This document shows positions 1-40,797 of a DNA stretch of 40,797 nucleotides, in pieces. Below the pieces are notes generated by a model. The model saw only the letters and a program-made list of their open reading frames with translations. It did not search any database and had not been told where the DNA came from. Numbering within the stretch: the stretch's first letter is position 1; each line of letters opens with the position of its first letter. Location: assembly GCA_019117545.1 (NCBI GenBank), contig DWZN01000194.1:1-40797 (forward strand). Direction: 5' to 3'. The translations under genes and the position numbers were made by a program. The DNA is from Candidatus Brevibacterium intestinavium. GTDB lineage: Bacteria > Actinomycetota > Actinomycetes > Actinomycetales > Brevibacteriaceae.

Positions 1-607
1 TGACGATGACCTCATCATCCGTGTGCTCGTAGTCGGCGGCGAAGAGAACCAGCTGATGTTCGGTCCGAGGCGCACCATCTTGGCTGATGAGGCGTCGATG
101 GCCATTGGGGGAGTAGCCGAGCTTCTCCGACACCCTCCGACTGGCATCGTTGCCTGCGATGTAGCCAGTATCGAACCGGTGGGTGCCGAAATGGCGGGCG
201 AAGGAATCAATGACCATCGACCTCATCCGCGTGCCGAACCCACGTCCCTGCTCCTCCGGCGCCAGCCAGGAGCCCGTCGACACGGTGCGCGTCAGGGGGT
301 ATCGGTCCGAGGAGACTCCCTGAACGCCGACAACCCGATCTGCGACCCTGACCGTGAACTCGATCGTCCACCTCTCGACGGTGAGACCGGCGCGTGTCGC
401 CCAATGGTACTGCGCGAGGCTGCGGGCGATCTGCTCCGGGCTGCCGCTGTCCCAATCGACGGGGAACGCCTGGACACCATCGCGACGCACGCCGTTTCGG
501 GCGATCTCCGCCAGCTCCGGCAGGTCGGCGTCTCGCACGGGTGAGAGCTCCATATCCGCGCATTGCAGGTGCAGTGCATAAGGTGGCCAGATACTGTCGA
601 TGAGCAT
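1..607 (-). CDS. GNAT family N-acetyltransferase, C-terminus cut by window edge
   Basis: The minus frame is open from an ATG at 607-605 to the window edge with no stop (about 202 codons). The N-terminus contains IDSIWPPYALHLQ, the opening typical of an actinobacterial GNAT subfamily. The acetyl-CoA binding motif follows: a strand ending GSWLAPEEQGRGFGTRM (pyrophosphate loop QGRGFG), then a helix and the NDASRRVSEKLGYSPNG segment typical of the end of the fold. Such enzymes move an acetyl group from acetyl-CoA to an amine; the substrate cannot be read from sequence. A GAGGGG element lies about nine bases before the ATG. The gene diverges from gdhA across 140 bases. The fold assignment is firm; the true C-terminus is outside the window. 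Confidence 0.82.
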   Translation of the reverse strand, partial: MLIDSIWPPYALHLQCADMELSPVRDADLPELAEIARNGVRRDGVQAFPVDWDSGSPEQIARSLAQYHWATRAGLTVERWTIEFTVRVADRVVGVQGVSSDRYPLTRTVSTGSWLAPEEQGRGFGTRMRSMVIDSFARHFGTHRFDTGYIAGNDASRRVSEKLGYSPNGHRRLISQDGAPRTEHQLVLFAADYEHTDDEVIV

Positions 608-677
608 ATGTGAACGTCCCCTCGTCGTCTTTGACAGGCCCGTGATTGCCGTTCGGAACCTATATCCCAAATGCAGT

Positions 678-2094
<1,417 letters not shown>

Positions 2095-2108
2095 CCGGCT
2101 GAACCCGC

Positions 2109-2132
2109 CGACGACCGACCCATCGGTCGTCG
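2109..2132 (+). terminator. Hairpin after gdhA
   Basis: A perfect 10-bp stem (2109-2118 with 2123-2132) encloses a four-base loop, 14 bases after the gdhA stop. No T-run follows, as is common in high-GC actinobacteria. Confidence 0.6.
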
Positions 2133-2151
2133 ACGCAGCCGATCGAGGAAT

Positions 2152-2199
2152 GAGCCCTTCGGGGTCGGATCGCTCATGCGATTCGGCCGCGAAGGGCTC
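2152..2199. terminator. Long inverted repeat between convergent gdhA and flavin-reductase gene
   Basis: Arms GAGCCCTTCG (2152-2161) and CGAAGGGCTC (2190-2199) are exact complements with a 28-base loop. The element lies between two convergent genes, so it may end transcription from both sides. Confidence 0.45.
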
Positions 2200-2231
2200 G
2201 TCTCATGCCACGGGGAGGCGACGCCGCAGTC

Positions 2232-2747
2232 TCAGCGGCGCCCCATGGTTCCGTAGGCCTTCCGCCACCGCAGCAGCGGACGACTCGTACCGGCGTCTCT
2301 GCCCGCCCCCAGCGAGACGACCTCACCGACGACGATGCTGTGGGTCGCGACCTCGAGCACCTCGGTGAGTTCGAGCTCGAACCAGGCAAGGGCCTCGGTG
2401 AGCACCGGCTGGCCCGCCCGCGGGGCGGGGAAGGTGTCAATGCCCGTCAGCGAGCCGTACAGCGGCTGACCGGGCGCACCGAGGCGCTCGGAGATGTCCT
2501 TCTGATCCGAATTGAGCAGGGAGATCGCGTAGTGCGAACTCGTCTCGAGGGTCTCCATCATGCGCGATCCGGAGTAGATGCTCACCGCCATGGTCGGCGG
2601 GTCGTAGGAGACGTCGAGGAAGGAATCGACGGTGATCGCATGCATCGCCTTGCCGCGCGTGGCAGAGACGACGGCGACCGCCGCGGCGATGTCATCGCTG
2701 AGCTCCCTGTACCGTTCTGTGAGGGAATCGTCGTGGGCCTGGTCCAT
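2232..2747 (-). CDS. Flavin reductase domain (FMN-binding split barrel) protein
   Basis: A 171-residue protein of the size of short-chain flavin reductases, which reduce FMN or FAD with NAD(P)H and usually supply a partner monooxygenase. The core pattern is visible: AAAVAVVSATRGKAMHAITV, then DVSYDPPTMAVSI, then SHYAISLLNSDQKDISERLG (flavin-contacting loop), and a C-terminal ELELTEVLEVATHSIVVGEVV strand pair. No monooxygenase gene is adjacent, so the partner is unknown. The ATG at 2747 sits seven bases after a TAGAAT hexamer, suggesting a leaderless mRNA. It is divergent from the DUF3039 gene over only 31 bases. A family member acting on another flavin substrate is possible. Confidence 0.85.
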   Translation of the reverse strand: MDQAHDDSLTERYRELSDDIAAAVAVVSATRGKAMHAITVDSFLDVSYDPPTMAVSIYSGSRMMETLETSSHYAISLLNSDQKDISERLGAPGQPLYGSLTGIDTFPAPRAGQPVLTEALAWFELELTEVLEVATHSIVVGEVVSLGAGRDAGTSRPLLRWRKAYGTMGRR

Positions 2748-2754
2748 GACTCAC

Positions 2755-2760
2755 ATTCTA
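2755..2760 (-). promoter_or_regulatory. Leaderless -10 for the flavin reductase gene
   Basis: On the minus strand the hexamer TAGAAT ends seven bases before the ATG at 2747. No ribosome binding site is present. No good -35 is seen at the expected distance. Confidence 0.45.
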
Positions 2761-2766
2761 GGGAAC

Positions 2767-2772
2767 TACAAT
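2767..2772 (+). promoter_or_regulatory. Leaderless -10 for the DUF3039 gene
   Basis: TACAAT ends six bases before the ATG at 2779, without a ribosome binding site. It lies back to back with the opposite -10 at 2755-2760, so both promoters share about 30 bp. Confidence 0.5.
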
Positions 2773-2778
2773 GGAGCC

Positions 2779-3033
2779 ATGACCATTCCAGCTTCAAGCG
2801 GTTCATCAACGATCGAGCGCGAGCAGTCCGAGCAGCTTGTCGAGCCCGGAGACCACGAGCGATACAGCCATTACGCACCCAAGGACAAGATCATGGAGTC
2901 CATGGTGACGGGAACTCCGCTGATCGCCCTGTGCGGAAAGGTGTGGGTCCCGACCCGCGACCCCGAACGGTTCCCGATCTGCCCCCGGTGCAAAGAGATC
3001 TACGAGTCGATGTCCGAAGGACCGCAGGAGTAG
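2779..3033 (+). CDS. DUF3039 small cysteine-containing protein
   Basis: An 84-residue protein matching the actinobacterial DUF3039 family, whose function I do not know. Conserved features visible are HYAPKDKIMES near residues 31-41, LIALCGKVWVPTRDPERFPICP, and a CPRCKEIYE ending. Cys52, Cys68 and Cys71, with a nearby His, could bind a metal such as zinc; this is inference. The stop TAG is followed at once by the ATG of the helicase gene, so the two are co-transcribed and possibly translationally coupled. The start at 2779 follows a TACAAT box by six bases. The pairing with a nucleic-acid helicase hints at a nucleic-acid role. Confidence 0.85.
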   Translation: MTIPASSGSSTIEREQSEQLVEPGDHERYSHYAPKDKIMESMVTGTPLIALCGKVWVPTRDPERFPICPRCKEIYESMSEGPQE

Positions 3034-4833
3034 ATGTCCGCGGAACGTCTCCCAGAAACACCAGGAACACCAGGGACCTCCGCTGCTGAACAACTGCCAC
3101 CGGCCTTTCCCGAGCGCGCCGCATGGGGAACGGCAGGGAAGCTGCGTGCCTGGCAGGCGGAGGCTCTCGAACTCTACTTCAAGAAACAGCCGAAGGACTT
3201 TCTCGCAGTCGCCACCCCGGGCGCCGGCAAGACCACGTTCGCTCTGCGGTTGGCCGCAGAGCTTCTGGCCCGAAAGATCGTCAATCGGGTGACGGTGGTC
3301 GCTCCGACCGAACACCTGAAGGTGCAGTGGGCCGACTCGGCCGCGCGCGTGGGCATCAAACTCGACCCGAATTTCAAGAATTCGCAGGGCAAGCACGCTC
3401 CCGGCTACCACGGTGTGGCCCTGACCTATGCGCAGGTGGCGGCGAAGCCGGTCCTGCACCACAACCGGACCGCTGCCGGCCGGACACTGGTCATCCTCGA
3501 CGAGGTCCATCACGGAGGTGACGCCCTGTCCTGGGGGGATGCGGTGCGTGAGGCTTTCGGGCCCGCGGTGCGCCGTCTCTCCCTGACCGGAACCCCGTTC
3601 CGATCGGACACCTCACCGATCCCGTTCGTCACCTACGCTCCCGACGAGAACGGCATCTACACCTCGGTGGCGGACTACTCGTACGGATACGGTCGTGCCC
3701 TCAAGGACTCCGTCGTCCGTCCCGTGCTGTTCCTCGCCTATGCCGGAGCCATGAAGTGGCGAACGAAGGCCGGCGACGAGATGTCGCATGTCCTCGGTGA
3801 GGAGACCACGAAGGACATCAACGCCCAGGCCTGGCGCACCGCGCTGGATCCCAAGGGCGATTGGATCCCGGCCGTGCTCAAGGCCGCGGACATCCGACTC
3901 ACCGAGGTCCGTCGCACCGTTCACGACGCCGGCGGCCTCGTCATCGCCACCGACCAGGAAGCGGCACGCGCCTACGCCAAGCGGCTGCACGAGATCACCG
4001 GAGAGAAGCCCACGGTGGTCCTGTCCGATGAGGCCGGAGCCTCGGAGAGGATCGAACAGTTCCAGAACTCCACCGACCGGTGGATGGTCGCCGTGCGCAT
4101 GGTCTCCGAAGGCGTCGACGTCCCGCGCCTGTGCGTCGGCGTCTATGCGACCTCGGCGTCGACACCGCTGTTCTTCGCACAGGCCATCGGGCGTTTCGTA
4201 CGGGCCCGCAAACGCGGGGAGACCGCCTCGGTGTTCCTCCCCTCGGTGCCCGTGCTGCTGGCTCTGGCGAACACGATGGAGACCGAACGCGATCACGCTC
4301 TCGACCGGCCGAAGAACGACGACGAGAACGACGTCGTCGTCTTCGACGACCAGGCGGTGGAACAGGCGAACCGGGACGAGGGCGCCTCATCCGATCAGCT
4401 CGGCTCCTTCGAAGCCCTCGGCGCCGAAGCACTGTTCGACCGCGTCCTGTTCGACGGCGGCGAATTCGGCACCGGCGGGGCCGTCGGATCCGAAGACGAA
4501 CTCGACTTCATCGGGATCCCCGGGCTGCTCGAACCCGAGCAGGTCCACGAACTGCTGCGCACCCAGCAGGCGCGGCAGGCCAAGCGCAAGACCTCGACGG
4601 CACCGGCACCCGAGCCGGACACGAGCGAACTCGAGCACCGGGCGATGAAGGAAGAGCGCAATCAGCTCCAGAGCCTCGTCGGGGCCTGGGCCAGGCGTAC
4701 GGGGACTCCGCACCAGAACGTGCACGTCGAGCTGCGCAAGGCCTGCGGGGGACCGGCCGTGGCTCAGGCCACGCGGGAACAGATCCAGGCCCGGATCAAG
4801 AAGCTGCAGGGCTGGTTCATCGGCCGCAAATGA
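3034..4833 (+). CDS. DEAD/DEAH-box superfamily 2 helicase
   Basis: A 599-residue helicase-like ATPase. In order: a Q-motif-like region (LRAWQAEALELY, about 36-49), Walker A TPGAGKTT (61-68), motif Ia VVAPTEHL, Walker B/DEVH (156-159, LDEVHHGG), motif III SLTGTPFRSD (183-192), motif V VRMVSEGVDVPRL (about 354-366) and motif VI QAIGRFVRARKRG (383-395). This is the XPB/UvrB-like SF2 arrangement, expected to translocate on DNA or RNA using ATP. The C-terminal 200 residues are acidic, then charged, with no recognised domain. ATG follows directly on the DUF3039 stop, with GCAGGAG just upstream as ribosome binding site. Exact substrate and pathway are unknown. Confidence 0.9.
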   Translation: MSAERLPETPGTPGTSAAEQLPPAFPERAAWGTAGKLRAWQAEALELYFKKQPKDFLAVATPGAGKTTFALRLAAELLARKIVNRVTVVAPTEHLKVQWADSAARVGIKLDPNFKNSQGKHAPGYHGVALTYAQVAAKPVLHHNRTAAGRTLVILDEVHHGGDALSWGDAVREAFGPAVRRLSLTGTPFRSDTSPIPFVTYAPDENGIYTSVADYSYGYGRALKDSVVRPVLFLAYAGAMKWRTKAGDEMSHVLGEETTKDINAQAWRTALDPKGDWIPAVLKAADIRLTEVRRTVHDAGGLVIATDQEAARAYAKRLHEITGEKPTVVLSDEAGASERIEQFQNSTDRWMVAVRMVSEGVDVPRLCVGVYATSASTPLFFAQAIGRFVRARKRGETASVFLPSVPVLLALANTMETERDHALDRPKNDDENDVVVFDDQAVEQANRDEGASSDQLGSFEALGAEALFDRVLFDGGEFGTGGAVGSEDELDFIGIPGLLEPEQVHELLRTQQARQAKRKTSTAPAPEPDTSELEHRAMKEERNQLQSLVGAWARRTGTPHQNVHVELRKACGGPAVAQATREQIQARIKKLQGWFIGRK

Positions 4834-4883
4834 TCCCCGGCCCGAGAAATCGGACACGGGCCCCGTCGTGCGCCGAGCGCAGA

Positions 4884-4918
4884 AGCGCCCCGCCCGGATC
4901 CGATGCCGGCGGGGCGCT
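4884..4918. terminator. Bidirectional terminator between helicase gene and pncB
   Basis: An 11-bp perfect stem (4884-4894 with 4908-4918) with a 13-base loop lies between two convergent genes, 51 bases past the helicase stop and 60 bases past the pncB stop on the other strand. Confidence 0.7.
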
Positions 4919-4977
4919 CACTCCGAGCAGAAGGGCCTCAGGCCGAGCAGACGGCGCCGGTCGAGAGCAGAGGCCGC

Positions 4978-6297
4978 TCAGTCCGAGTAGAAGACGGTGG
5001 GAATGGCCGGTTCACCGTCCTGCAGCCGACGCGCCGAGCGCGGCAGCTCGGCCAGGGACTCGTCGTGACGGGCACAGGCCTTCTTCACACCGGCCGTACC
5101 CACGAATGACTCGTCGACCTCACCATCGACGACGAGATCGACGCTCAACCGGCGGCCCTCACCGAGGTCGTCGGGCAGCGAGGGGATTCCGACGGCCTCC
5201 TCGACGGCGATCGCACCATCGATGAGGCGCAGCGCCTCCTTGTGCCCGCCGCGGGAGGGTTTGCCGGTCGCATGCTTGGCCACCGATGTCCACTCTCCGG
5301 CCTCGTCGGCCCGGGCCACCAGTTTGTACACCAGGCCCGCGGCCGGAGCACCCGAACCGGTCACGACGCGGGTGCCGACCCCGTAGGAGTCGACGGGAGA
5401 GGCCGCAAGCGCGGCGATCGCATACTCGTCGAGGTCGCTCGTGACGGTGATCGTCGTGTCGTGGGCGCCGAGGCGGTCCAGTCCGTCCCGGACCTCCCTG
5501 GCCTGTTCGATGAGGTCACCGGAATCGATCCGCACACCGCCGAGTTCGACACCGCCGAGTTCGACGGCCACCGCCAGGGCCTCCTCGACGTCATAGGTGT
5601 CGAGCAGGAGCGTCGTATCGGTGCCCAGCGACTTCAGCTGCGCGGCGAACGCCTCGCGCTCGGAGTCATGCAGGAGGGTGAACGAATGCGCCGAGGTGCC
5701 GATGGTGGGCAGACCGTACTTCAGCCCGGCGGCCAGATTCGACGTCGAGGCGAAACCGCCGATGACCGCGGCTCGGGCCGCCGCCACCGCGGCGTGTTCG
5801 TTCGTGCGCCGCCCGCCCATCTCCGCGCAGGGACGATCACTGGCCGCCTGCGCCATCCGGGAGGCCGCCGAGGCGACGGCGCAGTCGTAGTTCATGGCCG
5901 AGAGGATGAGCGTTTCGAGGATGACACCCTCGGCGAACGTCGATTCGATCGTCAGCAGCGGCGATCCGGGAAAATAGACCTCACCCTCGGCATAGCCGCG
6001 GATCGTGCCGGAGAAACGGTAGTTCGCCAGCCAGTCGATGGTGCGCTCATCGACGATCTTCTCCCGGCTGAGGAAGGACAGCTCCGCATCATCGAAGCGG
6101 AAGTCGCGGATCATCTCGAGGATCCGACCGGTGCCGGCGACGACTCCGTAGCGGCGACCGGGGGGAAGGGTGCGACCGAACACCTCGAAGAGGCTCCTGC
6201 GGTGAGCGGCCCCCGATTCCAAGGCGGCCTGCACCATGGTCAATTCGTACTGATCCGTGAAGAATGCCGTCGAATCGGTGCGTGTGAGATCACTCAT
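4978..6297 (-). CDS. pncB: Nicotinate phosphoribosyltransferase
   Basis: Joins nicotinate and PRPP, with ATP hydrolysis, to give nicotinate mononucleotide, the salvage entry to NAD. The 439-residue product begins FFTDQYELTMVQAALESG, the hallmark opening of the family. It contains the phosphorylated-histidine segment GTSAHSF, EMGGRRTNEHAA upstream of it, LLLDTYDVEEA, and the phosphate-binding VRIDSGDL, and ends with VTGSGAPAAGLVYKLV. A perfect 15-bp tandem duplication (5536-5565) encodes VELGG twice just before VRIDSGDL. Divergence from clpS is conserved in mycobacteria. The ATG follows a TAAGAT hexamer by seven bases, suggesting a leaderless mRNA. It uses PRPP made by prs at 27763. Confidence 0.95.
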   Translation of the reverse strand: MSDLTRTDSTAFFTDQYELTMVQAALESGAAHRRSLFEVFGRTLPPGRRYGVVAGTGRILEMIRDFRFDDAELSFLSREKIVDERTIDWLANYRFSGTIRGYAEGEVYFPGSPLLTIESTFAEGVILETLILSAMNYDCAVASAASRMAQAASDRPCAEMGGRRTNEHAAVAAARAAVIGGFASTSNLAAGLKYGLPTIGTSAHSFTLLHDSEREAFAAQLKSLGTDTTLLLDTYDVEEALAVAVELGGVELGGVRIDSGDLIEQAREVRDGLDRLGAHDTTITVTSDLDEYAIAALAASPVDSYGVGTRVVTGSGAPAAGLVYKLVARADEAGEWTSVAKHATGKPSRGGHKEALRLIDGAIAVEEAVGIPSLPDDLGEGRRLSVDLVVDGEVDESFVGTAGVKKACARHDESLAELPRSARRLQDGEPAIPTVFYSD

Positions 6298-6304
6298 AGG
6301 CGCG

Positions 6305-6310
6305 ATCTTA
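6305..6310 (-). promoter_or_regulatory. Leaderless -10 for pncB
   Basis: On the minus strand TAAGAT ends seven bases before the pncB ATG at 6297. No ribosome binding site lies in the gap. Confidence 0.5.
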
Positions 6311-6314
6311 CGTC

Positions 6315-6343
6315 ACGACAGCGTCACTGTTCTGCCGTAAGCT
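6315..6343 (+). promoter_or_regulatory. Leaderless promoter for clpS
   Basis: TAAGCT (6338-6343) ends six bases before the GTG at 6350. ACGACA (6315-6320) could be the -35, with a 17-base spacer. The promoter drives the clpS-rdgB cluster and faces away from the pncB promoter in the same 52-bp gap. Confidence 0.5.
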
Positions 6344-6349
6344 GGAAAC

Positions 6350-6655
6350 GTGAGCAATCCAACGACACCAGTTCTCGAGCCGGAGGTCGACGTCCGGCCG
6401 GCCGAAGATCTGGCCAAGCCCTGGAAGACCGTGGTCTTCAACGACCCGGTCAACCTCATGAGCTATGTCAGTTTCGTGTTCCAGAGCTATTTCGGATACT
6501 CCGAGGACAAGGCCCACGCGCTGATGCTCGAGGTCCATGAGAACGGCCGTTCCGTGGTCGCCACCGGAGGTCGCGAAGCCATGGAGAGAGACACGCAAGC
6601 GATGCACGAATACGGCCTGTGGGCCGCGTGCCAACCCGATTCAGGATCCGACTGA
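6350..6655 (+). CDS. clpS: ATP-dependent Clp protease adaptor ClpS
   Basis: ClpS binds the N-domain of a Clp unfoldase (ClpC in actinobacteria) and delivers N-degron substrates to ClpP. The 101-residue product carries the family core: PWKTVVFNDPVNLMSYVSFVF near residues 24-44, GYSEDKAHALMLEVHENGR, and AMERDTQAMHEYGLWA at the end. The N-terminal 23 residues are a flexible Pro/Glu-rich extension, as usual. The GTG start is set by the position of the -10 box and by family length. It is the first gene of a run ending at rdgB, with three bases before the next ORF. Confidence 0.96.
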   Translation: MSNPTTPVLEPEVDVRPAEDLAKPWKTVVFNDPVNLMSYVSFVFQSYFGYSEDKAHALMLEVHENGRSVVATGGREAMERDTQAMHEYGLWAACQPDSGSD

Positions 6656-6658
6656 CAC

Positions 6659-7237
6659 ATGGCCGCCATCGACGCACGCGGGGACGATGTCGTCCTCAGA
6701 CTCGAAGACAACGAACGCTCTCTGATGCTCACCGTCTTCACCGACCTCTCCGCGCTGCTGAACGAAGACGGAGACGAGGAGACGGACCGACCGGATTCGG
6801 AGAACTGGGAGGCCCGCCTCGGTCTCGTCGACCGGCCCCGTCCGGTCGATCCGGCGCTGCTGAGGCTGCTGCCCGACGTCGACCCCGACGATGAGGAGCG
6901 TTCGGCGGAGTTCCGCCGACTCACGGAGTTCGACCTCAAACAGGCCAAGGCCCACAATGTGCGCATCGTGCTGCTGGGGCTGAGCAAGGGCAACGACATC
7001 ACCCTGACCCATGACGAGGTCCTGGCCTGGATGAAGGGTCTCAACGATCTGCGACTGGTGCTCGCCGTCCGGCTCGGCATCGACACCGAGGAAGCACAGG
7101 AAGAGAAATACGCCCACCGCGAGGATCTCTCCGAATCCGAAGACCTCACCCTGACCCTGTACGACTTCCTGACCTGGATTCAGGACCGACTGACAACGAC
7201 CTTGCTGTCGCGGACGCAAGGGGACGACGACGAATGA
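6659..7237 (+). CDS. DUF2017 family protein
   Basis: A 192-residue acidic, soluble protein matching the DUF2017 family that follows clpS in many actinobacteria (Rv1332 position in M. tuberculosis). Typical segments are the acidic central stretch around LPDVDPDDEERSAEFRRLTE, an RLTEFDLKQAKAHNVRIV helix, and the LAWMKGLNDLRLVLAVRLGI helix. The family has no established biochemical activity; the fixed link with clpS suggests, but does not prove, a role around Clp-dependent proteolysis. No signal peptide or membrane segment is seen. Starts three bases after the clpS stop and overlaps the next gene by four. Confidence 0.85.
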   Translation: MAAIDARGDDVVLRLEDNERSLMLTVFTDLSALLNEDGDEETDRPDSENWEARLGLVDRPRPVDPALLRLLPDVDPDDEERSAEFRRLTEFDLKQAKAHNVRIVLLGLSKGNDITLTHDEVLAWMKGLNDLRLVLAVRLGIDTEEAQEEKYAHREDLSESEDLTLTLYDFLTWIQDRLTTTLLSRTQGDDDE

Positions 7238-8055
7238 AGCTCACCGCCATCGGCACCGCCGGATCCTTTCCCGGTCGGGCAGCGCTCGCCAGCTGCTACC
7301 TCATCGAAAGCGACGAGGACACACCCACCCGCATCGTCCTCGACCTCGGATCCGGGGCGCTGAGTCCTCTGCAGCAGACGATCGACACCGACCGGATCTC
7401 GGCCATCGTGCTCAGCCACCTCCATCCCGACCACTGCATGGATATGACCGGGCTCTACGTCAAACACCGCTTCGACCCGAAGTTCTTCAACGGCGACGTC
7501 TCCGACACCGGCACGATCCGCACCCGCATCCCGGTCCTCGCCCCACCCGGGGCGAAGGAACGGCTGACCCGGGCCTACTACACCGATCCGGGTCGGTCTC
7601 CGGTAGCCAACGGCGGAGACGATTCGAATTTCGACCATGCCTTCGACTTCACCGACCTCGACCACGGCAGCCGACACCAGATCGGAACGCTCACAGTCGA
7701 GTCCTTCCTCGTCGACCATCCCGTCGAGGCCTACGCACTGCGCATCACCGATGCAGCAGGACGCGTCATCACCTATTCCGGCGACAGCGACGAATGCGAC
7801 AACCTCGTCGCCGCCGCCTCAGGTGCCGACCTCTTCCTCTGCGAGGCCGCGTTCCAGGAGGACCGGGACACCGCCCGCGGAATCCACCTGACCGGCAAAC
7901 GCGCCGGCCGTGTGGCGCAGAACGCCGAGGCGTCCGCGCTCGTGCTCACCCACATCCCGATCTGGACCGACTGCTCGATCGTCCGCGGTGAGGCGGCCGG
8001 CGAGTTCCGCGGCCCCATCGAACTCGCCAAACCCGGTGCCACCTGGACCGTGTGA
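7234..8055 (+). CDS. Metallo-beta-lactamase-fold hydrolase, Rv1339-like phosphodiesterase candidate
   Basis: A 273-residue MBL-fold protein. The metal site motif HLHPDH is near residues 67-72 ([11 protein letters not shown]), the later metal ligands are visible as [11 protein letters not shown] and [11 protein letters not shown], and LTHIPIW carries the last histidine. The opening [25 protein letters not shown] is the GTAG(S)xPG type of RNase Z-like and phosphodiesterase subgroups. Its place before rph and rdgB matches Rv1339, reported as an atypical cAMP phosphodiesterase. Cyclic-nucleotide hydrolysis is thus plausible but inferred; a nuclease role cannot be excluded. ATGA overlap with the DUF2017 gene indicates coupled translation. 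Confidence 0.85.
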
Positions 8056-8123
8056 GTTCAGTGCCCGCAGTCGACCCCGCACCAGAACCCGCAACCGCAA
8101 CCGAGATACGAAAGAGGCAGACA

Positions 8124-8846
8124 GTGCGCGCAGACGGACGTCAGGCAGACGAACTCCGTGAGGTCAGGATCACCCCCGACTGGATCAACACCGCCGAAGG
8201 GTCCGCGCTCGTGGAGTTCGGCAATACCCGCGTCCTCTGCGCGGCTTCGCTGACCGAAGGTGTGCCTCGCTGGCTCAAGGGTCAGGGCCGCGGCTGGGTC
8301 ACGGCCGAATACGCCATGCTGCCGCGGGCCACCGACTCACGCAGCACCCGTGAGTCGGTCAAGGGGAAGCTCGGCGGCCGCACCCATGAGATCTCCCGCC
8401 TCATCGGTCGCAGCCTGCGCGCCGTCATCGACATGGAGAAGCTCGGAGAGAACACCCTGGTCCTCGACTGCGATGTCCTCCAGGCCGACGGAGGCACCCG
8501 CACAGCCTCGATCACCGGCGCCTATGTGGCGCTGGCCAAAGCCATCGACAAGGGGCGTTCGACCGGCCTCATTCCCGCCGCCCACAACCCGATCGTCGAT
8601 TCCATCTCCGCCGTCAGCGTCGGCATCATCGACGGTCAGCCGCTGCTCGACCTGCCCTATGTCGAGGATTCGCGGGCCGAGACCGATATGAATGTGGTCA
8701 TGACCGGCTCGGGAAAGTTCGTCGAGGTCCAGGGCACGGCCGAAGGCGCACCCTTCGACCGTGACGAACTCGGTCGTCTCGTCGATCTGGCCGGACTCGG
8801 CTGCGCCGAGCTCACCCGCATCCAGTCCGAGGTGCTCGCAGGATGA
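8124..8846 (+). CDS. rph: Ribonuclease PH
   Basis: A phosphorolytic 3'-5' exoribonuclease that trims tRNA 3' ends, releasing nucleoside diphosphates. From GTG at 8124 the product is 240 residues, beginning [16 protein letters not shown], the standard family start, with AAAGAGG seven bases upstream. An in-frame GTG at 8052 overlapping the previous stop would add 24 Pro/Ala-rich residues not expected in the family, so I reject it. Further hallmarks are [20 protein letters not shown] with the phosphate-binding arginines, [19 protein letters not shown] with catalytic acids, and [20 protein letters not shown]. It overlaps rdgB by four bases. Confidence 0.96.
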
Positions 8847-9448
8847 CGACCTTCGTCCTGGCCACTCACAACGAGGGCAAGAAGCGTGAGCTGCTGGCCA
8901 TCCTCGGTCCGGTCCTCGGCGCCGACACCGTTGTGCTCACCGCCGCCGAAGCGGGACTTCGCGATGTCGCCGAGACCGGAGTGACGTTCGCCGAGAACGC
9001 CCTGATCAAGGCCCGCGCCGCAGCCGCGGCGACCGGGCGCACCGCCATCGCCGATGACTCGGGCATCAGCGTCGACGTCCTCGGCGGGGCACCGGGCATC
9101 TTCTCCGCCCGCTGGGCGGGACGGCACGGCGACGACCGTGCCAACCTCGAACTGCTGCTGGCGCAGCTGAGCGACATCGGCGACGAGCACCGCGGCGCAC
9201 AGTTCCGCTGCGCCGCCGCGGCTGTGACCGCCGATGGCCGTGAGTTCACTGCAGAGGGCGTCATGCCCGGACGTCTGGCCACCGCGCCGGCGGGGCAGAA
9301 CGGCTTCGGCTACGATCCGATCTTCCTGCCCGAGGGATCGACGTCGACGGCCGCGCAGATGAGTCCGGAGGAGAAGAACTCCCGCTCCCATCGACGCCTC
9401 GCCTTCGACTCCCTGGCCGCGATCCTGGCCGAACAGCCGCGCCTGTGA
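8843..9448 (+). CDS. rdgB: RdgB/HAM1 non-canonical purine NTP pyrophosphatase
   Basis: Hydrolyses dITP, ITP and XTP to the monophosphate and pyrophosphate, keeping deaminated purines out of DNA and RNA. The 201-residue protein has the nucleotide-binding opening [16 protein letters not shown], the catalytic-loop stretch [26 protein letters not shown], and [13 protein letters not shown] with the phosphate-contacting residues. [10 protein letters not shown] closes the domain. ATGA overlap with rph shows translational coupling. It is the last gene of the clpS cluster. A short gap with a new promoter candidate follows, so the transporter genes are probably a separate unit. Confidence 0.96.
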
Positions 9449-9488
9449 ACGCCGTCCTTCACAGTCTCCAGCATGCGAACATGAACGC

Positions 9489-9516
9489 TTCGCCAGGTGA
9501 GAACATCGGATACACT
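9489..9516 (+). promoter_or_regulatory. Putative promoter of the peptide transporter operon
   Basis: TACACT (9511-9516) is a good -10. The only -35 candidate is a weak TTCGCC at 9489-9494 with a 16-base spacer. Transcription from about 9523 would give a leader of some 50 bases that contains the GAGGAG ribosome binding site at 9565-9570. Confidence 0.35.
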
Positions 9517-9574
9517 GGCGATGCTTGAGTGTTGGTGAACGACCCCTCGTCGGTCGGCGAATTCGAGGAGAACG

Positions 9575-11077
9575 ATGAAGACTCCGCGCATCATGACGTG
9601 GGTGGCGGCCGCAGCCGCCACGAGCCTGCTGCTGACGGCCTGTTCGGCGGGAGCATCGGACTCCGGCGATGCGGAGCAGAAGGACTCGATGACCATCGCG
9701 TTCACCGCCGAACCGGTCAACCTCGACTTCACCTCCACCTCGGGCGTGGCGATCCCCGAAGCGCTGATGGAGAACGTCTACGAGTCCCTGGTCCGCCTCG
9801 ACGACGAGGGGGAGATCCAACCGGGCCTGGCCGAGGACTGGTCGCTTTCCGATGACCGCAGGACCTACACCTTCGATCTGCGAGAAGGGGTGAAGTTCTC
9901 CAACGGCGCGGACCTGACCAGCGAGGATGTCAAATTCTCCTATGAGCGGGTGCAGGACGAGTGGAAGAACGAACTGAAGTCGAAGATGGACATCGTCGAG
10001 TCCATCGAGACCCCGGACGAGACCACCGTCGAGATCGAACTGAAGAAGCCGTCGAACACCTGGCTGTTCAATCTCACCAGCCTCGTCGGTGCCGTCTTCG
10101 ACACCGAGGGCACGACGGACCTGGCCAACGAGGCCATCGGCACAGGACCCTTCACGATCGAGAAGTTCACCCGCGGCCAATCGATCGAGTTCGCCGCCAG
10201 GGACGACTACTGGGGTGAGCAGCCGGCACTGGATTCCGTGGAATTCAAGTACTTCAAGGACGCGGTCTCGGCCTCGAACGCACTGAAGTCGGGAGAGATC
10301 GACCTCGTCTCCAATCTGCAGGCCCCCGAACTGGCAGGGGAGTTCCAGAGCGACGACTACCAGATCGTGTCCGGCACCACGAACGGTGAAGTCGTGCTGT
10401 CGATGAACAATGCGGAGGGCATCTTCGAGGACAAGACGGCCCGCGAAGCCGTCATGCACGCGATCGACCGCAAGGCCGTCCTCGACACCGCGTGGGCCGG
10501 ATACGGTGAGCTCATCGGTTCGATGGTGCCGCCGACCGATCCCTACTACGAAGACCTCACCGGGGTGTGGAAGTACGATCCGGACAAGGCCGAAGAGCTC
10601 GTCGACGAAGCCGGCATCGAGGGGGAGGAGTTCACATTCACCGTGCCGAACCTGCCCTATGCCAAAGCGATCTCCGAGATCGTGTCCGCGCAGCTCGAAG
10701 AGGTCGGGCTCAAAGCGAACATCAAGACCCAGGAATTCCCGGCCGTGTGGTTGGACAAGACGTTCACCGAACATGATTTCGACATGTCGGTGATCAACCA
10801 CGCCGAACCGAGGGACATCCTCACGGTGTTCTCGAAGGACTACTACATCGGCTACGACGATTCGAAGATCAAGAAGATCGCCGAGAAGGCCGACACCGGA
10901 ACGGAAGAGGACTACATCGCCGGGATGAAGGAGATCGCGCGAACGATCACCGACGACGCGGCTTCGGACTTCCTGTTCCTGTTCCCGAACCTCGTCCTCG
11001 CCAAGTCCGATATCGCCGGGATCCCGGCCAATCGGGTCTCCGATGCGTTCAGGATCGCCGACCTGAGCTGGAACTGA
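9575..11077 (+). CDS. ABC transporter substrate-binding lipoprotein, peptide (SBP family 5) type
   Basis: A 500-residue extracytoplasmic solute receptor. Residues 1-23 form a lipoprotein signal peptide ending in LTAC, so Cys23 would be lipidated. The mature protein shows the family 5 opening TIAFTAEPVNLDFTSTSG, the VYESLVRLDDEGEIQPGLAEDW segment and the AIGTGPFTIEKFTRGQSIEF segment, and AREAVMHAIDRKAVLDTAW, all characteristic of dipeptide, oligopeptide or nickel binding proteins. It delivers its ligand to the permeases encoded next. GAGGAG lies four bases before the ATG. Ligand identity is not readable; the amidase at the end of the cluster suggests a small peptide or amide. Confidence 0.93.
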   Translation: MKTPRIMTWVAAAAATSLLLTACSAGASDSGDAEQKDSMTIAFTAEPVNLDFTSTSGVAIPEALMENVYESLVRLDDEGEIQPGLAEDWSLSDDRRTYTFDLREGVKFSNGADLTSEDVKFSYERVQDEWKNELKSKMDIVESIETPDETTVEIELKKPSNTWLFNLTSLVGAVFDTEGTTDLANEAIGTGPFTIEKFTRGQSIEFAARDDYWGEQPALDSVEFKYFKDAVSASNALKSGEIDLVSNLQAPELAGEFQSDDYQIVSGTTNGEVVLSMNNAEGIFEDKTAREAVMHAIDRKAVLDTAWAGYGELIGSMVPPTDPYYEDLTGVWKYDPDKAEELVDEAGIEGEEFTFTVPNLPYAKAISEIVSAQLEEVGLKANIKTQEFPAVWLDKTFTEHDFDMSVINHAEPRDILTVFSKDYYIGYDDSKIKKIAEKADTGTEEDYIAGMKEIARTITDDAASDFLFLFPNLVLAKSDIAGIPANRVSDAFRIADLSWN

Positions 11078-11089
11078 CCACACGGATCG

Positions 11090-12037
11090 ATGCTCACCTA
11101 CGCGATCAGCCGCGCAACACAGTTCGCGCTCTCACTCATCGTCGCCTCGGTGGTGGTCTTCGCCCTGATGAGCCTCCTGCCGGGAAACGCGGCTCAGGTG
11201 GCGCTGGGCACCAACGCCACCCCCGAGGCGGTGGCGGCTCTCGAAGCCCAGTACGGGCTCGACCGTCCGCCGGCGATCCGCTACTTCGACTGGATGATCG
11301 GCATGGCCGGGGGAGACTTCGGCACCTCCTATGTCACCGGAGCCGAGATCACCCCCGTCATCGTCGACAGCGTGCAGGTCACTGCGATCCTCGTCATCTC
11401 CGCGATCGTCCTGTCGATCCTCATCGCCGTGCCTCTGGGCACCTTCGCCGCCGTCGAACACCGCACCTGGATCGGCGTGACGATCTCCGCGGCGAGTCAG
11501 ATCGGCATCGCGATCCCGAACTTCCTCGCCGCCATCATCCTCGTCATCATCTTCTCACTCACCCTCGGCTGGTTCCCGTCCCAGGGATGGATGGCGCCGG
11601 TCGAGGGCGTCGGCGGATTCCTCCTCCGCCTCGTCCTGCCGGTCGTGTCACTGGCTCTCGTCCAGGCCGCGATCCTCACCCGGTATGTGCGTTCAGCCGT
11701 CCTCGACGTCATGCGCGAGGACTTCATCCGCACCGCCCGCGCGAAGGGACTGACCCGCACGAAGGCTCTGTTCGCGCACGGACTGCGCAATGCCGCGATC
11801 CCCGTCATCACCGTCGCCGGGGTCCAGTTGGCGACGCTGCTGGTGGGAGCGGTGATCATCGAACAGATCTTCGTCCTGCCCGGCATCGGATCCGAACTCA
11901 TCCGAGCAGTGGCCAACCGCGACCTCATCGCCGTCCAGGGCATCGTCATGGTCCTCGTCCTGCTGGTGCTCATCATCAACCTCATCGTCGACGTGCTCGT
12001 GCCCGTCGTCGACCCACGGATCAGGAACGCCGCATGA
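11090..12037 (+). CDS. Peptide-type ABC transporter permease, DppB-like
   Basis: A 315-residue inner-membrane permease. About six hydrophobic spans are visible, beginning with FALSLIVASVVVFALMSLLP in the first 30 residues. The periplasmic-side GLDRPPAIRYFDWM and GDFGTSY motifs are typical of DppB/OppB. The EAA-type coupling loop, EDFIRTARAKGLTRTKALFAHGLRNAAIPVI, contacts the ATPase. It pairs with the permease that follows, which it overlaps by four bases (ATGA). Twelve bases separate it from the binding-protein stop, and no strong ribosome binding site is seen. It forms the first half of the translocation pore. Confidence 0.95.
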   Translation: MLTYAISRATQFALSLIVASVVVFALMSLLPGNAAQVALGTNATPEAVAALEAQYGLDRPPAIRYFDWMIGMAGGDFGTSYVTGAEITPVIVDSVQVTAILVISAIVLSILIAVPLGTFAAVEHRTWIGVTISAASQIGIAIPNFLAAIILVIIFSLTLGWFPSQGWMAPVEGVGGFLLRLVLPVVSLALVQAAILTRYVRSAVLDVMREDFIRTARAKGLTRTKALFAHGLRNAAIPVITVAGVQLATLLVGAVIIEQIFVLPGIGSELIRAVANRDLIAVQGIVMVLVLLVLIINLIVDVLVPVVDPRIRNAA

Positions 12038-12978
12038 GCGACAGCCCCACCGGTGCTCACAGCCCCCGCGACCTCGCAGACGTCGAGGCACCGGGCCCGA
12101 CCGTTCCAGCACGCGCGACGGACACCGGTCCCGGCCGCTCGAAGCTGCGTCTCAACGCGTCGATGGCCATCGGCGGCGGCCTCGTCGTCCTCATCGTCGG
12201 TCTCGCGCTCGTCTCCTTCCTCTGGACGCCCTACGGCCCCAGTGACATCGACCCGATCGCGCGGCTCCAGTCGGCCAGCCCCGCCCATCCGCTGGGCACC
12301 GACAAGTTCGGTCGCGACACGCTGACATGGGTGATGTACGGGGCACGGATCACCCTGCTGGTCGGCGTCGTCGCCGTCGGCATCGCCCTGCTCATCGGCA
12401 CCCCGATCGGCATCATTGCGGCGATCTTCGCGAAGCAGCCGTGGGGCGTGTGGATCGACGCGGTCATCATGCGCGCCAACGACATCCTCCTGGCCTTCCC
12501 CGCCCTGCTGCTGGCGATCATCTTCGCCGCCGTCTACTCACCGGGAACCGGCCCGGCCATGGTGGCGGTCGGCATCGCCGCGATTCCCGGGTTCGCCCGC
12601 GTGGCCAGGTCCGGGACCCTGCAGGTGCTCGGGTCCGAATACGTGCGCGCGGCCCGGGCAGCGAACCGCAGGACCCCGGCCATCGCCGTCGTCCATGTGC
12701 TGCCGAACATCGCCGGCATGGTCATCGTCCAGGCCTCGGTGGCCTTCGCGATCTCCGTCCTGGCCGAGGCGGGGCTGTCCTTCCTCGGTCTCGGCACGCA
12801 GGCCCCGGTTCCCTCCTGGGGCCGGATGCTCCAGGAATCCCAGCAGTTCCTCTCGACCCACCCCGAACTCGCCCTCTGGCCGGGACTGTTCATCGCCCTC
12901 GCCGTGCTCGGCTTCAATCTCTTGGGCGATGGGCTGCGAGACCGGTTCGATCCGAAGATGGAGGCCCGTGGTGTCTGA
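12034..12978 (+). CDS. Peptide-type ABC transporter permease, DppC-like
   Basis: A 314-residue second permease subunit. A soluble, Pro/Thr-rich N-terminus of about 40 residues precedes the first span (MAIGGGLVVLIVGLALVSFL). The DppC/OppC hallmark HPLGTDKFGRDTLTWVMYGAR follows. The coupling loop is GSEYVRAARAANRRTPAIAVVHVLPN. AEAGLSFLGLGTQAPVPSWGRML and the closing NLLGDGLRDRFDP are near-invariant features of the family. It starts at ATG 12034 inside the previous stop and overlaps the ATPase gene by eight bases, so the whole cluster is one translationally linked operon. Confidence 0.96.
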   Translation: MSDSPTGAHSPRDLADVEAPGPTVPARATDTGPGRSKLRLNASMAIGGGLVVLIVGLALVSFLWTPYGPSDIDPIARLQSASPAHPLGTDKFGRDTLTWVMYGARITLLVGVVAVGIALLIGTPIGIIAAIFAKQPWGVWIDAVIMRANDILLAFPALLLAIIFAAVYSPGTGPAMVAVGIAAIPGFARVARSGTLQVLGSEYVRAARAANRRTPAIAVVHVLPNIAGMVIVQASVAFAISVLAEAGLSFLGLGTQAPVPSWGRMLQESQQFLSTHPELALWPGLFIALAVLGFNLLGDGLRDRFDPKMEARGV

Positions 12979-14761
12979 GAATCTGCTCGAGGTCCGCAAC
13001 CTGACCATCACCCCCGCAGGTGCGCAGGACCCTGTGCTCGACGATGTGAGTCTGAGCCTGGCGGCGGGGGAGAGGGTCGGGCTGATCGGGGAGTCCGGAT
13101 CAGGCAAATCACTGACTGCCCAATCGGTGATGGGACTGCTGCCCGAAGAGCTGCACGCGCAGGGCCAGGTGGGACTGCAGGGCCACAGAGGGAACCTCCT
13201 CGACGCGAATGAGAAGACCCTGGCCGGGCTGCGCTCGGACATCGTGTCCATGGTCTTCCAGGAACCCATGAGCGCACTCAACCCGCTCATGCGCATCGGC
13301 GAGCAGATCGCCGAGGTGCTGCGCATCCACGGCAAGACGGCTCGCGCACACGTGCCGACACGTGTGCGCCAGCTGCTCGACGACGTGCACATGCCCGAGC
13401 CCGACAGTGCACGGTTCGCGTTCCCGCACCAGCTGTCCGGCGGACAGCGCCAACGGGTCATGCTGGCCATCGCCCTGGCGAACTCCCCGCGACTGCTCAT
13501 CTGCGATGAACCGACCACGGCACTCGACGTCACCGTGCAGCGGCACATGCTCGACCTCATCGCCGAACGGGTGGCAGCAGTCCAGGCGGGTCTGCTGTTC
13601 ATCACCCACGACCTGGCCGTCGTGGCAGGCCTCTGCGACCGGGTCATCGTCATGTACCGCGGCCGCATCGTCGAGACCGGACCCGTCGAGAAGATCTTCT
13701 CCGCACCCGAGCACGAATACACGCGCGGACTGCTCGCGTCGTCGGACCTCGGTGCCACCGACGACGACGGTCGACTGTTCACGCTCAAGACGGCACTGGC
13801 CTACACGGGTCCGCAGATGCCGGTGATCGACGAGGATCGGACGCGCTCATCTGCGCCGGGTGCTCGGAGACCGGCTGCGTCAGAAACCCGCATGGGCGGG
13901 GCCGAATGCGGAACGGACACGCCCGAGGCAGAGCCCGTGGCCGCCTCGGCCAGCGACGCGTCTGCGCTGATCGAGGTCTCCGATGTCACTCGTGTATTCA
14001 GAGCCGGGGGACTGCTCGGCCGACGGCGATCGAGTGTCACCGCCCTGGGCGGGATCGACTTCCGGGTCGGCGCCGGAGCGCGTCTTGGCATCGTGGGAGA
14101 ATCCGGCTCGGGCAAATCGACGCTGCTGAACATCCTCTCCGGCCTCGATCGTCCCACCACCGGCCACGTCCGGGTCGGCGACATCCGAGTCGAGGCCGCT
14201 GGTGCGCAGGCGCTGCGAGCTCTGCGGGAGAACCTGCAGATCGTGTTCCAGGACCCCTTCGCCTCGCTCGACCCGCGGATGCGAGTCGCGGACATCGTCG
14301 CCGAGCCTCTCGTCGCGGCCGGCGTCGAGAGGGACGAGCGGCTCGCACGGGTCGAGTCGATGCTCGAAGCCGTCGACCTCGACGCGCGATCGCTGAGTCG
14401 CTATCCGCACCAGTTCTCCGGCGGTCAGCGGCAGCGGATCTCCATCGCCCGCGCCCTGGTGACCCGACCGCAGATCCTCGTCGCCGACGAACCGGTCTCC
14501 GCCCTCGACGTGTCCGTGCGCGCCCAGGTGCTCAACCTGCTCACCGACCTCGTCGACGACTATGCGCTGACCCTCCTGTTCGTCTCCCACGACCTCGGCG
14601 TCGTCAGACACCTGTGTTCGGAGGTCATCGTGATGAAGGACGGCCGGATCGTCGAGTCCGGTGCCACGGAGGACATCTACGCGAACCCCCAGGAGGACTA
14701 CACCTCCCGCCTCATCGCCGCCACCCCGAGCCTGGCCGAGGCGCTCGCCGCAGCCGGCTGA
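12971..14761 (+). CDS. Fused double ATPase of peptide ABC transporter (DppD-DppF fusion)
   Basis: A 596-residue protein with two complete ABC ATPase domains. Domain 1: Walker A GESGSGKS (40-47), Q-loop FQEPMSALNP, signature LSGGQ (155-159), Walker B LLICDE (175-180), H-loop ITHD. Domain 2: Walker A GESGSGKS (376-383), FQDPFASLDP, signature FSGGQ (482-486), Walker B ILVADE, H-loop VSHD. A linker of about 70 polar residues joins them. Domain 1 lacks the cysteine-rich C-terminal tail of typical OppD/DppD. Energises the two permeases by ATP hydrolysis. GTG 12971 is chosen because GGAGG lies six bases upstream; GTG 12968 is also in frame. Confidence 0.95.
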   Translation: MSENLLEVRNLTITPAGAQDPVLDDVSLSLAAGERVGLIGESGSGKSLTAQSVMGLLPEELHAQGQVGLQGHRGNLLDANEKTLAGLRSDIVSMVFQEPMSALNPLMRIGEQIAEVLRIHGKTARAHVPTRVRQLLDDVHMPEPDSARFAFPHQLSGGQRQRVMLAIALANSPRLLICDEPTTALDVTVQRHMLDLIAERVAAVQAGLLFITHDLAVVAGLCDRVIVMYRGRIVETGPVEKIFSAPEHEYTRGLLASSDLGATDDDGRLFTLKTALAYTGPQMPVIDEDRTRSSAPGARRPAASETRMGGAECGTDTPEAEPVAASASDASALIEVSDVTRVFRAGGLLGRRRSSVTALGGIDFRVGAGARLGIVGESGSGKSTLLNILSGLDRPTTGHVRVGDIRVEAAGAQALRALRENLQIVFQDPFASLDPRMRVADIVAEPLVAAGVERDERLARVESMLEAVDLDARSLSRYPHQFSGGQRQRISIARALVTRPQILVADEPVSALDVSVRAQVLNLLTDLVDDYALTLLFVSHDLGVVRHLCSEVIVMKDGRIVESGATEDIYANPQEDYTSRLIAATPSLAEALAAAG

Positions 14762-14809
14762 GCCGACCGAGCATCACCGTCACAGAACCATCGAGAGAAA
14801 GGGCAGCAC

Positions 14810-16231
14810 GTGAGCACGATCTCGCTTGCCGATCACAGCGCGGCCGAGCTGGCGGCCGGATTCGCCGGAGGGGACTTCGACCCCATCGAGGCGCACAGTG
14901 CCGTGGTGGCCAGAATGGACGAATGCGAACCGGTCATCAACGCTCTGTGCCACCGCGATGACGAACGGTCCCGAACCGCGGCCGTGGCCAGCGCCGCCCG
15001 GTGGCGCGAGGGCCGCCCCCTGAGCGACCTCGACGGTGTGCCGGTGACGATCAAGGAGAACATCGCCCGAACCGGGGTGCCCATTCCCAGCGGGCATGCG
15101 TGGGCCGAGGTCCCGATCGCCGATCACGACGCCCCGATCACGCAGCGGCTGGAGGAAGCCGGCGCCGTCATCGTCGGTTCCACGACGATGCCCGATTGGG
15201 GCATGCTGTCCTCGGGAGTCTCCTCCCTTCACGGAGTGACCCGTTCTCCGCTGAACCCCGAACTCACCACCGGCGGTTCGAGCGCCGGAGCCGGAGCGGC
15301 GGCCGCCGCCGGGTACGGCCCCATCCATATCGGTTCCGATATCGGCGGTTCGATCCGCCTGCCGTGCACATGGCTCGGCCTGGCCGGACTCAAACCCAGC
15401 TTCGGTCGGGTCCCGCTCGACGCACCCTATCTCGGTCGGTGCGCCGGGCCGCTCGCGCGCAGGATGTCCGATGTCAAAGCCGTCATGGACATCATCTCCG
15501 CTCCCGATGATCGGGACTACTCCCGACTTCCTCGCTTCGCCGTCGACGATCCGCGCCATCATCCGGAATGCGGATCGGGTGCTGGGTTCGACCCGCGGGG
15601 GCTGCGCATCGGTCTGCACCTCGACGCCGGGTGCGGGGTGGCCGTCGACGCGCAGATCCGGTCCACCATCGCCGAGGCGGCCGAGCGCTTCGCTGACGCC
15701 GGGGCGACGATCGTCTCGGTCGAACCGTTCATCGACGACGGTCTGCTCCACGACATGGATCTGTTCTGGCGGGTGCGGTCCTGGGCCGATCTCAAGGCGC
15801 TGCCGGTCGAGGAACAGGCCCTCATCCTGCCCTATATCCAGCAGTGGGCCCAGGACGGAGCCGATGTCAGCGGAGTTCAGCTGATGGATTGCTACCACAG
15901 TGTGCAGGAGATCAGGCGGCGCACGATCGCGGCCACAGCCGATCTCGACCTCGTGATCTCTCCCACCGCTCCCGGCCCGGCATTCCCGGCCGAACAGCCG
16001 ATGCCCTACCCCGAGGTGCACGAGCCGATGGGCCATATCGGCTTCACCATGCCGTTGAACATGTCCGAACAGCCGGCAGCGACCGTCCTGGCCGGGTTCA
16101 TGACCGATGGCCGGACCATCGGCGCCCAGATCTCCGGACGTCGTTTCGCCGACGAATTCGTCATGGCCGCCGGAGCCTGGTTCGAGACCGCAACCGGTCT
16201 GGAGACGCCGACCAGGGCCACGATGGGCTGA
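14810..16231 (+). CDS. Amidase signature family hydrolase
   Basis: A 473-residue member of the Ser-cisSer-Lys amidases. The catalytic triad is visible: Lys82 in VTIKENI, Ser157 in TTGGSSAGAG, and the nucleophile Ser181 in SDIGGSIRLP. It hydrolyses an amide bond; family substrates range from acetamide and peptide amides to aryl amides, and here it cannot be decided. It follows the peptide importer by 48 bases with a GAGAGAAAGGG ribosome binding region, and is probably in the same operon, so it may process the imported compound. It lacks the extra C-terminal features of GatA and no gatB or gatC is nearby, so it is unlikely to be the tRNA amidotransferase subunit. Confidence 0.92.
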   Translation: MSTISLADHSAAELAAGFAGGDFDPIEAHSAVVARMDECEPVINALCHRDDERSRTAAVASAARWREGRPLSDLDGVPVTIKENIARTGVPIPSGHAWAEVPIADHDAPITQRLEEAGAVIVGSTTMPDWGMLSSGVSSLHGVTRSPLNPELTTGGSSAGAGAAAAAGYGPIHIGSDIGGSIRLPCTWLGLAGLKPSFGRVPLDAPYLGRCAGPLARRMSDVKAVMDIISAPDDRDYSRLPRFAVDDPRHHPECGSGAGFDPRGLRIGLHLDAGCGVAVDAQIRSTIAEAAERFADAGATIVSVEPFIDDGLLHDMDLFWRVRSWADLKALPVEEQALILPYIQQWAQDGADVSGVQLMDCYHSVQEIRRRTIAATADLDLVISPTAPGPAFPAEQPMPYPEVHEPMGHIGFTMPLNMSEQPAATVLAGFMTDGRTIGAQISGRRFADEFVMAAGAWFETATGLETPTRATMG

Positions 16232-16277
16232 AACCTCCGACCAGCAGGACCGACCCGACTGGAAGGACAGGGTCGAT

Positions 16278-16294
16278 CCCGCCGGTTCGGCGGG
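16278..16294. terminator. Hairpin between amidase and TcaA-like gene
   Basis: A compact hairpin, CCCGCCG-GTT-CGGCGGG, lies between convergent genes, 46 bases after the amidase stop. It could stop transcription from both directions. No T-run. Confidence 0.55.
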
Positions 16295-16304
16295 TCACGG
16301 CCGG

Positions 16305-18065
16305 TCAGAAGTCGAAGAACTCGACCGAGAGCTTGTCGCCGTCGACCTTCACGCTGCCGGAGACCGACAGCGAATTGCCGTTGGAGAAGTAGGAGGACCC
16401 GGCCTTCTTGCCATCGACGGTGAAGTCGAACTTGCCCGGCTTCTCAGTGAAGAACGAACCGGTGTTGGTATCGCCCGCACCGAAGCTGGCCTTCACCTTG
16501 GGCATCTCCTTCATGTCCCACTTCGCGGTGTCCTTCTTCGCCAGATCGTCGAGCTTCTTGTCCGAACCGCCGACCGGGATCTCCGAGGGATCGAACTTGA
16601 TGAAATCGCACTTGGGCTCGATGCTCTTGTTGTCGAAGCACTTCTTCAGCTCGGCCTCGACCTGCTTCTGCACTTCCTTCTTGAATGCCTTCGTCGGCGA
16701 CAGGTCGAGGTTGAGGGTGGTGGGGGCGACCTGACCCTCCTTCGGCTCCCCGCCCGGGGTGAAGGCCTTCGGGAAGTTCACCTGGGCCGTGTCCGAGGCC
16801 TCGGAGACCCACTTGCTCGAGGGGATCTCGAAGTCATAGCTGCCCGGATAGACGGCGAAAGAGGTGGTGCCCGACTTCGCCTTGTACTCTTCGCCGTTGA
16901 CGGTCAGGCCGTCGGCGGCGGGAATGTCGAGGGAGACGACGTTGAGTTCGGGGCCGGTCAGGCTCCATTTGTCGAAGAACAGGTCCTGCTTTCCGTCCTT
17001 CTTCGCCGACAGCTCCACGTTGTAGGCAGTGCCGTCGAGTTCGTAGGACACGACGACGGTGCCCTTGTCTCCGTCGACGGTGGAGGATTCGACCTTCGCC
17101 TTGTCGATCTTCGCCGATGAGGCGTCGGTGAATTCCTTCGACAGCAGATCGACGTTCGTGCCCTCAGGCCGCGGTGAGGCGGCGATCTTCTCCGCCGCAG
17201 CGAAGTCTCCCTTGTTCAGCGCGGCGACATAGTCCTCGGCCACCTTGTCGGGACCGTAGTTGTTCTTGTTGACGCTGCCGACGACGAGGAAGCCGACGAG
17301 GACTAGGACGGCGACGAGGGCCACCGCACCGAGTGTGATGAAGAGCGGAAGCTTGCTCTTCTTCTTCTCCGGTCGTGCATCGGCGCGGGTCGCCGCGGCC
17401 TGAGAACCGGCGAAGCCCGGGGCCGGGGCCGGCTGCGGAATCGCTTGGGACTGTCCGGAACCCGAGCCGGTGCGCCCCTCGTCCGGACCCGAGCCGGTCT
17501 GGTACTGCCCCGGTTGGTGCTGACCGGGCTGGCCCTGTCCGCCCGGATACGCGGAGCCGCCCTGGCCGGACGCGTTCTGATACGGACTGCTCTGATACTG
17601 GTCGGCCTGATTCGGAGCACCCGGGTATGGGCCCGCCGGTGGGCCGGCCCACGTCCCATCCGACTGATTCGAGCCGGAGGGTCCGCCGTTCTGGGCCGAC
17701 GGATCGGAGTGCCGCGTTGCCTGGTTCTGCTGCGAAGCGGCCGGGGCCACGGTGGGCCGGTCCGGGGCCTCGGCGGGCAGGTCCGGTGCCCCGGCATCGG
17801 AGCCATCCGCCCCCTGGTCGGGGGTGTGCAGCGGGGGCGCCTGGTCATCGGGCCCAGTCGAACCCTCGGACGGCTCCGGGCCGGCCGCCGGGTCCTCGTC
17901 GAAATCGGGAGCGGGCATTGCCTGCGTCTCCTCGGTGGTGTCCGAGGCTGTCGAACCCTCGACGCCCTCGTCCTTCGGATCCTCCGAACGAGGCGTCGAT
18001 CGGCCGGTCTCCGGAGGCTCGCTGGGTGGTGGCGGGAAATTGGGGTGATCGTTCCCGTTGCTCAT
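16305..18065 (-). CDS. Membrane-anchored TcaA-like protein with long disordered N-terminus
   Basis: A 586-residue protein. Residues 1-230 are low-complexity and rich in Pro, Gln, Gly, Ser and acidic residues (repeated QYQ, QPGQ and PG motifs), with no fold expected. A basic KKKSK precedes one membrane span at about 239-263. The outer part begins with an NTF2-like segment, EDYVAALNKGDFAAAEKIA, and continues with strand-rich sequence including VNGEEYKAKSGTTSFAVYPGSYDF, which resembles TcaA/YvbJ-type envelope proteins. Two cysteines (KKCFDNKSIEPKCDF) could form a disulfide. The orientation (N-terminus inside) and function are inferred. I chose ATG 18065 (MSNGNDH), with AAAGGA 11 bases upstream; ATGs at 18077 and 18092 are alternatives. 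Confidence 0.7.
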   Translation of the reverse strand: MSNGNDHPNFPPPPSEPPETGRSTPRSEDPKDEGVEGSTASDTTEETQAMPAPDFDEDPAAGPEPSEGSTGPDDQAPPLHTPDQGADGSDAGAPDLPAEAPDRPTVAPAASQQNQATRHSDPSAQNGGPSGSNQSDGTWAGPPAGPYPGAPNQADQYQSSPYQNASGQGGSAYPGGQGQPGQHQPGQYQTGSGPDEGRTGSGSGQSQAIPQPAPAPGFAGSQAAATRADARPEKKKSKLPLFITLGAVALVAVLVLVGFLVVGSVNKNNYGPDKVAEDYVAALNKGDFAAAEKIAASPRPEGTNVDLLSKEFTDASSAKIDKAKVESSTVDGDKGTVVVSYELDGTAYNVELSAKKDGKQDLFFDKWSLTGPELNVVSLDIPAADGLTVNGEEYKAKSGTTSFAVYPGSYDFEIPSSKWVSEASDTAQVNFPKAFTPGGEPKEGQVAPTTLNLDLSPTKAFKKEVQKQVEAELKKCFDNKSIEPKCDFIKFDPSEIPVGGSDKKLDDLAKKDTAKWDMKEMPKVKASFGAGDTNTGSFFTEKPGKFDFTVDGKKAGSSYFSNGNSLSVSGSVKVDGDKLSVEFFDF

Positions 18066-18172
18066 CGTTGGATTCATCCTTTGCGTGTACAAGCCTGTCC
18101 TGGCGCAATTGTACTTCCCAGAACGAGGAATCGCGCTGTCAATACCGAAAAGCAGGCCCGACGTCAGCGAAA

Positions 18173-19402
18173 ATGGAAGTGATGCGCACTTCTCCTCACC
18201 TCCGTCCCCTCCGTCGAACGATCTTCACAGTTCTGCTGGAAGTCGTGAAGATCGACCTCATCGTCGTACCGGCCGCCTTCGTCGTGGCGACGGCGTGCTG
18301 GATCGTCGGGCTCGGCTCACAGCTGCCGTATTCGGTGATTCCCGAGTGGGCCTTCGCACTGTGGGCATCGGTCTCGGGCCTCAGCGTCTCGACCCTCGGG
18401 TTCGACTTCTCCGTGGCACCGAGCCTGATCACGCTCGGACTGTGGTCGCTCGTGGCCGCGGCTGCCTGCCGCCTCGTCGACGGCATCGCAGCCGATGCGC
18501 CCGACGATGATGTGGACGGTCGCGGCGACTGGTGGACGATCATGGCCACGGCTCTGGGGACCTTCGCCGTGGTGTATGCGGGCCCGCTGCTGGCTTTCGC
18601 GATCCTGGTCGGACAGGCGACGGTGACTCCTCTGGGAATCCTGCGTCTCCTCCTCTTCCTCGTCTCTGCCGTGGGCTTCGGATTCCTCCGGGTCCGCGGC
18701 GTGGCTGATATTCCGGGGCTGCGGGGGCTCGACGAGATCTGGGATCTCGGATGCAGGTTGGCGCGCCGCTTGCTCTGGGGTGCACTGGCAGCGGCCGTGG
18801 TCATCCTCGCCGTCGGCATCGTCCTCCGCTGGGACGATGTGTCCGTGTCGCTGCAGGTCTACAGCTCACCGGTCGCCGCCGGTGTCGGCCTGCTCATCGT
18901 CCAGCTGCTGTTCGCCCCGGGCATCCTCTACTCGGCGCTGTCGTGGAGCGCCGGTTCCGGCGTCGGCCTGGGCGGAGCGGAGACGAGTTCGGCACTGCAC
19001 GCGGCCACCGTGCCGGTGCCCGATGTTCCGGTGCTGCAGCTGCTCAGCGGAGACTACCCGGCATGGACGATGGCGGCGCCGGCGGTTCTCATCGTCCTCG
19101 GCCTGCTGGCGACCATCCTCGGACGGGACCGAGCCCGCGAAGTGCTCGAAGGCTCATGGTCGGGCATCGGCATCGCCGCCGGCATCGTCTTCGTCGGTTT
19201 CGAGATCCTCGCGCTCTTCTCCGGCGGGGCCTTGGGGCCCTTGAGTCTGTCCGACTTCGGACCCTCGGCCCTGACCTCGGCAGTCGTCGTCACGGTCTGG
19301 ATCGGTGTGGGAATGGCCATCGGACTGCTCTTGATCAGACTCTCCACGCTGCAGGCCGACGACGGGAGCCCCGTGCACTGGGATGAGGACGAGAGCCGAT
19401 GA
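18173..19402 (+). CDS. DUF6350 / PerM-like polytopic membrane protein
   Basis: A 409-residue, strongly hydrophobic protein with about nine or ten predicted spans (for example LIVVPAAFVVATACWIVGLG, GTFAVVYAGPLLAFAILVG, SGIGIAAGIVFVGFEILAL). It matches the DUF6350 family. In M. tuberculosis the homologue PerM (Rv0955) lies directly before purN-purH, just as here, and has been linked to cell division under stress. The conserved position supports orthology; the role here is inferred. The likely start is ATG 18173, with ATG 18182 possible; no clear ribosome binding site is seen. Unlike the mycobacterial locus, an oppositely oriented membrane-protein gene separates it from purN. Confidence 0.75.
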   Translation: MEVMRTSPHLRPLRRTIFTVLLEVVKIDLIVVPAAFVVATACWIVGLGSQLPYSVIPEWAFALWASVSGLSVSTLGFDFSVAPSLITLGLWSLVAAAACRLVDGIAADAPDDDVDGRGDWWTIMATALGTFAVVYAGPLLAFAILVGQATVTPLGILRLLLFLVSAVGFGFLRVRGVADIPGLRGLDEIWDLGCRLARRLLWGALAAAVVILAVGIVLRWDDVSVSLQVYSSPVAAGVGLLIVQLLFAPGILYSALSWSAGSGVGLGGAETSSALHAATVPVPDVPVLQLLSGDYPAWTMAAPAVLIVLGLLATILGRDRAREVLEGSWSGIGIAAGIVFVGFEILALFSGGALGPLSLSDFGPSALTSAVVVTVWIGVGMAIGLLLIRLSTLQADDGSPVHWDEDESR

Positions 19403-19526
19403 GAGCGGCGCGACCGAGCCTCTGCAGCGGGATCTCGGCGACGTGGTTTCAGCTGGGAGGTGACGGGATCAGCCGGGAGTGGGGGACGGGATCAGTCGGC
19501 AACGGACGGGGCCGGACCCATTTCAC

Positions 19527-19979
19527 TCACTGCGTGCCCGGCAGATCGAGGTCCTGTCCGGTGATCTGCTTGAACCAGTCACCGAGTCCGGTCTGGTAGT
19601 CGCTGGTGCACGTCAGCTGAGCCTGCTCGGTGATCGCATCGCGCAGGCACTCCTCGTACTTGGACTGCACCGGCCAGAGGATGACCGACGACATCGTCGA
19701 GAAGACGAGATAGAGGCTGAGCAGACCGCCGAGGATGCCCAACGACATGTTCCTTCGCTGCTTCGTCTTCACCACGGCGACGATGTACTTCACCGACCAG
19801 ACGATCGCCGCGATCGCAAAGCCGATGGCGGCGAGCTTGAACGGCAGCTGGTAGGTGAACGTCAGCACCGAGGCGAGGATCAGCAGGATCAGGACGAGCC
19901 CGTGTCGTGCCGGAGCGGCCTGTTTCTCCTCGTCGGGAGTCGGTGCCTTCTTCTCTTCGGTGCTGTTTGGTGGCGTCAC
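19527..19979 (-). CDS. Small membrane protein of unknown function
   Basis: A 150-residue protein, not recognised. A charged N-terminus (NSTEEKKAPTPDEEKQ) is followed by three hydrophobic segments: LVLILLILASVLTFTYQLPF, LAAIGFAIAAIVWSVKYIVAVV and SLGILGGLLSLYLVFSTMSSV. The C-terminal 50 residues are polar with two cysteines (EECLRDAI and LTCTSDY), probably outside the cell. Start is GTG at 19979; no convincing ribosome binding site precedes it. It is convergent with the PerM-like gene and divergent from purN, splitting an otherwise conserved perM-purN pair. Function unknown. Confidence 0.7.
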   Translation of the reverse strand: MTPPNSTEEKKAPTPDEEKQAAPARHGLVLILLILASVLTFTYQLPFKLAAIGFAIAAIVWSVKYIVAVVKTKQRRNMSLGILGGLLSLYLVFSTMSSVILWPVQSKYEECLRDAITEQAQLTCTSDYQTGLGDWFKQITGQDLDLPGTQ

Positions 19980-20069
19980 TGTGCCAGTTTCTCACAGACG
20001 ACTGACAAATGCCTCGGCGGGCCGTGTCCGGTGGCTGGCCGCGCGAGCGCACAGCAGAGACGCAGACGT

Positions 20070-20075
20070 TAGAAT
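20070..20075 (+). promoter_or_regulatory. Leaderless -10 for purN
   Basis: TAGAAT ends six bases before the GTG at 20082. There is no ribosome binding site. No purine-regulator operator is recognised in the 102-base gap to the divergent gene. Confidence 0.55.
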
Positions 20076-20081
20076 GGGCGC

Positions 20082-20705
20082 GTGCGCATCGTTCTTCTGG
20101 CCTCAGGCTCCGGTACCCTCACTCAGGCAGTCATCGACGCATTCGCCGCTGGAACGCGCGGAGTCGAGATCCTGGCAGTCGGCTCGGATTCGTCCACGGC
20201 CGGAGTCCTGGACCGGGCCCGCGCCCACGATGTTGCGACCTTCGTCGTCCGGCCGAAGGACTTCGCCGACCGACAGGCCTGGAACGAACAGCTGCGGCGG
20301 ACAGTGGCCGAACTCGGACCCGACTGGGTGGTGTCGGCCGGGTTCATGCGCATCCTCGGCCCGAGCTTCGTCGAGGCGTTCTCCAACCGGATCATCAACA
20401 CCCATCCGGCGCTTCTGCCGTCGTTCCCGGGAGCGCACGGAGTCCGCGACGCACTCGCCCACGGAGTGAAGCTGACCGGCGGGACCATCCACCTCGTCGA
20501 CACCGGCGTCGACACGGGCCCGATCATCACCCAGTACGCCGTGCCCATCGGCGATGACGACACCGAAGAGACCGTCCACGAACGCATCAAGGCCCTTGAG
20601 AGGGAAGAGCTCGTGCGTCTGCTGGCCCACCTCGCCCACTCCGATCTCGTCATCGACGGTCGGCATGTCCGCGGATATGCCGCCTCGGCGACGGCCGCAA
20701 ACTGA
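20082..20705 (+). CDS. purN: Phosphoribosylglycinamide formyltransferase
   Basis: Transfers formyl from 10-formyl-tetrahydrofolate to GAR, the third step of purine synthesis. The 207-residue protein matches the E. coli enzyme so closely in spacing that the catalytic residues carry the same numbers: Asn106, His108 ([15 protein letters not shown]) and Asp144 ([10 protein letters not shown]). The phosphate-binding opening [15 protein letters not shown] (SGSGTL) is present. Starts at GTG 20082, which fits both the -10 box and [11 protein letters not shown]. The gene is intact. purH follows after 49 bases with its own ribosome binding site, so they are probably co-transcribed. Confidence 0.97.
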
Positions 20706-20743
20706 CCCCAGCCGGGCGAAGAATCGACCGGCGAACGAACCTC

Positions 20744-20750
20744 AAGGAGG
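20744..20750 (+). promoter_or_regulatory. Ribosome binding site fixing the purH start
   Basis: AAGGAGG lies four bases before GTG 20755, the first codon of [19 protein letters not shown]. This places the start and shows that purH, unlike purN, is translated from a leadered region. Confidence 0.8.
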
Positions 20751-20754
20751 ATCT

Positions 20755-22323
20755 GTGACAGGAACCCGCGCGATCAGGAGAGCGCTGATCAGCGTCTATG
20801 ACAAGACCGGGTTGGAGGACCTGGCTCGCGGACTCGACGCCGCCGGAGTCCAGATCGTGTCGACCGGTTCGACGGCAGCGAAGATCGCCGAGGCGGGGGC
20901 CGAGGTGACGAAGGTCGAAGACCTGACCGGGTTCCCCGAATGTCTCGAAGGGCGGGTCAAGACCCTCCACCCGCGGGTGCACGCGGGCATCCTCGCCGAC
21001 TCCCGCAAGCCGGACCATCGGAGTCAGCTCGACGAGCTCGGGATCGAGCCCTTCGACCTCGTCATCGTCAACCTCTATCCGTTCTCCGACACCGTCGCCA
21101 GCGGTGCGGGCTTCGACGACTGCGTGGAGCAGATCGACATCGGCGGACCCTCGATGGTCCGCGCCGCAGCGAAGAACCACCCGACCGTCGCGGTGGTCAC
21201 CGATCCGGCCGACTATTCGGCCGTGATCGAGGCCGCATCCGGCGAGGGCTTCGGTGTCGCCGCGCGGCGGGAGTTCGCCGCACGGGCCTTCGCCCACACC
21301 GCCGCCTATGACACCGCGGTGGCCTCATGGTTCGCCGCCGAACTCAGCGGTGCGGAAGACAGCGACGGCGACGAGGCCGACCAGCCGGCCTTCGCCGGAG
21401 TCACGGGAGAGAAGATCGCGGATCTGCGCTATGGGGAGAACCCGCATCAGGCCGCAGCGGTCTACTCCGACGGCACCCGCGGCATCGCCTGTGCCACGCT
21501 GCTGGGCGGCAAGGCGATGTCGTACAACAACTACACCGACACCGATGCCGCGATCCGTGCGGCCTTCGACTTCGACCAGCCGGCCGTGGCCATCGTCAAA
21601 CACGCGAACCCCTGCGGCATCGCCGTCGCCGACACCGCAGCCGCCGCGCACAAGGCCGCCCACGAATGCGATCCGCTCTCGGCATACGGCGGGGTGATCG
21701 CCACCAATCGTGAAGTCGACGCTGAACTGGCCGCATCGATCAAGCCGATCTTCACCGAGTGCCTGGCCGCACCCTCGTTCTCCGCCGAGGCTCTCGAGCT
21801 CCTGTCGACGAAGAAGAACCTGCGCCTGCTCGAACTCGGTGAGGTCGACTTCGCCGCGTCCGAGATCAAACCCATCACCGGCGGATTCCTCGTTCAGGAC
21901 CGCGATGCGTTCCAGGCCGAGGGCGACCGGCCGGAGAACTGGACCCTGGCCGCCGGGAAGCCCGCGACGCCGGAGATCCTCGCCGACCTCGAGTTCGCCT
22001 GGAAGGCCGGCCGGGCCGTGAAGTCCAACGCCATTCTGCTCGCCAAGGGCGGGGCCTCGGTCGGTGTGGGCATGGGATAGGTCAACCGAGTCGATTCGGC
22101 CAAGCTGGCCGTCGAGCGTGCCGGTGCCGAACGCGCCGCCGGTGCCGTCGGCGCCTCCGATGCCTTCTTCCCGTTCCCCGACGGTCTGCAGATCCTCATC
22201 GACGCCGGAGTCACCGCCGTGGTGCAGCCGGGCGGATCGATCCGCGATGACGAGGTCATTGCCGCCGCGCAGCAGGCCGGGATCACGATGTACCTGACCG
22301 GGAGCCGTCATTTCTTCCACTGA
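20755..22323 (+). pseudogene. purH: purH (AICAR transformylase/IMP cyclohydrolase) interrupted by in-frame TAG at 22078-22080
   Basis: Bifunctional last two steps to IMP. From GTG 20755 the frame encodes 441 residues, then TAG, then 80 more family-matching residues to TGA at 22321-22323; without the TAG the length would be 522, normal for PurH. The cyclohydrolase part is complete ([12 protein letters not shown], near 69-80; [11 protein letters not shown], 131-141). The transformylase part has [19 protein letters not shown], the catalytic KHANPCG (282-288) and KSNAIL. TAG replaces the Gln of the usual GxGQxxRVDS motif, a single C-to-T change. The lost tail holds [10 protein letters not shown] and QPGGSIRD, which contribute to substrate binding. 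No in-frame ATG or GTG lies just after the TAG. It could be a true mutation, a sequencing error, or a suppressed codon. Confidence 0.9.
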
Positions 22324-22324
22324 G

Positions 22325-22666
22325 ATGAAGCGACCTCACCCTCGCCACGCACGGCGGGGGAGAGGGCCGATCGCCAAGCGGTGGATCTATTGGAAGCGCA
22401 GGTACGCGCATCCCACCCGCCGTGATTGGGTGCTGCTCGGATGCCTCCTGGCGGCCATCGCCGCGGCGGCCTGCTCGTTCATCGATTTCCGTCTCGGCGC
22501 CGTCGTCTTGGCCGCCGTGCCGGCTGGTCTCGCCGGGTTCAGGGCGATGCCCCCACCGTGGAACGAGGTGTGGACCAACCGCTCGAAGGCCGTCGACATC
22601 ACCACCTGCCTCCTGTTCGCGGTGCTGCTGGTCGGTCTGGCATTCCTCATCCCGCCGTCCCGGTGA
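22325..22666 (+). CDS. DUF3017-like small membrane protein
   Basis: A 113-residue protein starting one base after the purH stop at 22323, so its translation is probably tied to ribosomes finishing purH. A very basic N-terminus (KRPHPRHARRGRGP) precedes about three hydrophobic segments: VLLGCLLAAIAAAACSF, LGAVVLAAVPAGLAGF and the C-terminal CLLFAVLLVGLAFLIPP. The WTNRSKAVDITTCLLFAVLL stretch, with a basic residue pair before the last span, resembles the DUF3017 family found near purH/folD in actinobacteria. Function unknown. The premature stop in purH may reduce its expression by polarity. Confidence 0.7.
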   Translation: MKRPHPRHARRGRGPIAKRWIYWKRRYAHPTRRDWVLLGCLLAAIAAAACSFIDFRLGAVVLAAVPAGLAGFRAMPPPWNEVWTNRSKAVDITTCLLFAVLLVGLAFLIPPSR

Positions 22667-22801
22667 TTCCATGGCGCCGCTGACGGCCATTGTCAAGGAG
22701 TCCTGTGCCCGTGCTCGTGCTGCGCAATTTTATGTGCATTCTCTGAGAAACGGGACATCGCGGTGTCGCAACGACGGAATAAGTGGCAGGGTGAAGGCGT
22801 C

Positions 22802-22824
22802 AGAAGGTTCGCTTCGAACCTTTT
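22802..22824 (+). promoter_or_regulatory. Hairpin just upstream of the small antitoxin-family gene
   Basis: AAGGTTCG (22804-22811) and CGAACCTT (22815-22822) form an 8-bp stem with a three-base loop, extendable by a G-T and an A-T pair. It ends seven bases before the AAAGGAGA ribosome binding site. It could be a terminator for the purH transcript or a structure controlling translation; sequence alone does not decide. Confidence 0.45.
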
Positions 22825-22842
22825 CCGATGAAAGGAGACAGT

Positions 22843-23025
22843 ATGGGACTGGACGATCTGACCAATAAAGCCAAGGACGCCATGAATAGCGATAAGGGTG
22901 AGCAGATCAGCGACCAGGGCCTGGACAAGGCTGCTGACGCCGCCAACAATGTCACCGGCGGAAAGTTCGAAGACCAGATCAACAAGGGTCGCGACGCAGC
23001 CGATGACAAGCTTGGCAACGAATGA
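22843..23025 (+). CDS. Small antitoxin-family (MT0933/Rv0909-like) protein
   Basis: A 60-residue, charged, helical protein. The pattern MGLDDLTNKAKDAM, then DKAADAANNVTGGKFEDQINKG, then AADDKLGNE resembles the MT0933 antitoxin family, named for Rv0909, which pairs with an SRPBCC-type toxin in M. tuberculosis. No toxin-like gene is adjacent here, so toxin neutralisation should not be assumed; many copies are thought to be stress proteins. ATG 22843 is preceded by AAAGGAGA at eight bases. An upstream ATG at 22828 overlaps the ribosome binding site and is unlikely. A strong terminator follows, so it is a single-gene unit. Confidence 0.65.
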   Translation: MGLDDLTNKAKDAMNSDKGEQISDQGLDKAADAANNVTGGKFEDQINKGRDAADDKLGNE

Positions 23026-23057
23026 TCTTCACTCCATAGCCGCGTCCGGCATGGAAT

Positions 23058-23093
23058 AGGCGCCGAGGAGAACGAGAGTTCCCCTCGGCGCCT
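23058..23093. terminator. Terminator between antitoxin-family gene and pcrA
   Basis: An 11-bp perfect stem (23058-23068 with 23083-23093) with a 14-base loop, followed on the plus strand by a short TCTTC tract. It lies between convergent genes and closes the small-protein transcript; it may also serve pcrA. Confidence 0.75.
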
Positions 23094-23164
23094 TCTTCGT
23101 GGCGGGCGCTTCAACCAGGTGAGTGCTTCGACCAGGTCGGCGCTTCAACGAGCCGCCGGGACGG

Positions 23165-25594
23165 TCAGTTGAGCTTGTCGATCGGAGCGTAGCGCAGCAG
23201 CAGTCGCTTCGAACCGGCAGAACCGAAGTCGACCACAGCCACCGTCTTGTCCCCGACCCCGTTGACCTCGGTGACGGTGCCGAGGCCGAAGGACTCGTGG
23301 GAGACCTTCTCTCCGACCTCGACGGAGATGACCTCTCGGTTGGGACGGATCCGATTGGGGAAACCGGCCGCCGGTGCCGAGGAGCCGGCACCCGACCGCG
23401 AGGATGTGCCGCGGCCTGCACCGAATCCGCGTGAGGTTCCCGAATGTCCCGAGGAATAGCCGGACCCGAAGCCGCCGGAGAACCCACCGGAGAAGCTGCC
23501 TGTGTTCTCCCAGACGATGAGGTCCTCCGGGATCTCGGACAGGAACCGACTCGGCGGGTTGTATTGCGGTTGGCCCCACATGCTGCGGGTCTCGGCCCGG
23601 CTCAGCAGCAGCCTCTGGCGGGCGCGTGTGAGTCCGACATAGGCCAGGCGCCGTTCCTCGGACAGCTCCAGCGGGTTCTCGAACGACCGGGAATGCGGGA
23701 ATCCACCGTCCTCGAGTCCGGTGAGGAAGACGACGGGGAACTCCAGTCCTTTGGCCGTGTGCAGCGTCATGAGCGTGACCTGACCCAGCTCGGCATCGGG
23801 GATCTGATCGGTGTCCGAGGCCAGCGCCACCTGTTCGAGGAACTGGTCGATGGCTGCGACTCCGACGCCGGGAGCAGGGGGAGCTTCCTCCGCCGCGGCG
23901 GCGGAAGCGTCGTCCGTTTCCGTGTCGGTGTCCGCCTCGGATGTCGCGGCGGCCTCACGGGAGGCGACGAAGTCCTCGGCCACGGCGACGAGTTCGGCGA
24001 GGTTGTCCACCCGCGACTCGTCCTGCGGATCGGTGCTCTTCTGCAGCGATTCGAGATAGCCGGACTGTTCGAGGATCGCCTCGATCACCCGCGACAGCGG
24101 GGACGATTCGGCGGTGGAGGCGAGGTCCTGCATGAGATCGTAGAACTTCTGCACCGAGGTCAGAGCCCGAGAGCTCAGATGGGGAATCTCCTCGAGCCGT
24201 CCCAGGGCCGTATGGAAGCTGATGCCCTCCCGGTCGGCGAAGTCCGCGATGAGGCCTTCGGTGCGGTCGCCGATGGAGCGCTTGGGCACATTGAGGATGC
24301 GGCGCAGATTGACATCGTCATCGGGATTGGCCACCACCCGCAGATAGGCCAGGGCGTCCTTGATCTCCTTGCGTTCGTAGAAGCGGGTGCCGCCGACGAC
24401 CTTGTAGGGAATGCCCGAGCGGACCAGGGCGTCCTCGATGGCCCGCGACTGGGCATTCGTGCGATAGAAGACGGCGAAGTCGCCGTACCGGTAGTTCTCG
24501 TCGTCGATGAGATCGTCGATGCGGTCGACGATGAACCGTGCTTCGGCCTGCTCGTTCTCGGCCACCCAGCCGACGATCTGCTCACCCGTTCCCTCGGAGG
24601 TCCACAGCTTCTTCTCCCTGCGGTCCTCGTTGTGGGAGATGACGGCATTCGCCGCGTCGAGGATGTTCTGCGTCGAACGGTAGTTCTGCTCGAGGAGGAT
24701 GGTCTCCGCGTTCGGGAAGTCCTTCTCGAACTCGACGATATTGCGCACCGTGGCACCGCGGAAGGCATAGATCGACTGGTCGGCATCACCGACGACGGTG
24801 AGTTCGGCTCCCGACGCACCGCCGGCGCCGTCGCCGGCCAGGGCCTTGATCAGCGCGTACTGGGCCGGGTTCGTGTCCTGGTACTCATCGACGAGGATGT
24901 GCCGGAACCGCCGCCGGTAGGAATCGGCGACCTCGGGGAAGGCGCCGAAGAGGTGGACGGTCTCGGAGATGAGGTCGTCGAAGTCGAAGGCATTGGCCAG
25001 GCGCAGTCGGGAGGTGTAGCGCGTGAAGACGTCCGCGAGCACCTCGTCGGCGGGATTGTTCGGGCGGGGAGTGAAGTCGTCGGGGGTCTGCAGCTCGTTC
25101 TTGAGGTTCGAGATCCGATGCAGAATGGCTCGCGGGGTGTACTTCTTCGTGTCGAGGCCGAGTTCCTTGAGGATCTGCGAGACGAGGCGCTGGGCGTCCT
25201 GAGCGTCATAGATGGTGAAGTTCGTGTTCCGGCCCAGCACCCTCGCCTCCCGACGCAGGATCCGCACGCACGAGGAGTGGAACGTCGAGACCCACATGGC
25301 GCGGGAGGCCGGGCCGACGATGGAGGACACGCGTTCGGCCATCTCCCTGGCGGCCTTGTTCGTGAAGGTGATCGCCAGGACTTCGCCCGGATGAGCGCGC
25401 CCCGTGGCCAGGGCATAGGCGATGCGGCGGGTCAGAACAGTGGTCTTGCCCGACCCTGCTCCGGCGACGATGAGCAGCGGGGACCCGGTGTGCATCACGG
25501 CTTCGCGCTGTCGCGGGTTGAGCCCGGTGAGGAGTTCGGCCGCTCGGGGGTCGGCGCCGGCGGCATGGTCGAGGTGTTCAGATGCAGCAGTCAT
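23165..25594 (-). CDS. pcrA: ATP-dependent DNA helicase UvrD/PcrA
   Basis: A superfamily 1A 3'-5' helicase for repair and transcription-associated processes. From ATG 25594 it is 809 residues. In order: Q-motif LNPRQREAV, Walker A GAGSGKTT (45-52), motif II DEYQDTN, motif III GDADQSIYAFRGA, motif IV EQNYRST, motif V TLHTAKGLEFPVVF and motif VI YVGLTRARQRL. A Ser/Gly-rich linker (FSGGFSGGFGSGYSSG and similar) leads to a C-terminal Tudor-like domain, VSHESFGLGTVTEVNGVG, known in PcrA to bind RNA polymerase. An acidic insert (TSEADTDTETDDAS) lies in domain 2B. An upstream ATG at 25672 would add 26 residues and is not preferred. TATCGT at 25605-25610 suggests a very short leader. Confidence 0.95.
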   Translation of the reverse strand: MTAASEHLDHAAGADPRAAELLTGLNPRQREAVMHTGSPLLIVAGAGSGKTTVLTRRIAYALATGRAHPGEVLAITFTNKAAREMAERVSSIVGPASRAMWVSTFHSSCVRILRREARVLGRNTNFTIYDAQDAQRLVSQILKELGLDTKKYTPRAILHRISNLKNELQTPDDFTPRPNNPADEVLADVFTRYTSRLRLANAFDFDDLISETVHLFGAFPEVADSYRRRFRHILVDEYQDTNPAQYALIKALAGDGAGGASGAELTVVGDADQSIYAFRGATVRNIVEFEKDFPNAETILLEQNYRSTQNILDAANAVISHNEDRREKKLWTSEGTGEQIVGWVAENEQAEARFIVDRIDDLIDDENYRYGDFAVFYRTNAQSRAIEDALVRSGIPYKVVGGTRFYERKEIKDALAYLRVVANPDDDVNLRRILNVPKRSIGDRTEGLIADFADREGISFHTALGRLEEIPHLSSRALTSVQKFYDLMQDLASTAESSPLSRVIEAILEQSGYLESLQKSTDPQDESRVDNLAELVAVAEDFVASREAAATSEADTDTETDDASAAAAEEAPPAPGVGVAAIDQFLEQVALASDTDQIPDAELGQVTLMTLHTAKGLEFPVVFLTGLEDGGFPHSRSFENPLELSEERRLAYVGLTRARQRLLLSRAETRSMWGQPQYNPPSRFLSEIPEDLIVWENTGSFSGGFSGGFGSGYSSGHSGTSRGFGAGRGTSSRSGAGSSAPAAGFPNRIRPNREVISVEVGEKVSHESFGLGTVTEVNGVGDKTVAVVDFGSAGSKRLLLRYAPIDKLN

Positions 25595-25674
25595 GTCGTC
25601 CACAACGATACCGTCCGGGCCGGACACGGGACGATTCTGCCCGCGAGCGGAGCCGACGGCCCTCGCGGACACGG

Positions 25675-25722
25675 CTGACGGCGGCCCGGATACCGCGTGC
25701 TGGGCATCCGGGCCGCCGTCAG
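25675..25722 (-). terminator. Strong hairpin terminator after the four-helix membrane protein gene
   Basis: A perfect 17-bp stem (25675-25691 with 25706-25722) with a 14-base loop. It starts 15 bases after the stop of the minus-strand gene at 25737 and lies upstream of pcrA, so it separates the two transcripts. It is among the strongest hairpins in the window. Confidence 0.8.
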
Positions 25723-25736
25723 GAGAGCCGAGTCGG

Positions 25737-26144
25737 TCAGTGGACGAAGACGGCCACGATGAGGTTGATGATCGTGAACGCGAACGTCAGATGCGCCATC
25801 GTCGCCGACGGATTCTTCACCGCCGTCGCAGCGGTGCCCTCGGCGGGGGCCGATGCTGCGGGGCCCGCAGCGGTGAAGGCCTTCTGCTTCCTGCTGCCGA
25901 TGAACGCGAAGACGGTGACGATGATCGCCACGACCAGTTTGATGCCGATCTTCACATGGTTGACGTCCCCGTCGCCCATCTCCGCGATGCCCACGAGCAG
26001 CAGTCCCGTGATGAGCTGGAGATAGGACGCGTGGAGCATTCCGGAGAGCACCTTGGGGGAGCGGATGACAGTGAAATAGCCCCCGACGATGATCGCCATT
26101 CCGACCAGATGCAGGGTCAGAAGGATCTCGCGTAGAATTTCCAT
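25737..26144 (-). CDS. Four-helix membrane protein of unknown function
   Basis: A 135-residue protein with four hydrophobic segments: LLTLHLVGMAIIVGGYF (about 9-25), LHASYLQLITGLLLVGIAEM, KIGIKLVVAIIVTVFAFIGS and the C-terminal LTFAFTIINLIVAVFVH. A His in the first span (LHLVGM) and another in MLHAS recall small heme- or redox-associated membrane proteins, but that is only a resemblance. An Ala/Pro-rich loop separates spans three and four. ATG 26144 is chosen because it follows a TACGAT hexamer by seven bases and begins directly with the first span; a longer frame up to 26297 would run through the tRNA gene and is rejected. Confidence 0.72.
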   Translation of the reverse strand: MEILREILLTLHLVGMAIIVGGYFTVIRSPKVLSGMLHASYLQLITGLLLVGIAEMGDGDVNHVKIGIKLVVAIIVTVFAFIGSRKQKAFTAAGPAASAPAEGTAATAVKNPSATMAHLTFAFTIINLIVAVFVH

Positions 26145-26151
26145 AGAATTA

Positions 26152-26157
26152 ATCGTA
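26152..26157 (-). promoter_or_regulatory. Leaderless -10 for the four-helix membrane protein gene
   Basis: On the minus strand TACGAT ends seven bases before ATG 26144. No ribosome binding site lies between. Confidence 0.48.
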
Positions 26158-26208
26158 GTGGCATGATGGTGTCTCGTGAGCGCGGGCCCCTGAACTGGTG
26201 CACGCTGT

Positions 26209-26280
26209 TCCGCCCTGGTGTAATGGCAGCACGCCGGCCTTTGGAGCCGTGCAGTATAGGTTCGAATCCTATGGGCGGAG
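26209..26280 (+). tRNA. tRNA-Gln (anticodon TTG)
   Basis: A 72-base cloverleaf folds. The acceptor stem TCCGCCC/GGGCGGA is perfect, with G as discriminator base. The D stem is GTGT/GCAC with one T-G pair. The anticodon loop CTTTGGA has TTG at 26241-26243. The T arm is ATAGG-TTCGAAT-CCTAT. The 27:43 pair in the anticodon stem is a C/T mismatch (26234 and 26250), slightly unusual. CCA is not encoded. The gene sits 33 bases before glmU. Anticodon UUG reads CAA and possibly CAG. Confidence 0.95.
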
Positions 26281-26312
26281 CTGGCCCCAACCGACATGCG
26301 AAGGATTCAACT

Positions 26313-27770
26313 ATGTCGCAGACGCGTCCGACCGCCGTCATCGTACTGGCCGCGGGCCAAGGCACCCGAATGAAATCGGCTCTTCCCAAGGTGATGCATC
26401 CCATCGGCGGTCGTTCCCTGCTCCACCACGCCGTGTCGGCCGCCGACGGCACCTGTGCCGACCACCTCGTCGTCGTCGTCCGACACGAACGCGAGCAGCT
26501 CGTCGCCCATCTGGACTCCCTGCCTCTGGCCTCTCAGCGCTCCCTGCTCATCGCCGATCAGGACGAGGTCCCGGGCACCGGCCGCGCCACCGAATGCGCG
26601 CTGACCCAGCTGCCGGAGGACATCAGCGGCACGGTCGTCGTCACCTACGGCGATGTTCCGCTGCTGACGACGGAGACCATCAACGACCTCGTCGAGGTCC
26701 ATGAATCATCTTCCAACGCCGTGACGGTGCTCTCGGCCGAGGTCGACGACCCGACCGGCTACGGCCGCATCGTCCGCGACTCCTCCGGAGCGCTGCAGCG
26801 CATCGTCGAAGAGAAGGACGCGAACGAGGACGAACGCGCTATCAGCGAGATCAACTCGGGCATCTACGCCTTCGACGCCGTCGCGCTCAAGGAGGCACTG
26901 GCGTCCCTGACGACCGACAACGCCCAGGGAGAGAAGTACCTCACCGATGTCATCGGCCTCTCCCGTCAGGCCGGCCGGGCGGTGGCGGCCACCGTCACCG
27001 ACGATCTGTGGCAGGTCGAAGGAGCGAACGACCGCGTCCAGCTGGCCAACCTGGGCAAGGAGCTCAACCGCCGCCAGTGCGAGAAGTTCATGCGCGCCGG
27101 AGTCTCCATCATCGACCCGGACACCACGTGGATCGACGTCGATGTCGCGATCGGTCAGGATGTGACGATCCTGCCCGGCACACAGCTGCTCGGCGCCACG
27201 GACGTCGCCACCGGCGCCGTCATCGGACCGGACACCACACTCAAGGACACCGAGGTCGGGGCCGGGGCGCACATCGTGCGCACACACGGCGAACTCGCCG
27301 TCATCGGCGCCGAGGCCAGCGTCGGCCCCTTCGCCTATCTGCGTCCGGGCACCAGCCTCGGCGAGTCCGGAAAGATCGGCACCTTCGTGGAGACGAAGAA
27401 CTCCGACATCGGCACCGGCGCCAAGGTCCCGCACCTGTCCTATGTCGGTGATGCCGACATCGGCGAGGGCACGAACATCGGCGCCGCCTCGGTGTTCGTC
27501 AACTACGACGGTGTCAACAAGCACCGCACCGTCGTCGGCAAGCATGCACGCATGGGCTCGGACAATATGTATGTCGCCCCTGTGACCGTGGGCGATGGCG
27601 CCTACTCGGGTGCGAGCACGACGGTGCGCAAGGATGTTCCTGCAGGAGCGCTGGCCATCTCCGTGGCTCCGCAGCGCAACCTGGAGGGCTGGGTCCAGAC
27701 AAATCGTCCCGGTACGCTTGCAGCGCAGGCAGCCGAAAACGCGTCCGAAGGGGAACGGATTAGTGAATGA
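26313..27770 (+). CDS. glmU: Bifunctional GlcNAc-1-phosphate uridylyltransferase/glucosamine-1-phosphate acetyltransferase
   Basis: Makes UDP-GlcNAc, the precursor for peptidoglycan, by acetylating glucosamine-1-phosphate and then transferring UMP. The 485-residue protein has an N-terminal pyrophosphorylase domain with LAAGQGTRMKSALPK (12-26), TYGDVPLL and INSGIYAFD. The C-terminal left-handed beta-helix carries hexapeptide repeats, YLRPGTSLGESGKIGTFVE and NYDGVNKHRT (near 397-406), which hold acetyltransferase residues. ATG 26313 has AAGGA eight bases upstream. It overlaps prs by eight bases, a link widely conserved in bacteria. The final 30 residues are a variable tail. Confidence 0.96.
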   Translation: MSQTRPTAVIVLAAGQGTRMKSALPKVMHPIGGRSLLHHAVSAADGTCADHLVVVVRHEREQLVAHLDSLPLASQRSLLIADQDEVPGTGRATECALTQLPEDISGTVVVTYGDVPLLTTETINDLVEVHESSSNAVTVLSAEVDDPTGYGRIVRDSSGALQRIVEEKDANEDERAISEINSGIYAFDAVALKEALASLTTDNAQGEKYLTDVIGLSRQAGRAVAATVTDDLWQVEGANDRVQLANLGKELNRRQCEKFMRAGVSIIDPDTTWIDVDVAIGQDVTILPGTQLLGATDVATGAVIGPDTTLKDTEVGAGAHIVRTHGELAVIGAEASVGPFAYLRPGTSLGESGKIGTFVETKNSDIGTGAKVPHLSYVGDADIGEGTNIGAASVFVNYDGVNKHRTVVGKHARMGSDNMYVAPVTVGDGAYSGASTTVRKDVPAGALAISVAPQRNLEGWVQTNRPGTLAAQAAENASEGERISE

Positions 27771-28734
27771 GATAACGACGACGGGTGATAAGAAGCTCGT
27801 CCTGGTCAGCGGTCGGGCGAACCCCGAACTCGCCGAACAAGTCGCGGAGAATCTGGGGACGGAGCTCCTCCCCACCGATATCTACAACTTCGCCAACGGG
27901 GAGATCTACGTCCGGTACTCCGAGTCGGTCCGCGGCAGCGACGTCTTCGTCCTCCAGTCGCACTGTGCGCCGATCAACGAGTGGCTGATGGAGCAGCTGA
28001 TCATGGTCGACGCCCTCAAGCGCGCCTCGGCCAAGCGGATCACCGTCATCGCTCCCTTCTTCCCGTACGCACGGCAGGACAAGAAGCACCGCGGACGCGA
28101 GCCCATTTCCGCCCGCCTCGTCGCCGACCTGTACAAGACCGCCGGTGCCGACCGGATCATCGCCGTCGACCTCCACACCGCGCAGATCCAGGGATACTTC
28201 GACGGTCCGGTCGACCACCTCATCGCGATGCCGATCCTCGCCGGCTACGTCAAGGACAAGTATCCCGGCGATCTCGCCGTGGTCTCTCCCGATGCCGGCC
28301 GCATCAAGGTCGCCGAGAACTGGTCGAATTCGCTGGGCGGAGTCCCGCTGGCCTTCATCCACAAGACCCGCGACATCACCCGGCCCAATGCGAGCAAGGC
28401 CAACCGCGTCGTCGGTGAGGTCGAGGGCCGGACCTGTGTGCTCGTCGACGACATGATCGACACCGGCGGGACCATCGTCCAGGCGGCCGACGCCTGCATG
28501 GCCGCCGGAGCGAAGGGCGTCATCGTCGTGTCGACCCACGCCGTGTTCTCCGGACCCGCGGTCGAACGCCTGTCGAACTCCGTGGCCGAAGAGGTCATCG
28601 TCACCAACACCCTGCCGCTGAGCGAGGACAAGGTCTTCGACAAGCTCACCGTGCTCTCGATCGCCCCGCTCATCGCCCGGGCCGTGCACGAAGTGTTCGA
28701 AGACGGATCGGTCACCAGCCTCTTCGAGGTCTGA
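27763..28734 (+). CDS. prs: Ribose-phosphate pyrophosphokinase
   Basis: Makes PRPP from ribose-5-phosphate and ATP for purine, pyrimidine, NAD, His and Trp synthesis. The 323-residue product matches class I enzymes. Visible are the SGRANPELAEQVAENLG opening, the ATP-binding FPYARQDKKHRGREPISA stretch, the metal-binding DLHTAQIQGYFD (near 136-147) and the PRPP loop VLVDDMIDTGGT (near 226-237). GTG 27763 gives the family-standard beginning after a short variable N-terminus, with GAAGGGG upstream. It overlaps the end of glmU by eight bases. The products feed pncB and the purine genes in this window. A strong terminator follows. Confidence 0.97.
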   Translation: MNEITTTGDKKLVLVSGRANPELAEQVAENLGTELLPTDIYNFANGEIYVRYSESVRGSDVFVLQSHCAPINEWLMEQLIMVDALKRASAKRITVIAPFFPYARQDKKHRGREPISARLVADLYKTAGADRIIAVDLHTAQIQGYFDGPVDHLIAMPILAGYVKDKYPGDLAVVSPDAGRIKVAENWSNSLGGVPLAFIHKTRDITRPNASKANRVVGEVEGRTCVLVDDMIDTGGTIVQAADACMAAGAKGVIVVSTHAVFSGPAVERLSNSVAEEVIVTNTLPLSEDKVFDKLTVLSIAPLIARAVHEVFEDGSVTSLFEV

Positions 28735-28773
28735 GCCGCTAGCAGCGGCGGTGCGGGCCGGAATCCGCACACA

Positions 28774-28808
28774 CGGGGCCCCGAGCCGACGATCGGCTCG
28801 GGGCCCCG
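28774..28808 (+). terminator. Terminator of the glmU-prs operon
   Basis: A perfect 16-bp stem (28774-28789 with 28793-28808) with a three-base loop, extendable by one A-T pair, 39 bases after the prs stop. Its stability is extreme. No T-run follows. Confidence 0.85.
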
Positions 28809-28831
28809 TCGTGTCCGCGTGCAGTTCGCTC

Positions 28832-28837
28832 TACACT
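28832..28837 (+). promoter_or_regulatory. Putative -10 of the alpha/beta hydrolase gene
   Basis: TACACT (28832-28837) would start a transcript near 28844, giving a leader of about 27 bases that contains GAAGGGA at 28856-28862. No good -35 was found. Confidence 0.35.
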
Positions 28838-28870
28838 GGAGACAACACCTAAGCGAAGGGATCCGCGACG

Positions 28871-29875
28871 ATGTCGTCACACGATTACAACCGGTACCGG
28901 GTCGACGTGGAGGGCGGGCAGCTGTCCGTCGGCGTGTGGGAGCCCGTGGCCTCCGGCCCCGGACACGTGCCCACGGTGTGCGTGATCCACGGGATCACCT
29001 CGAACCACCTCTTCTTCGCCGGTCTCGTCTCCGCCCTGCCCGGTGTGCGCGTCATCGGACCCGATCTGCGCGGACGCGCGGATTCGAGGACGCTGCCCGG
29101 ACCGTTCGGGATGAGCGCTCATGCCCGGGACGTGCGCGCCGCCGTCGATGCCTTCGCCGATGACGGACCGGTGACCCTGGTCGGCCATTCCATGGGCGGA
29201 TTCGTGGCGATGACCCTGGCCGCCGAGTCCCGGACCACCGGCGCCGAGGCGGCGCGAACCTTCCGCGGTCCCGTGCTCATCGACGGCGGCCTGCCTCTGC
29301 CTCTGGACGAGCCGAGCAGCGGGCACCCCGTCGACGACCTCAACGACGAGGACCTCGACACCGACGATCTCATCGCGGCCGTCCTCGGTCCCGCAGCGGA
29401 GAGGCTGTCGATGAGCTTCTCGACGGTCGAGGAGTATCTGGCGTTCTTCGCCGCACACCCCGCTTTCGTCGATGGTCTCGACACCGTGGCCACGGAGAGC
29501 TTCGTCTACGATCTGGCGGCCAAGGACGACCATTCCTTCCAGCCTTCCACCTCGGTCGAGGTGATGCAGGCCGACTCCGCGGATATGTACACCGGCGCGG
29601 ACTATCGTCGAGCGCTGGAGACGATCATGGCTGATCAGCCGTCCCAGTCCGAGGTCGTGTTCCTCTACGCCGAACGTGATCTCGTCGCCTCGGAACCGGG
29701 CCTCTATCCGCCCGAGCTCGTCGCCGACTACGCGCGGCAGTGGCCGCATCTGAGCGTCATCGACGTGCAGGGGACGAATCACTTCGACATCCTGCTGACC
29801 GAAACCGGAATCGATGCCTGCGCCGAGGCTGTCACGAGTCGACTTGGTGCCGTCGTCGACGGTGTCGTAGACTAG
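28871..29875 (+). CDS. Alpha/beta-fold hydrolase
   Basis: A 334-residue serine hydrolase. The oxyanion-hole motif HG (40-41, VIHGITSNHLFFAG) and the nucleophile elbow GHSMGG (105-110, Ser107) are clear. The catalytic acid is probably the Asp in YAERDLVASE, and the catalytic His the one in GTNHFDILL near 304. A cap region (about 155-255) gives substrate specificity and cannot be interpreted. It may be an esterase, lipase, epoxide hydrolase or haloperoxidase-like enzyme. ATG 28871 has GAAGGGA about nine bases upstream. It stands between two terminator-bounded units, and the rplY promoter candidate overlaps its last codons. The stop is TAG, evidence that TAG is normally read as stop. Confidence 0.88.
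   Translation: MSSHDYNRYRVDVEGGQLSVGVWEPVASGPGHVPTVCVIHGITSNHLFFAGLVSALPGVRVIGPDLRGRADSRTLPGPFGMSAHARDVRAAVDAFADDGPVTLVGHSMGGFVAMTLAAESRTTGAEAARTFRGPVLIDGGLPLPLDEPSSGHPVDDLNDEDLDTDDLIAAVLGPAAERLSMSFSTVEEYLAFFAAHPAFVDGLDTVATESFVYDLAAKDDHSFQPSTSVEVMQADSADMYTGADYRRALETIMADQPSQSEVVFLYAERDLVASEPGLYPPELVADYARQWPHLSVIDVQGTNHFDILLTETGIDACAEAVTSRLGAVVDGVVD
29844..29873 (+). promoter_or_regulatory. Putative rplY promoter inside the end of the hydrolase gene
   Basis: TTGGTG (29844-29849) and TAGACT (29868-29873) are separated by 18 bases. Transcription near 29880 would give a leader of about 145 bases before rplY. Confidence 0.42.
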
Positions 29876-30025
29876 TCTGGTTGCCTCGGCGAGGGAGACT
29901 GCGGTCTCCGTGATCGACGCGGCCGACGTCCGACGAACCGAACGAGTTCGATGCTCTCCGTTCGCAGCGGATCCAGGCTGTTTCGCCGTGGTGCTCGAAG
30001 ACAAGTTCACCACGAAGGAGAGAAA
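29876..30025 (+). other. Structured leader region of rplY
   Basis: No gene is seen in these 150 bases. A hairpin GGAGAC-TGCG-GTCTCC is at 29894-29909, and a smaller palindrome CGAACGAGTTCG lies near 29940. The region ends with GAAGGAG before the rplY ATG at 30026. Ribosomal protein genes often carry leaders used in autoregulation; for this gene in actinobacteria I know of no described example. Confidence 0.4.
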
Positions 30026-30673
30026 ATGGCTGACTTCAAACTTCTGGCCGAAGCCCGCACTGAGTTCGGCAAGGGCGCAGCGCGCCGCATCCGCCGCTCG
30101 GGCCGCATCCCCGCGGTCATCTACGGTCATGGCGGAGATCCCATTCACGTGTCGCTCGAGGGCCATGCCACCATGCTGGCGCTCAAGCACGCCAACGCGC
30201 TGCTCGAGATCGAAAGCGCCGACGGGGCCAAGAACGTCCTGGCCATCGCTCGTGACGTGCAGATCGAGCCCGTGCGCCGTGAGATCGAGCACCTCGACCT
30301 GATCATCGTCAAGCGCGGTGAGAAGATCGAGGTCGACGTGCCCGTGCACGTCGTCGGCGAAGCCGCTCCCGGCACCATGGTCTCGCAGGAGGAGTCGACC
30401 ATCGCCGTCCTGGCCGATGCGACCAAGCTGCCCGAACTCATCGAGGTCTCCATCGAGGGCCGTCCCGCCGGTGAGCACCTGCTGGCCGGACAGGTCGAGC
30501 TGCCCGCCGGCGTCGAGCTCGTCGCCGACGAAGAGCTGCTCATCGTCAACGTCTCCGAAGAGATCGAGATGGATCTCGAGTCGGATGCCGAGGAAGAGAC
30601 CGCCGAGGCTGCGACCGAGGAAGCCGCAGCCGACGAGAAGTCGGGCGCGGAAGAGGCCTCCGAAGAGGAGTGA
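30026..30673 (+). CDS. rplY: 50S ribosomal protein L25/general stress protein Ctc
   Basis: Binds 5S rRNA in the large subunit. The 215-residue product has the two-domain Ctc/TL5 form: an N-terminal L25 domain (LLAEARTEFGKGAARRIRRS, RIPAVIYGHGGDPIHVSLE) and a C-terminal beta domain (EKIEVDVPVHVVGEA, LPAGVELVADEELLIVNVSE). It ends in a long acidic Glu/Ala tail, as in many actinobacterial versions. ATG 30026 follows GAAGGAG by six bases. The gene is preceded by a long leader and followed by two terminator-like hairpins, so it appears to be expressed as its own unit although pth is next, as is common. Confidence 0.95.
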   Translation: MADFKLLAEARTEFGKGAARRIRRSGRIPAVIYGHGGDPIHVSLEGHATMLALKHANALLEIESADGAKNVLAIARDVQIEPVRREIEHLDLIIVKRGEKIEVDVPVHVVGEAAPGTMVSQEESTIAVLADATKLPELIEVSIEGRPAGEHLLAGQVELPAGVELVADEELLIVNVSEEIEMDLESDAEEETAEAATEEAAADEKSGAEEASEEE

Positions 30674-30681
30674 TCCCACTT

Positions 30682-30705
30682 CGTCACAGCGAATCGGCTG
30701 TGACG
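30682..30705 (+). terminator. First hairpin after rplY
   Basis: A perfect 9-bp stem, CGTCACAGC with GCTGTGACG, and a six-base loop, eight bases after the rplY stop. Confidence 0.6.
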
Positions 30706-30722
30706 AGCGCAGACTGAATACG

Positions 30723-30761
30723 GATTTCGGTGGGTCGTCGGTGAGGCGGCCCACCGAAATC
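30723..30761 (+). terminator. Second hairpin after rplY
   Basis: A perfect 12-bp stem (30723-30734 with 30750-30761), GATTTCGGTGGG and its complement, with a 15-base loop. Stronger than the first hairpin and also upstream of the tandem repeat. Confidence 0.7.
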
Positions 30762-30770
30762 GTCTCGGCC

Positions 30771-30856
30771 CCGGCACTTGCCCGGCCGGCACACCAGCGC
30801 CGGCACTCGCCCGGCCGGCAGACCAGCGCCGGCACCCGCCCGGCCGGCGGGCACAG
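30771..30856. repeat. Three imperfect 29-bp GC-rich tandem repeats
   Basis: Copies start at 30771, 30800 and 30829. The first two differ at only two positions, and the third matches for 20 bases with one further change before diverging. Each holds CCGGCAC, then CCCGGCCGGC, a palindromic core, so each can pair with itself and with its neighbours. The array ends 40 bases before the pth start. No spacers are present, so it is not a CRISPR. Function unknown. Confidence 0.85.
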
Positions 30857-30895
30857 ACGAGCCGCACATGAGTCAGACAAGAGCAGAGGACGGCA

Positions 30896-31495
30896 ATGAC
30901 GAACGAGGCATGGTTGGTCTTCGGCCTGGGCAATCCCGGACCGAAGTACGAAGCGACCCGTCACAACATCGGACAGCTGGTCGTCGCCGAACTCGCTTCT
31001 CGGATCGGGACCTCTCTGACCCGGACGAAGCTGCGGTCGAACGTCGGCACCGGCCGACTGCCCACCGGCAGCATTCCGGGGCTGCCCGGTCCCCGGGTGG
31101 TTCTCGGAACCTCGACAGGGTACATGAACGAGTCGGGCGGCCCGGTGCGGCAGCTGGCCGACTTCTACGGCGTCGCCACCGAGCGGATCATCGCCGTCCA
31201 CGATGACGTGGACCTGCCCTTCGACGTCATCAAGGCCAAGCTCGGCGGGGGAGAGGGCGGACACAACGGTCTGCGCTCGATGACTGCGGTGCTGGGGACG
31301 AAGAGCTATCTGCGCGTACGCGCAGGTGTGGGGCGGCCTCCGGGGAGGCAGGACACCGCCGACTACGTGCTGCGGCCGTTCTCCAAGGACGAGAGGGCCA
31401 CGCTGCCGATGTTCGTCTCCGACCTCGCCGATGCCGTCGAATTGCTCATCAACGACGGTCTCGAAGCCGTGCAGCAGAAGTTCCATTCACGCTGA
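30896..31495 (+). CDS. pth: Peptidyl-tRNA hydrolase
   Basis: Releases tRNA from prematurely dropped peptidyl-tRNA. The 199-residue protein starts VFGLGNPGPKYEATRHNIGQ, containing the catalytic His23 and the substrate-contacting Asn13. Further hallmarks are TGYMNESGGPV with its Asn, AVHDDVDLPF with the catalytic Asp near 103, LGGGEGGHNGLRSM and the late RVRAGVGRP segment. It is essential in most bacteria. ATG 30896 has a weak upstream AGAGGA. Gene order rplY-pth is typical; in many actinobacteria mfd and mazG follow, here separated by two minus-strand genes. Confidence 0.97.
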   Translation: MTNEAWLVFGLGNPGPKYEATRHNIGQLVVAELASRIGTSLTRTKLRSNVGTGRLPTGSIPGLPGPRVVLGTSTGYMNESGGPVRQLADFYGVATERIIAVHDDVDLPFDVIKAKLGGGEGGHNGLRSMTAVLGTKSYLRVRAGVGRPPGRQDTADYVLRPFSKDERATLPMFVSDLADAVELLINDGLEAVQQKFHSR

Positions 31496-31540
31496 GCGGC
31501 ATTGCGGCGGTGCCGCCTCGGGGAGCGCTGACCGCTGCGG

Positions 31541-31561
31541 CGCGGCCTCGGTCCGGCCGCG
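31541..31561. terminator. Hairpin between convergent pth and rhomboid gene
   Basis: CGCGGCC (31541-31547) pairs with GGCCGCG (31555-31561) around a seven-base loop, in the 72-base gap between converging genes. Confidence 0.45.
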
Positions 31562-31567
31562 AGGGAC

Positions 31568-32281
31568 TCACTTCTGTCGTTCCGCGCTCGGGCGTCTGCG
31601 GTGGAGGAGCCAAGCGGCGAAGATGCCTCCGGCGAAGCCGAAGAGATGCCCCTGCCAGGAGATGTCATTGGTCTGAGGCAGCATGCCGAAGACCATGGAA
31701 GCGCCGTACGTGACGAAGATGAACAGACCGATGACGAAGTAGATGATCTTGCGCAGGATGTCATCGGTGAACCAGGTGCGTACGGCCAGATAGCCGAAGA
31801 AGCCGAAGACGACGCCCGAGGCGCCGATGATGTGCTGTCCCGGCAGAGTGGTCAGCCACGCCCCGAGTCCGGAGCTGAGCGCAGTGATGCCCGCGACCTG
31901 CCAGAACCGTCGTGATCCTTCGACGGCGATGACGATGCCCAGCAGCAGGAACGGGAACGAGTTGGCCACGAGATGGCTGAAGCCCGAATGCAGCAGCGGA
32001 GAGGTGACGAGGCCGTAGAGCGAGAGCGCATTCCACGACTGCAGACTGAAGGCGTCGAGATCGAGCGGAATGAGCGTGTCGACGATCTCGAGGACCCACA
32101 TCAGGGCCAGCAGCGCGAGCACCGGAACGAATCTCGACAGATGGTGATTGCGGTCGACGCTGGTGTTGAGGTGCGCGACCGGCGGGTGCGAGCTGCGGCC
32201 GGAGGGGGAGGAGCCGGAGTCGGAGCCGAAGAGGATTCGCGATTCCTCAGCGGAGAAACGAGGGGAATTGTTGGAGCTCAT
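31568..32281 (-). CDS. Rhomboid family intramembrane serine protease
   Basis: A 237-residue protein with six hydrophobic spans after a 48-residue polar N-terminus. The catalytic motif GASG (153-156, Ser155) and the paired His212 in WQGHLFGFAGG are present, together with HSGFSHLVANS (98-108), whose His and Asn stabilise the oxyanion. It should cleave membrane helices of client proteins; clients are unknown. ATG 32281 follows CACAAT by six bases with no ribosome binding site, so it may be leaderless. The next minus-strand gene ends 165 bases upstream, so it is probably a separate unit. Confidence 0.93.
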   Translation of the reverse strand: MSSNNSPRFSAEESRILFGSDSGSSPSGRSSHPPVAHLNTSVDRNHHLSRFVPVLALLALMWVLEIVDTLIPLDLDAFSLQSWNALSLYGLVTSPLLHSGFSHLVANSFPFLLLGIVIAVEGSRRFWQVAGITALSSGLGAWLTTLPGQHIIGASGVVFGFFGYLAVRTWFTDDILRKIIYFVIGLFIFVTYGASMVFGMLPQTNDISWQGHLFGFAGGIFAAWLLHRRRPSAERQK

Positions 32282-32412
32282 GGCTCAATTGTGGGTGAAG
32301 AAGCTTGGAGAACCCCGAAAAATCGGGCCCGTCGGGCAAACGTGATCGTTCCGTTAGTCCCGTTATCTTCCCGATATGTTCTTCGCCGAACCGCCATTCA
32401 CCGCGTGCTGCT

Positions 32413-32427
32413 CGGGTCTCAGACCCG
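32413..32427 (-). terminator. Small hairpin after the arylsulfotransferase-like gene
   Basis: CGGGTC-TCA-GACCCG forms a 6-bp stem 19 bases after the stop of the minus-strand gene. Modest strength. Confidence 0.4.
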
Positions 32428-32445
32428 GGTGTCCCGCGATCCGCC

Positions 32446-33924
32446 TCAGCCGGACCGCGGACCCACCCGGGTCGAGGCGAGATGTCGGCCGTCGGCGTCG
32501 AGCGCCTCGACGACGATCTTGGAACCGTGCGGGGTGATGTCGGCCGCGGTCTCGAACCCGGTGCGCTCGACCTCGGTGTTCTCACTCAGATGGTCCTCGT
32601 CGTCACCGCTGAGGACCCGCCAGGAGGCGACCTCGGTGGCTCCGTTCCAGCTCATGTGGATGCGAGTCACTCCCGCTTGGGGTTCGGACTCGGTCGCGGT
32701 CGGCGGCGCGGTCGGCTGAGCGTGCCAGTCGAAGCGGTAGGCGCGGTAGTTCGACCCGCCGGTGAAGGTCATATCGGTCAGCAGCTTCCCGTCCTTCGTG
32801 TACTCCGAGACGAACGGCTGCGACCCCCAGCCGAGCACGACGTTGCCGTTGTCGAGCTCCTGGAAGTTCCCCTGACTGCCGGAGGACCGGTCATCGGGAG
32901 CGGGATACTCGGTGACCACCTCGGCGCGCTTGTCCTCCTCGTCGACGTCGAGCCGCAGCCCCCGCGTGTCGCCCAGCCTCGGGGCGGCATGGTTGTCGAA
33001 CAGCGTCAGGGTGCCGTCGGACCGACGCTGGGCATCGTGCTGCCAGGCGAAGGTCGCCCCCTCGCCCATCTCGAAGTCCGAGGCCTTGCCTCCCAGCACC
33101 CAGTTGAGATCGGCCGTCTTCCGATCGAGCTGGTAGACCGCATGCGTGTTGCGGGCCGAGACCAGCAGCGAGGAGCCGTCGTCGTCCTCACTGACCGAAT
33201 TCAGGTGGATGTAGTCGTAGGGTTCGTCCTCTGTGCCCTCACCGTCCTTGAACTCGGCTTCCGACTGTTCGACCGGGACATCGTCGAGGGAACGCCATTC
33301 GAAGAGCGGCTCGCCGGTGGCGATGTCGACTTCCTGAACCACTCCTTCCCACACCCAGCCGTCGGCGTCTCCGCCGACCTCGCTGAGGTCCGTCTGCGTC
33401 TTGACGTAGGAGAGCAGGAACATGGTGTCGTCATCGGTGATCGTCGTCTCGTGCAGATCCGAGCTGTCCTTGGGCAGTTCTCCGCCCATGCCCACCCGGG
33501 CGATCTCCTGGTACGAGTCATCGAGGATGACGACCTCGCCGGCCGTGTGCGGTGTCTCTGCCAGCCCCTCCCACCAGGTGAGCACGGGTTCGCCCTGATA
33601 CTCCTGGACGCGCAGATCCCACAGGGTCCCGGAGTTCTCGCGCACCCAGATGGGATCGCCCGCCGCGTCGAGGATGAGGCCTCCGACCCAGGACTTGTCA
33701 TCGGTCTTCGTCTGCCCCTTCGGGGCGAGGAACGTTTCGAGGTTCCCGTTGTCGTCGGGGAATTCACCGGAGTCGATGTCGACCTTCGGCGGACCGAGAT
33801 CGGGACGGGTGTGGAAGTCCCACCGCTCGGCGACTTCGATGTCATCGTCGGCTTCACCGGTGCAGCCCGTGAGCAGGAGCGCCGAGGCGGCCAACCCTGC
33901 AAGGACGGTTCTCATCTTGGACAT
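32446..33924 (-). CDS. Arylsulfotransferase-family (ASST-like) lipoprotein
   Basis: A 492-residue secreted protein. The N-terminus MSKMRTVLAGLAASALLLTGC is a lipoprotein signal peptide, with Cys21 to be lipidated. The mature part shows repeated beta-propeller blades and the ASST-type patterns DLHETTITDDDTMFLLSY, DYIHLNSVSEDDDGSSLLVSARNTHAVYQLDR, WVLGG, FAWQHDAQRRSDGTLTLFDN and NGNVVLGWGSQPFVSEY. The family includes sulfotransferases that act without PAPS, but many actinobacterial members have no known substrate, so activity is inferred only. ATG 33924 has GAGG about nine bases upstream; ATG 33915 is also possible, since TATATT lies just before. Transcribed alone and divergent from mfd. Confidence 0.8.
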   Translation of the reverse strand: MSKMRTVLAGLAASALLLTGCTGEADDDIEVAERWDFHTRPDLGPPKVDIDSGEFPDDNGNLETFLAPKGQTKTDDKSWVGGLILDAAGDPIWVRENSGTLWDLRVQEYQGEPVLTWWEGLAETPHTAGEVVILDDSYQEIARVGMGGELPKDSSDLHETTITDDDTMFLLSYVKTQTDLSEVGGDADGWVWEGVVQEVDIATGEPLFEWRSLDDVPVEQSEAEFKDGEGTEDEPYDYIHLNSVSEDDDGSSLLVSARNTHAVYQLDRKTADLNWVLGGKASDFEMGEGATFAWQHDAQRRSDGTLTLFDNHAAPRLGDTRGLRLDVDEEDKRAEVVTEYPAPDDRSSGSQGNFQELDNGNVVLGWGSQPFVSEYTKDGKLLTDMTFTGGSNYRAYRFDWHAQPTAPPTATESEPQAGVTRIHMSWNGATEVASWRVLSGDDEDHLSENTEVERTGFETAADITPHGSKIVVEALDADGRHLASTRVGPRSG

Positions 33925-34008
33925 GAATATATCCTCACACGTTTCCGTCGCTTCCGCTCGTCGGCCCACCGGTGTCCGGGGCGAACGCGGCGTGTCATCG
34001 GCGTGGCC

Positions 34009-34014
34009 TAGAAT
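34009..34014 (+). promoter_or_regulatory. Leaderless -10 for mfd
   Basis: TAGAAT ends six bases before GTG 34021. There is no ribosome binding site in the gap. No good -35 seen. Confidence 0.55.
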
Positions 34015-34020
34015 GTTCGG

Positions 34021-37000
34021 GTGCTCAAAGGACTCGATCTCACACGCCAGAACCCCACCATCACCGGACTCGTCGATGCCTTCAACGATCCGAGCACGAG
34101 CGGGGGGACGATCGATGCCGTCAGAGGACTGTGGCCCTCGATTCTGCGCCGGACCGTCACGGCGGCAGCCTCATCTGATCGAGCCGATGCTCAGGAGGGT
34201 TCCGCAGGAGCGAATACGGCCGCCTCGGCGCCGCAGCTGATCGTCACGGCCACCACGCGTGAGGCCGAGGACCTCGCCCAGGCCCTGGCCGACTGGGTCC
34301 CGGCCTCGACGGTCGCGATCTTCCCCAGCTGGGAGACGCTGCCGCACGAGAAGCTGTCCCCGCGATCGGACACCGTCGGCCAGCGCCTCGAGGTGCTCCG
34401 ACGCCTGGCCCATCCCCGCCCGGGCAGCGAACTGACGTTCATCATCGCCCCGGTGCGAGCCTTCCTCCAGCCTCTGGCGAAGGGCCTCGGCGACATCGAA
34501 CCGGTGGAATTGGCCGTCGGCGACGAATGTGAGATCGACGAGCTGTCCGAGCGGCTGACCGAACTCGCCTATTCGCGGGTCGACATGGTCTCCAAGCGGG
34601 GAGAGTTCGCCGTCCGCGGCGGCATCGTCGACATCTTCCCGGCCACGGCGGAGCGGGCGCTGCGCGTGGAGTTCTTCGGCGACGAGGTCGACGAGATCCG
34701 CGAGTTCTCGGTCAGCGATCAGCGCTCCGTTCCGGCAGACGAGGACGACGAGCCGGTCGGCCTGTCGGCTCCGCCGTGCCGGGAGCTGCTGCTGACCGAT
34801 TCGGTCCGGGCCCGGGCCGCCGAGCTGGCCGAGACCGTGCCCAGCGCCGCCGACATGCTGGAGAAGATCGCCGGCGGCGTCGCCGTCGAAGGCATGGAGT
34901 CCCTGTCCGCCGTGCTCGCCGACGGGATGGAGCCGATCATCGCGCTGCTGCCGGCGGAGTCGAAGATCATCATCACCGAACCCGAACGGGTCTCCGCTCG
35001 TGCCGCGGACCTGGTGGAGACCACGAACGAATTCCTCGAAGCCGCCTGGGCAGGAGCCTCGGCCGGGGGAGAGGCCCCGATCGACCTGTCCGCCGCCAGC
35101 TTCCGCACGGTGGCCGAGATGGAGGAGGGCGCTCGCCTCATCGGTCTGGCCTGGTGGGAGATCGGCGGGTTCGCCACCGACGAGGAACTGGCCGGTCCGG
35201 AAGAGAACATCTTCTCGGTGCCGGCCCGCATCCCCAAGGGCTACGCCGGTGACGTCGAAGCGATCCTGTCCGACCTCAAGGACATGATCCACGACAAGTG
35301 GCGCATCCTCGTGCTCACGGAGGGGCCGGGGCCGGGCAGGAGGATGGTCGAGGTGTTCTCCGAAGCCGGGGTGCCCGCCAGCTTCGTCGACGACCCCACT
35401 GATCTGCCCGAGGCTCTCGTAACCGTGACCACGGCCGCGTCCTTCGGCGGCTTCGTCTTCGACGACCTCAAACTCGCCGTGCTCACCGAAGCCGATGTCC
35501 TCGGACGGGCGGCGGCGACCTCGACGCGGGACATGCGGCGTCTGCCGACCCGCCGCAGACGCAATCAGGTCGACCCGCTCAACCTGTCTCCGGGCGACTA
35601 CGTCGTCCACGACCAGCACGGTGTCGGCCGGTTCGTCGAGATGACGCAGCGGACCACCGGACGGGGAGCGAACAAGCACACCCGCGAATACCTCATCATC
35701 GAATACGCCCCCGCCAAGCGGGGACAGCCCGGGGACCGCCTCTATGTGCCCAGCGATGCGCTCGACCAGGTCACCCGGTATGTCGGCGGTGAGAGCCCGA
35801 ACCTCAACAAGATGGGCGGGGCGGACTGGCAGACGACGAAGGCCAAGGCGCGCAAGGCCGTCAAGGAGATCGCCGGCGAGCTCATCCGCCTCTATTCGGC
35901 CAGACAGGCCACCGTCGGCCACGCCTACGGCCCGGACACCCCCTGGCAGCGGGAACTCGAGGACGCCTTCCACTACGTCGAGACCGCCGACCAGCTGACC
36001 ACCATCGACGAGGTCAAGGCGGACATGGAGAAGACGGTTCCCATGGACCGCCTCATCTGCGGCGATGTGGGATACGGCAAAACGGAGATCGCGGTGCGCG
36101 CGGCCTTCAAGGCGATCCAGGAGGGCAAGCAGGTGGCCGTGCTCGTGCCGACGACGCTGCTCGTCCAGCAGCACTTCGAGACCTTCGCCGAACGCTATTC
36201 GGGCTTCCCCGTCACCCTCGCAGCGCTCTCACGGTTCCAGACCAAACAGGAATCGGAGAAGGTCAAGGAGGATCTTGCCGCCGGCAAGCTCGACCTCGTC
36301 ATCGGCACCCACCGGCTGCTCAGCGGTGAGGTGCGATTCAAGGAACTCGGTCTGGTCATCATCGACGAGGAGCAGCGCTTCGGCGTCGAGCACAAGGAGA
36401 CGCTCAAGGCGCTGCGGACGAACGTCGATGTCCTCGCGATGTCGGCGACTCCGATCCCGCGAACCCTGGAGATGGCGGTGACCGGCATCCGCGAGATGTC
36501 GACCCTGGCCACGCCGCCGGAGGAACGGCACCCGGTGCTGACCTATGTGGGCAGGCGTGAGGACAAGCAGATCAAAGCCGCCATCCGGCGTGAGCTCATG
36601 CGGGAGGGCCAGGTCTTCTACATCCACAATCGGGTGCGCGACATCGAGGCCGTGGCCGGGCACATCGCCGAGTTGGTGCCCGAAGCCAGGATCGCCATCG
36701 CTCACGGCAAGATGAACGAGTCGCGCCTCGAGCGGGTCATCGTCGACTTCTGGGAGAAGAAGTACGACGTGCTCGTGTGCACCACGATCGTCGAGACCGG
36801 CATCGACATCGCCAATGCCAACACCCTCATCATCGACAACGCCGACCGCTACGGACTCTCCCAGCTCCATCAGCTGCGCGGGCGAGTCGGCCGCGGACGG
36901 GAACGCGCCTATGCGTACTTCCTCTATCCGCCGGACACACAGCTGACCGAGACCGCCCACGACCGTCTGACCACCCTGGCCGCGCACACGGAGCTCGGCG

Positions 37001-37671
37001 CCGGGATGCAGGTGGCGATGAAGGACCTCGAGATCCGCGGGGCCGGCAATCTGCTCGGCGGTCAGCAGTCCGGTCACATCGAGGGAGTCGGGTTCGACCT
37101 CTACGTCCGCCTCGTCGGCGAGGCCGTGGCGAAGTTCCGCGGTGAGGACACCGAGCCCGAGGCGGACATGCGCATCGAACTGCCCGTCGACGCCCACCTG
37201 CCGGCCGAATACGTCGCCCATGAGCGGCTGCGCCTCGAGGCGTACCGGAAGCTCGCAGCGGCAGCGGACGAGGCCGAGCTGCAGGAAGTCCTCGACGAAC
37301 TCGTCGACCGCTACGGGCCCTATCCTGAGTCCGTCACCGTGCTCGCCGATGTCGCCAGACTGCGCATCCGTGCCCGTGCCTCGGGCGTCAACGACATCGT
37401 CATGCAGGGCAATTTCGTCCGCTTCGGCCCGCTCGAGCTCGCCGACTCCCAGGTCGTCAGGCTCAAACGCCTCTACCCGAAGTCGCTGCTCAAACCGGCG
37501 CTGCGGTCCGTGCTCGTGCCCAAGCCGGTGGCGGGAACCGGGTTCGATGCCAAGGAGATGACCGACTCGGACATCCTGCGCTGGGCCCACCAGTTCCTCG
37601 ACGCCATCGTGCCCGTCGTCCAGTCGGAGGCCGCAGAGGACCCGGAGACCGCGAAGCAGGAGCAGAGCTGA
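34021..37671 (+). CDS. mfd: Transcription-repair coupling factor
   Basis: Removes RNA polymerase stalled at DNA damage and recruits UvrA. The 1216-residue protein has all parts: a UvrB-like N-terminal module (IFPSWETLPHEKLSPRSD, SKRGEFAVRGGIVDIFP), an RNA-polymerase-interacting domain beginning SPGDYVVHDQHGVGRF (near 523), and a RecG-like translocase with Walker A GDVGYGKTE (near 681), DEEQRFG (near 783), SATPIPRTL and QLRGRVGRG. The C-terminal TRCF domain includes AYRKLAAAADEAELQEVLDEL. GTG 34021 is fixed by the -10 box and by the usual LKGLDL start. It is followed by csbD, mazG, a phosphatase and eno. Confidence 0.97.
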   Translation: MLKGLDLTRQNPTITGLVDAFNDPSTSGGTIDAVRGLWPSILRRTVTAAASSDRADAQEGSAGANTAASAPQLIVTATTREAEDLAQALADWVPASTVAIFPSWETLPHEKLSPRSDTVGQRLEVLRRLAHPRPGSELTFIIAPVRAFLQPLAKGLGDIEPVELAVGDECEIDELSERLTELAYSRVDMVSKRGEFAVRGGIVDIFPATAERALRVEFFGDEVDEIREFSVSDQRSVPADEDDEPVGLSAPPCRELLLTDSVRARAAELAETVPSAADMLEKIAGGVAVEGMESLSAVLADGMEPIIALLPAESKIIITEPERVSARAADLVETTNEFLEAAWAGASAGGEAPIDLSAASFRTVAEMEEGARLIGLAWWEIGGFATDEELAGPEENIFSVPARIPKGYAGDVEAILSDLKDMIHDKWRILVLTEGPGPGRRMVEVFSEAGVPASFVDDPTDLPEALVTVTTAASFGGFVFDDLKLAVLTEADVLGRAAATSTRDMRRLPTRRRRNQVDPLNLSPGDYVVHDQHGVGRFVEMTQRTTGRGANKHTREYLIIEYAPAKRGQPGDRLYVPSDALDQVTRYVGGESPNLNKMGGADWQTTKAKARKAVKEIAGELIRLYSARQATVGHAYGPDTPWQRELEDAFHYVETADQLTTIDEVKADMEKTVPMDRLICGDVGYGKTEIAVRAAFKAIQEGKQVAVLVPTTLLVQQHFETFAERYSGFPVTLAALSRFQTKQESEKVKEDLAAGKLDLVIGTHRLLSGEVRFKELGLVIIDEEQRFGVEHKETLKALRTNVDVLAMSATPIPRTLEMAVTGIREMSTLATPPEERHPVLTYVGRREDKQIKAAIRRELMREGQVFYIHNRVRDIEAVAGHIAELVPEARIAIAHGKMNESRLERVIVDFWEKKYDVLVCTTIVETGIDIANANTLIIDNADRYGLSQLHQLRGRVGRGRERAYAYFLYPPDTQLTETAHDRLTTLAAHTELGAGMQVAMKDLEIRGAGNLLGGQQSGHIEGVGFDLYVRLVGEAVAKFRGEDTEPEADMRIELPVDAHLPAEYVAHERLRLEAYRKLAAAADEAELQEVLDELVDRYGPYPESVTVLADVARLRIRARASGVNDIVMQGNFVRFGPLELADSQVVRLKRLYPKSLLKPALRSVLVPKPVAGTGFDAKEMTDSDILRWAHQFLDAIVPVVQSEAAEDPETAKQEQS

Positions 37672-37722
37672 GAAGCCCGTGCATATCCGTTTCGACTCCG
37701 CCTGTCCGCAGGCGAAGTGGCG

Positions 37723-37728
37723 TAGAGT
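37723..37728 (+). promoter_or_regulatory. Putative -10 of csbD
   Basis: TAGAGT lies 77 bases before the csbD ATG. CsbD genes are often under general stress sigma factors, but I see no clear match to such a consensus. Weak call. Confidence 0.3.
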
Positions 37729-37805
37729 GCGAAGCACGGAACAATCCGCAGCATTGCAGCATTCGACAATGCAATCGACACAGCAATCGATGAAGGAGAC
37801 GTGCC

Positions 37806-38000
37806 ATGGGTGTTGACGACAAGTTCCAGAACAAGGCCGAAGACCTCGGCGGACGCGCCAAGGAGACCATCGGCGACATCACCGATGACAACGAGCTCAA
37901 GGCCGACGGCGCCACCGATCAGATCAAGGCCAAGGCCAAGGATGTCGGTGAGTCGGTCAAGGACCTCGGAGACTCGGTCAAGGACAAATTCTCGAAGTGA
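37806..38000 (+). CDS. CsbD family small stress protein
   Basis: A 64-residue, highly charged, helical protein with the CsbD pattern: MGVDDKFQNKAEDLGGRAKETIG near the start, then DITDDNELKADGATDQIKAKAKD, then VKDLGDSVKDKF. Family members are general-stress proteins of unknown mechanism, abundant under osmotic or oxidative stress. GAAGGAG lies seven bases before ATG 37806. A repeated, partly palindromic stretch (GCATTG and CAATGC arms at 37751-37756 and 37767-37772) is in its leader. A strong hairpin follows, so it may be expressed independently of mfd and mazG. It resembles the other small charged gene at 22843 in size and layout, not in sequence. Confidence 0.88.
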   Translation: MGVDDKFQNKAEDLGGRAKETIGDITDDNELKADGATDQIKAKAKDVGESVKDLGDSVKDKFSK

Positions 38001-38010
38001 TCAGCGATCG

Positions 38011-38038
38011 GGCCCTCACCGCGGTGGCGGTGGGGGCC
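38011..38038 (+). terminator. Terminator after csbD
   Basis: A 12-bp stem (38011-38022 with 38027-38038, one G-T pair) closes a four-base loop, ten bases after the csbD stop and 25 bases before the mazG start. Confidence 0.7.
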
Positions 38039-38063
38039 GTTCGTGTCAGCAGGAGGACGTTTC

Positions 38064-38500
38064 GTGGATGAGCCCACGACCAAACATGTGGTCGCGGCGA
38101 TGGCGACGCTGCGGCGTCGCTGCCCGTGGTCGAGCAGGCAGGACCACCGCAGCCTGGAGAGATACGCCCGCGAGGAGACCGAAGAGCTCATCGAAGCGCT
38201 TGAGGACTACACCGCCGCACCGACCGAGGACACCCGTGCGGCGGTGGTCGACGAGCTCGGCGATGTGTTCTACCAGGTGCTGTTCCACTCCGCCCTGCTC
38301 GACGAGAGCGGAGGGCACGACTACGGCCACAGCCTGGCCGCTGTCATCGACGGTCTCGAGGACAAGCTCATCCGCAGACATCCCCTGGCCTTCGACGACG
38401 GTGACGAACCGGCCTCGCTCGAGGACGTGGAACGTGAATACCGTCGGATCAAGGCAGAGGAGAAGGAGAAAACCGCGGCGCGGGGAAAGGGCGGTGACCG

Positions 38501-38504
<4 letters not shown>
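38064..38504 (+). CDS. mazG: MazG family nucleotide pyrophosphohydrolase
   Basis: Hydrolyses aberrant NTPs to monophosphates. The 146-residue protein is a single MazG domain with CPWSSRQDHRSLERYAREETEEL holding the metal-binding Glu cluster (37-41) and VVDELGDVFYQVLFHSALL holding the second acidic pair (Glu64, Asp67). This is shorter than the two-domain E. coli enzyme, as is common in actinobacteria. GTG 38064 is chosen because AGGAGG lies eight bases before it; an in-frame GTG at 38043 would include the ribosome binding site. The stop overlaps the next gene by four bases (ATGA). Linkage to mfd and eno is conserved. With rdgB it forms part of nucleotide-pool cleaning. Confidence 0.94.
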
Positions 38505-40685
<2,181 letters not shown>

Positions 40686-40797
40686 GCCGGACACAGGCAC
40701 GCACCGAGGCGGACGCGGCGCTGCCCAGCCGCACGCACTCAGGGCGAACGGGCTCCCACCCGCACACTCCGAGGCGGGGCCGGACGATCATCTTCGA

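Follow-up and report, generated by a model that had tools for sequence, protein, structure and literature searches.

A private in-frame amber codon in purH of a Brevibacterium draft genome, most likely a very recent nonsense allele or an assembly error

The window analysed here is the whole of one contig (C115; 40,797 bases) from a 3.33 Mb Brevibacterium assembly of 250 contigs, with a completeness of 98.44% and a contamination of 0.4%. It carries purH, the gene for the bifunctional AICAR transformylase/IMP cyclohydrolase, interrupted by a single amber codon. The features that matter for the argument are as follows.

20082 to 20705, plus strand: purN, intact and directly upstream of purH, above the TIGR00639 cut-off and free of stops.
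20755 to 22323, plus strand: purH, interrupted, running from GTG to TGA and identified by profile and structure matches.
20755 to 22080, plus strand: the open part of purH, 441 codons ending in TAG, with the MGS-like cyclohydrolase region and PF01808 up to position 297 of 311.
22078 to 22080, plus strand: the in-frame TAG, codon 442 of 522 in purH, at a position held by glutamine in 110 of 110 relative loci.
22081 to 22323, plus strand: the conserved, undecayed tail of purH, 80 codons and the TGA, with a match to NF002049.
26209 to 26281, plus strand: tRNA-Gln(UUG) from the tRNA search, with its ordinary anticodon and not an amber suppressor.

The GTG start of purH at 20755 is preceded by AAGGAGG; 441 sense codons lead to the TAG and a further 80 to the terminal TGA at 22321–22323. 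The best solved-structure match of the product is itself a PurH (3zzm), covering residues 3–522, and solved structures represent this family well. Family profiles continue across the stop: the 441-residue piece covers the NCBIfam models NF002049 and TIGR00355 up to profile position 428, and the 80-residue tail on its own matches NF002049 from position 430 to 510 (E value 1.9e-34). The frame together with these matches on both sides of the TAG confirms what an earlier note, made from the sequence, had described as an amber codon after 441 codons with an intact 80-codon tail, and we likewise saw no second lesion in the gene. The open 441-residue part still passes NF002049 (568.7 against a cut-off of 402) and falls below TIGR00355 (465 bits against 528). 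Its N-terminal, MGS-like cyclohydrolase domain is present (Pfam MGS at residues 20–132), but codon 442 closes the frame before it has run through both domains to the C-terminus. Translation would find no useful place to restart, since the next in-frame ATG, GTG or TTG is 47 codons past the TAG and the remainder from there is probably too short.

We compared the gene with its relatives at several depths. The genus set comprised 57 genomes including this one, and in all 56 others the PF01808 region is without a stop. Residue 442 is glutamine throughout the 110 relative loci (30 from the genus search and 80 from a wider contig search, with some species counted twice, so that not all are independent), and the codon is CAG in each of the 97 loci where it was read, the other 13 being opposite-strand matches that gave no codon reading. 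The proposal that a glutamine codon had become amber by one base is thus borne out, whereas the prospect that close relatives share the TAG, as recoding or suppression would lead one to expect, found no instance. The 14 best matches among named PurH loci are all from Brevibacterium, with identities of up to 89%. Across 396 genomes of the order, no purH stop appeared among the matches listed, which include neither the weaker matches nor this genome's own, and 12 of the 396 gave no purH match. Similarly, no 441-residue truncated PurH was represented among the 120 proteins listed from the 7,999 scored.

A protein search returned an intact 522-residue sister (P0002), the representative of a cluster of 31 member sequences, at a rounded identity of 100% to the purH product. 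Compared letter by letter the two differ at residues 1, 371, 442 and 503 only; the first difference reflects the reading of the GTG start as methionine, two are internal, and at residue 442 the sister has glutamine. A near-identical intact copy is what one would look for beside a recent nonsense allele. P0002 lies on another contig than the window, since its longest contig is only 17,733 bases against 40,797, and it could come from a related sample. The sequence past the stop is, moreover, better conserved than that before it, with a mean identity to 45 Brevibacterium loci of 86.7% compared with 79.3% upstream, so by this comparison the tail appears free of decay or relaxed selection. Taken together, the undecayed tail and P0002 imply that the change is either very recent or not real. 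Whatever its cause, it is very probably private to this genome and nearly brand new.

On balance we favour the view that the private TAG is a real one-base nonsense mutation and makes purH a very recent loss-of-function allele. We give this a probability of about one half, a figure which, like our grading of the two alternatives taken up next, is a judgement and was not computed. If the TAG is real, RF1 would terminate translation after 441 residues and the transformylase domain, deprived of its last 80, should lose its activity. The AICAR contacts of the C-terminal transformylase domain are reported to include Arg 589 (PMC3261824 numbering) and, because human and avian PurH chains end at 592–593 residues, the equivalent residue would, anchoring the chains at their ends, fall within the lost tail. 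AICAR would then be left unformylated, and the strain should be a purine auxotroph reliant on outside purines through salvage. Cyclohydrolase activity could persist, since each half of avian PurH is described as catalysing its own step in isolation (PMC3261824), although the pathway would still be blocked for want of the transformylase. In Salmonella, purH deletions are reported to give purine and thiamine auxotrophs that accumulate AICAR (PMC5798407). Uptake and salvage of purines are plausible because the assembly has three matches to PF00860 (xanthine/uracil permease) and eight to PF00156 (phosphoribosyltransferase fold); the window's PRPP synthetase is among these eight, so not all of them are salvage enzymes.

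Against a real allele, a cell without a working purH should fare poorly in nature unless purines are supplied, and in a draft of this kind a single false base in the consensus would explain the TAG almost as economically as a true mutation. On the emergence of such mutants, adenine cross-feeding is reported not to have selected purine auxotrophs in Escherichia coli PFM2, although monoculture yielded four, and E. coli MG1655 acquired pur mutations at low frequency, which the authors put down to adenine toxicity (PMC13274399).

The closest competitor, which we regard as a serious possibility falling short of an even chance, is that the organism's purH is intact and that the TAG arose in sequencing or consensus calling, or was taken by the assembler from a minority strain. 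Only a single base is affected in a gene that is otherwise complete, the sequence beyond it is undecayed and a near-identical intact version exists on another contig, all of which would suit an error. The assembly, too, has the look of a metagenome bin, as suggested by its 250 contigs, by the absence of any shorter than 2,679 bases among 74 of them, and by the lack of a 16S match, albeit in a weak search (26 of 84 candidates scored) that found 16S in 9 of 14 control genomes.

Several comparisons bear on whether this assembly is error-rich in general. A codon-usage (coding-potential) scan of 518,955 bases, the window among them, looked for stops with 40 codons of coding character on either side and returned seven. 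In five cases a start codon follows within the next 9 codons, and these we treated as junctions between genes; the other two, the purH TAG and L184:5589, have no start within 20 codons. The latter was rejected as a mid-gene stop: an aldo/keto reductase reaches its normal end there, the PF00248 match extending as far as position 285 of 291, and a frame on the minus strand follows. The same scan applied to 400,000 bases of the complete relative (G003) gave six stops, each with a start no more than 6 codons on, so that none was flagged. The scan is not exhaustive, its strict form catching 1,399 of 4,593 test codons and its loose form 3,461. Alignment to the window of predicted frames from the same relative gave a concordant picture. 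Of 59 matching frames, 23 had a stop inside the alignment, many of these being shadow frames; a coding-potential filter, which also removed the gene ending at 3033 that aligns without a stop, left 30 comparisons. Stops remained in five of these, four of them upstream of the window gene's own start (697, 28850, 30869 and 34173), so that purH alone is cut mid-gene and the other 29 frames are not. None of the 30 gave a frameshift-like second alignment piece. With no other convincing mid-gene stop in the scan and no frameshift in the compared frames, the draft is not generally error-rich, nor did the sample or these frames show a decaying genome; this counts against an error, though a single wrong base is possible.

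That the TAG is real but read through, by a suppressor tRNA or leaky decoding that still yields full-length PurH, we consider very unlikely. The tail has indeed been kept intact, but an intact tail is equally expected of a brand-new change, and the TAG stands at codon 442 in no relative examined. Among 42 tRNA hits in the assembly (Rfam), for 40 of which ARAGORN gave the anticodon and two of which, uncalled by ARAGORN, are partial genes cut at contig ends (L070 and L071) and read by eye as Arg(CCG) and Arg(TCT), none has a CUA anticodon, so the suppressor tRNA that the earlier note envisaged did not turn up. The other tRNAs that are one step from a suppressor, Gln(CUG), Tyr(GUA), Trp(CCA), Leu(CAA), Lys(CUU) and Glu(CUC), are present with normal anticodons. 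The complete relative has 46 tRNA hits, its extra anticodons being Gly(TCC), Pro(TGG), Leu(TAG) and Ser(CGA); the corresponding Gly(UCC), Pro(UGG), Leu(UAG) and Ser(CGA) genes were not found in the assembly. Ser(CGA) is of interest as a possible parent, being one base from CUA; when the relative's Ser(CGA) region served as a DNA query, the matches in the assembly were confined to Ser(TGA) and Ser(GCT). A suppressor derived from it is conceivable because its gene was not found in the assembly, but nothing points to one.

Nor is TAG globally reassigned. A recoded stop would be expected to go unused as a terminator elsewhere or to accompany the loss of RF1; here RF1 is present and without stops, and the ends of 344 sampled coding-like reading frames comprise 308 TGA, 30 TAG and 6 TAA, so that, besides the one in purH, TAG terminates 29 further frames. 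The ordinary use of TAG nearby, also asserted before, holds: the ends at 3031–3033 and 29873–29875 coincide with the ends of proteins of the complete relative, the names DUF3039 and hydrolase being those of the earlier reading of the sequence. No pyrrolysine synthetase (PylS) was found in the assembly, by a family search that exceeded its cut-off in 1 of 14 controls. Of the possibilities first named for the change, that it is very recent, suppressed or an error, the first gains from the near-identical intact sister, while suppression loses ground to the 42 tRNA hits without a CUA anticodon, even though the Ser(CGA) gene was not found. Still less probable is a useful form of suppression, perhaps by a derivative of tRNA-Ser(CGA), or of readthrough, whereby full-length PurH and a cyclohydrolase-type product of 441 residues would come from one gene.

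Least credible of all is that the 441-residue protein is retained because it has a separate function, such as that of an enzyme with cyclohydrolase activity only. Its MGS-like N-terminal domain is complete and the avian halves are each reported active in isolation (PMC3261824), but the change is new and private, PF01808 is cut internally at position 297 of 311 and not at the domain border, and a profile search of the assembly found no second PF01808 (purH-type) gene beside the TAG-bearing one, hence no second purH of the kind that the earlier note had proposed to look for.

Set against known systems, the gene is a bacterial bifunctional PurH (NF002049/TIGR00355; Pfam MGS and AICARFT_IMPCHas) in whole length, domain order and place after purN, from which it differs by one in-frame TAG at codon 442. 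It resembles a recent nonsense allele of a biosynthetic gene, a pseudogene in the making, in its single stop, in having no other visible lesion and in its intact sister protein; it differs from that class in that the TAG is known from a draft assembly alone and may be an error. With amber suppression or stop-codon recoding it shares a TAG at a conserved glutamine and a conserved tail, but here no suppressor tRNA was found, no relative examined has the TAG and other genes end normally with it. A recent loss-of-function mutation or an assembly error is therefore most likely, and a new decoding trick very unlikely. The titles and abstract openings of the literature searched contain no account of a purH nonsense case like this one, or of a Brevibacterium purine auxotroph. 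If real, the allele would mark a natural purine auxotroph that has only just begun to lose a core biosynthetic gene, and would point to a supply of purines where the organism lives; if an error, the case illustrates how one consensus base in a draft can imitate the loss of a core pathway. Either way, nothing out of the ordinary has happened to a known gene, and what is known of purH or of decoding is unchanged.

Two other features of the window deserve brief mention. Long open frames on the plus strand at 23444–25678, without a match in NCBIfam or Pfam, and at 32305–34011 lie opposite minus-strand frames of stronger coding composition, pcrA (23165–25672) and 32446–33969 respectively, and are probably by-products of high GC. 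The tRNA-Gln(UUG) gene lies about 4 kb 3′ of purH, between the helicase gene pcrA on the minus strand and glmU, and the complete relative has tRNA-Gln(UUG) at a matching distance, about 4 kb past its own purH (L267).
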